Shown in pieces: positions 1-64,000 of a stretch of 64,000 nt of DNA. A program made the translations under genes and the position numbers. Source of the DNA: Halocatena salina (lineage in GTDB: Archaea > Halobacteriota > Halobacteria > Halobacteriales > Haloarculaceae); NCBI RefSeq assembly GCF_023115355.1, contig NZ_CP096021.1, positions 124,001-188,000 of the forward strand, read 5' to 3'. The notes beneath the pieces are model-generated. The model had not been told where the DNA came from. It was given only the letters and a program-made list of their open reading frames with translations, and searched no databases. The first letter of the stretch is position 1. Every line of letters begins with the position of its first letter.

Positions 1-540
1 GGGTCCGTCTGAAACCAATGCCAGACGCCCTTGATGCTCTCATAGGAGTCACTTCAACCCCACAAGGGTCCGTCTGAAACTCGGTGTTGCCTCCCTCGTC
101 GATATAGGCGCGCGACTTCAACCCCACAAGGGTCCGTCTGAAACCATGTCCATGCCTCCGGTAAGTCTTCGTCCTCTCACTTCAACCCCACAAGGGTCCG
201 TCTGAAACTCGACGAAGGGGTACTTCCTCATCGAACAACAGACAACTTCAACCCCACAAGGGTCCGTCTGAAACAACGCATGGGGGTGCGCACGCGTCGA
301 CGACGGTCCCACTTCAACCCCACAAGGGTCCGTCTGAAACAAACGGCACTATGCGCTGCCGAGTCGAGGCAACCAAGGACTTCAACCCCACAAGGGTCCG
401 TCTGAAACAAGATTTATGGGGTTGTGGAATAGTGTGTTTGTTGAGACTTCAACCCCACAAGGGTCCGTCTGAAACGCGATGCGGCAGGGGATGTCGCTGA
501 GATGGGTGATACTTCAACCCCACAAGGGTCCGTCTGAAAC
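1..540 (-). CRISPR. CRISPR array 1 (type I-B), leader at right end
   Basis: Eight complete, identical 30-nt repeats lie at 51-80, 115-144, 179-208, 245-274, 311-340, 379-408, 446-475 and 511-540. The tail of a ninth occupies 1-15, so the array continues left of the window. The eight spacers are 34-38 nt and all differ. On the minus strand the repeat starts GTTTCAGACG and ends GGGTTGAAGT. The GTTGAAGT end fits the 8-nt 5' handle of haloarchaeal I-B crRNAs, so transcription should run right to left from a leader beside cas2. Confidence 0.97.
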
Positions 541-643
541 CATAGCCAATTCACCGGCTATAGAGTCCCCTGTATCTGAATTCACATCAGAATTTCCATC
601 GACCTTCGGTAGCCTCATTACCCCCGGGGGTCGATGGAATTGG
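541..643 (-). promoter_or_regulatory. Probable leader of CRISPR array 1, with nested inverted repeats
   Basis: This is the only non-coding stretch between the last repeat and the cas2 stop, where a leader is expected. ATAGCC (542-547) pairs with GGCTAT (556-561). CCATCGACC (596-604) pairs with GGTCGATGG (629-637). AGCCAATT (544-551) pairs with AATTGGCT (638-645). The leader role is inferred from position and repeat orientation. Confidence 0.6.
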
Positions 644-907
644 CTACAAGAACTGCTGGTCGTCCATTGGATCCTCACCGAATACGAACCTCTCAACGTA
701 CTTCTCCGAGGCCATTCGGTATACCATCACGGATTCACTAGGGTCGAGCATTGATTCCAGAGTCGTCTTCATCTCCTCAAGCGTGCCTTCGGTCAGCTCT
801 CCTTCGAACACGGAGTTCTGAACGTGGGTCAGATACCTGCGGAGATACTTGAGAAACTTGGATGTCCGGTTGGCCTGCACGTCGTAGACGACGATGACAT
901 ATGGCAG
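644..907 (-). CDS. cas2: CRISPR-associated endonuclease Cas2, probable CTG start
   Basis: Cas2 dimerises and, with Cas1, forms the spacer integration complex. The frame reads PYVIVVYDVQANRTSKFL near its start; that is the conserved first beta strand with the Asp normally needed for metal binding. RRYLTHVQNSVFEGEL follows. The first ordinary start codon is GTG at 878-880, inside this strand; starting there would remove the catalytic Asp. CTG at 905-907 aligns with the family's initiator Met and lies three bases after the cas1 stop, so I place the start there. Frame and family are clear. The start is inferred, and the gene may be impaired. Confidence 0.8.
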   Translation of the reverse strand: MPYVIVVYDVQANRTSKFLKYLRRYLTHVQNSVFEGELTEGTLEEMKTTLESMLDPSESVMVYRMASEKYVERFVFGEDPMDDQQFL

Positions 908-910
908 GGG

Positions 911-1657
911 CTACCACCACCGTTCAAATGGGACGTACTCCTCGCCAGTGAGGAGATGTTTCTTCAGTTTGTATACTTCGATACGTAGTAGGTACTGGTA
1001 GCTCACCTTCCGATTCAACTGCGGATGTTCGATGGTTTCATCGAGCGTTTTCTCGAACGCCTTTGAGAACGTCTTTCGTCCAGTCTCGTCGAGCAGGCAC
1101 GAGTTGAGGTCGTTCTCGAACTCGTTCAGACCCAACTGGTTCCGGTTCACGACGCGGAAGATGACGCGGTCGGAGAGCAGTGGTTTGAACAGGTCTGCGA
1201 TATCGAGTGCAAGCGAGTATCGTCGTTCACCTGGTTCGTGGAGGAAGCTCACAGCCGGGTCCAGTGCGGTCGCACGGATTGCCGAAACGACGTTGGCGTA
1301 CACGAGCGAGTTGCCAAACGAGATGAGACTGTTCACCTCGTTGCTCGGTGGATTGTACTGGCGGCCAGCGAACACGAAGCCCTCCGGAAGCACGTCGTCG
1401 AAGATTGAGTAGTACGCACGGCGTGCGGTCGCCTCGACACCCATCAACTCCGTTGTGTCCATCCCTTCCTCAAGGGCTGCCGACTGAGCCTCCAGTCGCG
1501 TGATGACGTCTTCGAACTCGTGGTCACGTCGATCGTAGTACTTCACGTTCGATCGCATGTTGTGGATACTCCCCTGGATGATTTTTCGCGCGATTGATTG
1601 CCGTCGCTCGGGGGTGTCGTAGGCACGGACCTGTTCGACGACCGTCCGTCCCGATGT
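911..1657 (-). pseudogene. cas1: 5'-truncated cas1 (C-terminal catalytic domain only)
   Basis: Cas1 integrates spacers as a Cas1-Cas2 complex. The open frame begins directly after a TAG (1658-1660) with TSGRTVVEQVRAY, a segment normally well inside Cas1. The first start codon is ATG 1558, giving 215 aa. The C-terminal domain keeps the expected metal ligands: Glu in GVEATARRAYY, His in FLHEPGERRY and Asp in LALDIADLFKPLL. About the first third of the protein (the beta-sandwich domain used for dimerisation and Cas2 contact) is absent. The cas3 stop lies only a few bases upstream, so a deletion appears to have removed cas4 and the cas1 5' end. Integration activity is doubtful. Confidence 0.85.
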
Positions 1658-1665
1658 CTATCCTT

Positions 1666-4371
1666 CTACTCCGACAGCACGGGCGGCATGACGCCACGCC
1701 CATGAACAAGGGAATAGTCCTCAACCGAGGTGAGCACAGAGAGTGGCTCTTCCGTGTTAATCGCAAGCTCATCAAGGGCTGGCTGTGTCGTTGTGGTCTT
1801 CGGTATCGACACGAGGGTCTGTTTGAGTGCGGAGAGCAGTGCGTCCGCCGCCTCAAACGCGCGAGCATTCTTCGACACGTGGAAGTTCTCAAGATACTCG
1901 GTTTCATGCGCGATAGGAATCAGGATTTCCTCTGTTTCGTAGTCCTGCCTGATAAGCGATGCCTGCCGTAGCTCCTCCCCACAGGCGCGATCGACGTACC
2001 GTGCGAGTTCGTCATCGCGCTCACTAGAGCGATCCTGAGCGTGGACAGCATCGTAATAGCATTTGACAGCACGACTAATCATCGTATGTTCGGGCAGCGA
2101 CGCCCCAGCGGGAGCGTCATCTGGACACACTGCCCGCAGGGCCTTTCTCGTTGGGCCCAGTAAGTCCCGCTCAAATCCGTATACCGCTCGTGATGGTGGA
2201 CAGTCACCATCTTCAGCCCCCAATCGCCAGAGAACCACCGTGCCATCAGCCCCATCGTATGACCGATTACACCGCCCAGCCGCCTGCACAAGCGACGGAA
2301 GAGGCGCAACATCACGATACAGCCGATCCACACTCATGTCAACACCCGCTTCGACAAGTTGCGTCGATGTTATCACGAGCGAGACATCATCGAACGGTGT
2401 TGTCTGCTCCGCTGCGAGCAGGCGTCGCACACAGGCAATAAGAATCGTGCGGTCAATCGGGCGCACTCGTGTTGTTAGTGTTGCCAGCAGGTAGTCAGTG
2501 GCAGTGTCGGCTGCAGCGAGATAGTTGAGGTACGCCGCCGCCGCTTGGTCGATGACATCTGACGATGGCTCAGCAGCCATCTTTTTTTCTTCGATGTCGG
2601 CCACCTCTCTGGCACGTCCAACATTCGTGGTGGTCTCGTAGACCCGAGCAAGCCAGTCCGTCTCCTCATAGAATGCAAGCAGGTGCTCACCGAGATGTGT
2701 TGTTGGCACCTCGCGTGTCTTAAAGCGCGCGTCAATCCGCTCGCTCAGCCCGCAGGCACTCCGAACAGTATTACAGATCGCAAGCACCGTCTCGCGCTCT
2801 TCTGTTGCAGTGATATCTTCCATGAGTCGATCGGTTGCACTCGCTGGTGAGCGAGGAGGAGCTGTCCCAGTTGTCAGGTACTCTATGAGTGAGTCGTCGA
2901 GGAGATAGTCGACACGAGGGTTGTCTTCGAGGAAAGAGAGATACGGTGAACGGTCCGGAATAAGGCGACTGGGGGAGAGATCGTCGCTAATCTGATCGAT
3001 GATCCGTGGTTGTGTCGCGGTCATGAATATGACTGTCGCGTTGTACTGCTCGACGACGATCGAGATGAGGCGGCTGATAAGATGCCACCACTCCATCGAG
3101 AGCGCTTGGGGTTCATCAAGGACGATGATGCTGTCTTGCAAGGCTGGTAATTTGATCGATTGGGTGTTTGCTGGGCCAGCAACAGACTCAAACAACTGAA
3201 CGAATGTAGTCAGGACGAGCGAGGCCAACCATGTTTCGCCGTAGAGTACCTCGTCACCCGTATTCGGATGGTCTTTGATTTCGATAGCATCAGTACGTGT
3301 CTGGAGTTGCTTAAGATGGTGATGGATAGTGTACTGGGGAGATCCACTCTGCACATTGAAGACGGTCTGAATGTCATTGTCAACCTGATCGATCACAGAT
3401 GTGTATGGAAGGGCGTAGATGACGCGCCCATCTTTCTCTTCGGCGAGTGTGAGGGCAGCCTCAAGTCCCGTGAATGTCTTTCCGAAGCCAGTCGGGAGAG
3501 TAAGTGTACAGACGTCTTCACCAGCTCGATACTGCTTCAAGAGGCGCTCCCGAGCCGTCATCCGCGCCTGATCGCGAAGATCGTTAAGCTGGCCCTGAAT
3601 CCCACTGCGGTCCGGAAACGAGTCGATCTGTTCCTGAATGGCACTAGGGTCGAATGCGACAGGTGATCCGCTTGGGGCGGTCATCCCAGACGCATTTAGT
3701 TTGTCCGCACACGTGAGGAGTGACCAGAGATTGAGTACAGTCGTATAGAAGTCATCGCTCGGACTAGTGTTGCTTGTCACCAAGAGATCGGAATACTGTT
3801 CAGGACAGTTGGATGGGATGTCCGACCAGGTGAGGAGACCATCGGTAGCCTCCGTTAGGAGTTCAGTGGCAAGGGATGCGGTATGTGTCTCGATATTCAT
3901 CAGCTGTGTGCGAACGCGATCAAATCGCTGGGAGCGATACCCACTGACTCCATTCGGATCAACCTCTCCTAAGTGATCGTCCTCGTAATTCGGAATCGTC
4001 AGGTGGTGTTTTGCGACCGCATAGAAGGCGGCGGTTCGGAGGTTACCGGAGATCGCCGGGTAGTCAGGATGTGTATCCAGACAGTAGAGCGCATGCACCG
4101 TCACAAATGCACTACTGAGGCTATGATACCGATACCGATCCTGCGGTTCTCTCGAATCATCTTCGTGAATGTATTGTTGGAAGTACTGGGTTAGTTTTCC
4201 AATATCGTGGAGATAAGCGATTGTGCGTGCAGTCACGCGAAAAGCCGCGTCATCGCCAAGTGCGGTGGTAGAGAGGAGCGTATCAACATTCTCTTTAACG
4301 CCAGCAAGATGCTCGGAGAGTGGCTGGTCAGGGCGGGCAATAATCTCTGCGTTCGTGGTATATGTTGTCAT
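1666..4371 (-). CDS. cas3: CRISPR-associated helicase-nuclease Cas3 (type I-B)
   Basis: Cas3 is recruited by Cascade to unwind and degrade target DNA. The 901-aa protein has an N-terminal HD nuclease domain (HD at 55-56, further His at 83 and 122-123) and an SF2 helicase domain: Walker A PTGFGKT (293-299), DEPQ box (419-422), TATQP (451-455), and C-terminal motifs EAGVDMSVD and QAAGRCNR. ATG 4371 is preferred over in-frame starts up to 4479, because the family-like sequence begins at MTTYTTNAEIIARPDQPLSE. The gene is transcribed away from cas6 and ends beside the cas1 remnant. It appears intact. Confidence 0.95.
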   Translation of the reverse strand: MTTYTTNAEIIARPDQPLSEHLAGVKENVDTLLSTTALGDDAAFRVTARTIAYLHDIGKLTQYFQQYIHEDDSREPQDRYRYHSLSSAFVTVHALYCLDTHPDYPAISGNLRTAAFYAVAKHHLTIPNYEDDHLGEVDPNGVSGYRSQRFDRVRTQLMNIETHTASLATELLTEATDGLLTWSDIPSNCPEQYSDLLVTSNTSPSDDFYTTVLNLWSLLTCADKLNASGMTAPSGSPVAFDPSAIQEQIDSFPDRSGIQGQLNDLRDQARMTARERLLKQYRAGEDVCTLTLPTGFGKTFTGLEAALTLAEEKDGRVIYALPYTSVIDQVDNDIQTVFNVQSGSPQYTIHHHLKQLQTRTDAIEIKDHPNTGDEVLYGETWLASLVLTTFVQLFESVAGPANTQSIKLPALQDSIIVLDEPQALSMEWWHLISRLISIVVEQYNATVIFMTATQPRIIDQISDDLSPSRLIPDRSPYLSFLEDNPRVDYLLDDSLIEYLTTGTAPPRSPASATDRLMEDITATEERETVLAICNTVRSACGLSERIDARFKTREVPTTHLGEHLLAFYEETDWLARVYETTTNVGRAREVADIEEKKMAAEPSSDVIDQAAAAYLNYLAAADTATDYLLATLTTRVRPIDRTILIACVRRLLAAEQTTPFDDVSLVITSTQLVEAGVDMSVDRLYRDVAPLPSLVQAAGRCNRSYDGADGTVVLWRLGAEDGDCPPSRAVYGFERDLLGPTRKALRAVCPDDAPAGASLPEHTMISRAVKCYYDAVHAQDRSSERDDELARYVDRACGEELRQASLIRQDYETEEILIPIAHETEYLENFHVSKNARAFEAADALLSALKQTLVSIPKTTTTQPALDELAINTEEPLSVLTSVEDYSLVHGRGVMPPVLSE

Positions 4372-4911
4372 TATGAGGGATCGCCTCGTTGCTGGTATAT
4401 CGTTACGGCTGCTTCGGAAGGCATGAATGTGTCGTCTATCACAGTAGTTCACTGAGCTGTGTGAAGATGACACTACCAACGATACAAGTAATTTCTATTT
4501 GTAGGAAGCCAGAGCCACAAAGCTTATGCTACACTCCCGACCTGTTCTTGATGCGTACATCAAATGGATATGAAATACCTATGAACGCACCCAGCACGAT
4601 GCAACTACGAAACCAACATGGTCTAGGAAGAGCGGTCCCAAAATGGTCACATCTCAGCGTTTCACAGCGAAAGCGGAGCTTTTTGGTAGGTTCCACCGAT
4701 AGTAGGAGACACCCTACGACAGTCCTACATCGGACAGCAGACCTAGATTGGATTGAAGATATTTGTAGGACGCCACTGATAGGGGCTCTTTCAGCTGACC
4801 CACGATTGGGTCATTTCCAAGCACCCGATCGAACAGGCGACTGTCACGCTAAGGAGTGGCAGCGATGCTGAGTGATACGAGTAGCCTGTTACGGAGAGGT
4901 GACCGATAAGA
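4372..4911. promoter_or_regulatory. Divergent cas3 / cas6 intergenic region
   Basis: No convincing ORF occupies these roughly 540 bases, so the divergent promoters of the two cas operons should be here. A 15-mer, TATTTGTAGGAAGCC (4496-4510), recurs with one mismatch at 4760-4774. Such spaced direct repeats could be a regulator site, but no function is shown. A purine-rich GGAGAGG at 4893-4899 may be the cas6 ribosome binding site. Confidence 0.45.
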
Positions 4912-5688
4912 ATGCGCCTGCTCGTTGACTTGGTTGCCAAAGCAGACGCTGCCCCCGATCCGACGTACCACCACAAACTTCGAGGCCGGATCTGGCAGGC
5001 ACTCCGGGGAACCCCCTTCGACGAAGAACACGGCAATGGTGAACCGATAGGATTCGTCTATTCGAATATCTTCCCGTGGGGAGCAATGGCTGCCGATGAT
5101 GAACGGCAGGTGTTGATCGCCTCCCCCCGCGAGGAACTCCTCACAGCCATCGCCGAAGATTTCAAGGACAACCCTGCATTCAATATCGGCGATCGGCCAT
5201 TCGAGATCAAGGATCTGCGGGTGCTTGATATCGACGTCGGCGAACCGACGACCAAGGGGACCCTCGAAACAGCAACTGGAGTTGTCGTTCGTCTCTTTGA
5301 CGCCCACCGCGAGGAGTTTGGGATCGAGGACGACCACGACGCACCCACGTATTGGCGGCCAAAACACGCGATTCAGCCGTTCCGACAGGCCATTGCTGAT
5401 AACCTCCAGTACAAACATGAGCGCTTTCTGCCGGACTATCTCCCGGGACCGACCGATGTTGAGGGGCACCTGTTCACCGACTATGAGCTGCTCAAAACAT
5501 ACTCGCTTCCGGTGACAGTGACAACCGATGTCGAGATTGACCTTGTGCTGAGTAAATGGCGCTTCGAGTATTGCGTACGCGATGACGATCATCGACGCCA
5601 TCTCAATCTCGCACTCGACACAGGTATTGGCGGTCGCAATGGGCTCGGATTCGGGTTCCTCAACCGGAGGCAAGCCGATGCCCACTGA
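4912..5688 (+). CDS. cas6: CRISPR pre-crRNA endoribonuclease Cas6
   Basis: Cas6 cuts repeat RNA to release crRNAs with an 8-nt 5' handle. The 258-aa protein is a RAMP-type protein with an N-terminal RIWQALRGTPFDEEH segment and the diagnostic C-terminal Gly-rich loop GIGGRNGLGFGFLNRR at about 238-253. It is the first gene of the plus-strand operon and overlaps the cas8b start by 11 bases, indicating co-transcription. It must act on two differing repeat types here if both arrays are processed. Confidence 0.93.
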   Translation: MRLLVDLVAKADAAPDPTYHHKLRGRIWQALRGTPFDEEHGNGEPIGFVYSNIFPWGAMAADDERQVLIASPREELLTAIAEDFKDNPAFNIGDRPFEIKDLRVLDIDVGEPTTKGTLETATGVVVRLFDAHREEFGIEDDHDAPTYWRPKHAIQPFRQAIADNLQYKHERFLPDYLPGPTDVEGHLFTDYELLKTYSLPVTVTTDVEIDLVLSKWRFEYCVRDDDHRRHLNLALDTGIGGRNGLGFGFLNRRQADAH

Positions 5689-7948
5689 TCGCACAGCCGC
5701 CACGTCCACAGACAACGAGGATCACGGGCACGCCCAGTCGCCGGAAGCACAGTTTCTCGCCCAACTGCCACAACGGCGGCCAGCAACGATGTACGACGTC
5801 GGTATGCAGTACGCCCTGTTGGACTGGTATGAGTCAGTCATGGCCGCAGACGGAGAGCTCCAGATCGACCCCGAGCACATGATGGCGATGACACCGACGG
5901 CAAAACGGGAACTATTCGGGGAACCAGACAGCCTCATCGTCGTCACGGTTGATCTCACCGATCCCGAGCAGCCCCATCTCGACACAGAGCAGCCCGTCAC
6001 GATCGAGACAATGGCGTCTGACCTCCGGTATCGAGTGGGGCACTCGTATCCGACGAACAAGACGAGTAGCATGACCGATTACTCGATTACCACCCACAAG
6101 AGCGCGGATGCTCACCATCTGGCTGGACGCCGCGAGGATGCGTGGGGAACGAATAACGTCTGTGATCGGTTTACCAACTGGGCAACCAGCGACGCTGCCC
6201 AGCGTGTCCTTGCCGATGAAACGATCGGGGATCGCTGGATTCTGAAAGCACTCATCGAGATTGGCAAGGACAAGACAGAGATGGACCGTCTCAGTACCGC
6301 GTTCATCGACGCTGCAGGTGGAAATGAGGATACAGAGTACGAGGCACTCATCACCATTCGTGTGCGACTTCCTAATGAGGAGACCGAACGGTACCCCGGC
6401 GAGATTCCGGTATTAAACGAGGTGATGTTTGAACAGAAGGCTGACCGCCTGACAAGCATCAGTGTTGATGACGGGACCGGGGACGGTGTCGGGTTTCTTA
6501 CCAACACTGACGGGACTGTCACAGGCGGCTCATCTGGCCTGTTTGGTGCCTACGGGAAAAAACAACGTGAGCACTTCCCGAACCTCTCTCCTTCGGGGAC
6601 TGAAAGTTGGCGCACCCGCCCGCTCTCAATCGACAGCGCACTGGCGATCGCAACGGCAGATAGCGTTCTTGACGATTTCTATCGCCCGATGGGACAGAGT
6701 CGCCGGTTCTACGTGCTCCCCTATCTGGCACATCCGCCCGAAACCCTCTCACCAGCGGATGTCGAGTGGTTCTTCGAGACGGTCTTTACTCCTCTCCGCG
6801 AGGCGGACGGCCAAGCGTTCGAGGAAACCATCGAACAACTGTACCACCAGTCAGCGATGGCCGCACAGCGCGCTGAAAACGAGTCGGACCGACTGTTCGG
6901 GGATGTCGACACCGCACAGGAGACGAGGGCCTGGGATGCTGTTCGCTTCGCAACGGTCTTCGTCGTGACCGGGAATCCCGATCGCATCTTCTTCGAGACA
7001 CTAGATGCAGACCTCTATCGACCCGCCGCGTTGCAGAATACACACAATCAGATCGTTGGGGCGGCGCCGTTCATGTCTCCAGGAATCTTCAATACGATCA
7101 CGTCACATGACGATGCTTTGCTCAATCCGGAAGCGTCGCTCCATCGGTCGATCCTGTTCGGGACATATTTCGTCCAAACGACCGAGCCGACACGCACTAG
7201 TCGAGCGGCCACAGAGACACCAAAGGCGGGTGACATCGATGATACCCGGTTGCAACGACTTCGGCGATTCCTGACGGAAGAGCGTATTGCACCAGACAAA
7301 TTGCTAGAAGGATACGTCCACAAGCTGGTGCAGGATCAGCGGCGGATGGTGGACGAGGAGTATCGTGGAGTTGCATTCCCCCACGTAAGCATCCTGAAAC
7401 AGTACGCACAGTTGCGTGCATTGACGGACATCGACGCCCTCGAATCGACGCCCACAGCGGCAGATACCACACTTCTCACGACGCATATGAGTACAGACTC
7501 TACAGCAGACGCGACACCCGAATCGCGTGACGAACGACTCGAACAGTTTATTGAACAGCACGAGGTCATCAGGGAGAGTCCCGAGCGACAGGCTGTGTTC
7601 TTGCTCGGCGGCCTCGTCGGCCGTCTCAGTAGCTATCAGCGAAACAAGAACATCTCATCAACGCTGGTCCGTCGGTATCCGATCGACTATCTCACCAAAC
7701 AGAGTATCAAGGAGGTGACTAAAGAAGTCCTGCAGATGAACACGACATATATCCAAGCAGACAACCGAAGTATGCGGATGAATGCGCGATATATCGATCC
7801 GCTCCCAGCCCTGATGCTGGATGCAGATCCCGAAACCTGGACCTTCACACAAAACGAGCTGCAGTGGCTCTATGGATTGGGTATTGGCTATGGTGTCGCC
7901 GACACGGACGAGTTCACTGAGGATGAGGCTGCTACACCGACTGAATAA
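5678..7948 (+). CDS. cas8b: Type I-B Cascade large subunit Cas8b
   Basis: This is the large Cascade subunit, responsible in the family for PAM recognition and Cas3 recruitment. The length (756 aa), the position between cas6 and cas7, and a haloarchaeal Csh1-like sequence (MYDVGMQYALLDWYESVM near residue 40) identify it. ATG 5678 is chosen because GGAGG at 5666-5670 is well spaced before it and the upstream in-frame residues are the cas6 C-terminus read in another frame. There are no internal stops. Subtype assignment rests on gene order and general likeness, since Cas8 sequences diverge strongly. Confidence 0.9.
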   Translation: MPTDRTAATSTDNEDHGHAQSPEAQFLAQLPQRRPATMYDVGMQYALLDWYESVMAADGELQIDPEHMMAMTPTAKRELFGEPDSLIVVTVDLTDPEQPHLDTEQPVTIETMASDLRYRVGHSYPTNKTSSMTDYSITTHKSADAHHLAGRREDAWGTNNVCDRFTNWATSDAAQRVLADETIGDRWILKALIEIGKDKTEMDRLSTAFIDAAGGNEDTEYEALITIRVRLPNEETERYPGEIPVLNEVMFEQKADRLTSISVDDGTGDGVGFLTNTDGTVTGGSSGLFGAYGKKQREHFPNLSPSGTESWRTRPLSIDSALAIATADSVLDDFYRPMGQSRRFYVLPYLAHPPETLSPADVEWFFETVFTPLREADGQAFEETIEQLYHQSAMAAQRAENESDRLFGDVDTAQETRAWDAVRFATVFVVTGNPDRIFFETLDADLYRPAALQNTHNQIVGAAPFMSPGIFNTITSHDDALLNPEASLHRSILFGTYFVQTTEPTRTSRAATETPKAGDIDDTRLQRLRRFLTEERIAPDKLLEGYVHKLVQDQRRMVDEEYRGVAFPHVSILKQYAQLRALTDIDALESTPTAADTTLLTTHMSTDSTADATPESRDERLEQFIEQHEVIRESPERQAVFLLGGLVGRLSSYQRNKNISSTLVRRYPIDYLTKQSIKEVTKEVLQMNTTYIQADNRSMRMNARYIDPLPALMLDADPETWTFTQNELQWLYGLGIGYGVADTDEFTEDEAATPTE

Positions 7949-7978
7949 CACGACAATTACACATCACTATACAGACCA

Positions 7979-9019
7979 ATGTCAGAGACAGATACTACTT
8001 CCGTTTCGAACCGATCCGAAATCATCTTTCTGTACGATGCAGAAGATTGCAATCCGAACGGCAATCCACTTTCAGCCAATAACAAGCCCCGCATCGACGA
8101 AACAACGGGCCAAGCGGTCGTCACCGATGTCCGTCTCAAACGCTATTTGCGAGATCAGCTTGATGACGACGATGAGGGTATCTATGTCCGCAATCCTTCG
8201 AAAGCTCCCTATGACAATGTTCCGACGCGGGACGAACTGTTCCAACACGTCACCGGACTCGACGAGGACGAGGTTGACGAGATGGATGGTGAGACGGTGA
8301 CCGATGCGTTTCTCACAAACGCGACTGACGTTCGCTACTTTGGGGCCACATGCTCGTTCTCAGAGAACTTTCAAAAGGCCCTCGGCGAGGGATTTCCTGG
8401 CCAGTTCATCGGTCCGGTACAGTTTGAACATGCCCGCAGCCTCCACACAGTCGCAACAAAAACCGAATCGAAGCAGCTCTCGACTGTCGTTGCCTCCAGC
8501 GAGGGCGATCAGCAGGGAACGTTCGCGTCGGACAACCGGCTCGAATATGCGTTTATTCGCTTTCACGGGATCGTCAACGAGGTTGCCGCGGAGACAACCA
8601 ACCTCAGTTCTACTGATGTCGAACGACTTGATTCACTGATGTGGCGTGCACTCAAAAATCAGACGCTCACTCGATCGAAAGCCGGGCATCACCCCCGGCT
8701 CTATCTTCGGGTCGAATATGGCACCGATGAATATCACAACGGGCGACTCGATGATGGCATCAGATTGGACGAGACGGCTTCAAAGACTGATACGGAATTA
8801 CGCAATATCACAGATGCCGTATTGAACGTCGACGGGTTTCTTACGGAACTAGCCAACGACGCCGCCCACATCGAGACGGTGTATGTGAAGGCTGATCGTC
8901 ATATCAAGGTCGCCGTGGATGGCGAGGTCACAGGGCCGGACACACTCATCATGGAGTTGAAGGCGGCTGTTGGCGAGGATGCCGTCACGGAGATTGACGT
9001 TTACGGAACTAGCGAGTGA
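7979..9019 (+). CDS. cas7: Type I-B Cascade backbone subunit Cas7
   Basis: Cas7 polymerises along the crRNA spacer to form the Cascade backbone. The 346-aa protein begins with the Csh2-type core EIIFLYDAEDCNPNGNPLS and TDVRLKRYLRDQL. It also has the central stretch TFASDNRLEYAFIRFHGIVN and a conserved GHHPRLYLRVEY. It starts 30 bases after cas8b and its stop touches the cas5 region. It appears intact. Confidence 0.95.
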   Translation: MSETDTTSVSNRSEIIFLYDAEDCNPNGNPLSANNKPRIDETTGQAVVTDVRLKRYLRDQLDDDDEGIYVRNPSKAPYDNVPTRDELFQHVTGLDEDEVDEMDGETVTDAFLTNATDVRYFGATCSFSENFQKALGEGFPGQFIGPVQFEHARSLHTVATKTESKQLSTVVASSEGDQQGTFASDNRLEYAFIRFHGIVNEVAAETTNLSSTDVERLDSLMWRALKNQTLTRSKAGHHPRLYLRVEYGTDEYHNGRLDDGIRLDETASKTDTELRNITDAVLNVDGFLTELANDAAHIETVYVKADRHIKVAVDGEVTGPDTLIMELKAAVGEDAVTEIDVYGTSE

Positions 9020-9045
9020 GGACGACCCACCACACACAGGAATCT

Positions 9046-9834
9046 ATGACACACACGTCGCTCAATCCCGTTGGTAGGCAGTGTCTTTCGTTCACCGTGA
9101 GCGGTCAGTGGGCACATTTCCGGCGCATCGACACGACGACTGACAAACAGACCTACAGCGTGATCCCCCGGACGACTGTTGCAGGCCTCATTGGGGCGAT
9201 TCTGGGCAAGCCCCGCGATTCGTACTATCACCTGTTTGCCCCTGACACCTCGGCGATCGCCATCGAACCGCTGGAACCAGTCCGGACGATGCAGATCCCG
9301 ATGTTGACGCTGCCGACAGAAAAAGGGGATATCAAGCAAGCCGAGCACGTAAGCGGCAAAGTCGTCATCGATCCCGCAGTGATTGAGGAGGAACGCAAGC
9401 GGCGGACGTTCGAATACCTGCTGGATCCAGCCTATCGGGTTGACGTCATCCTTGAGGATACGGAGACGTACGAGAACCTCAAGACGGCCCTCGAAACTGG
9501 CACGACCGTGTATACACCCGCGCTGGGAAAGACAGAATGTCTCGCGACCGTCGAATGTGGTAGCCCCGACAGTGAGACGGCTACCGCCGAATTCGACGTT
9601 CACCAGGTGACGGACGTTGAGCGGATCGACTCGATCGTCCCGGAATCAAAGCTGACCCCGCGACCGAACACGTCGTATGCGATGGAACGAACCCCAGCCT
9701 ATATGGAGCAGGACGGGGCCCATCGACGGACGACTGGCTTTCTCTCGTATGGATACTCGCCGGCTGCCGAGCCACTCCCTGTCCAAAACGTGTCCGCTAC
9801 CACGGTCGACGGTCGCACGGTCTGTTTCATGTGA
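9046..9834 (+). CDS. cas5: Type I-B Cascade subunit Cas5
   Basis: Cas5 caps the crRNA 5' handle in Cascade. The 262-aa RAMP protein has the typical N-terminus CLSFTVSGQWAHFRRIDTTT and SVIPRTTVAGLIGAILG, and ends with the family-like GFLSYGYSP segment. ATG 9046 is preferred, with AGG just upstream. A GTG at 9016 overlapping the cas7 stop is an alternative that would add ten residues. It is the last gene of the effector operon; array 2 follows. Confidence 0.93.
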   Translation: MTHTSLNPVGRQCLSFTVSGQWAHFRRIDTTTDKQTYSVIPRTTVAGLIGAILGKPRDSYYHLFAPDTSAIAIEPLEPVRTMQIPMLTLPTEKGDIKQAEHVSGKVVIDPAVIEEERKRRTFEYLLDPAYRVDVILEDTETYENLKTALETGTTVYTPALGKTECLATVECGSPDSETATAEFDVHQVTDVERIDSIVPESKLTPRPNTSYAMERTPAYMEQDGAHRRTTGFLSYGYSPAAEPLPVQNVSATTVDGRTVCFM

Positions 9835-10126
9835 TTGAACGACGTTTCTGGAAGAGAGTGGACTGGTGCAGTCGGCACGTTGCGGTCATACCGCCAGATC
9901 GAAACACACCATACGGGGACTAGATCTCGATTCCTTCTCTGATATGGGATAGATGCTATATTGTGGGCTTCCTCACGAAACTTCGGCATAATCGAGTTTG
10001 CAGATCATTCCCATATTCATAGCTCTATCCATCGACCCCCCAGGGGATACTGCCCTACTGGAGGTCGACGGACAGAGGGCAATAAGATCGATATACACAA
10101 GGCTCAGCTACCACCAATTGAGTATG
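9835..10126 (+). promoter_or_regulatory. Probable leader of CRISPR array 2
   Basis: This is a gene-free stretch of about 290 bases between cas5 and the first repeat of array 2. Repeat orientation and the degenerate repeat at the far end put the leader on this side. AT-rich patches near 9945-9970 and 10005-10025 could hold the promoter. No exact TATA box or integration motif can be assigned by eye. Confidence 0.5.
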
Positions 10127-10284
10127 GTTACAGCAGAACCCTAGTGGGATTGAAGCGTACCGAGTTCCCCAACGGATCAAAAGCGCGCCGTTACAGCAGA
10201 ACCCTAGTGGGATTGAAGCCGGCGATAAAGAACGTCATCCTCCCCGAGATGCGGTGTTACAGCAGAACCTAACAGAGTCGAAGC
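10127..10284 (+). CRISPR. CRISPR array 2: two spacers, degenerate final repeat
   Basis: Two identical 30-nt repeats lie at 10127-10156 and 10190-10219; they begin GTTACAGCAG and end GGATTGAAGC. A third, decayed copy of 29 nt lies at 10256-10284 and changes in its second half. The spacers are 33 nt (10157-10189) and 36 nt (10220-10255). The repeat differs from that of array 1 at seven of 30 positions but keeps the TTGAAG handle core. A decayed last repeat marks the leader-distal end, so transcription is rightward. Confidence 0.92.
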
Positions 10285-10790
10285 GACAATATCAACGAGT
10301 ATCGCAGATGGGCAAGCAGAGCGAATGAATTCGTGGTGCGCTACCTGGACTTCCACCCACAGCACGAGCCCAATTATCTCGTTCATTGATGAATTCCATT
10401 ATAGAATCGTTTTAGTACTTTTTATACAAATTTATTGTCCACATCCTACCCTGTCGACACGGAGCGGTGACGAATAAAGAACCGATTGTTTTTCTTAGGC
10501 GACTTTCTCAACTGATCGCTAACGTTATTAGAGAATATCCCAAGTTTTATGTATAAGAACATATACCTCTACACAGTCTGGACATCGAGTATTCACACCG
10601 ATCGATACCTGCGTGCTCTCTAGGGCTGCTCAAAGTGGTGAATCGCCATCTATTCTAGGTTGAGCTGAGTGCCAAGCTGATTACCAGGGCGTCAACTGGC
10701 AGGAGTTGGAAAATTCAATGGACAGATGGACGAACCTTTCATCGGATACAGTAATCGAGGAACGACTGACTAAGGCGTTCCCAGATGCCT
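10285..10790. other. Gene-poor stretch after array 2, with a possible short ORF remnant
   Basis: No complete gene is seen. From about 10664 to 10792 a plus-strand frame reads ECQADYQGVNWQELENS, then MDRWTNLSSDTVIEERL, and ends at TGA 10790. It follows a stop directly, has no start codon near its beginning and matches no family I recognise. It may be the tail of a lost gene. The rest is AT-rich spacer. Confidence 0.35.
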
Positions 10791-10799
10791 GACCGCCCC

Positions 10800-11040
10800 A
10801 TCACACCAACAATCATCGACATACGAAGGGTGTGGAAAATGGTGCTCTCATCGTCCATAGATGCGTCGCACGGTATCTGTGCTTATGGTCGGTCTTTGTG
10901 GAGATCTCACGCCATGAGCGTCCGTTTTCCCCGAACTGGATGCAGTCGACCGCTGTCGAGAACTCATCGCTCCCTTGATCGGGCACCCAGTAGTTACCGT
11001 CCTCATCGGCCAGTCGAAATGGTGGTTTCCCGTGATCGCA
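10800..11040 (-). pseudogene. Serine recombinase C-terminal remnant
   Basis: Without a start codon, the minus frame reads GKPPFRLADEDGNYWVPDQG, then STAVDCIQFGENGRSWREIS. This parallels the post-catalytic part of the recombinase at 15090 (GRPPFGFDVGSEGYLTPNDD with its C-terminal helix-turn-helix). The N-terminal catalytic domain is missing. The remnant overlaps the 3' end of the AsnB-like gene. It is probably debris from an integration event; the match is by eye and moderate. Confidence 0.45.
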
Positions 11041-12899
11041 GCCAATGTTCTAGTTGAATCAGCGGCCAAACGCTCGGAGCCTCAACATCATACCCGACCA
11101 TATCTTCATCGCTGAGTTGGGAGTAGATCTGTTCGATCGTCTTCGTTACTGCGTTCTGATCAATGGGAAGATGCGCTTTTGCTTGTAGGTCATTCATCAC
11201 AGCTCGGATGGTATCCTCGTCGTAGAGCAATCCCTCATGCCTCATTGGCCCAAACGAGATCGTTGATTCGGATGGTTGCTGTGAGAGGATTGTCGGCGGA
11301 AGAACGGTCTCAAGTACTCGATTGTATAAATGGTACGGCTCCCCCCCCTTGTAGCAGTTCTCCGGCGGGGACAGCGACAATGAATTCGACGATTCGAGCA
11401 TCAGAAAATGGGTATCGAAGTTCCACTCCGTTCTTCAGTGCGACTCGTCGTGCTGCATATTTCGCATATCGATTGATATCTGTGTCGAATAACTCTGCAA
11501 ACCGTGTGTTCTTGAGGGTTTCAAAGCTGAATCGATGAGTAGTCGGCGGACGAAGCTCCCTGAATAGGTTATACTCGTCACCGATTATTTTGGGAATCGG
11601 TGTCTGATCCGGGAAGGCTGGACTGTAGGTCGCATCAAGACAATCTGCGATGAGTGGATAACACCCCAAATTCAATAGATTTGTTGTGACAGCAGCGTCA
11701 TCACTGACTATCTCCTTGATCAACTTGCGGATGGAGCCTCGGCGCAGTAAATCTGCGATTCGAAGATACGTTCCCCGTAAATATTCGGCATCGTGACCGG
11801 TGAGAAGTATTCGACACGAATCAGCAGCAGCTCGTTGAAACATGACATTGTTAACGGCCTGTGTCGTCGTGTGACAGGGGTTATCTGCAAACGTGAACTC
11901 ATGGACCTCTTCATTACTAAATGGACAGATCCTGTTTCCTGTTATTTCCACAGTGTCGATCCCGAAGGTCTGGGCGGCTTTGTGAATCCGTTCTGTTTCC
12001 TCTGTCGCTACAGACGGGTTCTCGAACCCGATTCCTGCCGGATACTCATCGAACACCACGGAGTATCCACGGAGATCGTCACACATCGTTGTGGCAATAC
12101 CAGCAACAGTTGTCGAATCGACGCCTCCACTGAGCATTACACCGGACGGATTCACTCCACGGAGCCGACATTTGATTGCTTCATGAATTAACTCATACAA
12201 CATCTCCTCCAACGAATCAGTAGTGTGGAGTCTGTGCTCGTGGTGCTCTAACTCCCAATATCGATGAGTACTGATGTTGTCTGAGGAGATACTGACGTAC
12301 TCGCCCGGCAACACGGCTTGAATATCCGTGTAGAACGTCTTACCTGGGATCTGACGCTGCAGAAGATAACTCAATGCAACATCGGAATTGACTGCTGCAC
12401 GCACGTCAGGATGGACTGTAAGCGGATGCATATCCGAACAGATAACGGCACCGTGATCTGTTCGGGCATAGAATAGATGGCGAATCCCCGTTTTATCCCG
12501 AGCGAGTACCACTCTATTCTCTTTTTTATCCCAGATACAGATAGCAAACGGCCCAATAATCTTCGAGAAACATTCAACACCGTATTTAATATACAATTGT
12601 AGAAATATCTCAGTGTCAGTTAGCCCCTCTTTCTCTATTGATAGCATTGCCAGTAGGTCGGTTCGATTATCGATCCGCCCATCGAGCGCCACAGCGACAC
12701 CGTCATCAATGAGTGGTTGATCCTCTTCACGCTCTTCTGGTGTCGTATACAGATGCTGATGACCGATGAGAATTGTATCACGTCGCAATACTCCTTCCCC
12801 ATCGGTAGCCCGGTATGAGATCCGTTCCAACATTTCTTCAAACACATGCTGTGCCAGAGAATCTGAGTGATCTTCATAAACAGCTGCCAATCCTGACAT
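11003..12899 (-). pseudogene. AsnB-like ATP-dependent amide ligase, frameshifted at a G8 tract
   Basis: Asparagine-synthetase-fold enzymes adenylate a carboxylate and form an amide. The protein begins MSGLAAVYED, with Ser at position 2 where glutamine-dependent AsnB has its nucleophilic Cys, so ammonia release from Gln is unlikely. Lasso-peptide cyclases and beta-lactam synthetases share this lack. The synthetase domain has the PPi-loop SGGVDS at 257-262. The first frame covers about 520 family-like residues and breaks at eight consecutive C on the plus strand (11341-11348). The second frame resumes with EPYHLYNRVLETVLPPTI and runs to 11003. Full length would be about 630 aa. Removing one G restores the frame. 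A sequencing error, a phase-variable switch or a true pseudogene are all possible. An APH-type kinase is divergent. Confidence 0.75.
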
Positions 12900-13007
12900 C
12901 TTATTCTTCTTAATTAATTCAAACCGTATGAAGTTTATGTGGAGTTGTTCAGCATCTGATGACAGCTACTATGGTACTGGGAAGTTAGTAATTTTATAGA
13001 GTTGACA

Positions 13008-14033
13008 ATGACTATTCCAACAGATTTCAGCTCTTATCTCCACCAACGATTTGATCATGATGATCCATCCTCATCCGGGTTAGGTGGCAAGGGAACTGTA
13101 CATATCATCGATGACGACACCGATAGTGAGGGATTCGTTGTCAAATTCTGTAAACGAAATTCTCCGCATGTGCTAAAATACTTTGACGCCGCTTCATCTA
13201 ACGACCTTGCAGTTGACGCTCTTGCTGTTGAGTCCCACGTGCTGACCGTAGTTGCTGAGCGAACGTCGATTCTAGTTCCAGAAGTTCTCGCAGTTGATTT
13301 ATCCCCGTCTAAGTTACCGCCGTATTTCGTCATGGAGAAGTCCACGGGTGATAGTCTGCATGGGCAGTTTCACGATCTCGCCCTTGACAAACAGAAACGT
13401 CTCATGGCTGAGATCGGGACAACCCTGACTGTCGTCCACGAGTCGTTTCCGTTCAGCACGTGTGGGCCACTCCGAGTCGTTGACGATACCCTCAAGCCAG
13501 TCGATGAATATCAATGGACAGAGTGGTGTGACACTCAATGGACCACCTGTCTCGAACGACTTCGGGAGACACGCTTTGCCGATCTTGTTCCTGAATTGAA
13601 GTCGTGGTATGCGACGCACCGACAGTACCTTCCTGAGACTTCACAGGCAGTGTTGGTTCACGATGATTTCCGCCCGGCGAACCTCCTTGTTGACGACGCA
13701 ATGGAATCTGTGACAGCGATCATCGATTGGGAAGACGTTCTAGCCGCTCCCCCCGAGTACCAGCTTGCGCGCCTCGAATTTCTGTTCATCGATGTGTATG
13801 AATTTCCAACGGAGACACAGTCCCAGTTACGAACCGCTCTCTACGACAGCTACGGACGGTTTCAGCTGACTGATGCGTATCAAAAACGACGTAAACTCTA
13901 TCAACTCCTCTCCATTCTCTGGAAAACGGGGAATTTCAGAGCTACTCATCAGGACACGGATGAAGAACTTCGAACGTCACTTGTTCAGCAGCGCCGTCAC
14001 CGAATCCAGCAGATGATGTCAACTAGTAGTTGA
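13008..14033 (+). CDS. APH-family phosphotransferase (small-molecule kinase)
   Basis: The 341-aa protein has the aminoglycoside-phosphotransferase / choline-kinase-like fold. It carries a probable nucleotide-binding Lys in FVVKFCKR (about 46), hinge-like YFVMEKSTG (106-114), catalytic HDDFRPANLL (218-227) and metal-binding IIDWEDV (238-244). Its substrate cannot be read from sequence. ATG 13008 is preferred to a TTG six bases earlier. It is divergent from the Cys-less AsnB-like ligase. This suggests, but does not prove, that both belong to one biosynthetic or tailoring unit; a stand-alone resistance or salvage kinase is the alternative. Confidence 0.8.
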   Translation: MTIPTDFSSYLHQRFDHDDPSSSGLGGKGTVHIIDDDTDSEGFVVKFCKRNSPHVLKYFDAASSNDLAVDALAVESHVLTVVAERTSILVPEVLAVDLSPSKLPPYFVMEKSTGDSLHGQFHDLALDKQKRLMAEIGTTLTVVHESFPFSTCGPLRVVDDTLKPVDEYQWTEWCDTQWTTCLERLRETRFADLVPELKSWYATHRQYLPETSQAVLVHDDFRPANLLVDDAMESVTAIIDWEDVLAAPPEYQLARLEFLFIDVYEFPTETQSQLRTALYDSYGRFQLTDAYQKRRKLYQLLSILWKTGNFRATHQDTDEELRTSLVQQRRHRIQQMMSTSS

Positions 14034-14426
14034 ATCGCGTTTGTGACCAAGAACTGAGCTAGCCCGCCTGACCACAGCTCGTTTCAACACGTAGAAATCG
14101 ACTGCTTCAGCTGCTTTCGAATTATCCGAATCAGCACTGGTCATCTCTATCGAATCAGGTGGCGTCGACATTTTCTGCCCCATTTTACTTCATTGATTTG
14201 TTTTGGTAATAATAGTATTAAAAATTGTTGATTGTATGGTATTACATGCCGTGATTGTGTAGACGGTGTATGTCTTTATTCTATAAGGATTCGTCTATAA
14301 CTATCTTAGAGAAGGTCCGCTTCGTCTTCCCCTGCAGTTCAGTCCCGGTGAGCTCATTGGACGAAGTGGACATGCGACGTACACTGTGGATCGACAACCG
14401 TATTGAGAACAGTGATGTCAGCGGTA
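14034..14426. other. AT-rich intergenic stretch
   Basis: I see no supported gene in either strand. The segment around 14180-14260 is strongly AT-rich. Short frames here show no family-like sequence. Confidence 0.5.
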
Positions 14427-14645
14427 TCACCCATCTGGCCTCTCCGCGAAGTAAAAGACAAGCGCGACCCCAGTCGCACTCCCTGCAGCGGTCAGTGCTG
14501 CGTTGAGGAAGGTGTTTCCCGGGAACATGAGGCCGGTGGGAACACCGACGCTGAATGCAGCGCCCCACGCCAAAAGCGCGTACTGAAGCGATGAGAGGTT
14601 CCGCACCCAGTTATCAATTATGTTGTAGATTGGTTTGATTTGCAT
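14427..14645 (-). CDS. Small membrane protein, about 72 aa
   Basis: A short protein starting MQIKPIYNIIDNWVRNLSSL has two hydrophobic segments, ALLAWGAAFSVGVPTGLMF and FLNAALTAAGSATGVALVFY, and ends with charged residues. This resembles small two-helix membrane proteins common in haloarchaea; no function is known to me. An in-frame ATG at 14723 would add 26 residues, but those look less protein-like. Confidence 0.6.
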   Translation of the reverse strand: MQIKPIYNIIDNWVRNLSSLQYALLAWGAAFSVGVPTGLMFPGNTFLNAALTAAGSATGVALVFYFAERPDG

Positions 14646-15089
14646 AATACCTAGTAGCTGTATTTGGCTTACTCGAATATATAGTCGATATCTATCAGTT
14701 GGTGAATTGTTTTCTGATATCATCCCCTGATCACAACTACTCGTCGTTCACCAGCTGTCGGCTCAACAGCGTGCAATTTTTACCGTGATATATGCTGATG
14801 GACCTGATGCCCTCCGACTGACGCCCTCTCTGAGCAGTTCCCCTCAAAATGCTCAAACGACAAGCTATTGCCCACCCCGTTGATCAGCCTCGGAGCTAAC
14901 TCTCACGATGAACAACACTGTTGTCCTTCCCATGTTAGACTGCTGTCCAGAGTGAGGTTACGTCATGTCCCTTCCGTCATCGGCTATTATGTGAATTTCT
15001 GACATGGCGAGAAGGAATAGTTTTTCGCCAGACTGGTGAGAAGTGGGATGTCTTTAAGTTAATGACGGGGGTGGTACAAAGTGGAACGA
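14646..15089. other. Intergenic region upstream of the serine recombinase
   Basis: No gene is recognised. The last 80 bases should contain the recombinase promoter. No clear inverted-repeat attachment site is visible by eye. Confidence 0.4.
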
Positions 15090-15752
15090 ATGAGCGAAAC
15101 AACTGCACTCTATTGTCGGGTATCGACGGCTGACCAGGACCTCAGCCGTCAGCGGCAGATCACCAGCGAGTACGCGACCGATCGCCTCGGTGTCGAGCCA
15201 GCCGAGATCGAATTATATCTCGACAAACAGACTGGGACGAATACCGACCGTGACGGATACCGGGATCTTATGAACGACATCGAGAACGGCGAGATCCGGC
15301 AGGTGATCGCGTCGGAGGTCTCTCGGATCTCCCGGTCGGTACGGGATTTCAGCGCTACTGTCGAGCGCATTGTGGACGAGAACAGCGTTGGGCTGCACAT
15401 CCTGGATATGGGGATCGATCTTGATCCGAACGACTCCGATCCCTACACGCGCGCGTTTCTGACTGTCGCTGCGACGTTTGCGGAACTCGAAGCCGAGATC
15501 AAACGCGAGAACGTCCGGGAAGGGATCGCTGCGGCGCAAGAGCAGGGCAAATGGCACGGTCGTCCACCGTTCGGCTTCGACGTTGGGTCCGAAGGGTATC
15601 TCACACCGAACGACGACTACGAGAAAGCGGTCGTGGCGCTCGATGAACTCGATAAAGGCGCGAGCAAGCGCAAGTTAGCATGTTCACTCGGAATTTCCCG
15701 ATCGACTGTACGGAAGATCGCGGACAACCGCGAGCGGTACACAGCCGATTAA
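15090..15752 (+). CDS. Serine recombinase / resolvase
   Basis: This is a 220-aa site-specific recombinase of the resolvase/invertase family. The catalytic Ser is in YCRVSTADQ (Ser12), followed by the usual SEVSRISRSVRDF and FAELEAEIKRENVREGI segments. A short C-terminal HTH, ASKRKLACSLGISRSTVRKI, binds DNA. ATG 15090 is chosen; a GTG nine bases upstream is possible. Its C-terminal architecture matches the remnant near 10800-11040, suggesting repeated recombinase-mediated events here. All key residues are present. Confidence 0.93.
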   Translation: MSETTALYCRVSTADQDLSRQRQITSEYATDRLGVEPAEIELYLDKQTGTNTDRDGYRDLMNDIENGEIRQVIASEVSRISRSVRDFSATVERIVDENSVGLHILDMGIDLDPNDSDPYTRAFLTVAATFAELEAEIKRENVREGIAAAQEQGKWHGRPPFGFDVGSEGYLTPNDDYEKAVVALDELDKGASKRKLACSLGISRSTVRKIADNRERYTAD

Positions 15753-15971
15753 TTCGTGTTTCTCATAGACATTCACGCAACGCTCTTATGAAGGAGATTG
15801 TTGGTGGCGATCACGTAGTCTGTGCCAGGTCAGTAAAACCACGAATTCAGCCAGCGACAACTACGTTCTTCTCTTCCCTCGACCGACTCGTCTCGACAGC
15901 AAAATCACTGGAGGGCTCTCCACCAACAATGGTCTACCCAAGAGCGCTGATGAATTACTCATGAGTAGCGA

Positions 15972-16406
15972 TCACAGTCTCGTTACTGACACATCCATGG
16001 GCGTTGAGTGCTGCATATTATCGGTGACTGGACACCGATCTTCGGTCTGCTCGGCCCATTGTTGGAGGGTCTCGTCATCTGCATCGGTGTCCGCTTCGAT
16101 TGTGACTGTGACATCCTGAAACCCGGCCCGTTCATCAGTCGCTTCCCCCATGAATTTCGCCGGATCGAACTCGCCTGTAATGTCAATTTCAATTCCATCG
16201 AGGTCGAGGCCCATATCATCCGCGACCTGATGGCCGGTCGCGTTGAGACAGCCTGCTTGTCCGCTAATCAGGTATTCGAGGGGATTTGGTCCCTCATTCG
16301 TCCCGCCCGCGTTCTCGGGTTCGTCAACCGTCATCTCGAACTCACGCGCCTCGACGCTTGTTTTCGTCGGATTCTCACTCTGAGCGGTCACACTGAACTG
16401 TGGCAT
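15972..16406 (-). CDS. OsmC/Ohr-family protein
   Basis: This 144-aa OsmC-like protein belongs to a family of thiol-dependent hydroperoxide reductases and relatives. Both redox cysteines are present: Cys53 in QAGCLNATGH and Cys125 in EDRCPVTDN. The conserved GPNPLEYLISGQAGC helix start is clear. ATG 16406 gives the family-like start MPQFSVTAQ; an upstream Met at 16454 adds 16 unlikely residues. It is likely a stand-alone cytoplasmic stress protein. Confidence 0.9.
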   Translation of the reverse strand: MPQFSVTAQSENPTKTSVEAREFEMTVDEPENAGGTNEGPNPLEYLISGQAGCLNATGHQVADDMGLDLDGIEIDITGEFDPAKFMGEATDERAGFQDVTVTIEADTDADDETLQQWAEQTEDRCPVTDNMQHSTPMDVSVTRL

Positions 16407-16548
16407 ACTGTTGTCTTCGGCGTCTTCTCCCAAGCATCTAGGCCTTGTAATCAAAAGGCAGCAGGGACAGTCTTCGTTGGGGATCGATAGAACAACAACA
16501 GAGACAGATCGATAACCGGGAGTAAGCCGTCTTATTTGTGTCCTCTCA

Positions 16549-16683
16549 TCAGGTCTTGATCGCGTCGATCATATCGTCGACGATGTAGATGGAGATCTCC
16601 TGATCCTCAATCCAGCCATATGAGTCTTGGAGATCATCGGCTTCGTCGGTACTCACGCGGGCATAGATCGCTCCAGTAGCCAT
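16549..16683 (-). CDS. Short resolvase-like peptide, 44 aa
   Basis: The peptide starts MATGAIYARVSTDEADDLQD, matching the N-terminal catalytic motif of serine recombinases including the Ser in ARVSTDE. It then stops after 44 residues, far short of the 180-220 aa family. It lies downstream of a toxin-antitoxin pair on the same strand. It may be a decayed recombinase start or a small protein reusing the motif; I cannot decide. Confidence 0.55.
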   Translation of the reverse strand: MATGAIYARVSTDEADDLQDSYGWIEDQEISIYIVDDMIDAIKT

Positions 16684-16844
16684 ACTATTGCATACCCCTG
16701 GCTGTTTTATAAAGAATAGAGCTTTTGCACGGTATGTGTAGAAGAAATTCCTTCCGCACACTCACACTGCCCGCGAACCCCCCGGTTACCCCACGAAATC
16801 GAATCGATCCAAATTTGTGAGGTAACTGTGGTGAGTACTGTTGA

Positions 16845-17189
16845 TCACACTTCAAACAGCATGAGGAGTGACTTTTTGACGAGTCGTTCGCCCGTCTCAG
16901 TGAGTTCACCGTGTGCTTTCTCCGTTAGCAGCGTCCCCGGCGGAATGGTGTAAAGCGCCCACGGCATCAGGAATGTTCGGGTGCTGAACGAGATCTCCGA
17001 GAGATGATCGTCGGTCAGCTCAGGCGCGTAGTGGTCATAGTCGTTCGCACCCGTGCCGAGGCACATCACGGTACACTCGACCGACCCGAACGGACGTGAT
17101 TCGTGGGAGAGAACGATGACAGGGCGGTTGTCGTGTGCTTTAGTTGGGTCAACTGCCCACATGACGGCCCCGACAGGATAGTCACTCAT
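16845..17189 (-). CDS. PemK/MazF-type toxin (endoribonuclease family)
   Basis: The 114-aa protein resembles haloarchaeal PemK/MazF-type toxins, which cleave mRNA in characterised relatives. It starts MSDYPVGAVMWAVDPTKAHD, followed by RPVIVLSHESRPFG, a MazF-like beta-barrel start, and ends in a helical KKSLLMLFEV. The start overlaps the end of the preceding HTH gene by eight bases, as expected for translational coupling of an antitoxin-toxin pair. RNase activity is inferred from family only. Confidence 0.85.
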   Translation of the reverse strand: MSDYPVGAVMWAVDPTKAHDNRPVIVLSHESRPFGSVECTVMCLGTGANDYDHYAPELTDDHLSEISFSTRTFLMPWALYTIPPGTLLTEKAHGELTETGERLVKKSLLMLFEV

Positions 17190-17577
17190 CCTGTATCTCG
17201 TTTTCTAGTGCGTCAAGCTCGTCCTCGACCGCAGCGATGTCGATGTCCTCGGCGGGTGCGTCTCCCATGTCGGTCTCGTCGGTTGGCCGGTTGAACATCC
17301 GCTGGAGCTGGTCGAGAGAGGCGACGTAGCGGCGGAGGTCTTCGCGGTTGTCGAGGGCGTGGTAGTAGCTGTCGTCGGTCTTACCGATATAGCCCTCTTC
17401 GTGAAGACGTTTGAGGGTCGTCGTCGCGGTCCCGTGTGGGATGTCAAGGTGATTCCTGATTTCGATGGGTTTGTACCCATACTCGGGATTGTCGTAGAGA
17501 AACGCCACGATGTCGGATTTCGTGGTTCCCGGCGTAAGATCCGCCTCGGGCGTGTGCGTATCAAGATGGACTGGCAT
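17182..17577 (-). CDS. Winged-helix antitoxin / transcriptional regulator
   Basis: The 131-aa protein has an N-terminal winged helix (TKSDIVAFLYDNPEYGYKP, then IPHGTATTTLKRLHEEGYIG) and an acidic C-terminal tail rich in Asp and Glu that could mask the toxin. It is the first gene of the toxin-antitoxin operon and overlaps the toxin. By analogy with such modules it probably neutralises the toxin and represses its own promoter upstream of 17577. Confidence 0.85.
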   Translation of the reverse strand: MPVHLDTHTPEADLTPGTTKSDIVAFLYDNPEYGYKPIEIRNHLDIPHGTATTTLKRLHEEGYIGKTDDSYYHALDNREDLRRYVASLDQLQRMFNRPTDETDMGDAPAEDIDIAAVEDELDALENEIQDE

Positions 17578-18046
17578 TGTACTTCATTGTAATTCTTTGT
17601 AGTACAAGGGAGTTTCGGTCGCGGTATGCAGTCCAGAAAGAGGCGCGCACAGAGGATGTAACAGGTAACGGGTTTCAGCGTGACCGGCGCGGGACACACC
17701 TGATTTCGAGTGAAATCTGTCGTCGGTGAGAAACCTCGGAAAGCGTCCCTTTGGCTGTACCCAACACTCACCGTTTCCGATGTTTCCGCTGGTGGTATTG
17801 TGCTACCATCTCGCTGACAGGGGTGTTCTGCATTAAATCGCGCGGGGCTACTAACAGACTGGCAGCAGTCAATCCCTGCTGACAGGGGGTGAACCACGAG
17901 TACAACATAATCGAGTAACATCAGTCACTCAGTATGGCGGCCAGTTCTTCCGGAGTGTAAACTATCTTTACAACGACCTGTGTTGCAAGATAGAAGGGAG
18001 GATCAAGAGCAGTTGGAAGTCGATACATCAGGACAGCTGTACACCA
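17578..18046. other. Intergenic stretch containing a dispersed repeat
   Basis: Apart from the antitoxin promoter region near 17580-17620 and the palindromic repeat, I see no supported gene. Confidence 0.4.
17859..17903 (+). repeat. Dispersed palindromic repeat, copy 1
   Basis: CTGGCAGCAG (17859-17868) and CTGCTGACAG (17876-17885) form a 10-bp stem with one mismatch. They are followed by a GGGGTGAACCACGAGTAC block ending at 17903. The palindrome and block recur near 40544-40585, and both copies are followed 45-75 bases later by AGTTC(C/T)TCCGGA. No gene explains it. It could be the end of a minimal mobile element or the start of a decayed ORF, since a GTG/ATG-NHEY reading begins in the block. 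Confidence 0.6.
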
Positions 18047-18226
18047 CTACAGCCGTCGGCGGAGCTTACGCAGTTCCTGTTCGGCCTCTCACTCGGCCTT
18101 ACGCATTTCACGCTTGACATCGTGTTCGGCCTTGCGCTGAGCCTTACGGAGTTCGCGTTTCATTTGTCGCTCTGCCTTGCGCTGTGCTCGTCGCATTTCG
18201 CGCCTGATTTTACTTCTTGATACCAT
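18047..18226 (-). pseudogene. Lys/Arg/Glu-repeat peptide with in-frame stop
   Basis: From ATG 18226 the frame reads MVSRSKIRREMRRAQRKAER, then repeated KRELRKAQRKAE / VKREMRKAE units, to a TGA at 18089-18091. Directly after it, in frame, comes EAEQELRKLRRRL and a TAG at 18047. The repeat pattern crosses the TGA, so a 58-residue highly charged, probably helical peptide seems to have been interrupted. Function is unknown; nucleic-acid binding is conceivable from charge alone. Confidence 0.5.
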
Positions 18227-18860
18227 CTCGTCACCTCCCGCTCCGAGAGCTACGACCGCACCCTTGGTGTGGCACGTCATACGGAGACTCGTTCATACAA
18301 GAGGATCGTCGCGAGGTACAATAACGGTTCTTAGACCAAAGTGAAAGTGAACGTTACGCCCACGAATCGATGAATGAAACGGCGATTAGAGTGGAAACGA
18401 GAGGGGGTTATTCCTGGCTATTGGTGAGTGAATCAAACAGTCCTCCACTATCATATTACTCGATTGGTTATATCGTATGCGGTGGTTTAATAATGTCTCA
18501 GAAGGGTGAGTTTCTGAGACACACTAGGGACGCGCCCCGATCGGCACGGAGCACAGGTCGGTTCAACGGGTTCGGAGCTCTAGTCAACAAGATGCCCTTG
18601 CTCCACCGATTGTTGACTAAAGCCGAAGCCCCTGCTCTCACCTCGTCGACGGCGAACATCTCACTCCTCGGATTGATTTTCATTAGTTGAGAATCGCCGT
18701 CTTATTTTCCCAATCAATGCGTAATCTCTTCGCAATTATGGCCAATTTAGTAGTGGTTCACTCAGGGATTGGCCCTATTATTCTACAATAGTAATATTTC
18801 TGATTTCAAGAGATAGACCTGTAGCTCTTTGAGCGCGCGAATATGGAGTGAACAACGTAG
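18227..18860. other. Spacer upstream of the basic peptide and downstream of a transposase
   Basis: No convincing gene is found. A minus-strand frame at 18498-18683 (MKINPRSEMFAVDEVRAGAS onward) is open, but I recognise no family. The last 100 bases may include one end of the insertion element at 18861-20582; no matching terminal inverted repeat was found by eye. Confidence 0.4.
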
Positions 18861-20582
18861 CTACCCAATCCCGGTTCGCTTCTTCAGCGACGTCAGCACA
18901 TCGTGCATCGTCACCCATGGATCATCGCCGTAGGTGTCCGTGAAGAACACCTGTACCAGATGGTCGATTAGCCGCCAGAGCGAGTATAGCAAGCAGGCGA
19001 ACGCAAAGTAGAAAAATCGGAGCACGAAGTCCTTTGAGGTCGTCTTCGCCATGAACCGCTTAACATGCTTGTAGCCGATCTCGATCTCCCAACGGTCACT
19101 ATAGAAGCTAACTCGACCTTCAACCGTTCCCGTCACCGGTTCTGACGACATGAACACAACGTATCGTTCGTGACCCTCCTCAATCTGGCCTGAAAATTCT
19201 CGCTTGGGGAGATATAGCAGATGGGTCTGGTGCCACTCGTTCTTTCCAAGGTGAAGCATACGCTCGTTGATCGCCGTCTCCACCCCGTGTTTTTCCATTC
19301 GGCTTGCAACGGCTTTCTCGCTCGTCTGCTTGCGCTTCGGGACAAGGTACTCGTAACCACGCTCGACGATCCTCTCTAAGACGTGCTGGCTGTCGAATTC
19401 TCGGTCCATCAGCACCCGCTCGATCTGAATCAGATCTTCGGCTGAATCAAGCAGGTCTGTGACGATTTCAACGAGCGTATCGCCTCTCCGGACTGGCCGA
19501 GCGTCAAGCATGATCCGTGGCCCACGGCCAACTGTCTGAATCGAGGCCCACTGATACGCGTACTCGTTATTATCCTCCTTTGTCTCGAGGATTTCGTCCT
19601 CGTGGCCCGTCCGATCGCCAGTAAACGGACTCCCCTCCGTCGTATCGATCGCGACGGATGCAGCTCCAAGAAAGTGTGACCGACTCGTTGTTTCAGCCAA
19701 AAGCCGCTGCATCGCCTCATGGTACATTTCCCGAATCGATTCAATCGAAAATTGGCGGATATGATGACGATGATTGTGGCCGAGTGGGGTCTGCTTGCGC
19801 GTCGATTCGGTGAGAAAACTCCGGGCTCCCTCGTTTGCACACAGGTTCTCGCCCAGTCCAAGGTACGTCTGTAACTCCCAGAACGCATCCTCCGGAATCG
19901 ACGCTTGTTCCGTATGGTCAAGCGAAAACGCTGGAAAAATACGACGCTGAGCCTCCGCTGTGAGTTCGTCTGCTCGCCGAAGGATCTCTCGTTGGGTGGG
20001 ACCATCGTCTGATTCCTCCAACGGTGGGAGATCGGTCTTAAGCGAACTGGAGTTGCTCACCGGAACGGACACACCGTTCTCTGTCGCAAGTAGACAGAGT
20101 GAGGTCACACACTCCTCGATCGAGCGGAGCAACTCGTCGCTAAATCGCTCGTGGCGAGCCCGCCAAATCGTCGACTGGTCAGGTGTCGTTTCAAAACCGA
20201 GTGCGTCGACCAGGTCAGGGTGATTGGCGAGATACCCTATAAGAGCTGTCTCGTGCTCCCAGTCGTGTAGCTCCATCACCATCAGTGCACGAATCATTGG
20301 GACTGCCGGCTTCGTCTTCGCGTGCCACGATGGGTGTGCGTCATGCGGACTAAAATCGAGGTGGTACAGCGGACACCAACTGATGAATGCTTCTACGTCA
20401 TCATGGGCGTCGTGTTTGAACCACTCGCAAGCAAGTCGGTGAACGTCGTGTTCGAACGCTTCGAGGTCGCTACTCGTGAGCTCGGTCTCTGGATCACGGT
20501 AGTGTGGCCAGTAAAAATCGGAGTTATCTGCTATTGTTTTAAACACAGTCTGATTGGAGGCGATCGTCGTTGGCATAGTCAC
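18861..20582 (-). CDS. DDE transposase of a long haloarchaeal family (573 aa)
   Basis: This is a complete transposase. An N-terminal region contains the HAKTKPAVPMIRALMVMELH and GFETTPDQSTIWRARHERF motifs shared with the copy at 35152. The DDE core includes AIDTTEGSPFTGD (first Asp), VLMDREFDSQHV (second Asp) and SDRWEIEIGYKHVKRFM (Glu with the YREK-like signature). The C-terminus LRFFYFAFACLLYSLWRLID is typical. It is IS4-superfamily-like; I do not assign an IS name. It seems the only intact member in the window. Confidence 0.9.
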   Translation of the reverse strand: MTMPTTIASNQTVFKTIADNSDFYWPHYRDPETELTSSDLEAFEHDVHRLACEWFKHDAHDDVEAFISWCPLYHLDFSPHDAHPSWHAKTKPAVPMIRALMVMELHDWEHETALIGYLANHPDLVDALGFETTPDQSTIWRARHERFSDELLRSIEECVTSLCLLATENGVSVPVSNSSSLKTDLPPLEESDDGPTQREILRRADELTAEAQRRIFPAFSLDHTEQASIPEDAFWELQTYLGLGENLCANEGARSFLTESTRKQTPLGHNHRHHIRQFSIESIREMYHEAMQRLLAETTSRSHFLGAASVAIDTTEGSPFTGDRTGHEDEILETKEDNNEYAYQWASIQTVGRGPRIMLDARPVRRGDTLVEIVTDLLDSAEDLIQIERVLMDREFDSQHVLERIVERGYEYLVPKRKQTSEKAVASRMEKHGVETAINERMLHLGKNEWHQTHLLYLPKREFSGQIEEGHERYVVFMSSEPVTGTVEGRVSFYSDRWEIEIGYKHVKRFMAKTTSKDFVLRFFYFAFACLLYSLWRLIDHLVQVFFTDTYGDDPWVTMHDVLTSLKKRTGIG

Positions 20583-20760
20583 CCTTTCGACAAAAATGTG
20601 TAGATTGTGTCTATTTTAACATCATAGAATTAATCAGAAGAAAATAAATCACAGTCGTACGGACGGTCGGCTTCTAGCATTAGAGACGAATCCATAGTTG
20701 CCCACCTTGGGCTGGCAGGATAGCGGTAACTAAAGTAGTGATAGCGCTGGTTTAATTAGG
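20583..20760. other. Upstream flank of the transposase
   Basis: An AT-rich segment around 20600-20650 probably carries the transposase promoter and one IS end. Nothing else is recognised. Confidence 0.35.
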
Positions 20761-20990
20761 GACTCGGCAAGAAGGGAGTCTCCTCGCACGTCTCATGGCA
20801 CTCGGCTAAACCCGAGATCGTGGCCACTTCCGGTTGCCGGATGAGTCCTCGTGCGAACTCGGCGTACGAATCGTCCGTGATCTCCATAAAGATGAACGCG
20901 AGGACCATCGCGCGAAAAGAGAGCGGATCAGGATGCTACGTCGGATATCCATCCTCGATCTCGTCAATCGAGTGATTGAGGTTCTCGAAC
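20761..20990 (-). pseudogene. Transposase N-terminal fragment
   Basis: The minus frame reads ENLNHSIDEIEDGYPT, a TAG at 20936-20938, then AMVLAFIFMEITDDSYAEFA and RQPEVATISGL. This resembles the N-terminal helical region of haloarchaeal DDE transposases, compare LEVTGDSYRSLTRHPELADV near 31550. The DDE core is absent, and the fragment runs into unrelated sequence at both ends. Confidence 0.5.
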
Positions 20991-21087
20991 GCCTGGACGT
21001 GGCCAGGCTCTCGAAACCGATTCCGACGACGGTGACAGTCGCTGCGCTCATCATTAGTAAGTTCTGCTCGCGAGAGCAGTCCAGGAT

Positions 21088-21232
21088 CTACCGATCGGGA
21101 CCGCGTATGCTGTCTGGACGGGAATCGGCGCCGTAGGCATCGTATTATTCGATGAGTCAGCGACTGGTCTCTGCACCCAGTTTATCTCCGTGATCGTCTT
21201 CGGATTGTCGGTCTCCATTTCGTCTCCGGTGG
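21088..21232 (+). pseudogene. SMR-family multidrug exporter fragment
   Basis: A short stretch reads LPIGTAYAVWTGIGAVGIVL, then FISVIVFGLSVS. LP(V/I)GTAYAVWTGIGAVG is the hallmark of small multidrug resistance (EmrE/SugE) transporters. The N-terminal two helices are missing and the end is degenerate, so this is a remnant of a roughly 105-aa membrane protein. Confidence 0.65.
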
Positions 21233-21367
21233 CCACTAATGACGATTCATTATATCGACGCTCGGGGATATCTGTCCTTTTCGTAGGTGGAGATATCGTT
21301 GTTTTCGGATATTCGAATCGAAGTAGCGCCACAGTTGTTCACGCCGTTCCATACTCGTACGCAACAC

Positions 21368-21718
21368 TCTTTAATCGTGGAACTCCACCCTCATAAACAA
21401 GCGATAGATCAACGAGTGATCTGGGCGAGCGGTCACGGCATCGTCCTTCTCACCGTACTCGCCGGAATCGCGATCACCTCTGGCTTCTGGGGCATCCTTG
21501 TCGCTCTTTCGCCCGCAGCCTATATTCTCGTCTTCTCCCCACATGACTCGGAGAACTCGCCGAAGACAGTAGCGGTCAGCTATCTGACTGCGCTCGTAGC
21601 GGGGTGGCTCACGTATACTGCTCTCGCCCAGGGGATTGCGCCGACGAGTATTGAGCCGATCTCGGAACCGGGACTCAGCGCCAATACGTTCACCAGATCC
21701 GCTCTGTACGCTGGATAG
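21368..21718 (+). pseudogene. HPP-family membrane protein fragment
   Basis: The frame contains a hydrophobic GIVLLTVLAGIAITSGFWGI, then LVALSPAAYILVFSPHDSEN and SYLTALVAGWLTYTALAQGI. This matches the first half of HPP-type integral membrane proteins, including the conserved SP-A-Y--FSP segment. No suitable start codon precedes the conserved part, and the frame ends early at ALYAG. The second half of the family is missing. Confidence 0.55.
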
Positions 21719-22200
21719 TCACGCCACGACAGCACATATGCTACATCCAACAGTCCCGGCTGATCAATCCCGGAGAGCGGTGTCTTCTTCGACAAGCAGG
21801 TCACTCGACAACTCGTTGAGGAACGACATCGCGTGTTGTTTATCGCCCCAAGCGGGGTCGTCACGATTCAGGTCTACATCATTGCCGCGCGCGTACGCTT
21901 TCGCAAGAGTCGTAGACATTAGTGCCGAATGCCTTCCCAATACCATCACCGACATCTTTGAAGGCGTCCTCACGCATCAATGAATGCGGTGAGTGGCCGA
22001 CCGGGTCCTTCGGTGTCGGCACCGTGATCAGCAACTCTATCTGCTCGGTCTCATCGACGGTGCCTGTTCAGGACAGTGTCCCACGCTTCGATTTCGACCG
22101 GGAGTTCTTTGAGGAACGTAGTTTGGTCCTCTCCCTTGAAAGGACTGCTAGAAGAGTGGCCAGAAAGCCTATACAACATACTCGGCACTATCTATCAGTA
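21719..22200. other. Decayed or non-coding stretch before the PQQ-propeller gene
   Basis: A minus-strand frame at 21764-21973 (… DVDLNRDDPAWGDKQHAMSF …) is open but not recognised. The last 100 bases should hold the promoter of the downstream exported protein. Confidence 0.35.
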
Positions 22201-23514
22201 ATGGTAGAGCAACTGTCTGAAATTGGTCGCCGATCGGTTCTTACGAGCATCGGTGGGCTTGCAGGGATTGGACTACTGTCTGATCTCTCATCAGGAGCTG
22301 CGGATGAAGCCCCCAAGACGGCACAGGCACACTCAGCCTCGCCAATGAGCAACTGGCCCCAGTACCGGGCTGATGCGGGCCATTCTGGACGAGTTGAGGG
22401 GGGAGTCGGTCCTACTGGCGATATCAGTGAAGTGTCGCCCGACGCATTTGACGACGTCTCCGATTACATCTATGACGGCGTAGCAGTCGATGGGAAGTCC
22501 ATCTACGTCGGCAGTCAAGACCTCGTCGCTGTCAACGCTGCAACTGGCCAGCCTCGCTGGCGGTTTGAGCCAACCGTTCCGGACCACGACTATCCAAAAG
22601 GTGACGCAGAGCCCGATGTTGGTCACCCCGCCGTGGTGGATGGGACGGTGTATGCGAGCGTCGCGTTCGTCGGCCCCGGTGGTCGTCCATCGCGATACAA
22701 CGGTGCGCTCATTGCCGTCGATGCGACCACGGGTAAGCAACGCTGGCGGCACGACACCCCGGGGGGCGTGACATACGACGAGTTCAGCACTGTCACTGTC
22801 GCTGAGGACACCGTCGTGACGAGTGTGGCTGCGAGCGACGGCTCTGCAACGCGAACCGTGATTGGGTTTGCTACCGATGGCACGGAGCGCTGGCGGACGC
22901 AGGTCGATGAGATGTTCCCTGGAGCACTCCCTGTCGCGGACGGGCGGGTGTACATCCCGAGTGCGACAGGCATCCGTGCGCTCGATCTGGCGACTGGGGA
23001 GCCAGTGTGGACTGCCCTCCCGAGGGTCCGGTTTGCGCCTGCGGCCACCCCAATGGTTGCCGACGGCACGCTGTTCGTCGCAGAGGAAGGCGAACCAGGC
23101 GTGACGCTCATCGCCCTCGATGCAACCACCGGCGAGGAGCACTGGCGGACCGCCTATGCGCCGGAGACCGCAACGCCAGATATGACTATCGGAACGGCAG
23201 ATGAGACGACGGTGTATATCACCGTGGATGGCATCGATCGAACAGTCATGGCCCTCGACCGTGCCGATGGGAGCGAGCTCTGGCGCACGACGATCGACCG
23301 ACCGGCTGAGGGAACAATTCCACTCGACAGCTTCGCATTGGTCGGAGGCGTGTTATACAGCGGCGCGGCGGCCATCGATCCGGCGGATGGAGCAGTCATC
23401 TGGACACACCCTCTGTCCGTAACCGGCCCTGGGTGGCGACTTGACGCCGTAGCTGACGGACGGGTCTATCTCAGTGGCATCCGACCGGTAGTGCTGACTG
23501 GTACGACAGAGTAG
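22201..23514 (+). CDS. Exported PQQ-like beta-propeller protein (Tat signal)
   Basis: This 437-aa protein starts at ATG 22201, where a twin-arginine signal appears: EIGRRSVLTSIGGLAGIGLL at residues 8-27. After export it forms a beta-propeller of PQQ/BamB-type repeats, seen as repeated LVAVNAATGQPRWRF, LIAVDATTGKQRWRHDTP, IRALDLATGEPVW and LIALDATTGEEHW. In-frame residues upstream to 21922 are low in family character and are not included. Haloarchaeal members are usually cell-surface or periplasm-like proteins of unknown role. No enzyme motif is visible. Confidence 0.88.
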   Translation: MVEQLSEIGRRSVLTSIGGLAGIGLLSDLSSGAADEAPKTAQAHSASPMSNWPQYRADAGHSGRVEGGVGPTGDISEVSPDAFDDVSDYIYDGVAVDGKSIYVGSQDLVAVNAATGQPRWRFEPTVPDHDYPKGDAEPDVGHPAVVDGTVYASVAFVGPGGRPSRYNGALIAVDATTGKQRWRHDTPGGVTYDEFSTVTVAEDTVVTSVAASDGSATRTVIGFATDGTERWRTQVDEMFPGALPVADGRVYIPSATGIRALDLATGEPVWTALPRVRFAPAATPMVADGTLFVAEEGEPGVTLIALDATTGEEHWRTAYAPETATPDMTIGTADETTVYITVDGIDRTVMALDRADGSELWRTTIDRPAEGTIPLDSFALVGGVLYSGAAAIDPADGAVIWTHPLSVTGPGWRLDAVADGRVYLSGIRPVVLTGTTE

Positions 23515-24203
23515 GTCCCGAATCGACGGGGCAGACGGTGACTTTCCTCGGAGGACCGCTGCCAGCCCTCAGAGATTGCGTTGATTGTGCCGCGTTCATA
23601 GAGAGTCATGCAATCGATAGAATAACGGGTTCGAGTGTGGTCGGCATGAAGTCTTCGTCAACGAAATGCCGTGATTGTCCACTGATTGGTTACGACAGAA
23701 CACTCGCTTTGTCTGTATCGTTGACAGCGCTAAACATCGTCGTTAACAGACTGATCTGCAAACGTTAAAGCTAGTGTTCTCAATGCATAGGCTGCATTCG
23801 GATAGCTCGTAAGCACGTACCGGCCTGCAAACGTCACTGGTTGCTCAGAAATTATCCCCAATGCATGTTAACCCTGCTCGGCTTTCATCGTGCGCACGAA
23901 GTTCGTCATAATCATAGAGCACTATCACAGATGGCTATTCCAGACATTGTGTCTGTTGATGGCATGAACTGCAAACGATCACCTCCCTCTCGCTCCACCC
24001 CGAGTCGGAAAGAGATTGGGAGAGCGTGCTGACTACAGAAGTTGTATGGAGCAGTATCCTCATGTTGTATTCGTGTGTGCTCCCGTGAGCCAGAAGAGCT
24101 CGTCCGGAAGAAGGAATCGACGTTTCGTGGAGCCGGTGAGAGCGTTTCTCTAGTGTCGCATACCTCACACAGTCTTATACTCGCCGGTGCGCAACCTCGC
24201 GGT
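23515..24203. other. Gene-free stretch in a decayed region
   Basis: Nearly 700 bases hold no gene I can support on either strand. Open frames show no family-like pattern, in keeping with the debris that follows. Confidence 0.45.
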
Positions 24204-24370
24204 ATGAGCGGCGGGTCGGACGTGGATACTGAACGCCTCAGATTGTTTCTCACAGAACAGTTCGATGAACGCGTTATTGATACGGTAGTCCTAGAGGAGG
24301 GGTTGAATCGCGTGATCCGGGTTGCGACTGCCGACGACCCGCAGACGTACGTGGTGCGGCAGTCAAATTT
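24204..24370 (+). pseudogene. APH-family phosphotransferase N-terminal fragment
   Basis: From ATG 24204 the frame reads DTERLRLFLTEQFDERVIDT, then VLEEGLNRVIRVATADDPQT and YVVRQSN. This resembles the start of haloarchaeal APH-type kinases, where a nucleotide-binding residue follows the YVVR strand. It then switches without break into a piece of valyl-tRNA synthetase. The catalytic HxD motif is absent. Confidence 0.45.
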
Positions 24371-24389
24371 GACGACCTTCGCAATGGGG

Positions 24390-24811
24390 AGTATCTGGAT
24401 GATCGACGGTCGATTACGCACCCTGTTCAGGTGCACGAATGCTGTGGGACCGATATCGAGTTTCTCGTCACCGACCAGTGGTACATCAAGCTTCTCGATT
24501 GGACCGACGAATATCTCGCCCTCGGCGGGGAGATGGACTGGTTCCCGGAGACCATGTTCACGCGGTATAAGCACTGGATTGAGGGGAATGGGGCTGGTGT
24601 ATCTCTCGACAACGTGACTCGGGTATTCCGTTTCCCGTCTGGTATTGTGGAAGCTGTGGTGAGCCAATCCTCGCGGAGAAGACCGCACTCCCGATTGATC
24701 TGCTCGCTGACGATCCACCAATCGAGGCCTGCCCGGAATGTGGTCACGAGGTGTTCGAGCCAGAAGAGGACATGTTCTCGGGATCTCGTTCGATCCTGGT
24801 GAGGAGATAGG
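24390..24811 (+). pseudogene. valS: Valyl-tRNA synthetase internal fragment, frameshifted
   Basis: One frame reads VHECCGTDIEFLVTDQWYIK, then MFTRYKHWIEG. After a frameshift near 24590 a second frame gives EWGWCISRQRDSGIPFPVWY, CGSCGEPILAEKTALP and a zinc-knuckle CPECGHEVFEPEED. Together these match the central catalytic region of archaeal ValRS (WIEGL-WDWCISRQR). Only about 140 of roughly 880 residues remain. A functional valS must exist elsewhere in the genome. The upstream APH-like fragment and the antisense transposase fragment abut it. Confidence 0.8.
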
Positions 24812-25040
24812 TGACACCGAGGTCGTCCAGCGTTTAGTAGACCTGCAATGATTCAAAGCCCCAATCTGCAAGGACAAGATCGATCGTCACGAATTCCTTG
24901 GCCCGTCGCACCAGCCGTCGGATCGTTCGATGATACTGGTGAGAGAAATTCTCCTCCCAGACAGAACTTTCAATCACCGGCTTGACGGCAAGCACGATCG
25001 GCATGCTCTTCCCGACCAGTGACAGTGGGGAGAATTTGTA
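24780..25040 (-). pseudogene. DDE transposase internal fragment
   Basis: The frame reads FSPLSLVGKSMPIVLAVKPV, RRLVRRAKEFVTIDLVLADW and GFESLQVY, a TAA, then TLDDLGVTYLLTRIERD. It is homologous to the core of the transposase remnant at 30465 (LSIVGWNIPLILAVEPV, MVLCDREFDSKAVYQTLSNL). It lacks both ends and runs in frame out of the molybdate-transporter fragment, forming a chimeric ORF. Confidence 0.7.
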
Positions 25041-25630
25041 GGCCATTTCTCTCGGTTCATCGGTCCCGCTGACCTCACTGGGTAGCCTATCCTCGTCTGT
25101 GAGCATGACACCGATACAGAGGACGACGAGGGCACTCACCCGCTGGTAGCCTGCTTCGACCACGATCCCGGCAACAGCCGTTGCCCCGAGTGCGAGTGGG
25201 AGGCCGTCGAGACCTAGGTGGACACCTGTTTCGAGGAGGATGAGTGCTACCGCGATCTGGACGCCGCGAATGACTGGCTGACCGACGTACCGCTCGATGC
25301 GCTCGAGTGTGCCCGTCCATCCAACCACGAGCAACGCTCCACCGGCGAGCAGCCCCGTGACGGCCAGCTCATCAGCGGTGAGGGTGCCACCGATACGAGT
25401 GCGGCGAGCGCCTTTATCGGTTCGACCGGCATCGGAAGCCCGTAATAGGGTCTCCAGACGATTTGAAACGCTACAAACCCGAGGAGCAGATGCGGTAACG
25501 AGAGCTCTGTGAGGGTGGCACTGGCAACGACGATCGGGATGACCGTGACCGAATCCCCGATCGCACCGGTGAACCCACCACCTGAGAACCTGACTGTGGG
25601 TATCCGCCAGTTCTCACGTAAGAATGTCAC
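25041..25630 (-). pseudogene. Sulfate/molybdate transporter (MOT1-like) remnant, frameshifted
   Basis: The N-terminal part, FTGAIGDSVTVIPIVVASAT … LPMPVEPIKALAALV, is in one frame. After a frameshift near 25390, LLVVGWTGTLERIERYVGQP and VIRGVQIAVALILLETGVHL continue in another. The order and motifs (GAIGDSVTV, PVEPIKALAA) fit MOT1-type molybdate transporters. The last third of the protein is replaced by a transposase fragment. It is not functional as seen. Confidence 0.7.
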
Positions 25631-26077
25631 TACGGAGGACTATACGCGCCAGCGGTATCAAAGTAGCCAGAAACGAGATCAGCGTCGACCGGCATTGGTT
25701 CGGTTTCAAAACCATCGAACGTGCAGATTAGTTTTAACAGTACCTTATCCATGATCCAATTCGGGTGAGGCAGACGATGCACGCTGTTCTGCCGGCTTTC
25801 ACGAGGGTATCGGATTCAGTAGATCTGCACTTGCAGTCGTAGCCACAACTCAGTAAAGTGAGCCCACCGATAGTAGTGGGTGCAATGGCAACCTCAGAGA
25901 CGCTGTCCGAGATTGATCACTTGGAGGACGATGAGCGTGAATGCATCAATATGATCGTATAACGCAGATCGTTCACGGAGCAAAAATGATCTCCTCTCAG
26001 GGTTCACGCTTGCCGACGGCGAAGACCCTGAGAATGAGACCAAAATTGAACGCGCTGGCGTGACAATCATTGGATAG
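25631..26077. other. Intergenic region upstream of the GH15 operon
   Basis: A 25-codon frame from ATG 25885 (MATSETLSEIDHLEDDEREC …) resembles a truncated protein start, but no family is identifiable. The final 100 bases should contain the promoter of the GH15 operon. Confidence 0.35.
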
Positions 26078-28000
26078 ATGAGCTACACTCCTCTCGAGGA
26101 CTACGGGATTATCGGGAACCAGGAGACCGTCGCACTCGTCGGTCGTGACGGTGCCATTGACTGGTGTTGTCTGCCCTCGATTGATTCGCCGAGTGTGTTC
26201 GCCGCCATTCTCGACGATCAGCGAGGTGGACGGTTCACCGTCCAGCCGACGGCGTCCTTCGAGTCGCTTCAGGAGTATGTCGACCGAACGAACGTCCTCA
26301 AGACGCGCTTTCGAACGGCTTCGGGGCGAGCGACGGTCACCGATTTCATGCCTGTCCCACCGCTCGCTCGAGACTGCCAAACGCCCATGGAGACGGTATT
26401 CCGACGCCTTACGTGCGAGCGCGGGCAAGTTGAACTCCGAGTCGATTTTGCGCCTCGCTTCGAGTACGCCCGGACGATGCCGACCGTTGAGCCTACCAAA
26501 GACGGAGTCGTCACCCAGGGAGCCAACGAACAGATGTTCCTCTCAAGTTCGATCCCGTTGTCCGTCTCGACGCACAGCGCGGGGACGACGACCACCCTCG
26601 AAGAGGGAGACACCCACTGGCTCGTCTTGGGGTATGGTCACGAATCGACCCTCGAATCGGACTACTACCGGGAAATCCTCGACGATGTCGTCGACTACTG
26701 GCGAGACTGGGTTCACACCTGTCCGGACACCGGAGCGTGTCCCGTTGGTGGGCCGTGGCATCGAACCGTTGTCCGGTCAGCTCTCGTCCTCAAATTGTTG
26801 ATTAACCACGAGACGGGAGCAATTTGTGCGGCCCCTACGATGTCGCTTCCAGAGGATATCGGTGGTGTGCGAAACTGGGACTATCGGTACAACTGGATCC
26901 GCGACTCCGCGTTCACCGTCCGAGCACTCACAGAACTCGGGCACAGCGCTGAGGCGAGAGACTACTTCAATCTCTGTCTAGACCACTGCTCGCGTGGACC
27001 ACCGTCAGACATCAATCCAATCTACGGTGTGCACGGTAATCCCGTCCCGGACGAACGGACGCTCGATCACCTTTCGGGATACCGGGGGTCGGCCCCCGTC
27101 CGTGTCGGTAATGCAGCGACGGACCAGCACCAGGTCGATGTCTACGGCGAACTGATTCACGGCATCTACGAGACGACGCGCTACGGGGCGACTATCGAGG
27201 AGGACGACTGGACGGCGATGTGCGACCTCATCGACTATATGTGTGAGGCGTGGGAGGAGCCCGACGCAGGTATCTGGGAGATGCGAACGGACTGCCAACA
27301 GTTCGTTTACTCGAAGGTGATGTGCTGGGTCGCCCTAGATCGCGGACTCAGAATTGTCGCGGAGACCGGGTTCGACGCGCCCACCGAGCGCTGGGAGGCG
27401 TGCCGGCGCGAGATCAAGGAGACCGTCCTCGAGAAGGGCTACAGCGAGATGGCCGACAGCTTCGTCAGTACGTTCGGCGATGATGACAGGCTCGACGCGA
27501 CGAGCCTCCTGATTCCACTCGTTGGCTTCCTCCCGGCCGACGACAGTCGCGTCCAGTCTACGATCGACGCAACCCTCGACCGACTGCTCGTCGACGACGG
27601 ACTGGTCATGCGCTACGAGGGTGATGACGGACTCCCGGGTGAGGAGGGGGCGTTCCTCCTCTGTTCGTTCTGGCTGGTCTCCGCGCTGGCTCAGTCCGGG
27701 CGTGTGGACGAGGCGGAGGCCATATTCGAGGACGCAAGACAACATGCGAGCCCGCTCGGTCTCCTTTCTGAGGAGGTCGACCCCGAAGAGGGGCTCCAAC
27801 TTGGCAACGTCCCGCAGGCGTTCAGTCATCTCGGCCTCATAAACGGTGCACTCGCTCTGTCAGATGGACCCGACATCGGACACCCACCGGACGAAGCAGA
27901 CGTGAATCCATCCGCTGAGACCGATGTGGCGAAGAACCTGCAGTGCAGTGCAACGCCCGATTATACGACCCAATCCCGATCCGAGAGTGAGAACCAATGA
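26078..28000 (+). CDS. Glycoside hydrolase family 15 protein (glucoamylase/trehalase-like)
   Basis: This 640-aa protein has the GH15 layout: an N-terminal super-sandwich domain (YTPLEDYGIIGNQETVALVG, GAIDWCCLPSIDSPSVFAAI) and an (alpha/alpha)6 barrel with IGGVRNWDYRYNWIRDSAFT and the acidic AWEEPDAGIWEMR segment, expected to supply a catalytic Glu. Members act on alpha-glucans or trehalose. There is no signal peptide, so it is likely cytoplasmic. The last codons overlap the next start (ATGA), showing operon structure with the VKOR/SPW membrane protein and the SDR. Confidence 0.92.
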   Translation: MSYTPLEDYGIIGNQETVALVGRDGAIDWCCLPSIDSPSVFAAILDDQRGGRFTVQPTASFESLQEYVDRTNVLKTRFRTASGRATVTDFMPVPPLARDCQTPMETVFRRLTCERGQVELRVDFAPRFEYARTMPTVEPTKDGVVTQGANEQMFLSSSIPLSVSTHSAGTTTTLEEGDTHWLVLGYGHESTLESDYYREILDDVVDYWRDWVHTCPDTGACPVGGPWHRTVVRSALVLKLLINHETGAICAAPTMSLPEDIGGVRNWDYRYNWIRDSAFTVRALTELGHSAEARDYFNLCLDHCSRGPPSDINPIYGVHGNPVPDERTLDHLSGYRGSAPVRVGNAATDQHQVDVYGELIHGIYETTRYGATIEEDDWTAMCDLIDYMCEAWEEPDAGIWEMRTDCQQFVYSKVMCWVALDRGLRIVAETGFDAPTERWEACRREIKETVLEKGYSEMADSFVSTFGDDDRLDATSLLIPLVGFLPADDSRVQSTIDATLDRLLVDDGLVMRYEGDDGLPGEEGAFLLCSFWLVSALAQSGRVDEAEAIFEDARQHASPLGLLSEEVDPEEGLQLGNVPQAFSHLGLINGALALSDGPDIGHPPDEADVNPSAETDVAKNLQCSATPDYTTQSRSESENQ

Positions 28001-29379
28001 CCAAAAACAATTCCACGCAATCGTCGGGGACGGACGAACAGGACCACCAGGACGACTCGTCGGACGGTGGGATGCAAGAGCCGGGCGAGATGATGCTCAA
28101 TCATCCGCTCAAGGAACCGTGGATACAGTACGGCGTCATCTCGCTGGGCCTCTGGCTGTTGTTCAGTCCGTTCACGCTCGGCTACGAGAGCACGCTATTG
28201 TCGTGGAGCGACGTGATCACCGGTTTCGTTCTTATCGGTTTGAGCACCGTAACGCTCGTACGGGAGAACCCCTGGGCCTCGTACGCCAATGCCTTTGTCG
28301 GGCTCTGGCTACTGATGGCACCGCTCGTCTTCCACGCGCCGACGGCCGCCGGGTACCTGAACGACACCCTCGTCGGCGTCCTGGTGATCATGTTCTCTGT
28401 CATCATCATGATGCGCATGGAGATGGACGGCGCGACCATTCCCGAGGGTTGGTCGTACAACCCTTCGACGGCAGCCCAGCGCGCGCCACTCATCGCGCTC
28501 GGACTGTTCGGCTTTTTCGTCTCGCGCTACATGGCGGCTTACCAGCTCGGCCACATTAACGCCGTCTGGGATCCCGTCTTCGGGACTGGGACCGTCCAGA
28601 TCCTCGACTCGAGTGTCTCTAAAGCGTTCCCCGTGTCGGACGCCGGCCTCGGTGCGGTCGCCTACGCCATCGAGGCGCTGATGGGCTTCATGGGCGACAA
28701 GAGCCGCTGGCGGACGATGCCGTGGATGGTGTCGTTCTTCGGCATCGTCGTCATCCCGCTCGGGTTCGTCCAGGTGCTGCTTGTCATCTCTCAACCACTG
28801 CTCGTAGGCACGTGGTGCACGCTGTGTCTGCTGTCGGCGTTCGGGATGCTCTGGATGATTTCGCTCACCGTCGACGAGGTCGTCGCGATGGGCCAGCTCC
28901 TCAAGCGCCGAGTGAGTGAGGGCGTATCACTCTGGCACGCGTTCTGGATGGGTGGGCATCTCTCCGAGGAGGACGCAGGCCTGGACGGAGAGACGCGGTC
29001 GGACCGCGATCGGCCCGCGGGGATGTTCTGGGGCGTCTCGATTCCCTGGTATCTCCTCGGCGCAATGGCGCTCGGCTTCTGGCTGATGCTCTCGCCGGCG
29101 GTCTTCGGGACGCAGGGGCCACTCGCGGATAGTAGCCACCTCGTTGGCGCGCTCATCGTCTCGTTCACTGTCATTGCGACAGGCGAGCCAGCGCGAGCCA
29201 TCCGGTTCCTCAACGTCCCACTTGGGGCGTGGGTAGCCATCGCCCCCTGGGTGTTCGGTGCGCCGACGCTCGTCACGGCGAACGGCGTTGCTGTCGGTGT
29301 CTTGGTTGTGCTCGCGAGTATTCCCCAGGGGACCATTCGTGACGAGTACGGCCACTGGTGGCCCCAGTACATCGTCTAA
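27997..29379 (+). CDS. Membrane protein: SPW-repeat and VKOR-like domains
   Basis: The 460-aa polytopic protein begins with a polar stretch. It has SPW-type hydrophobic repeats at both ends (LGLWLLFSPFTLGY near 50, LGFWLMLSPAVFGT near 355). Between them lies a vitamin-K-epoxide-reductase-like region with DPVFGTGTVQILDSSVSKAF and the redox pair in WCTLCLLSAFGM. VKOR homologues feed disulfide formation in membrane-bound redox pathways. The start overlaps the GH15 stop. Combining SPW and VKOR parts in one chain, co-transcribed with a glucosidase and an SDR, is notable; the joint role is unknown. Confidence 0.82.
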   Translation: MTKNNSTQSSGTDEQDHQDDSSDGGMQEPGEMMLNHPLKEPWIQYGVISLGLWLLFSPFTLGYESTLLSWSDVITGFVLIGLSTVTLVRENPWASYANAFVGLWLLMAPLVFHAPTAAGYLNDTLVGVLVIMFSVIIMMRMEMDGATIPEGWSYNPSTAAQRAPLIALGLFGFFVSRYMAAYQLGHINAVWDPVFGTGTVQILDSSVSKAFPVSDAGLGAVAYAIEALMGFMGDKSRWRTMPWMVSFFGIVVIPLGFVQVLLVISQPLLVGTWCTLCLLSAFGMLWMISLTVDEVVAMGQLLKRRVSEGVSLWHAFWMGGHLSEEDAGLDGETRSDRDRPAGMFWGVSIPWYLLGAMALGFWLMLSPAVFGTQGPLADSSHLVGALIVSFTVIATGEPARAIRFLNVPLGAWVAIAPWVFGAPTLVTANGVAVGVLVVLASIPQGTIRDEYGHWWPQYIV

Positions 29380-29397
29380 TCGATAACATCACACACC

Positions 29398-30462
29398 ATG
29401 AGTACGACAACACAACGTGAGGTAGTGGTCATAACGGGTGCATCGGCTGGCGTCGGACGCGCGGCGGCACGTGCATTCGCCGAACAGGGCGCGCAGGTCG
29501 GACTCCTCGCTCGCGGCGAGGCCGGACTGGAGGGCGTGCGCCAGGATGTCGAAGCCGCTGGTGGAGAGGCGCTTGTCGTTCCAACGGATGTTGCCGATGC
29601 AGACCAGGTCGAGGCGGCCGCAGACGCCGTTGAAGAGGAGTTCGGGCCGATCGATATTTGGGTGAACAACGCGATGACGTCAGTATTCTCTCCGGCACGG
29701 GAGATGGAGGCAGACGAGTACCGGCGCGTCACCGAGGTCACCTATCTCGGCTGCGTGTACGGAACGCAAACCGCCCTTGACCGCATGCTTCCCCGGGATG
29801 AAGGAATGATCATTCAGGTTGGATCCGCCCTTGCGTATCGCGGTATTCCACTTCAGTCGGCATATTGCGGGTCAAAGCATGCGATTCAGGGCTTCACCGA
29901 GTCCGTTCGGACCGAGCTCATCCATGAGGACAGCGATGTCCAGCTGTCAATGGTGCAGATGCCCGCGCTCAACACACCACAGTTCGAATGGGTCCGGAGT
30001 CGCCTCCCGAACAAACCGCAGCCCGTACCTCCAATATATCAACCCGAAGTCGCGGCTGACGCTATCGTCTGGGCAGCACACCACGATCGCGATGAACTAT
30101 GGGTTGGACGCTCGACCGTGAAGGCAATAGTCGGCAATCGGATCATTCCTCGACGTCTCGACCGTATGTTAGCCCAGTCCGGGTGGGACTCACAGATGAC
30201 CGACGAATCCGAGGACCCCGACAGAGAACATAACCTCTGGAAGCCAGTCGACGAGGAGACCGATCACAGTGCCCATGGGCAGTTCGACGAGCGCGCGCGA
30301 AGTCGAAGTTACCTGCTCTGGGCGATTACACATCCGAAGCAGTTGCTCTCTGTTGGACTTATACTGGTCGCACTCGTCGGTGCTGTCCTCTTTCGATGGC
30401 GAAACTCAGAACAGGCGCATTCTGAGGCGCAGCCGTCGTCCTCTTCAGGGCCGACATTCTGA
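29398..30462 (+). CDS. SDR-family oxidoreductase with C-terminal membrane anchor
   Basis: The 354-aa protein has the classical short-chain dehydrogenase fold. The cofactor motif TGASAGVGRAAA starts near residue 13. WVNNAMTS stands in place of the common NNAG. A catalytic Ser lies in VGSALAYRGIP, and the YxxxK pair is YCGSK. After about residue 285 an extension leads to one hydrophobic helix, LLSVGLILVALVGAVLF, so the enzyme is probably tethered to the membrane. Substrate is unknown. It follows the VKOR/SPW gene by 18 bases. Confidence 0.9.
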   Translation: MSTTTQREVVVITGASAGVGRAAARAFAEQGAQVGLLARGEAGLEGVRQDVEAAGGEALVVPTDVADADQVEAAADAVEEEFGPIDIWVNNAMTSVFSPAREMEADEYRRVTEVTYLGCVYGTQTALDRMLPRDEGMIIQVGSALAYRGIPLQSAYCGSKHAIQGFTESVRTELIHEDSDVQLSMVQMPALNTPQFEWVRSRLPNKPQPVPPIYQPEVAADAIVWAAHHDRDELWVGRSTVKAIVGNRIIPRRLDRMLAQSGWDSQMTDESEDPDREHNLWKPVDEETDHSAHGQFDERARSRSYLLWAITHPKQLLSVGLILVALVGAVLFRWRNSEQAHSEAQPSSSSGPTF

Positions 30463-30464
30463 TT

Positions 30465-31735
30465 CGTTGCGAAGACTGCTGTTCCGTTCCTCTTCGTTGA
30501 GGGAACGTATAGGAACCGCATCGCGTGTGATCCATGCTCGACGTGGACAGACGCGAATTCACGGCGACAGCCACCTCATCTTGGTCCACCGCCTCGATAG
30601 CTTCTCGCTCTGTGCTGTACGTTCGCTTTGGGATGAGGTAGTTCACGCCGAGATTCGAGAGCGTCTGGTAGACCGCCTTTGAGTCGAACTCTCGATCGCA
30701 CAATACCATCTCGATGGGGATGTGCTCTTTCGCCTTGAGGAGCAGCCGACGAACGACACGATCGATCCGGTTCGGCGGGTTTTGATCCCACGAGGAACTC
30801 TCACGGACTGGTTCGACGGCGAGAATCAGCGGGATGTTCCACCCGACAATCGAGAGTGTAGCGAATTTGAATGCCCTTCCCTCACCGTCTTTCGTCCCGC
30901 TGACCATCGGCATTCCCTCCACGTTACCGAAGTGGCGAATAGTCGTGATGTCAATCGCTACGGTGACTGGACGGCGAAACGATGACTCCAACTGTATCAC
31001 CGAGAGGAGTTGTTTTGTCGCCTGATGGAACCCGTCGATGAGATATTCTGGGTCAAATTGCTTGACTGCCCGGAGGTGGGTGTCTCCGTGGGGACCGTAT
31101 TCTTTTCCTTGACGGAATTTGAATCGTGCTGCGCCTTGCGGTGTACCACAGCCGACCCTCCCGATGAACGTCTGAAGCTCAAAGAATCGCGTGTCCTCGT
31201 ATGTCACGTTCTGAGCTCTCCTGAAGTTAAATGGACCGAACCCATGCTCACGAGCAAGGCGGGTTGTTCGGTAGGTTTCTTCATCGGAGAACTTGGTAGT
31301 ATCCGAAGACGCTTCTGGAGTTCCTTCGGACGGCTGATTTACCTCTTCCAGAGGCTGAATTTCGGGAGCACGAAGATCTTCGTTGTGGGCCTCCTTGACT
31401 AAGCAGTGTGCGCTAGCGATGATATACCTCCGAACATCGTCATTGAAGCGGTTGCGCCATGTACGAGAGAGAACTTACTCATCGGGAATCCGATCAAGAC
31501 CGAATACATCGGCAAGTTCTGGATGGCGTGTGAGAGACCGATAGCTGTCCCCAGTGACCTCCAGATAAACGAAGAGTTTGAGCATTCCGTGGACATGGGT
31601 ACGACGCGGGATGCCACTCTGGATAGCTATCCTCAAGCATCTCGGTTTGAAGTTTGAGATCGGTGAGTGCAGCACAGAAGTCTGTTCCTTCACGGAGGTG
31701 TTTGCGGAGTTCAAGAGCAGCGACGAATGCATCGG
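30465..31735 (-). pseudogene. DDE transposase pseudogene
   Basis: Family segments occur in order but in several frames. They are KLFVYLEVTGDSYRSLTRHP at the N-terminus, a central part with TYEDTRFFELQTFIGRVGCG, AIDITTIRHFGNVEG (first Asp) and VLCDREFDSKAVYQTL (second Asp). A frameshift near 30545 leads to MRFLYVPSTKRNGTAVFATN. The final Glu region is missing where the SDR gene ends. It is related to the fragment at 24780-25040 and more distantly to the complete element at 18861. Confidence 0.8.
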
Positions 31736-31740
31736 TCAGT

Positions 31741-32254
31741 CGGCGGCCACCTTATTGGTAGCCCCTGTCTCAGCTGTTGGCTGAAGAGACCGGCTACTGT
31801 TACTTTTATTGGCTTTCTAAACGTATATCTGCTATCACGCCTAATTTTCTATTTTTCTTACCATTCTAGATATTAAAATAGCATTTATTGAAATATTGGG
31901 TATTTTGTTTCGAGGAGAGATGAGCGATGAATACGTAGCGACGGTATCTGGTCTAAGCAGAATACCGGTCTCAGCCTAGTTTTTCCACGTCCAAGCGTTC
32001 TCAGCTAAGTACTAAGGAAAGTCCGTGAATGCATCCAGAACTCTTCGTGAAGCAATTGGATACTCTACCGTCGCCGACATTGAGTATACAAAGAGCCGCG
32101 ATTTGGATGCAGAAACGACTGTTTTCGCGGTGATCGAGATCCATATCACCTGATGTCGGCTAGGTCGATTTCTAATGCACGAACAGTCTTGGAATATACC
32201 TTGAACGCCACAATCTTCATGAGACTGTGCAGTGAAAACTTCATCTATCCAACA
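31741..32254. other. AT-rich intergenic stretch
   Basis: No gene is recognised in about 510 bases. The part from 31800 to 31910 is very AT-rich. Open frames look random. Confidence 0.5.
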
Positions 32255-32938
32255 TCATTCGACCACGGACTGGACAATCTTCGCTTCTGCTCGCCGAAGA
32301 TGCTCTCCGATCGTCCGTTGTGACAATCCAAGATCGGTCGCTAAGTTACGCTGTGTTGTCTGCCGTGGGATTTCATAGTATCCCGCCGCGATCGCTGCCC
32401 GCACGATCTCATGTTGACGGTCGGTGAGTTGCTCCGCTGGGTCATTCAGGTGTGGCTGATACTCGCCTGCCCGTTCAAGACGCAGGTTCATTTCATCAGG
32501 GATACTAGCAATCATTTGCTGGAGGGCCGCGTCCTCACCGAAGAGCGTGACTTGCACCCCGTCAGCAGTCTCTCTCACTGGCCAGTCGATACTGATCGCT
32601 TCGGTATCGATCAGTTCGTAAAGGGTTCTTTCAACCTCGTCAGGCTCATAGCGCATATATGCCAGCCACGTCTCACCACCCGTCACGGTGCACGAGATCA
32701 TCTCCGGAACTTCGTTTTCTATCGTAGCGAGCCGATCAGCATCACCTCTGAACTGGGCGACCCCGACAACGGTCCCATCATCGAGAAGATTGACGTAGTG
32801 TATCGCTTCTTGGGTCGCGACGAGCGTATCATCGATCCATATCTCGCTCGGATCGTCGGCGCTTTCCAGCATCTGTTGATGGCCCGTCGACCGAAGGTAT
32901 TCCTCGGTTGGGGCAATAACGATGGTTATGTATCTCAT
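32255..32938 (-). CDS. Bat-type HTH transcriptional regulator
   Basis: The 227-aa protein ends with the haloarchaeal Bat-type helix-turn-helix: LTDRQHEIVRAAIAAGYYEI, then PRQTTQRNLATDLGLSQRT and LRRAEAKIV. The N-terminal roughly 150 residues form a sensor-like domain without a recognised ligand motif. It is divergent from the DrrAB-like exporter operon, so it may regulate that operon. Confidence 0.88.
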   Translation of the reverse strand: MRYITIVIAPTEEYLRSTGHQQMLESADDPSEIWIDDTLVATQEAIHYVNLLDDGTVVGVAQFRGDADRLATIENEVPEMISCTVTGGETWLAYMRYEPDEVERTLYELIDTEAISIDWPVRETADGVQVTLFGEDAALQQMIASIPDEMNLRLERAGEYQPHLNDPAEQLTDRQHEIVRAAIAAGYYEIPRQTTQRNLATDLGLSQRTIGEHLRRAEAKIVQSVVE

Positions 32939-33200
32939 TATCTTCGTGTTTCACAGATCTATCGTACTATTCATTCTCTCTTGAATTGTATCTCTGAATG
33001 AAGTGCTACTGACCGTCTCATGCAAGTGAGTAAGAGTGCAATCGAGTATAAATCTCCCGCTCATGAGCGGGGTAATTCCCGAGGGAACACAGACCCTCCT
33101 CCCTACGTGATGGAGAAGCGAGAAACCCACAAAGGATGCAACGACTCTCCGAAAGGAGCCACTGCACGACCGATTCTGAACGAAACGGAGGACTGTAATC

Positions 33201-34244
33201 ATGTCTATCGAAACGACTGAAATACCGAATGTTTCCACGACGGCGATCACAGCGAGAAACGTCGAACTCACGTATTCGGACGGCACTCGAGCAGTGCGCG
33301 GCATCGACCTTGAAGTACCCACAGGCGAGTTCTTCGGATTTTTAGGGCCGAACGGGGCGGGCAAGACTACCGCTATCAAGACGTTCGTGACACTGTTACA
33401 GCCCACTGCCGGGTCAGTGACAATCAACGGGTCTTATGTCGTTGACGACCCCCGCGCTGTCCGGTCGTCTATCGGCTATATGGCCCAAGAGACAAGCGTG
33501 GACGAGGAGCTTACCGCTCGCGAGAATATCCGCTTCGCCTGCGAGACATACGGCGTTCCTCGGAGCGAGCGCGCTAGCCGGATTGACGACCTGTTAGCCC
33601 TCGTCGATCTCGCGGATGTTGCCGACAAGCAGGCCCAAGAATTCTCTGGTGGGATGAAAAAGCGCCTCGACGTGGCGACCGCCTTAGTGCATGAGCCACC
33701 GCTCGTCTTCCTCGACGAACCCACGACAGGACTGGACCCTCGGGCACGCAATCGCCTGTGGGAATACTTCCAGAAAATCAACCAGCAGGGGACGACGGTG
33801 TTTCTGACGACCCAGTACTTGGAGGAGGCCGACGAACTCTGCGACCGCCTGTCGGTGATTCAGGATGGCAAACTCGTCGCTACCAATTCGCCAGACGCGC
33901 TCAAATCACAGGTCGGCGGCGACATACTCGAAATCACGCTTGCAGATCCGACTGACGAGCAGCGAGCGCACGCCCGAGAGGCCGCCCGTGAGTCGGGACT
34001 GTTCGAGGGAGATACGATCGAATCCACCAACGAGGGCATCGCTATCGCGTCCGAGCACGCGCGCCGGGCTGGTACTGACCTCTTGGTAGCGCTGCGGGAA
34101 GCGGGCTTCACTGTGACGGGGTTCGACGTTCACTCGCCGACGCTCGATGACGTCTTCCTCGCTATCACCGGCGAGACAGCGAGCGACGAGACACCGAACG
34201 AACAACAGCCGGACGATCCCGTTCAACCGGAGGTGAATCGATGA
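33201..34244 (+). CDS. ABC transporter ATP-binding protein (DrrA-like)
   Basis: This 347-aa ATPase has Walker A GPNGAGKT (49-56), the Q-loop in GYMAQETSVDEE, signature FSGGMKKRLD, Walker B LVFLDEPTTGLDPRAR and a DrrA-type C-terminal extension. It belongs to the ABC-2 drug/lipid exporter class. GGAGG at 33188-33192 precedes the start. It overlaps the permease gene by four bases (ATGA). Substrate unknown. Confidence 0.95.
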   Translation: MSIETTEIPNVSTTAITARNVELTYSDGTRAVRGIDLEVPTGEFFGFLGPNGAGKTTAIKTFVTLLQPTAGSVTINGSYVVDDPRAVRSSIGYMAQETSVDEELTARENIRFACETYGVPRSERASRIDDLLALVDLADVADKQAQEFSGGMKKRLDVATALVHEPPLVFLDEPTTGLDPRARNRLWEYFQKINQQGTTVFLTTQYLEEADELCDRLSVIQDGKLVATNSPDALKSQVGGDILEITLADPTDEQRAHAREAARESGLFEGDTIESTNEGIAIASEHARRAGTDLLVALREAGFTVTGFDVHSPTLDDVFLAITGETASDETPNEQQPDDPVQPEVNR

Positions 34245-35143
34245 GTACAACTGAAACTGAGAGGGCAGTCGAGCAGAGGGCGACTGGCAACAGCTTCTCC
34301 GTCGATGTGTGGATCACGCTCAAGCGCTGGCTGCGGAAAACTCGCCGGAATCCGTTTGTGATATTCGGTGCGCTGATAACACCCATTATCCTCCTCGTGT
34401 TGTTCTCTCAGCTGTTCGGGCAGATCACCGGAGACGCTCTCAGGGGAGCGATTGGCGCGGATGTCTCGTATGTCACCTACCTCACGCCAGCCGTCGTCAT
34501 CCTGATGGCCATGGAGGCGGCGGGCAACTCTGGGATAGGTCTGGTCGATGACATGGAAAGCGGCATGTTCGAGAAAGTGCTGGCCTCACCGACCCATCGT
34601 GGAGCGATTTTCCTCGGGAAGGCTCTCTCGGATATGGTACTGATCATCGTCCAGACGGTGATGACGCTCGGGCTCGGGTACGTGGTGTTGTGGATCGATT
34701 CCGGTGGTTCGTTCGGGACGTACATCCAGACGGGATTGCTGGGCGTGCTCGGGATCATCGCCATCGTCATCGTGTTTTCACTGGCGTTTACGGCCTTTTC
34801 GAACATCGCTGCGCTCGTGACACAGGACTCCGAATCGACCAGCGTCTTGGTGAATCTGCTGCCGTATCCCTTAGTGTTCATGTCGAATGCCTTCTTGCCG
34901 ATCAGTGTCTTGCCGGAGTGGATGCAAGCGGTGGCAACGGTCAATCCGGTCACGTACGGCGTCGGTGCCGCGCGGGCACTGATATTCGGCCAAGACATGC
35001 TCACTGTGCTCGACGTGACGGCATTCGCTGGCATCTGGAACACTATCGTGCCAGCGGTGGTGGTGCTCGGTGTGCTTGATCTCGTGGTCGGTGGGATCGC
35101 TGTCGCCTTGTTACGACGTGTGTCAAGTTCACAAGCCAGCTGA
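34241..35143 (+). CDS. ABC-2 type permease (DrrB-like)
   Basis: The 300-aa membrane partner of the upstream ATPase has about six hydrophobic segments, among them NPFVIFGALITPIILLVLFS, VMTLGLGYVVLWID and IAIVIVFSLAFTAFSN. The family signature region LLPYPLVFMSNAFLPISVLP and the end of the ABC-2 domain (MQAVATVNPVTYGVGAARAL) are present. Translation is coupled to the ATPase. An insertion element begins eight bases after the stop, without visible damage to the coding region. Confidence 0.93.
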   Translation: MSTTETERAVEQRATGNSFSVDVWITLKRWLRKTRRNPFVIFGALITPIILLVLFSQLFGQITGDALRGAIGADVSYVTYLTPAVVILMAMEAAGNSGIGLVDDMESGMFEKVLASPTHRGAIFLGKALSDMVLIIVQTVMTLGLGYVVLWIDSGGSFGTYIQTGLLGVLGIIAIVIVFSLAFTAFSNIAALVTQDSESTSVLVNLLPYPLVFMSNAFLPISVLPEWMQAVATVNPVTYGVGAARALIFGQDMLTVLDVTAFAGIWNTIVPAVVVLGVLDLVVGGIAVALLRRVSSSQAS

Positions 35144-35151
35144 CTTACCAA

Positions 35152-36560
35152 ATGGGGGCCGTCAGACTGTCTCACCGTTTGTTCGCCTCCAACTCTGACA
35201 GAGCAAGCGATACCCTCGGCGAATTCGTCTCTGCTGTCACGACTATCGCGCGGTCGTGGTCTAAACGCGCTACGGACTATATTGACATCGAGACGCTGGT
35301 CTGTGACCTACCGATTGACCATCTCACGTTCATCGCGCACGATTCATCTGCGCCCTATTCAGGGCTGTATCCGATGTCGATACTGGTCCGGGCATTCCTT
35401 GTCGAAGAGATCAACGGCTGGGACGAGACCGCGCTCCACGACTACCTGCGAGCGAACCCCGCACTCCGTCGTAGGCTTGGCTTCGAAACGCTCCCGAACC
35501 AATCGACATTCTGGCGCGCGTGGAACCATCGATGCAGTGAGGCACTGCGCGACGCCGTGCAGGAGTGTGCCTCCAGCATCGTCATGGCCGCGCGTGCCTG
35601 TGAGGTTTCGCTCCCAGACCGGATCGACACTCACGAAACCGACGAATCACAATCCGACGAGCCCCCGAAACACCAACTCGTCGCAGAGAAAACTGACGAG
35701 GTGTGGCAGCAGGCCAAGCCGTTCGTGACCGATGCGTTCGCGCTCAAGCGCGGACCCAACTGGCAGATTCACGAGAACGCCTTCTGGGAACAACACACCT
35801 ACATGGGGATGCGCGAAGACATGTACGCTCAGAGCGGGCCAGCCTCGTTTGTCCTCGATACCACGCGGGAGCGCGTCCCGTCGGGATCAACTCACCGCTA
35901 CCAGCTCGGCAAGCTTTCGGTCAACGACATTCGCTCAATGCTTCGCAATACGACGCGGATGCTGATTGCCCGCGCTCGTCAGCACGGTGAACTCACCGGC
36001 AAACTCTGGACGGCCATCGACGTGACCAAGGGCGTCCCATTCACCGGCGACGTGGACGACGACGATGACGACATCCTCGGGTACAAGGACGGCAACGAGT
36101 ACTACCAGTGGGCGGTGCTCAAAATCGTCGGGCTGGATGTGCCACTCGTACTCGACGCCATCCCGCGCAAGCGGGGGCAGTCCAAAGACGAGATCGTTGA
36201 GAAGTTGCTGGAGCACGCGACCGAGATGGTCACTCTCGATCTCGTCATGATGGATCGGGAGTTCGACAGCGCGGGCGTCAAGGAGACCTGTGAGGAGTAC
36301 GGCGTCCACTACCTGAACCCGACGCGCATCTTCGAACGTAGCGGGGAGGCTGACACCATCGCGTGGATGTACCGCAACGGCAAACGCTTCCACGTCGAGA
36401 AAGAAACTGACGACGACACGCCCACGCGCAAGCAGTTGTACCTCCCAAAGCAGTCGAATTCGGGCGACTATGATGAGGACGACGGTCACTCAGACGTGTG
36501 GAACGAGATGTGCGGCGAATGGGTGTTCGAAGACGTAGAGGGCGAACCTCTCTCAGTGTT
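35152..36560 (+). pseudogene. DDE transposase, 3'-truncated
   Basis: It is homologous to the intact 18861-20582 transposase: GFETLPNQSTFWRAWNHRC, NAFWEQHTYMGMREDMYAQS, AIDVTKGVPFTGD (first Asp) and VMMDREFDSAGV (second Asp). Homology stops near residue 470 after GEPLSVFHRV. From there the open frame is only the antisense of the next gene (RRNNPVIPINQRIA …). The catalytic Glu / DRWEIE region is missing, so it should be inactive. Confidence 0.85.
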
Positions 36561-36671
36561 TCATCGAGTATTTATTGCTGAGATGTTCGCTCCCGTCGCG
36601 TTAATCACCTGCCGATCGTTCGATAGAAAGCAGACGGAACGACGTCATGGAACACCAATCGCTGAACCGAC

Positions 36672-37274
36672 TTATGGGTATCCGATCAGTCCCCGTAATC
36701 CAACCATCATGAGGGTGATAAGGAGAAACAACCCCGTCATCCCCATCAACCAGCGCATTGCCGTCTCATTGAGACGCTCAACTCGCTCGCCATTTGGGGC
36801 CGGGGAATCCAGCTCACGGAGCATTTCCAACTGATAGTGATGAAGCGGTCCAAAGGCAATACCGAGCATCACAGCAGCGATGCCGAGCGCTCCCCAGACC
36901 CACACTGGTGGGGTGACCAGGTAGCCGAATCGATGGGCGAGTCCAAGTCCCGAACCAATCGTCCCGACAGTTAATGACTCTCCGACGACCATAATCCGCG
37001 GCGAGAGGTTGGGAATGAGTGCCGCCGCCGTGTCGGGGCCAGACGCAGCGACCGCTGGGGCCAGGACATACCTGAAGAAAAAATCCATCCCAAACCAGAA
37101 GGCGGCCAGTCCGATATGAACGTAGAACATGGCGGCGACACTACCAGAGAGGTACGCGATGACTGGCACCCCTAAGATAAGCCCAGCCGCGACGGTTGCA
37201 TAGCGGGAGCCAGCCGAACTGATGATAAATCTGTACTGTTCCCAGATAGGTACTTCCTGATGCTTCGTCGCCAT
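36672..37274 (-). CDS. Integral membrane protein, unknown function
   Basis: A protein of about 200 aa has five or six hydrophobic segments, for example YATVAAGLILGVPVIAYLSG, FYVHIGLAAFWFGMDFFFRY and MRWLMGMTGLFLLITLMMVG. The VHIGLAAFWFGMDFF motif resembles membrane proteins of the CopD/DUF2269 type, but I cannot assign a family. Upstream in-frame Met at 37295 and 37352 are alternatives. A truncated transposase abuts its 3' end. Confidence 0.7.
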   Translation of the reverse strand: MATKHQEVPIWEQYRFIISSAGSRYATVAAGLILGVPVIAYLSGSVAAMFYVHIGLAAFWFGMDFFFRYVLAPAVAASGPDTAAALIPNLSPRIMVVGESLTVGTIGSGLGLAHRFGYLVTPPVWVWGALGIAAVMLGIAFGPLHHYQLEMLRELDSPAPNGERVERLNETAMRWLMGMTGLFLLITLMMVGLRGLIGYP

Positions 37275-37381
37275 AGTATCATATATTATTTTCATCACAG
37301 TAACCTGTTTCGGTGAATAGAGGAAAACAGCGTCGAAGTGATCGATCCACACCCATCATAACTGAAGTAGCTGCGAGTTTT

Positions 37382-37531
37382 CTACTGTACAGTCTGCCTT
37401 GTTGAATAGGGGTACAGCATCGATCTCATGGTGATGAGCAGTCCCACTCCGCTGACCACGGTCATACCGATCAGTCGCATGGACATGGAGATTACTCTCA
37501 CGACGATGATCACCCACGATATCCATTCCAA
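37382..37531 (-). CDS. Possible small membrane protein, 49 aa, TTG start
   Basis: The frame reads EWISWVIIVVRVISMSMRLI, then GMTVVSGVGLLITM, and ends in a polar tail (YPYSTRQTVQ). Two hydrophobic helices suggest a small membrane protein. The best start is TTG at 37531, as no ATG is suitably placed; a GTG at 37588 is an alternative. Confidence 0.4.
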   Translation of the reverse strand: MEWISWVIIVVRVISMSMRLIGMTVVSGVGLLITMRSMLYPYSTRQTVQ

Positions 37532-37591
37532 ACACGGGTTTGGCTCTGATGTCGATCGAGAAGGAAGAGCTGCTATCCCGATTTGCACGGG

Positions 37592-38098
37592 TTAACTGTC
37601 TTTGTTATCCGTTTCGTCGGCTGGAACGATCTCGATGCCAGCGTCTTCAAACGTTTGGATTCCTGCTTCTAGTTGTTCTTTTCCACCATATTGGTATGGG
37701 TATAATGTGATGGGGCGGACCCCCGTTGTATTATTGTCAGAAACAATAATACGTAGCACCGGAAGTCGAAACCGCGATCCAGTTGTATATTCGACATGGT
37801 CGACAGTTGAACGGGAAATTTCTGAGGCTGTCCGGATATTGTTCCTGATCCTAGGATATATAGTAGCAAGTGTGATTCCAATGATAGTGAATATGATGAC
37901 AAATGTTCCTAATTCACAAAGGAGAGATGATCCAAAAACAGCAGTACCAGCTGTATACGATAGACCGACAGTGAAGAAAACCATGATAAGCTTGCTTTGT
38001 TCATAGAGCCGTCTCAATGCTCGAATTGGACCTAGATTAATCTGTATAATCTCATCTGTAATTAACAACTGACCACCACCAACTTTGAAAGATGTCAT
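37592..38098 (-). CDS. Membrane-associated hypothetical protein, 168 aa
   Basis: The N-terminal GQLLITDEIIQINLGPIRAL suggests a small beta-strand domain. Two hydrophobic helices follow (IMVFFTVGLSYTAGTAVFG and FVIIFTIIGITLATI), then a soluble C-terminal domain ending in Asp/Glu-rich residues. The layout resembles PH-like membrane-anchored proteins. No catalytic motif; function unknown. Confidence 0.65.
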   Translation of the reverse strand: MTSFKVGGGQLLITDEIIQINLGPIRALRRLYEQSKLIMVFFTVGLSYTAGTAVFGSSLLCELGTFVIIFTIIGITLATIYPRIRNNIRTASEISRSTVDHVEYTTGSRFRLPVLRIIVSDNNTTGVRPITLYPYQYGGKEQLEAGIQTFEDAGIEIVPADETDNKDS

Positions 38099-38171
38099 CG
38101 TGTTACAGATCTTACTCTAGTATCGGTTGTATATCTGATGATTTTGGATATAACTCGGCTCTGAAAGGATT

Positions 38172-38285
38172 CTATCCTAACCCTACTATTGCTCCTCCTA
38201 CTGTCCCTGCAACGACAAGCCCTGGGCTGATCTGAAGCATCAGAAACACCACCACGGCATGGTATACAATCCCCCAGACAATCAT
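38172..38285 (-). CDS. Possible 37-aa single-helix membrane peptide
   Basis: A GGAGAG sits five bases before ATG 38285. The peptide MIVWGIVYHAVVVFLMLQIS continues with PGLVVAGTVGGAIVGLG and a stop. Almost every residue is hydrophobic with a Gly-rich second half, which is unlikely by chance in this base composition. It overlaps a longer, less convincing frame. Confidence 0.45.
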   Translation of the reverse strand: MIVWGIVYHAVVVFLMLQISPGLVVAGTVGGAIVGLG

Positions 38286-38550
38286 TTCTCTCCACGTTGT
38301 TGTTCTCGTCTCCGATACTCATCTTCGACTGTTTTGTCGAAGTTTCGTTACGCTTCACGCAACCGATTGACTTCAGTTTGGTATCGACTAGGGTACATCT
38401 AGAACCAACGTCGGGCATCGTTTACGGCTGTTGTGTGGTCGCTTTAATCCGACTAGAGCATATCTGGAATCCATAGTATACGATATGACAGAAAAGCCAC
38501 CAAAGTATAGTTCACGAAACATATACATATAACCACACGGTAACACTACT

Positions 38551-39255
38551 ATGAAGATTGATAATATCCATCTCAAGACGGCCCACCTCACCGATCTCAA
38601 GACATTCTATACTGACACCGTTGAGTGTTCACTCACGAATCTCTCCGCCAACGAATTCACCGTCCATATCGGAGCAACGGATGTGATATTTTCAGAAGTG
38701 CGTGATGGAACTGACCCATCTTATCACTTCGCGATTAACGTCCCCCAGAATCAGTTCGCTGACGCCGTCACATGGCTCTCTGACCGAGTTGAACTACTTG
38801 CAGACCCAGAAACCGGTAACCAGGAAATCTTTTTCGAGGAGTGGAACGCTCATGCAGTCTACGGACTCGATCCTGCGAACAATTTGCTCGAACTCATTGC
38901 GCGACACGATCTTTCCAACGATGTAGACCGCCCGTTTGGGAGCGACAGCTTCCAGCGGGTAAGCGAGATCGGGCTGACAGTCCCGAATGTGAGACGCGCT
39001 GTCGAGGCGATCAGCAATAACGTTGGTGTGACCCTCCGAAAGAACCATCCCGCACCGATCACTGACGATACGTCATTCGCGGCTGTTGGAGATGATCACG
39101 GATTGATTATTGTCGTAGAGGAAGGGCGAGGGTGGTTCCCTGTTCCGACCTCCAGAAACCAAGCAGCAACGGCCTATCCTGTGAGCATTGGAACCACCGA
39201 GACAACTAATGAGTATGTGTTCTCAAAGCTTCCCTACCAAATCGTTCCCTCATGA
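38551..39255 (+). CDS. VOC-superfamily (glyoxalase-like) protein
   Basis: The 234-aa protein has two beta-alpha-beta-beta-beta modules. The first is MKIDNIHLKTAHLTDLKTFY … YGLDPANNLLELIARHD; the Glu in LLELI and the N-terminal His are possible metal ligands. The second starts VSEIGLTVPNVRRAVEAISN. Members include glyoxalases, extradiol dioxygenases and bleomycin-binding proteins; the substrate is not deducible. Confidence 0.85.
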   Translation: MKIDNIHLKTAHLTDLKTFYTDTVECSLTNLSANEFTVHIGATDVIFSEVRDGTDPSYHFAINVPQNQFADAVTWLSDRVELLADPETGNQEIFFEEWNAHAVYGLDPANNLLELIARHDLSNDVDRPFGSDSFQRVSEIGLTVPNVRRAVEAISNNVGVTLRKNHPAPITDDTSFAAVGDDHGLIIVVEEGRGWFPVPTSRNQAATAYPVSIGTTETTNEYVFSKLPYQIVPS

Positions 39256-39559
39256 TGTAAGTATCCGTTTCCCCGGGAGCAACTTCAGATATATGGACAC
39301 GCCACCGCGATCACCCAAACATAGTCTGTGCTCAAAAACCTCACTGATGCTTGCGTATTTGTATACAAACATGCAACTTACCGCCGAATATCTTGTGAAA
39401 CCACCGAATTCGATACACTCAGGGAATCGTTCTAGGATCCGACGGAACCAAGTTTCATAAAATCCCTATGAAAAACATGAATCAATGAGAACCGAGCGCA
39501 ACAAAGACGGCTCATTCAACGTCTAGATGTCGCGTGTGGGGGCTCTACCCGCCACAAGC
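39256..39559. other. Short intergenic stretch
   Basis: About 300 bases between convergent genes. No supported ORF, repeat or clear terminator hairpin is seen. Confidence 0.45.
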
Positions 39560-40075
39560 TCAACTGTAGAGATCGCCTGTTTTGAACCAGTGTACCAATC
39601 GTTGATATCCGCCACCATAGACGAGTGTATAAGCGCCACCATAGCACACATCGATCAGAAGCAGCGCCCAAAGTGCAGACAGTACGATATTGTGCGTACC
39701 GATCGCGGAGTAGTGTATAATCACGTCATACAGCATATCAATTGGCAAGCAGACGATGAACATACCGTATTGTGCGACATCGAATCGTCCGAGTTGACGG
39801 AGGGATCCCGAGCGAGAGATGAACAGGAGCGTTCCAACGACCCCTCCGAGGATTGTCCCGACCATCGGCAAGATCGTCAGGAGTGCGTCTGGACCCAGGA
39901 GATATCCCCCAAGCAACGCAAAGGCTGGGTACACGGCCCAACTCACCAGAAAGAACGTCACGATCACACGGATTGCTGATCGAAATCGAGACACAGTATA
40001 TTGGCATGGATATTTGAGTAAGTATTCCTCGTTCTGCTTACAGTCACTCCGCTCTTGCGAGTTGCTAGCCTGCAT
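39560..40075 (-). CDS. Integral membrane protein, unknown function
   Basis: A 171-aa protein has four or five hydrophobic segments: VIVTFFLVSWAVYPAFALLG, LLTILPMVGTILGGVVGTLL, YGMFIVCLPIDMLYDVIIHY and LWALLLIDVCYGGAYTLVYG. I recognise no family. ATG 40075 is preferred to an in-frame start at 40129, because the added residues are polar and not family-like. Confidence 0.65.
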   Translation of the reverse strand: MQASNSQERSDCKQNEEYLLKYPCQYTVSRFRSAIRVIVTFFLVSWAVYPAFALLGGYLLGPDALLTILPMVGTILGGVVGTLLFISRSGSLRQLGRFDVAQYGMFIVCLPIDMLYDVIIHYSAIGTHNIVLSALWALLLIDVCYGGAYTLVYGGGYQRLVHWFKTGDLYS

Positions 40076-40129
40076 CTCCGCACTGTAGTGCCAAAGCAGT
40101 ACTTGCGAAACATCTCCCAGTCGTCCCAA

Positions 40130-40740
40130 ACCACTGGCTCCGTCAGGTGGTGGTACCGACTTGTATGATCAACCACCACTGAATCGGCCTGATCTGCCCG
40201 CTCACTCTCTCCATACGACATGAGTGGGGAAATTGCGTGAATATTCTTGAGAAGCACGAACTAGTCTCAGAAGCCCCTTTTCTGAGCTAGATCCACTCGG
40301 CTGTGTAGTACTTGTGGTTTCCTATCTTGTTAGTAGTGAGGTCCCTGTCGGCAAGAGCAGTCGTTTTCTGATTGACGACATATTTCACTCGAAATACGGT
40401 ATGTTGCTGTACCGATCACGTCAGGATTCGTTACCTCTTGAGTGTGTGTCTCTCTATAACTACGCAACCCTAATACTGTCGAGTTATGGGGGAAGTCAGC
40501 ACACTTCCTTTCCGAGAAAACAGACTCTGCGTTGATTTTACCCTGTCAGCACGTCCCTGCTGACAAGGGGATGAACCACGAGTACCACGCAACTGAGGTG
40601 AGTACCGATGAGTGACCACCGAAATCTTTACCGGACAGTACAGTCGAGAAGTTCCTCCGGAAGGGCAGAAAAGATCCACCCCGAGCGTGGGAATCCCGTA
40701 CTGCAGTCGTGGGAGGACGTCGATCAGATACGATTCATCT
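40130..40740. other. Intergenic region with the second dispersed palindromic repeat
   Basis: No convincing gene is present. A short plus-strand frame from ATG 40608 runs into the antisense of the P-loop ATPase gene and is probably spurious. The palindromic repeat at 40544-40585 is the only structured element noticed. Confidence 0.4.
40544..40585 (+). repeat. Dispersed palindromic repeat, copy 2
   Basis: TGTCAGCA (40544-40551) and TGCTGACA (40558-40565) form a perfect 8-bp stem around CGTCCC. They are followed by GGGGATGAACCACGAGTAC ending at 40585. This repeats the arrangement of copy 1 near 17859-17903, and AGTTCCTCCGGA follows at 40650-40661 as in copy 1. Confidence 0.6.
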
Positions 40741-41295
40741 CTACCCGAGCGAGACCGTCCGGTCGGCCCAGCCCTTTAGTATTGATAGGGCCTCCCGTTC
40801 CTGCCGCGAAACCGGGTCGTCCGTCCCCAGCTCATCGCTCTCTAAGGCGTTCAAGATGACGTACTCCGCGCGATCGCAGTAAGCCATGAGGCGTTTCGGT
40901 TCACTAGCTTCGTGCTGATAGGGGATGGTCGTGTCGTTGACAAACACTGCCCGCGGGTCCGCGGGCGCGGCATCTATAAGCTCCTGCGCTCGCTCTGCGT
41001 TGTTCCTCGCGAGCGCCACCGACTCATCTGTCGTCTTGCCCTCAGATCGGGGCGCATGGGCGTCAAGGACGCCGAGCCACGCGCCGTCGGGGACGTCCAT
41101 AAATCGATCCAGACGCCCTCCCAGAATCTCACCGCCGCGCTCGACCTCGGGCGCAAACTCCAGGACGACCATACCCTCTGGCTCGTTGTGTTCGACCCAG
41201 GTTTCAAGCGCACGGGCAGTAAGACGGGTCTTTCCCGCCTGCGAAGGACCGACGATCAGCGTCGATCCCGCGAGTGGGAATGAAACGTCCGTCAC
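40741..41295 (-). CDS. P-loop ATPase coupled to the Nramp-like transporter
   Basis: The 184-aa protein has Walker A GPSQAGKTRLT near residue 16 and a possible Walker B strand in GMVVLEFAPE or AVFVNDTTI. The GTG start at 41293-41295 overlaps the transporter stop (GTGA), so translation is coupled. No helicase or ABC signature is present. It may be a stand-alone regulatory NTPase of the transporter. Confidence 0.75.
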   Translation of the reverse strand: MTDVSFPLAGSTLIVGPSQAGKTRLTARALETWVEHNEPEGMVVLEFAPEVERGGEILGGRLDRFMDVPDGAWLGVLDAHAPRSEGKTTDESVALARNNAERAQELIDAAPADPRAVFVNDTTIPYQHEASEPKRLMAYCDRAEYVILNALESDELGTDDPVSRQEREALSILKGWADRTVSLG

Positions 41296-42617
41296 GCGAG
41301 GACCGCCTCCTCGCGGACAAACTTCGCGAACAACCCGGCCGTTGCGATGCCGAGCGCGGCTGCGAACACAAGGATCGCACCCGAGAGGAGATCGAGACCG
41401 CCCGCAACCTGTTCCCAGACGAAGTTCGCGGCTAGACCTCCCGAGACCAACAGGAGGGTCAGGCCGCCGAGGTTCGAAAACGTCGAATTGGACTCCGGGA
41501 CCACCTCGGAGTTCAGGAGGTAGAGCACGGCCGCGATGGCGAACGGCGTCCCGACAGTGCCGATCGCGAGGACAAGCGCGAGCTGGCTCAACACGGGCCC
41601 GCCGATGAACGCGCCCGGCGCGGAGAGCAGCGCGGTGGCGACCAGCAGCCAGCGATATCGGTCGTCCTCGACGGTTGTCCCCCAGCCGAGCTTGTCCGCG
41701 ACCAGAAATGGGAGGACAATGGTGTTTCCCCCGAGGGTTGAGACGGCGGCGCCCGCGAGTCCGAGGAGGAACAGCCACTTCGCGCTCTCACCGACCAGGG
41801 GACCAAGCGCGTTCGCCGCCTCAACCGTCGAAAGATCACCCGACGCGAGGACACTCGCCACCACGAGGAAGATCGAGACGCTGTAGATCCCGAAGGCAAC
41901 GAGCATGGAGGCAATGACGTCGAACGTCGCCAAGCTGTACTCCTCGCGGAGCCAGCCCCTCGTCCCCATCGTGTAGGAGTGCATCGTGATTAGCGTGATG
42001 TGCACGGCGCCGCCCAGGATACCCGCTGCGACGAGGGCACTTCCCCGCGGAAGGGAAGGTACGAGACCGGACACAGCGGCGCCCATGTCGAACGGCACGA
42101 CGAACAGTGAAGCGACGAACGTAATTACGACGCCCGTCACGAGTACCTTCGCCACAGCTTCGAGGAAGCGATAGCCCTGGGTGGCGAGCCCGGCGGCAAG
42201 GACAAGGGCCCACACGACGCCCCAAACGCGGGCATCGATTCCCGTGAGGGTCGCTGAGACAGCAGCGACGGTCTTCATAATCAGCAGCTGTGCGCTGCCA
42301 GCGGCCAGCACCACGTCGAGAACGAGCAGCCAGGCCCACGTGTCGCCGAGGTGGTCCTCGATAACGCCGACAATCCCGCGTTCTGTGAGTAAGCCCAGGC
42401 GCATCGCGAGGTACTGCGCCAGTGCGCCAGCAATCGCCGAAAGAACGACGACCCAGAAAAGCGCGTAATCGTACGAACCGCCCGCGGTGATTAGCGACCC
42501 CATCGTCGCAGGACCGGCGGCAATCGCGCCAGCCACCCACGAAGGCCCCATCTCGCGCAGGTAGGATCGGACGCTGCTCCGGTCAAGTGCCGTCACGTCG
42601 GTTCGTGTCTCGCTCAT
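41292..42617 (-). CDS. Nramp-family transporter with atypical metal-site motif
   Basis: The 441-aa protein has about eleven hydrophobic segments and overall Nramp likeness (MGPSWVAGAIAAGPATMGSL in helix 1, then SYDYALFWVVVLSAIAGALA). The metal-binding DPGN of helix 1 is replaced by AGPATM, and the helix 6 region reads ITLITMHSYTMG instead of a plain MPH motif. Transition-metal transport is therefore uncertain; relatives with changed motifs carry other cations. ATG 42617 is preferred to an in-frame Met at 42662. Confidence 0.85.
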   Translation of the reverse strand: MSETRTDVTALDRSSVRSYLREMGPSWVAGAIAAGPATMGSLITAGGSYDYALFWVVVLSAIAGALAQYLAMRLGLLTERGIVGVIEDHLGDTWAWLLVLDVVLAAGSAQLLIMKTVAAVSATLTGIDARVWGVVWALVLAAGLATQGYRFLEAVAKVLVTGVVITFVASLFVVPFDMGAAVSGLVPSLPRGSALVAAGILGGAVHITLITMHSYTMGTRGWLREEYSLATFDVIASMLVAFGIYSVSIFLVVASVLASGDLSTVEAANALGPLVGESAKWLFLLGLAGAAVSTLGGNTIVLPFLVADKLGWGTTVEDDRYRWLLVATALLSAPGAFIGGPVLSQLALVLAIGTVGTPFAIAAVLYLLNSEVVPESNSTFSNLGGLTLLLVSGGLAANFVWEQVAGGLDLLSGAILVFAAALGIATAGLFAKFVREEAVLA

Positions 42618-42870
42618 CGTTGTCCGGATTGATCCTCCCACCAATAAACGTGCTACGTTCATGAGTAGTACATTGTTGATGGAGTACTGTCTTGCAATTC
42701 ACGTCGATTGGAGCAACTCCGTATTCGATGCTGTGGGTAGCCAACACGGACGGTCATCACTGCCCGATCCCTACTGATGCCCATATCAACAATTACCTAT
42801 AGATGAGCGTTTTCCGGATTGCGAGCGCGATACGGAACAAGCAGTGCGGTTCCTTGTTGCGAACAGTGTC

Positions 42871-42996
42871 TCAACCGCGGCAGTGGCTTTCGTCACTCTC
42901 TAACTGTTCCCCGATTCCGCTCACATCGATCTCCTGGCGCAGGTCGTTCTTGTTACAGATGGCGCACTCAATCATGTCGTCCAAGTCGTTGGACAT
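42871..42996 (-). CDS. Possible short Cys-containing peptide, 41 aa
   Basis: The peptide reads MSNDLDDMIECAICNKNDLR, then QEIDVSGIGEQLESDESHCRG. A CxxC pair plus a later His-Cys hints at a small zinc-binding protein, a class abundant in haloarchaea. After the TGA the frame continues DTVRNKEPHCLFRIALAIRK, so it may also be a longer gene cut by a stop. Confidence 0.4.
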   Translation of the reverse strand: MSNDLDDMIECAICNKNDLRQEIDVSGIGEQLESDESHCRG

Positions 42997-43122
42997 AGGG
43001 AGACGTGATGTCAGCAGCAGCAAAATGGTTTGGTGCACAACCGCAGCAATGATATTTTCCCAACATTATCCGCCGGTGGACCGGAAGGATACGACTGTAC
43101 GGACTTCTACAGGACTGATAGG

Positions 43123-43557
43123 CTACTCGTCGCGGTGATCAGTGATCCACTCGCGCTTTTGCTCTCCCGCTGCGCTGATCATCGAATCGATGAGAGCGAC
43201 AAGGTCGCTGTCTTCATTGATCGAGTACAACGGAGAGTTTCCAATATTCCCGACGTGGTCGATTACGCCGTACTTATCGACCAGCGTCTCTTTGTATTTA
43301 TGCCACGTGTCGTGGCTGATTCTCGCTCGGTCATAGATATCGGTTGGTCGAAACGTGCCCTCGGGGACGCGCAGGAGCGCCAAAATGATCCGTACCTTCG
43401 ACTCCGGCGTCAGGACTTCGATCAGTGGGTGACCTTCAAACAGGGTGTCGATCTCTTCGAGGTCGTCAGCATCGAACCCCTCAATTGCCACTGTTGGGAC
43501 ATCTTCGTCGCTCAGTTCCTCAGATTCGCCCGGCTCGTCTTTTGGTACACTACTCAT
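43123..43557 (-). CDS. Winged-helix transcriptional regulator
   Basis: The 144-aa protein has an acidic N-terminus and a winged-helix domain: LTPESKVRIILALLRVPEGT, then FRPTDIYDRARISHDTWHKY and a wing ending SPLYSINEDSDLV. This is a common haloarchaeal single-domain regulator. ATG 43557 is chosen because the family-like acidic start MSSVPKDEPGE begins there; a start at 43605 is possible. Confidence 0.8.
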   Translation of the reverse strand: MSSVPKDEPGESEELSDEDVPTVAIEGFDADDLEEIDTLFEGHPLIEVLTPESKVRIILALLRVPEGTFRPTDIYDRARISHDTWHKYKETLVDKYGVIDHVGNIGNSPLYSINEDSDLVALIDSMISAAGEQKREWITDHRDE

Positions 43558-43821
43558 CTCTACCACTTCATACGAGCCTGATCGCCATATTCCTTCTGTA
43601 ATCACTGAATTTACCTTCAGATTAGACTGAAGAGCTTATATTGAGATGGTACGTAGTATGACTGTAGAGAAGTGAAATGGTAAGCACAGAGACGTCTCGA
43701 TTAGGGAGCTTCGACACCTCCAGCGATTTTGTTGTTTTCGTCGTCGGTGCGGGATAAGTCTAGAACACGAACGACATTCTGTCGAGTGATTCTTCCATCA
43801 ATAATATTTCTAGCTATTGGA

Positions 43822-44095
43822 TCAGATAAACAGCCGTATGTCTTCGGCCATGGCGCCCTCCTGTTCGGACGGGACAGACGAAGACCACTCAATTGATTCG
43901 TATCGACTTTGGTTGACTTTCGACTGCGATAACTCTCCGCTCGCGATATTTACCTCATAAATAACGTTGTACATCGAAATTTGTTCCTCAGTCCCCTTAA
44001 CAGAGAACATAATTCGCCGAACGTTCGTTTCAGAGAGATCGTATTCAGGAGCATCAAAGATTTCTTCGACAATGTTCTTCGCCGAATCGTTCCAT
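43822..44095 (-). pseudogene. Truncated hypothetical protein fragment
   Basis: The frame opens right after a stop with NDSAKNIVEEIFDAPEYDLS, continues RRIMFSVKGTEEQISMYNVI and ends AMAEDIRLFI. It reads like a genuine soluble protein, but no start codon precedes its conserved-looking beginning; the first Met is at 44010. I recognise no family; it is probably the 3' part of a lost gene. Confidence 0.4.
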
Positions 44096-44099
44096 TATC

Positions 44100-44609
44100 C
44101 GCGAGACGAGTTATCGGTCGCTGGATTCGTTTGTCAAATCAGTCATCCTCCGAAAGTCTGTAGATCCCTACTTCGGAGGATGGATTTCTGTAAATGGCCT
44201 TTTCTCACTAGAATGAGTCTAGAATTTGCCCTGTGATATCGATAGCGGGCTTCGTTCGGTATGCTATTCAGTCCACGACTCTCGGTTCAGTTTCTCTCAG
44301 CGTACTCACTAGAGCTGAAGACTTGATCTGAAGTCGGCTAGCTCGATTTGTCATGCACATCCCCGCTATTCATTCTAAACTATTTCCTCGTGTATTAAAC
44401 GAACGGCACTCTTCCTCACTCTCTCATCTCAATATCCCTTCACCAATCTGAAATAAAGTGGCTTCACCCTTCCGTGCGCGTACAGTTTGTCGTAGACGAA
44501 TCAGTCAGGTAAATGTGGCTCGCTGTTCAAGCGGTGGTAATGGCACCGGAGCAGCGTCAACGACAGGAGTCAGACACCCGTGGGCGATCGGACCGGCACG
44601 GGTATAGTA
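44100..44609. other. Gene-free stretch
   Basis: About 500 bases before the ribonucleotide-reductase-like fragment; no ORF with family character and no clear repeat. Confidence 0.4.
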
Positions 44610-44957
44610 GGCCACTCTCTGTATTCCTCGTCTCTTTTCTCGACTCATCGAGGGAATTACCTATGTCCGATCGGACGAGGGCCGTCACGTCGACTTCGGG
44701 ATGCAGAAGGTCCGTGACCTCATCCAAAACGGCGAGGTGGACCCGGATGTCGTTCAAGCGACGCTTCAGGAATTGATGGGCCGCGTGCGGGCGCGGTCCA
44801 GGCGGACGGCATGACCATCGATGCCGCTCCGCTCGTCGAGTACGCACAGGACAAAATTCCCCGACGCATCGAGATCCTCACCGAAGCTGAGGCCGAACTC
44901 CCGCCGGTAGAGGAACTCGTGAAAATTGAGGGAACCGAGGACGCGACTGCCGATTGA
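44610..44957 (+). pseudogene. Ribonucleotide-reductase beta-like (ferritin-fold) fragment, frameshifted
   Basis: The first frame reads IPRLFSRLIEGITYVRSDEG, RHVDFGMQKVRDLIQNGEVD and PDVVQATLQELM. DEGRHVDFG is the typical iron-ligand helix of R2-type proteins (Glu with His three residues on). After a frameshift near 44778 the second frame gives ADGMTIDAAPLVEYAQDKIP … PPVEELVKIEG and stops at 44957. The first two thirds of the protein, with the other iron ligands, are missing. An R2-like oxidase is an alternative family. Confidence 0.65.
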
Positions 44958-45976
44958 GTGGGCGAGATCACCGAACCTCTTCACAGGATCTGGCTCACAA
45001 AAAAGCGACTCGACGAGGTTTCGTCCGTTGAGGTTGATCAAACTCCGAGTGACGTCGTCTATTCTGAAGACTTGCTGGAGTTGCACCACTACAAGCCACA
45101 GACAGACGAGCAAGACGACGTGCCGATTCTCGTGGTCGCTGCAATTGTCAATAAATCGTATATCTTCGATCTCCAGCCTGACCGAAGCGTTATTCGACAT
45201 CCGTTAGAGGATGGTCACGACGTATACCTTCTCAAGTGGAACGAACCATCGCAGCGTGATGCAGGACTAACGTTCGGTGAGTACGTCAATCGCTACATCG
45301 ACAACTGCGTCGATGAGGTGTGCGAGCGTTCGGGACTGAGGTCGATCAACCTCCTTGGCTACTGTACGGATAGGACGATGACAGCAATGTACGCTGCACT
45401 CCACTCCGAGAAGGTGACCGCACTCGGATTGATAGCCACTCCCCCTATGTCAACGATACTGGCGATCTACTCGAACTGTGTAATGATAGGAGATGCTACG
45501 ATTCCGAACATGTCTATTACATGTTCGGAAATATGCCCTCAGAACTGCTCTATATCATTTTCACGCTGATGGACCCTGTCGATAACACAATCGGGAAATA
45601 CATTCGGCTGTATCAGAATCTGGACGATCAAGAGTTCGTAGAGAACTTTATTCGGATGGAGCGATGGTTCTCAGAGGGTATCGACGTGGCAGGTAAAACC
45701 TATATCCAACTAGTGGAAGATATATGCCAAGAAAACAAGTTGTTCACGAATGATTTCTCTCTCGAGGGTGAACACGTCGATATCACGGAGATCAATATGC
45801 CTGTGCTTCAGATCACCGGTGAGGATGACCAACTGGTTCCCCCTGAAGCGTCACACCCATTTAGTGACGTAATCGGTAGCGACGACGTGAGCACTATCGA
45901 ACACTCGACCGGTCACATCGGATTGTTGTTTTCAAGTGGTTCACACGAAGAGGTCTGGCCAGATGTAACAGAGTAG
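44958..45976 (+). pseudogene. phaC: PHA synthase subunit PhaC, frameshifted, altered lipase box
   Basis: PhaC polymerises hydroxyacyl-CoA into polyhydroxyalkanoate. Family sequence is clear: QTPSDVVYSEDLLELHHYKP, YIFDLQPDRSVIRHPLEDGH, GEYVNRYIDNCVDEVCERSG and, after a frameshift near 45446, MFGNMPSELL … EHVDITEINMPVLQITGEDD … TGHIGLLFSSGSHEEVWPDV. The active-site box, normally GYCMGGT, reads GYCTDRT. The nucleophile Cys stays, but the following Gly pair is lost. The N-terminus is short, beginning at a GTG that follows the upstream fragment. Frameshift plus damaged box make a pseudogene very likely. Confidence 0.88.
45502..45530. repeat. Perfect 12-bp inverted repeat inside the phaC pseudogene
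   Basis: TTCCGAACATGT (45502-45513), a 5-base loop CTATT, and ACATGTTCGGAA (45519-45530) form a perfect hairpin. It lies about 60 bases downstream of the inferred frameshift, where PhaC conservation is low. Confidence 0.8.
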
Positions 45977-46037
45977 TTTTATACACAATAACCAAGGTGA
46001 ATATAACGCTATTAGATATACTAAAAATAGATGTCAA

Positions 46038-46328
46038 CTATCGCTTTTTGATTATAATTTGACCCATACTCTGTACGAGTACGGTGTAACCGTAGTATGA
46101 GAACGTGATACAGCCAGCTTTGCACGCATCGTCGCTGGTAGACCCAAACACAGTATCTAGCGCCGCCGGATTGATGGAGTTCTCGAGTGGGGGCAGAGTG
46201 TCTGTATCCTCATCCTCGTATTCTGCGATAGCGTCAACGATCTTCTCGCTGACTGATTCCTCCCTAGTCCATTCGTGATGTAGGTGATGGGTGTCCCGAT
46301 CTGCTGTCTGGCTTATGACCGTGCCCAT
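46038..46328 (-). CDS. HalOD1-domain protein
   Basis: A protein of 96-106 aa ends with a HalOD1 output domain: VSEKIVDAIAEYEDEDTDTL, PPLENSINPAALDTVFGS and ITFSYYGYTVLVQSMGQIII. This small domain occurs alone or after sensor domains in haloarchaea and is thought to act in signal output. The start is uncertain between 46328 and 46358. Confidence 0.8.
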   Translation of the reverse strand: MGTVISQTADRDTHHLHHEWTREESVSEKIVDAIAEYEDEDTDTLPPLENSINPAALDTVFGSTSDDACKAGCITFSYYGYTVLVQSMGQIIIKKR

Positions 46329-46720
46329 ACAAGCAGTATCGGAGTGTCCATTAATCATTTTACATGGGTAGTAGTACCCATGTTTATAACCCGCACAGAA
46401 GAAACAGACAGTATATATCAGAGTATCGGTACCTCTGACAATGGTATGTTAAGAGCAGGGTGGGAAGGGATCTAGTGGCTCATGCTGGATGCTGGCCGGC
46501 TCAGAGGAAATACCGACTAGGTTAACTCGCGATTTGTTGAGTGCGAGCGAATCTCCGCCAGCTGGTTCAAGTAGCTATTCAGCTATATTTGATGGAAATA
46601 TCGATTCTGGATACAAAATAGTATTTTGAGTGGTTAGGTGTCAAACGGATCCAGGCCGTACACAAGTGGGTACAAAGTACCATCTCGCTGGCTTTCAATG
46701 CTATCGTTTCCTCGGCGGTA
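46329..46720. other. Intergenic stretch upstream of the HalOD1 gene
   Basis: No gene seen in about 390 bases. A GGGTAGTAGTACCC palindrome near 46366-46379, close to the HalOD1 gene start, could be a regulator site. Confidence 0.4.
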
Positions 46721-47380
46721 TCAGTTCTCGTCTCGCTCGTCTATCAGTGCTGCGGAAACGAGGTTTCGCATGCCCCGACGCAAGCGACCGCTCATTGCGG
46801 TTGACGAGAGATCGACGCTATCGGCGATTTCATTGAGCGTCTTTTCTCGTGGTTCGCTGAAGTAACCGCTCTCGAGTGCGACGATCAACGCCTTTTCTTG
46901 CTCTGGAGTGAGACCGTACGACACCTCGGCGTCGCTCCGCTGACTATCGTATATGCTGATTATTTTCATCTGTATGCCCTGTTGCTCCGCATACCTCCAA
47001 ATATTGTTGAGGGCATCTCTGTCGGGGAGTTGTAATTGTACGAGCCATCCCCTGTCTTTCGTCTTCGCTTCCGTCGTGAATCCGTTGACAGCCGTGACGA
47101 TCTCGCTGATCAATTTCGACTCAGTCGAGTATTCTATATAATAGATGCCCACGCTATCGTCCTTGCTCATGGGCTCGTAGTTATCGACCGTGGGATCCTC
47201 ATCAAGTGCATTTTCGAGCTCTTGAAAGTCTTTGTATTTGATAAGATAGGGGAATATATTGGAATTCGGATCTGTATTCACTTGGGGTATAACTCGCAAT
47301 TTAACACCATCGACTTCATTGAATGTTGGTGTCAGAGCGAGTTTCTCGTGTTCCATATGTAGTTTAGTTGTGATTGGCAT
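46721..47380 (-). CDS. Bat-type HTH transcriptional regulator
   Basis: The 219-aa protein has an N-terminal domain of about 150 residues of unknown ligand and a C-terminal Bat-type HTH: LTPEQEKALIVALESGYFSE, PREKTLNEIADSVDLSST and LRRGMRNLV. It resembles the regulator at 32255 in layout. No adjacent target gene is obvious. Confidence 0.88.
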   Translation of the reverse strand: MPITTKLHMEHEKLALTPTFNEVDGVKLRVIPQVNTDPNSNIFPYLIKYKDFQELENALDEDPTVDNYEPMSKDDSVGIYYIEYSTESKLISEIVTAVNGFTTEAKTKDRGWLVQLQLPDRDALNNIWRYAEQQGIQMKIISIYDSQRSDAEVSYGLTPEQEKALIVALESGYFSEPREKTLNEIADSVDLSSTAMSGRLRRGMRNLVSAALIDERDEN

Positions 47381-47644
47381 TGAATATATGGATTATTTAG
47401 GGCATTTCTTTTCTCTCATTACATCTCGCATATTTCTTTGACACATCTGGTTCCCTCGTGTGCCACAATTCATATCGCATTATATTTCGTGGAGGACTAT
47501 AACTGTACGCTCCAGTTATTTTCGGTTAAACTGGAGAACTATCGGATAGCTTGGTGTTCGCCTCCTCAAGCAGTGTAAGTCTGACTGCTGGTTGTCTGGC
47601 TTCCCGATATGGACGTGTTTCCAGATTCGGCAGTGAATAGCCGT
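47381..47644. other. Intergenic stretch next to a transposase remnant
   Basis: AT-rich, no ORF supported. Confidence 0.4.
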
Positions 47645-47893
47645 CTAGCGGCGATTTCTATCAGAATAAACTGAGAAAGCAGCTGAAAAGTCGCCGCCCC
47701 AGCGTTCCATCGGGAATACGCACTCCTCATCTTGCTTTTCAACATAATCGAGGAAGGGCCAAAGGATAACTCTGTTAACGCTGATGGTCAGCGGAGCAGC
47801 CACCGTCTGAATCCTACGATCGGGCCTTTTCGTCTCAAACTCAGTTAGCGAGCACCGCGACTTCAGCTCCTTGACCAACAACTCTACCACTTA
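47645..47893 (-). pseudogene. IS4-type (ISH8-like) transposase C-terminal remnant
   Basis: The frame reads VELLVKELKSRCSLTEFETK, ending DEECVFPMERWGGDFSAAF. This corresponds to the C-terminal ELLFKELKSRYGLDEF … ERW block of haloarchaeal IS4-type transposases. The catalytic Asp residues and the N-terminal part are absent, and spacing inside is altered. It is a different transposase family from the other copies here. Confidence 0.6.
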
Positions 47894-48024
47894 ACGCGTG
47901 AATCCAGTTTGAAGATGAACATCGTGGTGATCTGCACTCCACCTCCAAACGAGGTGTGGTGTCGAATCGAGTATCGGGTAGAGGGCAAAGTAGATAAAGC
48001 GTCGAAGAAACCATATCACAAACG

Positions 48025-48624
48025 ATGCCCGATGAAAGTGGAGGTGGGTGCAAGGTCGATAGGGTCTCACGGAAGTACGGTCTCGACACTATCGACGAGG
48101 TTTTGAAAGACCTTCAGAATGAGGGAACCAGCCTCAGGGATCTGGAAGCGCAGTACAACCAGCGGGTGCTCGAATCCGCGCTCCGAGAGGCAGGTGTTGA
48201 TGTCCTAAGCGGCGAGGTCGAGAACCTCTATCGACTGTTTATCGGGGATGACGTAAGCGCTGGCATGCGAGTCGAGGCACGGTCTCGACTCAAACAACAC
48301 GGCACCGATCCAGAGTCGATACGCAACGACTTCGTGAGTTACCAGACCATCCGGACGCATTTGCGAGAGTGTCTGTCAGTCGACACAGAACGGACGTCGA
48401 CGGTGACCACCACTGGGGCAAAAAACACGGTTTTCAAACTCCTCTCCCGAACTGAATCTGTCACTAAACGAACCATCGAGCGACTCCGCTCAAATGGATA
48501 TCTGCACATTGGTGCGGTAGACGTAACGCTGAGTTTGCGAATCGCCTGTACCGATTGCGGTGAAGAATACACGTTTTCCCGGTTAGTCGAACGGGGACAG
48601 TGTTCGTGTACTGTTGAAAAATAA
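48025..48624 (+). CDS. rdfA: Rod-determining factor RdfA-like protein
   Basis: The 199-aa protein has the RdfA layout. An N-terminal CKVDRVSRKYGLDTIDEVLK is followed by a short region around RDLEAQYNQRVLESALREAG, a central VSYQTIRTHLRECL, and a C-terminal zinc-ribbon-like CTDCGEEYTFSRLVERGQCS. In Haloferax volcanii RdfA is known to promote rod-cell formation. Here it precedes an archaeal SMC-like ATPase by about 100 bases on the same strand, an arrangement that I recall as recurrent. Confidence 0.82.
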   Translation: MPDESGGGCKVDRVSRKYGLDTIDEVLKDLQNEGTSLRDLEAQYNQRVLESALREAGVDVLSGEVENLYRLFIGDDVSAGMRVEARSRLKQHGTDPESIRNDFVSYQTIRTHLRECLSVDTERTSTVTTTGAKNTVFKLLSRTESVTKRTIERLRSNGYLHIGAVDVTLSLRIACTDCGEEYTFSRLVERGQCSCTVEK

Positions 48625-48720
48625 GCAACCAAAACGTTATCTCGAATGATTGCACGAATCACACTCTGTCTTGTATCTACCGAGCCAGTTCGTAAGTACC
48701 AAAAAGGCATACATTAATAG

Positions 48721-50661
48721 ATGAGATTAGATAGTATGGACGACGAGACAGGACTTGACGATCTCACAGTTACCGTTCAAAATATCGGTGGGATCTCGGA
48801 GAGTCGGGTGACCCTTTCGCCACGTGTAACACTCCTCGTCGGGGAGAACGCCTCGAACAAATCGTCGTTCCTTCGGTCGTTGTCGGCCGTTCTGGGCGGA
48901 CCCACACCGCCGCTGAAGAGCGACGCCACCAGTGGGCGGGTCGATCTTGAGATGGGGACGGATGAGTACTATATCGAATTAGCAAAGCAAAACGGCACCC
49001 AAGTTGTCGCCGAAGAGAAACGACTCACAGAACTCGAAGACCTCTGTGAGCTTTTCGTAACGCTTGATGAGACGAATCCAATTCGCCAGGCCGTCGTCAA
49101 CGATGGTGACCTCTATGACCATTTGATGCGGCCGATAGACACGGAAAGTATCGAATACGAGATAGAACAGCTGAAGGCCACAAAAGATGACCTCAGCGAC
49201 CAACTTTCTGAACTCGATCGGAAGGAGGACCGCCTCCCAGGGCTCGAGACGCGTGCGACGAGCCTACGCCAGGAGATCGAGAATGTCGAGTCGACACTTC
49301 GTAAAAAACGATCGACTATCGAGGAATTGGAAGGAGAGCAGATGGTTGAGACCGATGCTGGAGCCCTCAAGGAGCTCAAAGAGAAACGCTCTGAACGAGA
49401 AACGGTTCGAAATCGGATTCGCACACAGAAAGCGGCCATCGAGTCGCTCGAAAAGGAATCCGACTCCATCGAGACGGAGTTGAACGACCTCGATTTGGCG
49501 GAGCTGCCGAACGACGCCGACGCAATTGTGGACGAAATCGAACAACTGCACCACCAGAAACAGCAGCTGACGACGACGATCAACTCGTTGAGTCCGATCG
49601 TCGAGATGAACAGTCAACTGCTGGACGACGACGACGAGATTCCAGCTGAGATGAAATCAGACGATATCGTCGCAGAACTCGATCCGGATTCACGGACCAT
49701 CACCTGCTGGACCTGTGGGAGCAGCGTCGAGCAGTCTGAAATCGCAGAGCAGGTTCGAGTCGTCCAGGAGATTCTGGAGGAGAAACGAGACCAGCGTGAG
49801 ACGATTACCGACCACATCCAGACCCTCGACGAGCAACGTCGGCAATTCGAACAGCAGCGGCAAAAACACGAACAACTGCAAGAGCAGAAACGCTCAACCG
49901 AAGCCGAGATAGAACGGCGAACGGAGCAACTGTCCGAACTTGAGTCCCGTCAGCAGGAGCTCAAAGCTGAAGTCGAGACCCTCCTGGACGAAATCGAAGA
50001 ATCCGGTGAGCAATCCGACGAACTTGGCGAGCTGTACGACGAAGTCAGTGACCTCGAATACGAACGTGGGCAACTTGAAAACGAACTAACAGACATTGAA
50101 GCCGAGATCGAGGGTATCGAAACGGAACTCTCAAACCGGGAAAGCATCGAGGCGCAGCGAGAATCGGTGGTCACCCAGTTACAGGACCAGCGTGACCGAA
50201 TCGAGACGCTCGAGCGTGACTTTGTCACCACGTTCAACGAGATGATGCAACAGGTACTCGACAGACTCGACTACGAGAAAGTCGAACGGATCTGGACCGA
50301 GCGCATCACGTCCGAATCTGATTCCCTGTCGGGGACCGAATTCGAACTCCACATTGTTCGCTCGACCGAAAAAGGGACCGTATTCGAGGACGTGATAGAG
50401 AACTTGAGCAAGAGCGAACGGGAGGTAATCGGTCTCGTCGTCGCACTCGCGGGCTACCTGGCCCACGACGTTGTGGACGAACTCCCGTTCATCATCGTCG
50501 ACGCGGTAGAGATGCTCGATGCGATGCGAATTCACAGCCTGCTCGAGTATTTCAATCAGTATACTGACTACGTCATCATGGCGGTGCTCCCAGAGGAGGG
50601 AAAGGAACTCGAAGACGCATATTCCACGATATCGACCTCGTCGTTCGGTGTCGAAACGTAG
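48721..50661 (+). CDS. Archaea-specific SMC-related ATPase with zinc-hook motif
   Basis: The 646-aa protein has an N-terminal ATPase half with Walker A GENASNKSSF (41-50), two long coiled coils rich in Glu/Gln/Lys, and a central CWTCGSS (about 328) resembling the Rad50 zinc hook. The C-terminal half has a signature-like LSKSEREVIGLVVALAGYLA and Walker B LPFIIVDAVEMLD. It is half the length of true SMC proteins. It is the partner of the RdfA-like gene. ATG 48736 is an alternative start. Confidence 0.88.
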   Translation: MRLDSMDDETGLDDLTVTVQNIGGISESRVTLSPRVTLLVGENASNKSSFLRSLSAVLGGPTPPLKSDATSGRVDLEMGTDEYYIELAKQNGTQVVAEEKRLTELEDLCELFVTLDETNPIRQAVVNDGDLYDHLMRPIDTESIEYEIEQLKATKDDLSDQLSELDRKEDRLPGLETRATSLRQEIENVESTLRKKRSTIEELEGEQMVETDAGALKELKEKRSERETVRNRIRTQKAAIESLEKESDSIETELNDLDLAELPNDADAIVDEIEQLHHQKQQLTTTINSLSPIVEMNSQLLDDDDEIPAEMKSDDIVAELDPDSRTITCWTCGSSVEQSEIAEQVRVVQEILEEKRDQRETITDHIQTLDEQRRQFEQQRQKHEQLQEQKRSTEAEIERRTEQLSELESRQQELKAEVETLLDEIEESGEQSDELGELYDEVSDLEYERGQLENELTDIEAEIEGIETELSNRESIEAQRESVVTQLQDQRDRIETLERDFVTTFNEMMQQVLDRLDYEKVERIWTERITSESDSLSGTEFELHIVRSTEKGTVFEDVIENLSKSEREVIGLVVALAGYLAHDVVDELPFIIVDAVEMLDAMRIHSLLEYFNQYTDYVIMAVLPEEGKELEDAYSTISTSSFGVET

Positions 50662-50796
50662 ACGCGCTGTCCTGGGTTTCATTCTCGACGTAAACCTCGA
50701 ACTCGAACGCCGCCGTCTCCGACAGCACCCGGGCTCCGTGGTCGCGCCGTTCACTCTTCGTCGGCGTCTCTGCTGCCAGTCGTCTATGTCTTCTAC

Positions 50797-53193
50797 TCAG
50801 TCGTGTGCTCTCGTTGCTTCGACTGTCCGAATCGTGGCCGCGTTCTCCGGAACGTCGTGGACACGAATGATATCTGCACCGCGCTCTGCAGCGAGTGTCG
50901 TCATCGCAAGCGTCGGGGATAGTCGATCACCATGCTGGCAGCCGACATGTTCGAACATGGATTTCTGTGAGTGCCCAACCATAACCGGACAGCCGAGTGA
51001 CTGGAATTCTTTAAGTCTGCCGATGAGTTCGAAACACTCCGCAGGGTCCTTTCCGAACCCACAGCCCGGATCGACGATAATCTGCTCCCGGTCGAGACCG
51101 GCTCGTTCCGCGAGCAGTACCTGTTCGGCGAGTTCGTCGATGACGTCCTCGACTACATCATCGTAGAGTGCGGTCTGACCCGGTTCAACCGGCGTCGACA
51201 GACTGTGCATGATGACGAGCGAAGCGTCGTGGTCTGCGGCGACGAAGCGCATCTCCGGATCCTCAAGGCCCGACACATCATTGACGATGTCCGCACCTGC
51301 TTCGAGCGCTACGTCTGCGACAGTGGCTTTGCGGGTATCGATTGAGAGTGTGGCGTTCAGATCGGCTAGCTCCTCGATTACTGGGACGACCCGTTCGATT
51401 TCCTCCTGAGCTGACACTGGGTCAGCCCCCGGCCGCGTGCTTTCACCACCGATATCGATGATATCTGCGCCAGCGCCAACCATCGACCGCGCTCGGCGAA
51501 CAGCGGCTTCGACATCGGTGTATTCGCCGCCATCGTGGAAGCTGTCTGGTGTGACATTCAGTATGCCGATGAGCGCCGTCTCGTCGCCCCACGGATACTG
51601 GTCAGTATGTGGGTTTGTATCGAAGGCACGTTCGAGTTGTTCTGAGAGGTGCGACAGACCGAGCCCAGCACCGTCGATTCGGCTGATGAGTTCGTGAAAC
51701 TGCGGGACCAGCCCTGAGAGCAAGATCGAGACGCGCTTGTCCGATGCCTCTTCGTTAAGTGTCTGTGCGCTCCCGCCGGCCGACCGCAGCGCTTCGGTCA
51801 CGAAATCCGCCTGCTCTGTACGGAGTTGTGTTTTGAACGTCCGATGGTCCGTGGACGCTTGGATTCTCGTGACTGTGTGTGCCTCGGAATCGACCGGGAC
51901 AGCCATTGGTTCGTCCGTCCGCTTTGGCGTCAGCAGACTCGTCCACCGGTCTCGGGCTTCGGCAACTACGTAGAGGGAGCCAGTGACGAGTACGCAGTCG
52001 TTCTCTCCCGCTGCCGAAAGTGCTCGGTCGGTCGCTTCCAGCACGGAGCCTGAACAGTTGATGTCCTCGGCGTGGCCGATGAACGTACTCGCGAGCGTCT
52101 CGACCGCTTCGGCACGGTCGACGGCTGGTTCGCACAGGTAGACTGAGTCGGCAGCTGGGAGTTCGCTTCGCATCGTTGCATAGTCCTTGTCTGCCATCGC
52201 GCCGAAGACGAGATGCAAGTCGTCGAACTCGTACCGTTCGACGAGGGTAGCGAGTTTCGAACAGGCGTCGGGGTTGTGTGATCCATCGAGAACCGTGAGT
52301 GGAGCGGTCGACATGATTTCGAAGCGACCGGGCCAATGTGCCCCTCGAAGCCCCGACGCGATCGTGTCCGCGTCGACCGACGCGAGTTGCCGGGCAAGCG
52401 TCGCTGCAATCCCAGCGTTCGTCGCCTGGTGTTGGCCAAGGAGAGGCAGGTTCGTTTCGACCGACCAATCGACTGCTCTAATCGAGACCGAACTTTCGAC
52501 CATCGAGGCCATACCAGTCTCCTCGGCGTAGATGTCCCCGGCTTCAGCCCCAACAGTGATGACGTCCGTCTCCTCTCGAATCGCACGTAGTGCCGACCCG
52601 TCCGCACCAGTTACGAGTGGAGCGCCTGCTGGCGCGACCTGTGCTTTGTCCCGGGCGATTGCTTCGACCGTGTCCCCCAGCAAATCAGTGTGCTCGAGAC
52701 TGACGCTGGTCACCGCACTCGCAACCGGATCAACGGCACTGGTCGCGTCGTACCGGCCACCAATGCCGACTTCAAGGATTGCGACGTCGACATCTTCCAC
52801 GTCGAAATGGTGAATCGCTAGCGTCGTGAGGACCTCGAAGTAGGTTGGTATGTCGTCTTCCGCCCGCAACCGTTCGATACACGGGTCTATATCGTTGACA
52901 AACGACTGGACGCGTTCTTTTGGAATCTTTCGACCGTTAACTCGAATCTGATCACGCAAGTCAGTCAGGGCTGGTGATGTATAGACGCCAACATCGAGTC
53001 CTGCTTCCCTGAGGATTTGTTCGAGCATCCGCGCAGTGCTTCCCTTCCCATTCGATCCCGCGATCTGCACGCAGTCGATTCCCGTGTGTGGCCGGCCGAG
53101 AGCGGAGAGCATCCTGCGGGTCGTCTCCGTCCCAAGTTTTGGACGGAGTCGCTGTAGTGACTCCAGATACACTACCGATTCTTGATACCCCAT
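50797..53193 (-). CDS. folCP: Bifunctional folylpolyglutamate synthase / dihydropteroate synthase
   Basis: The 798-aa fusion has two folate enzymes. The FolC half (1 to about 430) has the P-loop GSNGKGST (46-53), LTDLRDQIRVNGR and VGIGGRYDATSAVDP. The FolP half (about 525 to the end) has IGILNVTPDSFHDGG, GGESTRPGA, LSIDTRKATV, DIVNDVSG and VMVGHSQKS. Such a FolC-FolP fusion is known from Haloferax volcanii folate synthesis. ATG 53193 is chosen over an in-frame start at 53217, as a TATA-like element covers that region. Confidence 0.95.
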   Translation of the reverse strand: MGYQESVVYLESLQRLRPKLGTETTRRMLSALGRPHTGIDCVQIAGSNGKGSTARMLEQILREAGLDVGVYTSPALTDLRDQIRVNGRKIPKERVQSFVNDIDPCIERLRAEDDIPTYFEVLTTLAIHHFDVEDVDVAILEVGIGGRYDATSAVDPVASAVTSVSLEHTDLLGDTVEAIARDKAQVAPAGAPLVTGADGSALRAIREETDVITVGAEAGDIYAEETGMASMVESSVSIRAVDWSVETNLPLLGQHQATNAGIAATLARQLASVDADTIASGLRGAHWPGRFEIMSTAPLTVLDGSHNPDACSKLATLVERYEFDDLHLVFGAMADKDYATMRSELPAADSVYLCEPAVDRAEAVETLASTFIGHAEDINCSGSVLEATDRALSAAGENDCVLVTGSLYVVAEARDRWTSLLTPKRTDEPMAVPVDSEAHTVTRIQASTDHRTFKTQLRTEQADFVTEALRSAGGSAQTLNEEASDKRVSILLSGLVPQFHELISRIDGAGLGLSHLSEQLERAFDTNPHTDQYPWGDETALIGILNVTPDSFHDGGEYTDVEAAVRRARSMVGAGADIIDIGGESTRPGADPVSAQEEIERVVPVIEELADLNATLSIDTRKATVADVALEAGADIVNDVSGLEDPEMRFVAADHDASLVIMHSLSTPVEPGQTALYDDVVEDVIDELAEQVLLAERAGLDREQIIVDPGCGFGKDPAECFELIGRLKEFQSLGCPVMVGHSQKSMFEHVGCQHGDRLSPTLAMTTLAAERGADIIRVHDVPENAATIRTVEATRAHD

Positions 53194-53217
53194 ACCAGTT
53201 GGGATTCTGGGCGGCAC

Positions 53218-53270
53218 TATTAATTTGTCGCCGGGTGGCTAATTATCCCGTGTTCCGTGCAGTTTATAAT
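53218..53270. promoter_or_regulatory. Back-to-back TATA boxes for folCP and alaX
   Basis: On the plus strand TTTATAAT (53263-53270) sits 24-31 bases before the alaX ATG, an ideal position for a leaderless transcript. On the minus strand AAATTAATAG (53227-53218) sits about 25-34 bases before the folCP ATG. Confidence 0.65.
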
Positions 53271-53293
53271 AGCGTGTCCCGACAACTGGGACG

Positions 53294-54499
53294 ATGCTCG
53301 CCGAGTTGGGAGAGAACCTAGCGGCAGCAGAGCCGTACGTAACGGATTTCAAAGCAACTGTCGAGGCAATCGACGGACACGAGGTCCGTCTCGACCAGAC
53401 GTACTTCTATGCCGAAGGCGGCGGTCAACCGGCCGACCGGGGCACGCTTGCTGGCATCGACGTTGTTGACGTCCAGACGCGTGATGGCAAGACGGTCCAC
53501 ACGTTGGACACGAGCCCCACATTCGAGATCGGTGATACCGTCGACGGAAACGTCAGCGACGACTTCCGGACGTACTGTATGCGCGCTCACACCGCAAGCC
53601 ATCTCGTTTACGGTGTGGGCCGAACGCTGTTCGACGACCACGGATACGGTGGCTTCGACATCGGGGAGAAGAAGGTCCGCCTCGACTTCAAGACCAGTCG
53701 AGATTCGACCGACGTGAACGAACTCACCTTCGAGCGCATGATCAACGAAGTGGTCTGGGAATCGAAGGATGTCACCTGGGAGGAGATGAACACCGAGGCG
53801 GCGTGTAACCGTTCGGACATCGTCTTCAACCTCTCAGACGACGCTGCCGAAGCCGAAACAGTTCGGATTGTCGAGATTATCGGTTGGGATATCGCTGCCT
53901 GCGGCGGCACCCATGTTCGTAACACCCGGGAAATCGGCCCCGTCAAAGTAGTTGACGTGTCGAATCCCGGATCAGGACTCGTCCGTGTCGAGTTTGCGGT
54001 CGGTCCACACGCTATCGACGCACAGATCGACGAAACGCGAAACGCAAACCGCACTGCGGACGTACTAGATACGAGCGTCGATAACCTGCCCAAACGCGCC
54101 CGCAGCCTCCTCGAAGAGAAGACGTCCCTCGAAGACGAGCTGGCGGAGCTGAGTGAACGGCTGCTCGAAACACAACTCGACACGCTGCAGGACGATGTCG
54201 TCTCGAAGGACGGGAACCGTTGGCTGGTGGGCGAAGTCGACGCAGTTGGCGCGAATGCGGTCTCGGAACGCATCGACGATCTCGTGGGTGATACCGCCGA
54301 CATCGTCGTTCTCACTGGTTCAGATGGATCGACGTTCGTCGTCGTCGGGACGACCGGTGAACTGGATGCAAACGAAATTATCCAGGACGTGACGGACGAA
54401 TTCGGCGGCGGGGGCGGTGGCAGGCCGTCTCTCGCACAGGGAGGCGGCCTCTCTGCTGATCCCAAGACTGTCGTCGAATATCTCAGTGACACCGCTTGA
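53294..54499 (+). CDS. alaX: Alanyl-tRNA editing protein AlaX-L (with DHHA1 domain)
   Basis: AlaX proteins hydrolyse mischarged Ser- or Gly-tRNA(Ala). The 401-aa protein has the editing domain with its zinc ligands: HTASH (His99, His103) and CGGTH (Cys203, His207). QTYFYAEGGGQPADRG is typical of AlaX. After a coiled coil (about 255-290) a DHHA1-like C-terminus ends GGGGGGRPSLAQGGG. It lacks the aminoacylation domain of AlaRS, so it is a free-standing editor. Confidence 0.93.
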   Translation: MLAELGENLAAAEPYVTDFKATVEAIDGHEVRLDQTYFYAEGGGQPADRGTLAGIDVVDVQTRDGKTVHTLDTSPTFEIGDTVDGNVSDDFRTYCMRAHTASHLVYGVGRTLFDDHGYGGFDIGEKKVRLDFKTSRDSTDVNELTFERMINEVVWESKDVTWEEMNTEAACNRSDIVFNLSDDAAEAETVRIVEIIGWDIAACGGTHVRNTREIGPVKVVDVSNPGSGLVRVEFAVGPHAIDAQIDETRNANRTADVLDTSVDNLPKRARSLLEEKTSLEDELAELSERLLETQLDTLQDDVVSKDGNRWLVGEVDAVGANAVSERIDDLVGDTADIVVLTGSDGSTFVVVGTTGELDANEIIQDVTDEFGGGGGGRPSLAQGGGLSADPKTVVEYLSDTA

Positions 54500-54831
54500 G
54501 TGGGTCAATTGCAGGTAACCGGAAATGCATCTGAGCTCCTGCGTTCAAATCCGGCGTGGCTGTTTCTGGACGCACTGATTCGGATTTTCCAATCGCTGGC
54601 AAACACGATCTGGCAGATTTATATCAATCGTTGGAATCGGCGTCAGTGATAGATTTGTATCGGACACCGTCGCCATACCCAACGGCAGAGAAGTACTCCG
54701 AGTGTCTCGACGCTTACCTACTGGAGGTTCGAAAAGGTCGAGAGATGCGAATCCGAGGCGAGAACAACAGCAAACGGTCCTTACGGGATTACGATCCGCG
54801 ACCCGCGACCAGCACGGTGTGGTCGAAGCTG
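54500..54831. other. Stretch between alaX and purU with an unassigned frame
   Basis: A plus-strand frame begins with GTG 54556 and reads HDLADLYQSLESASVIDLYR, then SPYPTAEKYSECLDAYLLEV. It is plausible as protein for about 90 codons, then becomes antisense of purU. No family recognised; it may be the remnant of a gene. Confidence 0.35.
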
Positions 54832-55809
54832 TCAGTCGTCGGCACTGGCCACTTCGTCGGTCTCGCGGATGGCGTACCCTTCGTATCCGTCGACCGGCGC
54901 GTCGGGATTGATCCGATTGAGCTCCTCAGGCGCACCGAGTTGTGCGTCGGTCTTATCCGGATTCTGAAGCTTTGTACGGCCACGTTGGACGGTGATTTCA
55001 TCGTTCAGGTGGAGCTTGATGGCCTCGATGAACGCCTCGGCTTCGAGCGGTTGGCCGAGTTGTTCGAGTTCCTTCTCGGTGGCGTCGTCAGGAACGTTAA
55101 ACGTCCGCTGGGAGATTATTGGACCTTGATCGAGATCGGTGGTCACATAATGGGCCGTGACACCTGCGATACGGACGCCTTCTTTGATCGCCTGCATGTA
55201 CGCAGAGGCACCGGGAAACGCCGGAAGCAGGCTCGGATGAACATTGATGATACGGTTGTCGTATCGAAAGACGACCTCCGGCGAGAGGATGCGAATGTAG
55301 CGAGCAAGCGCAAGGAGGTCGATATTGTAGTCTGCCAATAAGTCTAGTAGCTCGTCTTCGTCCGGGACGCCCGTTTCGTCACCGATGTCGTGGAAGGGGA
55401 CACCGTACTCGGTCGCAAGCGGTTCGAGATCACTGTGGTTCCCGATGACGACATCAATATCGGCACCAAGATCGCCGCATTCCCACTCCTTGAGGAGCGC
55501 TTCGAGACAATGGCTCTCCTTTGTGACGAGAACGGCGAGCGATTGTGTCTCGCTGGTTATGGGGAATCGAACCTGGATGTCGACATTGAAGTCTTCGCCA
55601 AGGGCTTCGAGATCCTCACGAAGGGTCTCTTGTGTGGTGACCATCTCTGATGTGTCGACGTGGATGGTCATCCGGAAGGTCCCCTCCCGAACGGCCTGGT
55701 CGAGGGCTTCGATGTTGACATTGCGTTCGAAGAGGAACGACGTTACCTCAGCGACAATGCCAGTATCGTCCTCGCCTACGATCGTGATTTCGGTCAGTCC
55801 GTCTGTCAT
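54832..55809 (-). CDS. purU: Formyltetrahydrofolate deformylase
   Basis: PurU hydrolyses 10-formyl-THF to formate and THF, balancing the one-carbon pool. The 325-aa protein has an N-terminal ACT domain (ITIVGEDDTGIVAEVTSFLF, about 7-85) and a formyltransferase-fold catalytic domain with RIINVHPSLLPAFPG (catalytic Asn/His region) and AHYVTTDLDQGPII (catalytic Asp). A C-terminal extension of about 45 residues is longer than in bacterial PurU. It lies among other THF-linked genes. Confidence 0.93.
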   Translation of the reverse strand: MTDGLTEITIVGEDDTGIVAEVTSFLFERNVNIEALDQAVREGTFRMTIHVDTSEMVTTQETLREDLEALGEDFNVDIQVRFPITSETQSLAVLVTKESHCLEALLKEWECGDLGADIDVVIGNHSDLEPLATEYGVPFHDIGDETGVPDEDELLDLLADYNIDLLALARYIRILSPEVVFRYDNRIINVHPSLLPAFPGASAYMQAIKEGVRIAGVTAHYVTTDLDQGPIISQRTFNVPDDATEKELEQLGQPLEAEAFIEAIKLHLNDEITVQRGRTKLQNPDKTDAQLGAPEELNRINPDAPVDGYEGYAIRETDEVASADD

Positions 55810-56161
55810 GCTATCAGCCCCGCGTTGACGCTTTCAGTTATCATTTGTCTCGTTACATCGTGCGCCACTGTATTGCAAAAGAATTCATGTGTATATGTGG
55901 CGACCTTTAGTACATACATCGGTCTCACTATTCACTGGACGAAAGCTGACAGTGACGATACGGCGCGTGAGTGGGCTGTAGAACGGAAGAATGTGATGTT
56001 CACAAAGGCAGCACAATGAAATTCTGAGGGTGATGACGAGGCAGTCTGTCCGAGTGTCGAAGGTCCGAGTCTCCGGCCTTGCCGCCTCGTGCTATCCTTG
56101 GTGAACGTTTCGAACATCTCCGGGCGAAACCGGTTCGATAGCCTCTAGAAACAACTCGACC
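55810..56161. other. Intergenic region upstream of purU
   Basis: About 350 bases with no supported gene. The purU promoter should lie in the first 50 bases. Confidence 0.4.
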
Positions 56162-56542
56162 CTAGTCGGTCATCGCGATCGCTTCGATCTCTATCGCTGC
56201 CCCTTTCGGCACATTCCCGACTTCGACCGCACTACGCGCGGGCGGCTCTTCGCCGAAGAACTCGCTGTAGACCTCGTTAAACTCCTCGAAGTCGTCGATG
56301 TCATTGAGGAAGACGGTCGTTTTGAGGACATCGTCTAGGGAGCCATCTTCCGAGACAAGAATCGCCTCCACGTTTTCGAGACACTGTTTCGTCTGCTCGG
56401 CAACCGGGGCATCGTCGAGTAGCTCACCGTCCGGTGTGAGTGGGAGTTGTCCTGCGGTGACGATGAGGTCGCCGTTGATCGTTGCCTGACTGTACGCGCC
56501 AACCGCTGCTGGCGCATCCGAAGTACTGATCGTGCGCTTCAT
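56162..56542 (-). CDS. ridA: RidA family reactive-enamine/imine deaminase
   Basis: RidA hydrolyses enamine/imine intermediates released by PLP enzymes such as threonine dehydratase. The 126-aa protein has the family marks: AVGAYSQATINGDLIVTAGQ, LENVEAILVSEDGSLDDVLK, TTVFLNDIDDF and EEPPARSAVEVGNVPKGAAI. The conserved Arg in PPARSA is the substrate-binding residue. An ilvA gene 4 kb away is a matching source of its substrate. Confidence 0.94.
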   Translation of the reverse strand: MKRTISTSDAPAAVGAYSQATINGDLIVTAGQLPLTPDGELLDDAPVAEQTKQCLENVEAILVSEDGSLDDVLKTTVFLNDIDDFEEFNEVYSEFFGEEPPARSAVEVGNVPKGAAIEIEAIAMTD

Positions 56543-56564
56543 AGCCAGCCGTTCTGGACGATCT

Positions 56565-56572
56565 GTATTAAA
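56565..56572 (-). promoter_or_regulatory. TATA box of ridA
   Basis: TTTAATAC on the minus strand lies 23-30 bases before the ridA ATG, the usual distance for a leaderless archaeal transcript. Confidence 0.5.
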
Positions 56573-56678
56573 TCCATCCCGGGATGGAACTCATTACACA
56601 TCATGTAAATAATCATAACTATTGTGCTGAAATCGGCTTGCACATAAGATACTTACTACCATTGCACCTGGTTGGGAT

Positions 56679-57929
56679 ATGACGTTTCGACAGTCACTCG
56701 ATCAGATAGCTCCCGGCGTAGCCGAAGCCACCGAACTCGAACGCGAACGGCAGGAATCCACGCTCGGAATGATCGCATCGGAGAACCACGTCTCCCAGGC
56801 CGTTCTCGAATCCCAGGGCAGCGTCCTGACGAACAAGTACGCGGAAGGATATCCCGGCAGTCGGTACTACGGTGGCTGCCAGCACGTCGACACCGTTGAG
56901 CAACTCACCATTGACTATGCCAAGGAACTCTTCGGCGCCGACCACGTGAACGTCCAGCCACACAGCGGGACGCAGGCCAACATGGCCGTCTACTTTGCCG
57001 CCCTCGAACCGGGTGATAAGATACTCTCGCTGTCGCTCTCACACGGTGGACACCTCTCGCACGGCCACAGCGTCAATTTCTCCGGCCAGCTCTACAACGT
57101 CAGGCAGTACGAGGTAGACCCCGAAACGGGGTATATCGACTACGACGACCTGGCGGCGATGGCAAATGAGTTTGATCCGGACATGGTCGTCAGTGGGTCC
57201 TCGGCGTACCCCCGCGAGTTCGACTACGCACGCATCGGTGAGGTTGCTGACAAAAATGACGCCGATCACCTCGCTGATATCGCGCACGTGACGGGACTCA
57301 TCGCCGCTGGCGTTCATTCCTCACCAGTCGAATACGCAAACTTCGTGACTGGGAGTACGCACAAGACGATTCGCGCTGGCCGCGGTGGCATCATCATGTG
57401 CGACGAGGAGCACGCGGACGAGATCGATTCCGCTGTGTTCCCCGGCGCACAGGGTGGTCCACTGATGCACAACATCGCTGGCAAAGCTGCTGGCTTCTCA
57501 GAAGCCCTGACCGACGGGTTCCAGGTCCACGCCGAGCAGGTCGTGGCGAACGCAAAGACGCTCGCGGACGTCTTCCAGCGACAGGGGCTTTCCCTCGTCA
57601 GTGGTGGCACCGACAAACACCTTCTGCTCGTCGACCTCCGCGAATCACACCCCGATCTCACCGGAAAGGAGGCCGAGGAACTGCTCAGTGACGTCGGCAT
57701 CATCGTCAACAAGAACACGGTTCCTGGCGAGACCCGGTCACCGATGGTTACGAGCGGGATTCGCGTCGGCACACCAGCGCTCACGACCCGTGGCTTCGAG
57801 GCAGACGAGATGAAGACCGTCGGGCAACTCATCGTCGAAGTACTCGACAATCCCGAAAGCGACATCGTGCGGGATCGTGTCAGTACGACCGTCGACGAAC
57901 TCTGTGAGGAATTCCCGATTTACGAATAA
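56679..57929 (+). CDS. glyA: Serine hydroxymethyltransferase
   Basis: SHMT interconverts serine and glycine with transfer of the hydroxymethyl carbon to THF. The 416-aa protein has all hallmarks: MIASENHVSQAVLESQGSVL, YPGSRYYGGCQHVD, PHSGTQANMAVY and the PLP lysine in GSTHKTIRAGRGG (Lys229). The DIAHVTGLIAAG motif has the Asp that contacts the pyridine nitrogen. It is the central THF-dependent step of this gene group. Confidence 0.97.
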   Translation: MTFRQSLDQIAPGVAEATELERERQESTLGMIASENHVSQAVLESQGSVLTNKYAEGYPGSRYYGGCQHVDTVEQLTIDYAKELFGADHVNVQPHSGTQANMAVYFAALEPGDKILSLSLSHGGHLSHGHSVNFSGQLYNVRQYEVDPETGYIDYDDLAAMANEFDPDMVVSGSSAYPREFDYARIGEVADKNDADHLADIAHVTGLIAAGVHSSPVEYANFVTGSTHKTIRAGRGGIIMCDEEHADEIDSAVFPGAQGGPLMHNIAGKAAGFSEALTDGFQVHAEQVVANAKTLADVFQRQGLSLVSGGTDKHLLLVDLRESHPDLTGKEAEELLSDVGIIVNKNTVPGETRSPMVTSGIRVGTPALTTRGFEADEMKTVGQLIVEVLDNPESDIVRDRVSTTVDELCEEFPIYE

Positions 57930-58163
57930 CGGGGGAGTCGGTCACCCTCGTTGTGGCTTCTTTTCTTCAATCGACGTTCACATTGGCCGCGTCGTATCGT
58001 CATCGTTCGTGGTGAACGGAACACAGGCTAAGAACGCCTCGAGAATCTAGACCGGGTCATCCCACTGGAGTCTCCGGATCGTAATGGGTTCGGCAAACGC
58101 AAGTAACGAGGCCGGAACGATTAGAAAAAGAGGCAATCCAGGTGGTAGCAGCCGTGTGAGAAG

Positions 58164-59777
58164 TTAATCGTCGTTCGCTTCGACTGGGGTTTCGGTACGA
58201 GTCGAGGAGTTGGACACCGTCTCAGTCCCGGAAATGTCGAAGAACACCGGATGTATCTCCCGACACGAGAGACACAGACCAACGATAGCGACGATCGTAA
58301 TCACCGCAAACGGAACGCCAGTGATTATCGAAGCGGCTCGCAAGGCGTCGACACCACCGACGACCATCAGCAGTGAGGCGAGCGCGCCAACGAGCGCACC
58401 CCAGATGACACGGTTGATGGTCGACGGGCTCAGTTCGCCACCGGTCGTCAACATCCCCAAGGCCATCGTCGAGGAGTCGGCCGAGGTGATAAAGAACGTC
58501 AGTATCAATACGAGGAACAGCACGTTTAGGATCGCCCCAAACGGCAGCGCTCCGAACAACGGATAGCCAGACCCGGCCACGCCGTACTCCGTAATAACGC
58601 CCAAGATGTCGGCTTGTCCGGTGCTCTGTAGGTTAATCGCGGTCGCGCCAAGGGAACCGAACCACGGAATCGTCACCGCAGTCGATGCCATGACGCCTGT
58701 TCCGACGACTTGTCGGATCGTTCGGCCACGGGAGACACGAGCAATGAACAGTCCAACAAACGGCGTCCACGAGAACCACCAGGCCCAATAGAAGACGGTC
58801 CAGTTACCTACCCAACTAGATCCGTTTCCGGTATTCATGTAGAGGCTCATCGAGATGAACTGGTTTACGTACGAGCCGAACGCCTCAGCAGTTGCCATCA
58901 TGATGTACACGGTCGGCCCGAGAACGAACACCAGAACCATGAACGCCCCAAACAGAGCCAGATTCAACTGAGAGACCCGACGAATCCCTTTCTTGATGCC
59001 CAGTGCGACGGACAGCGTGAAGGCGATGGTGAGTCCAGTAATGATCGCAACCGTCCCGATATCACCGACCACGACACCGGTCGTGTACTCGATGCCGGTC
59101 AGAAACTGATCGCCGACGAAGCCGAGCGTGGTTGCGATACCACCGAGCGTGGCGAAGACGGCGAGGATGTCGATCAACTTCGCCCAGACTCCATCGAGGT
59201 TGTCCATGCCGATGAGCGGCACAAGAACCGTGGAAACACGCATTGGCGCGTTACGACGATACGTGTAGAACGCGATGGGAAGTGCCACGATGGAGTACGC
59301 CGCCCACGCAGAGATACCCCAGTGAAAGAAACTGTACTGTATCGCGCTGACTGCAGCTTCGGCCGACTGCGGTTGAGCGCTGATAAACGGCGGCACTGTA
59401 TCGTAGTGGAAAATCGCCTCCGCGGGCCCCCAGAAAACGATTCCGGCTGCGATACCAGCGGAGTACAGCATCGAGAAGTACGACAAGAAACCGTACTCCG
59501 GCTCTTCGTCCTCATCTCCGAGTTTGATGGTTCCCCACGGCCCGAAGACGAGAAACAGAGCGAACAACACGACAATGAACATCGCAATGAGGTACAGCCA
59601 TCCCAGGTTCTGCTGCAGGAATTTGTTCGTGTCCGACACCGCTGTCCCGGCGACATCCGGGACAGTGATGAACAGCGTGACGGCCGTCAATGCAACGAGG
59701 AATCCGACGACGAACACCGGCACATCTAGTTCGTTAATGAATCGATTCACCAATCCGTCGGAGTCTGCGTTACTCAT
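58164..59777 (-). CDS. BCCT-family transporter (betaine/choline/carnitine)
   Basis: The 537-aa protein has about twelve hydrophobic segments. Family regions are present: YFSMLYSAGIAAGIVFWGPA, FFHWGISAWAAYSIVALPIA, the Trp-rich WVGNWTVFYWAWWFSWTPFV and GLFIARVSRGRTIRQVVGTG. BCCT proteins import quaternary amines such as glycine betaine. Without a long C-terminal osmosensor tail, and next to a dimethylglycine-dehydrogenase-like gene, catabolic uptake seems as likely as osmoprotection. Confidence 0.93.
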   Translation of the reverse strand: MSNADSDGLVNRFINELDVPVFVVGFLVALTAVTLFITVPDVAGTAVSDTNKFLQQNLGWLYLIAMFIVVLFALFLVFGPWGTIKLGDEDEEPEYGFLSYFSMLYSAGIAAGIVFWGPAEAIFHYDTVPPFISAQPQSAEAAVSAIQYSFFHWGISAWAAYSIVALPIAFYTYRRNAPMRVSTVLVPLIGMDNLDGVWAKLIDILAVFATLGGIATTLGFVGDQFLTGIEYTTGVVVGDIGTVAIITGLTIAFTLSVALGIKKGIRRVSQLNLALFGAFMVLVFVLGPTVYIMMATAEAFGSYVNQFISMSLYMNTGNGSSWVGNWTVFYWAWWFSWTPFVGLFIARVSRGRTIRQVVGTGVMASTAVTIPWFGSLGATAINLQSTGQADILGVITEYGVAGSGYPLFGALPFGAILNVLFLVLILTFFITSADSSTMALGMLTTGGELSPSTINRVIWGALVGALASLLMVVGGVDALRAASIITGVPFAVITIVAIVGLCLSCREIHPVFFDISGTETVSNSSTRTETPVEANDD

Positions 59778-60069
59778 TCGAGGTCACCAATCCAACCGGC
59801 TGTGTCCACCAGTCGTAGATATAGACCGCGTTTTGGTGGTCTTGGTTCATTGGACGGGATTTCGGAAGTCCGTCCTGAGCAGTACTATTGTCGTACCACG
59901 CGTCACGAGAAAGCGACGCTCTATGGCGGCTCATGCGGGAGTATGCCACACACCACTCAATTGGATATGTCCATAATAAAGATTCGGTAGGATCGCATTT
60001 CATTTTAAAAATTTGTCATGATGAGTTGACGGACTTCTAGGCTGTGCGCGCTCGGTGACGGGACTTCCC

Positions 60070-61311
60070 TCACTGACGGTTCATCTCTTCGACGGCGTAC
60101 CCATCTGCCTCGATGGACTCAACGATAGAGCGTGCGTGTTCGGCACCGCTGGTTTCGACTTCAAACATGAGATACGCTTCGCCGATGGTCAAGTCCTCGA
60201 CGGACCGGTCGTGACGAACGGTGCGGATGTTCGCTCCGTGTTCAGCGATGGTACCGGATATCTCCGACATCTTTCCGTCCGTGTCGTTGATTCGCACGCG
60301 CAGTTGTAGCAACTGTTCGCGTTCGGTGAGCGCGTGAATCAGCACCGTCTGAAGCATCGTCATGTCCAGATTCCCGCCACTGAGGAGTGGCATGACCGTC
60401 TCACCCTCGACATCGAGAGAATCACTCAAGATTGCCGCGACGGAGGCCGCTGCGGCCCCCTCGACGACTTGTTTCGCGCGCTCCAGCAATAGGAGTATCG
60501 CCCGCGAGATCTCCGAGTCCGTCACGGTCACAACCTCGTCGACGTGTTCTTTGATGAGGTCGAGCGTCAGTTCGGAGATACCACCAGTGGCGATGCCGTC
60601 GGCTATCGTATCAACCTCGCTGAGTGTCATGGGAACACCCTTGTCGAGGCTCTCATGGACGGTTTCGGCACCGACCGCCTGGACGCCGACGACGCGGGTG
60701 TCAGGCGATAGTTCCTTGAGCGCTGTCGAGATGCCGCTGATAAGTCCCCCGCCGCCGATTGGGACGACGACGGTGTCGAGGTTCGAGCAATCCTCGTACA
60801 TCTCGACGCCGAGGGTACCCTGTCCGGCGACGATATCCCTGTCGTCGTACGCGTGGACAAATTCCATGTCGTCTTGCTGGGCAGCCTTGTCCTGGGCGTA
60901 CTCCATCGCATCCTGGAAATCCTGGCCAACGAGTTCGACCGTCGCACCATAGCCACGGGTCGCGTCGACCTTCGCCTGTGGCGCGGTCTTCGGCATCACG
61001 ATAACCGAGTCTGCACCGCATTTTGTGGCTGCAAGGGCCACACCCTGGGCGTGATTGCCTGCACTGGCCGCCACAAACTCGTCGATACCAGCCTCAACAT
61101 CTTGACTGATCTTGTTGTAGGCCCCTCTGGTCTTGAACGATCCCGTCCACTGGAGATGTTCCATCTTCAGGTAGACGTCTGCGCTGACGAACTCACCAAG
61201 TGACGTGCTTCGTTCGATCGGGGTTCGTTTGACAACCAGTTCGTCGTCTAATCGTTCGTTTGCTCGTTCAATCTCCTCGTAGGTAATCGGTATCTCTCGG
61301 GATTTGCTCAT
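60070..61311 (-). CDS. ilvA: Threonine ammonia-lyase with ACT domain
   Basis: The 413-aa PLP enzyme deaminates threonine (or serine) to 2-oxobutyrate (or pyruvate). It has the PLP lysine in GSFKTRGAYNKI (Lys60), AASAGNHAQGVAL, the phosphate-binding VVPIGGGGLISGIS and, from about residue 330, a C-terminal ACT domain (LLQLRVRINDTDGKMSEISG). The single ACT domain and length fit the short TdcB/IlvA class. It may serve isoleucine synthesis or serine/threonine breakdown. Confidence 0.93.
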   Translation of the reverse strand: MSKSREIPITYEEIERANERLDDELVVKRTPIERSTSLGEFVSADVYLKMEHLQWTGSFKTRGAYNKISQDVEAGIDEFVAASAGNHAQGVALAATKCGADSVIVMPKTAPQAKVDATRGYGATVELVGQDFQDAMEYAQDKAAQQDDMEFVHAYDDRDIVAGQGTLGVEMYEDCSNLDTVVVPIGGGGLISGISTALKELSPDTRVVGVQAVGAETVHESLDKGVPMTLSEVDTIADGIATGGISELTLDLIKEHVDEVVTVTDSEISRAILLLLERAKQVVEGAAAASVAAILSDSLDVEGETVMPLLSGGNLDMTMLQTVLIHALTEREQLLQLRVRINDTDGKMSEISGTIAEHGANIRTVRHDRSVEDLTIGEAYLMFEVETSGAEHARSIVESIEADGYAVEEMNRQ

Positions 61312-61389
61312 ACTATGATCGTCCTGAATCGGAATCGTTGATTGGTCGGTTCGGCTATGGAGCGGTCGCCCGCAAACTGACTGCCGTTA

Positions 61390-63942
61390 TCATCTAATGA
61401 TCTTGTTACGTTCGGGGTCGAACAGCGGCTCGTCGCGAACTGTCGCGTCGTATCGTTCCCCTTCGCACGTGACTGTCACTGACGTGCCAGCCTTGGCGTA
61501 CGTTGACGGCAGATACGTGTAGACGATGGATTCGTCGATGCTGTAGCCGTAGCCACCAGCCTGTACGTGGCCGATCGTGTCGCCGTCCTTCTTGACTGGG
61601 CGGCCACTCAGCATGATGTCCGTCGAGTCATCGAGAGTTAGACAGGCAATCTGTTTGTCAAGTCCGTCTTCTTTCGATTCGACTAGTGCCTCCTTTCCGA
61701 TGAAGTCAGTTTCAAGATCGACTGCAAAGGGAAGTCCGGCTACGAGTGGGTTCACGTCGGTGCCGATGTCGGTACCCCACAGTCGGAAACCCTTCTCGAG
61801 ACGCATCGACTCGAGGGCACCACCACCCATCGGTCTGATGTCGAGGTCCTGTCCGGCTTCCCACAGAGTGGTCCACAGTTTCTGCCCGTACTCGGACGGT
61901 GCCCAGAGTTCCCAGCCTAGCTCGCCGACGTACGAGACGCGGAGCGCGATGACAGGGACATCACCGACGTACATCTGCTTACTACTGAAGTACGGAAAGC
62001 CCTCGTTGGAAACATCGGCGTCGGTGACCCGCTGCAGTAGGAGCCGGGAGTCAGGGCCCCAAAGACCCAGTGTACACTTCGAAGATTCCTCGACTGTGAC
62101 CGAAACTGTGTCCGGTGCGTGCTCTTCTATCCAGGAACCGTGAATGCCCGGTGAGTTGCCGCCACCGGTTGTTACCATGTATTCGTTTTCGCCAAGGCGA
62201 ACAACAGTGAGATCAGCAATGATAGTCCCGCCCTTGTTTAACATCGTCGTATACCGAACCTGCCCCGGTTCGATATCCATGTCGTTGCTGCAGATGTGCT
62301 GTAGGAACTCGCCGGCGTTCTCCCCTTCGACCATGATTGAACTGAACGTCGTCATATCGAACATGGAGACGTTCTCACGGGTATGCAGGTGCTCGACAGC
62401 TTCGATGGGGGACCGATTAACGCCCTGCCAGCCGACTTGTTCGGGTATCTGGTCCTCGTACTTCGAGACGAGCTCCTCGTTGTATTCGTACCACTGTGGG
62501 GTCTCCCACCCGCCACTCTGGTAGCACTCCGCGCCGAGATCCAGTTGTTGCTGATAGAACGGACTGACCCGAAGGCCACGGTGCTCCTCCGGTTGCCACC
62601 TCGGTTCGACGATGCTGTAGACCTGCTCGTACCGCTTGGCACCCCGGTCCGTGAAGTAGTCCTTCCCCCCGGCATGTGGCTCGAACCGTCGGACGTGGAT
62701 GCCACTCGTATCGACCGGTCCCGATGGGAGACGCGGGACGCCGGTTTCCATCCACTCCGCAAGAATCCTCCCGTAGCCACTCGAGTGGGTCCACCAGATA
62801 GCCAATCCGGTCCAGAGTCCCTCAACAGAGGCCGTTTCACCGATGACCGGCATCCCGTCAGGCGTGTAGACGAAGATACCGTTCTCGGTGACGCGGAACT
62901 CTTTGTCCACCGTAGCAGGGAGGAGTTCGCTGAACGCCTGTTCGGGCGATTTATCTCGATTAGGATGGGTCGCCTTCGTCCAGTGTTCCTCCGTGAAACT
63001 GTGGACCGACGCTTGGCTCTCGTCGGAGTTCTTGCCCATCTCGTCGGGATCGACGACCAGCGACTCGTGGTTGTACGACCCGAGCCCGTAACCGTCACCG
63101 TGGGTTCGGAAGTACAGTGAGTTGTCCTGGTCGCGACCGACCGGCCGGTCCGGTGGCTGAGACATCGATTCGGTAATCGCCTTGTCACTAGGGATATCTA
63201 GGCCAGCAGTTGCGTCACCGCGTGGCGTGCGATCCCTAGGGAGTTCCTCGAGCGCTTCAGTGACCACGTACTGGTGTTCGACGGGCGTTATCGGGAGGTC
63301 GAGACCAGCCATCTGCCCGGTCTGGTACGCCCAGTTGTTTGTCGCGAGGACACACCGTTCGCACTCGATCCGTCCCTTGTCGGTGACGACGCTCTGCACT
63401 TCGCCGCCTGAGATCTCGATGTCGGTTACCTCGGTATTGCCGAAGAAATCCGCATCGGAGGCCTGCATATACCAGGTGAGTGCCTCCGTGCTGTCTACTC
63501 GTCCGTCGGTCGGCGAGTAGTAGCCACCCAGGATTTCGTCTTCATTGATAAGCGGAAGATGCTCCGTGACTTCCTCGGGTTCGAGGAGTTGTGGCTTGGG
63601 TAGTCCATACGACTCAGCCCATTCAACACGTCGTCTGAGGAAGTCCATTCGCTCCTCGGACCGCGCGAGTTCGATACCACCGACCTCCGTGTAGGCGCCA
63701 GCGTCCTTCAGGAGACGGCTCGTGTAATGAGCGGTTTTCGTCTGTATCTTCGACGGCGATGTTTGGAACATGATGCCCGGTGCGTGGGTGGACGACCCAC
63801 CGGTGATGGGAAGCGGTCCCTGATCGACGACGGCGATGTCTTCCGCACCGAGTTCGGTTAGATGGTAGGCGACGCTACAACCGACCGCACCAGCACCGAT
63901 GATAACTGTCTCGGCCTGAGTGAGGGAATCTTCTGTGCTCAT
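61390..63942 (-). CDS. Dimethylglycine/sarcosine dehydrogenase-like FAD oxidoreductase with GcvT domain
   Basis: The 850-aa protein has an N-terminal DAO-type FAD domain (VIIGAGAVGCSVAYHLTELG, GGSSTHAPGIMFQTSP, the latter containing the His expected to hold FAD covalently in DMGDH) and a C-terminal THF-binding GcvT-like half (SIMVEGENAGEFLQHICSND, GELGWELWAPSEYG). Such enzymes demethylate dimethylglycine or sarcosine and transfer the carbon to THF. ATG 63942 gives the family-like start MSTEDSL. The exact substrate is not determinable. Confidence 0.92.
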   Translation of the reverse strand: MSTEDSLTQAETVIIGAGAVGCSVAYHLTELGAEDIAVVDQGPLPITGGSSTHAPGIMFQTSPSKIQTKTAHYTSRLLKDAGAYTEVGGIELARSEERMDFLRRRVEWAESYGLPKPQLLEPEEVTEHLPLINEDEILGGYYSPTDGRVDSTEALTWYMQASDADFFGNTEVTDIEISGGEVQSVVTDKGRIECERCVLATNNWAYQTGQMAGLDLPITPVEHQYVVTEALEELPRDRTPRGDATAGLDIPSDKAITESMSQPPDRPVGRDQDNSLYFRTHGDGYGLGSYNHESLVVDPDEMGKNSDESQASVHSFTEEHWTKATHPNRDKSPEQAFSELLPATVDKEFRVTENGIFVYTPDGMPVIGETASVEGLWTGLAIWWTHSSGYGRILAEWMETGVPRLPSGPVDTSGIHVRRFEPHAGGKDYFTDRGAKRYEQVYSIVEPRWQPEEHRGLRVSPFYQQQLDLGAECYQSGGWETPQWYEYNEELVSKYEDQIPEQVGWQGVNRSPIEAVEHLHTRENVSMFDMTTFSSIMVEGENAGEFLQHICSNDMDIEPGQVRYTTMLNKGGTIIADLTVVRLGENEYMVTTGGGNSPGIHGSWIEEHAPDTVSVTVEESSKCTLGLWGPDSRLLLQRVTDADVSNEGFPYFSSKQMYVGDVPVIALRVSYVGELGWELWAPSEYGQKLWTTLWEAGQDLDIRPMGGGALESMRLEKGFRLWGTDIGTDVNPLVAGLPFAVDLETDFIGKEALVESKEDGLDKQIACLTLDDSTDIMLSGRPVKKDGDTIGHVQAGGYGYSIDESIVYTYLPSTYAKAGTSVTVTCEGERYDATVRDEPLFDPERNKIIR

Positions 63943-64000
63943 ATATCTCACACTCCACTCCCACTGTCGCTTTCATAAGTGCAACGGTAACTTAAATACA

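Follow-up and report, generated by a model that had tools for sequence, protein, structure and literature searches.

Archaeal genome mining found LanM clusters only in Haloarchaea, lasso-peptide clusters were predicted, and archaeal RiPPs have already been expressed in Haloferax volcanii (PMC12144867). Lasso clusters may also carry a kinase, as in the paeninodin type, where the phosphorylation site is the C-terminal Ser of the peptide (PMC13352647). Apparent true lasso clusters of haloarchaea were present among the loci that we compared (L037, L038, L039, L040, L044 and L060). In these, the cyclase adjoins PqqD, a transglutaminase-like B2 and an HPr-kinase-like protein, together with an ABC transporter and recognisable precursors such as MTYKPPEVNEYGSVESITEGSGTNKSGSGSDEYSSSTSLTGSIFG, which the Halopiger plasmid record does not annotate as such. 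The haloarchaeal lasso precursors carry a P-x-(L/V)-x-x-YGSV leader pattern. Further relatives of the ligase described here are beta-lactam synthetase, carbapenam synthetase and TsnB9, which are AsnB-family enzymes that couple a carboxylate to an amine and act on small molecules. To our knowledge, these have neither a small ORF nor a member of the kinase subfamily described below as a partner.

The unit at 11034-14275 of the window (the window being the whole 64-kb stretch of DNA that was analysed) is, in the reading that we favour on balance, a three-gene RiPP-like cassette in which the ligase is broken and of which the window holds a decaying copy. The features of the locus are:

11034-14275, no strand: discrete homologous unit common to the window and locus L032, with unrelated flanks (88.8% DNA identity)
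11310-12899, minus strand: Cys-less ligase of the AsnB family; its open frame of 529 aa extends beyond the frameshift (Pfam; the L032 ortholog has 627 aa)
11341-11348, minus strand: run of eight G (G8), site of the frame break (L032 reads GGAGGAG here)
11003-11340, minus strand: remainder of the ligase, read in the shifted frame (no homology to L032 beyond 11034)
13002-14033, plus strand: APH-fold kinase of a LanM-associated subfamily (Pfam, tree; 89% identical in L032)
14019-14183, minus strand: small ORF of 54 aa (MGQKMSTPPDSIEMTSADSDNSKAAEAVDFYVLKRAVVRRASSVLGHKRDSTTS), candidate precursor peptide, conserved in L032
14216-14224, minus strand: TATA-like element TTTTTAATA of presumed function, conserved in L032 and 32 nt ahead of the small ORF's upstream ATG

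When haloarchaeal genomes were searched for the same pair, it recurred in a second genome, that of the genus mate Halobacteriales archaeon YIM A00010 (JAKCFJ010000004.1; L032, the same as L003, in genome G043). Here the divergent ligase and kinase are 89-90% identical to those of the window, and the three genes lie together as a discrete 3.2-kb unit. As a unit with 88.8% identity is found in a second genome, the arrangement is not due to chance. The homology extends from the ligase stop to a point just upstream of the promoter-like region of the small ORF. The direct ortholog is not an ordinary Cys2 AsnB lacking a kinase, as the L032 ligase, open throughout its 627 aa, has Ser2 and a linked kinase; more distant relatives in the same ligase clade are without a linked kinase. 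The complete unit of ligase, kinase and small ORF is known from these two genomes only, and no report of this ligase-kinase pair was found in the literature searched, which included few subscription papers. The surroundings of the window unit showed no RiPP recognition element, protease or exporter, and no RNA family was found at 9000-17000. A minus-strand remnant of another gene (10813-11040) is cut exactly at the end of the ligase unit, which suggests an insertion or rearrangement at 11034, and the last residues of the ligase, beyond 11034, derive from the non-homologous flank.

For the ligase, the earlier note had claimed an AsnB-like enzyme with Ser at position 2, unable to use glutamine in the usual way, and this was borne out. 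The product of 11310-12899 (minus strand) begins with MSGLAAV and contains GATase_7/GATase_6 and Asn_synthase domains (Pfam), and it therefore has the Ntn amidotransferase and PP-loop synthetase domains that define the AsnB superfamily fold. The AF2 model of the L032 ligase (pLDDT 77.5, pTM 0.83) matched AsnB as well as TsnB9 and the beta-lactam and carbapenam synthetases in Foldseek (7ylz, 1ct9, 1jgt family), with the same predicted fold as the latter three enzymes at 14-17% identity over the fold match. The ligase does not have the catalytic Cys after Met, nor the Arg, Asn and Glu, of a glutamine-dependent AsnB. In the alignment of the window clade, Cys2 is changed to Ser and the equivalents of R49, N74 and E76 are replaced, with D98 kept (E. 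coli AsnB numbering); the roles assigned to these residues are those in AsnB and beta-lactam synthetase. Single exceptions to these losses are the N in L035b and the E in the L046 type. With four glutamine-site residues lost, the ligase probably no longer uses glutamine.

Relatives of the ligase were found at 25-32% identity, mainly in the same genus, and 13 of them, including the window ligase, form a group in the tree that is separate from haloarchaeal lasso cyclases and AsnB (98/96 support). Cys2 and the R49, N74 and E76 equivalents are lost in both the window clade and the haloarchaeal lasso cyclases, and the PP-loop is kept in both, with an SGGVDS motif in the ligase. The Lys equivalent to AsnB K449 is kept by the lasso cyclases and is absent from the window clade, the L046 type apart. 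Because this catalytic Lys is missing, most ligases of the clade may be pseudoenzymes or may carry out other chemistry, and its apparent loss in an otherwise conserved ligase family poses a mechanistic question.

The earlier note had found no precursor peptide nearby, which has to be corrected, as a conserved 54-codon ORF is present inside the shared unit at 14019-14183 on the minus strand. It has 54 aa in the window and 57 aa in L032, and the 9-nt indel between the two copies preserves the frame. The ORF is downstream of and convergent with the kinase, the 3' end of which it overlaps by 15 bp on the opposite strand, and an alternative start at 14171 would give a 50-aa product. Between the window and L032, its dN/dS was 0.30 in frame, compared to 1.07 and 1.41 in the shifted frames. 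Conserved and coding-like, it is a candidate peptide and could be the substrate of the cassette. When the small ORFs were searched against 146 genomes of the family, no further clear relatives were found, and the other matches (E 0.03-0.09) were treated as chance. The charge pattern of the small ORF alone was rejected as evidence, since such a pattern occurs by chance at about 0.38 per intergenic kb and layout alone therefore proves little.

The APH-type kinase was confirmed at 13002-14033 on the plus strand (PF01636, 70.5 bits). It diverges from the ligase across a gap of about 100 bp, and ATG at 13008 is its likelier start. In the tree it groups (96/96) with the kinases of LanM clusters, apart from the generic haloarchaeal APH-like kinase, and the members of this subfamily have in common an insertion after the Lys strand, ahead of the following helix, that generic members do not have. 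The kinases of L062 and L063 adjoin LanM (PF13575 and PF05147), and that of L065 adjoins a LanM-like gene in two ORFs, of which the LANC part was confirmed. This L065 gene (2141-5269; 645 and 394 aa) looks like a frame-broken RiPP gene from the same genus. Among the sampled genomes of the genus, the three with this kinase subfamily are exactly those that have LanM. The window's own genome has LanM-type synthetases at G000:C3:387590-388639 and G000:C1:1454083-1455105, neither with the kinase subfamily, for which the window kinase was the only match in that genome.

Other accessory proteins also connect the two kinds of loci. L062 (10875-12506) and L063 (712-2340) encode a protein of 543 aa that has a propeller-like N part and no Pfam match; in L046/L091 its C-domain is found by itself next to the ligase. 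Ligase-clade and LanM/kinase loci are further linked by NUDIX and 462-aa proteins (L034, L066 and L092), and an S9 fragment beside the second kinase of L032 is 76% identical to the S9 protein of L046. The kinase subfamily and other accessory proteins are shared with the haloarchaeal class II lanthipeptide clusters of the same genus, whereas the modifying enzyme here is an AsnB-like ligase and the candidate peptides contain no or almost no Cys.

Small ORFs were also found with other ligases of the clade. L034 and L035 share a block of GT, ligase, S9 hydrolase, ligase and small ORF; this last ORF has 42 aa (dS 0.43 and dN 0.06 in frame), and the block stops directly behind it. The ligase and S9 loci L042 and L043 carry ORFs of 41-42 aa that are 51% identical (E about 3e-9), with a score of 78 where 2000 shuffles gave at most 25, and their position with respect to the S9 gene differs. 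In L036 and L046 the small ORFs are singletons without support, and L041 has only an unsupported acidic 39-aa ORF. No homology was detectable among the three conserved small-ORF families; such undetectable homology between precursor families is common for RiPPs. The Cys-less ligase is recurrently paired with an S9 prolyl-oligopeptidase-like hydrolase with a GHSHG nucleophile motif (L034, L035, L042, L043 and L046/L091), and glycosyltransferases adjoin some of the ligase relatives. Possible roles of the S9 hydrolase are those of a leader peptidase and of an isopeptidase-like enzyme, the isopeptidases in this comparison being S9-type enzymes.

In the proposed cassette, a 54-aa ribosomal peptide would be acted upon by the APH-fold kinase and by a glutamine-independent ligase of the AsnB family. 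The ligase would adenylate a carboxylate of the peptide (an Asp/Glu side chain or the C-terminus) and couple it to an amine, either within the same peptide or on a different substrate, resulting in an amide or similar bond, while the kinase would phosphorylate the peptide as a modification or for self-protection of the host. The role of the small ORF as substrate, the ligase chemistry, the kinase target and the lost activity are predictions; layout, conservation, the missing glutaminase residues, the frameshift in this assembly, clade membership and LanM association are observations. Paeninodin-type lasso clusters that encode a peptide kinase have the same combination of peptide ligase and kinase, and Ser is the last residue of the window small ORF, as it is of paeninodin, where it is the phosphorylation site; however, the window kinase is of an unrelated family, there are no B proteins, and phosphorylation in the window is a prediction. 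The suggestion of a small peptide or metabolite tailoring system can therefore be kept in part: peptide tailoring is plausible, the pair recurs and the kinase subfamily is lanthipeptide-linked, but the link made to lasso cyclases was too broad.

The likeness to lasso cyclases and beta-lactam synthetases that was claimed for Ser2 extends to the same glutaminase losses in the lasso cyclases, and NF033535, the lasso cyclase family, is the top family for the ligase. An AsnB fold, a dead glutaminase domain and a linked short peptide ORF are common to both. A true lasso system, with the ligase as lasso cyclase and a leader protease and recognition protein acting from elsewhere in the genome, is nevertheless highly improbable. 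The ligase scored 246.5 and 259.1 bits and the window clade 217-275 bits, far below the curated cut-off of 525 bits and the 585-603 bits of true haloarchaeal lasso cyclases, and the ligase is outside the lasso clade and without the Lys that lasso cyclases keep. B1, B2 and the lasso-type HPr kinase had no tblastn match in the window, L032 or the other loci of the clade; the window's genome has no B2 (Transglut_core3) over the cut-off and just one PqqD match, a remote one that lies on a different contig. The kinase is APH-fold and not HPr-kinase-like, the haloarchaeal lasso leader motif is absent from the window small ORF and, although this ORF has an Asp, the tail would be only four residues. 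The score, the clade, the missing partners and the leader motif thus led to the rejection of lasso membership, and the cassette is better considered a variant that is related to, but distinct from, lasso-peptide machinery. Another possibility, which we consider unlikely, is small-molecule tailoring or resistance, where the ligase makes an amide on a free metabolite in the manner of the hydroxyamidotransferase TsnB9 or of beta-lactam synthetase. In that case the metabolite would be modified or detoxified by the kinase, and the small ORF would be a regulator or bystander. The best structural matches of the ligase, the aminoglycoside and hygromycin kinases among the weak matches of the kinase and the glycosyltransferases beside some relatives would all fit such a role, but three independent locus pairs with conserved small ORFs, the tie of the kinase subfamily to LanM and a unit without other metabolite-building genes argue against it.

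The frame break itself could also have more than one explanation. The ligase is broken exactly at G8, as had been noted: it has one extra base compared to the GGAGGAG of its ortholog, and the eight C at 11341-11348 (G on the coding strand) are the sole run of at least seven G/C across the 64-kb window. At this point the reading frame moves to 11003-11401 (minus strand), which is 79% identical to the C-terminus of the 627-aa L032 ligase. Additional frameshifts, which would have spoken against the earlier description, were looked for in the window ligase gene and no second break was found. The extra base would truncate the window ligase by about 109 residues, with the kinase and small ORF still open. 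An assembly or sequencing error in an intact cassette is unlikely, even though homopolymer indels are a known type of error, the gene has no other defect and its coding frame continues immediately after the break. Of the 11 G8 runs in the 4.0-Mb genome, at least five besides this one are inside intact long ORFs, and the assembly is therefore not generally faulty at such runs. The changes between the window and L032 ligases also differ across the run, with 53 nonsynonymous and 92 synonymous before it (dN/dS 0.15) and 18 and 10 after it (dN/dS 0.50), a rise past the frameshift (Fisher p=0.011) in a test that rests on 28 changes. No shift was found in the same C-terminal region of two control pairs of relatives (0.18 vs 0.16 and 0.12 vs 0.20), and the post-frameshift changes, polarised against the wider family, showed no excess in the window copy (8 vs 9). 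Constraint past the G run thus appears relaxed, which, with these small counts, favours a real and established loss of the ligase. A functional slippage switch controlling ligase expression, by phase variation or by transcriptional or ribosomal frameshifting, is very unlikely. The break falls in the longest G run of the window and the frame downstream is still open and recognisable, but L032 has no run there, so the slippage site is not conserved, and other G8 runs of the genome do not break genes; with the relaxed constraint downstream, phase-variable expression was discarded. On balance, the other earlier suggestion, that the cluster is decaying, is the better supported. The window ligase copy is probably inactive and decaying, which suggests that the window copy no longer yields the final product, and this copy is probably only a relic.

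If the cassette is what we propose, AsnB-type peptide ligation in archaea is not confined to lasso peptides, and there is a second ligase lineage, with its own candidate precursors and with accessory parts common to lanthipeptide clusters, that is testable in Haloferax volcanii. A wider and more tentative idea, to which we give less than even weight, is that of an archaeal RiPP lineage built on a glutaminase-dead, non-lasso AsnB-like ligase, with precursors of 41-57 aa and exchangeable partners (APH-like kinase, S9 hydrolase, glycosyltransferase) common to lanthipeptide clusters, of which the window would hold a recently broken copy.

Both copies of the unit are near defence genes. In L032 (9943-12623), the unit is followed by an HNH-like ORF, identified from sequence only, and a candidate Mrr-like restriction endonuclease, and the window unit adjoins CRISPR-Cas. 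A defence system was rejected, as the PADLOC models of anti-phage defence systems gave no match at E 0.01, and a viral origin is without support, one scan of viral contigs having found no relative. The CRISPR-Cas genes of the window (911-9834) are of Type I, with Cas1, Cas3, Cas6, a Cas8-like TM1802, Cas7 and Cas5. The Cas1 ORF (911-1558, minus strand) is directly after Cas3 with no Cas4 ORF between them. As it lacks the first 111 profile positions and Cas4 is missing, the adaptation part may be truncated. The window also contains a very short CRISPR array with two spacers at 10127-10285, in which two copies of the 30-nt repeat (GTTACAGCAGAACCCTAGTGGGATTGAAGC) are exact and a third is degenerate.
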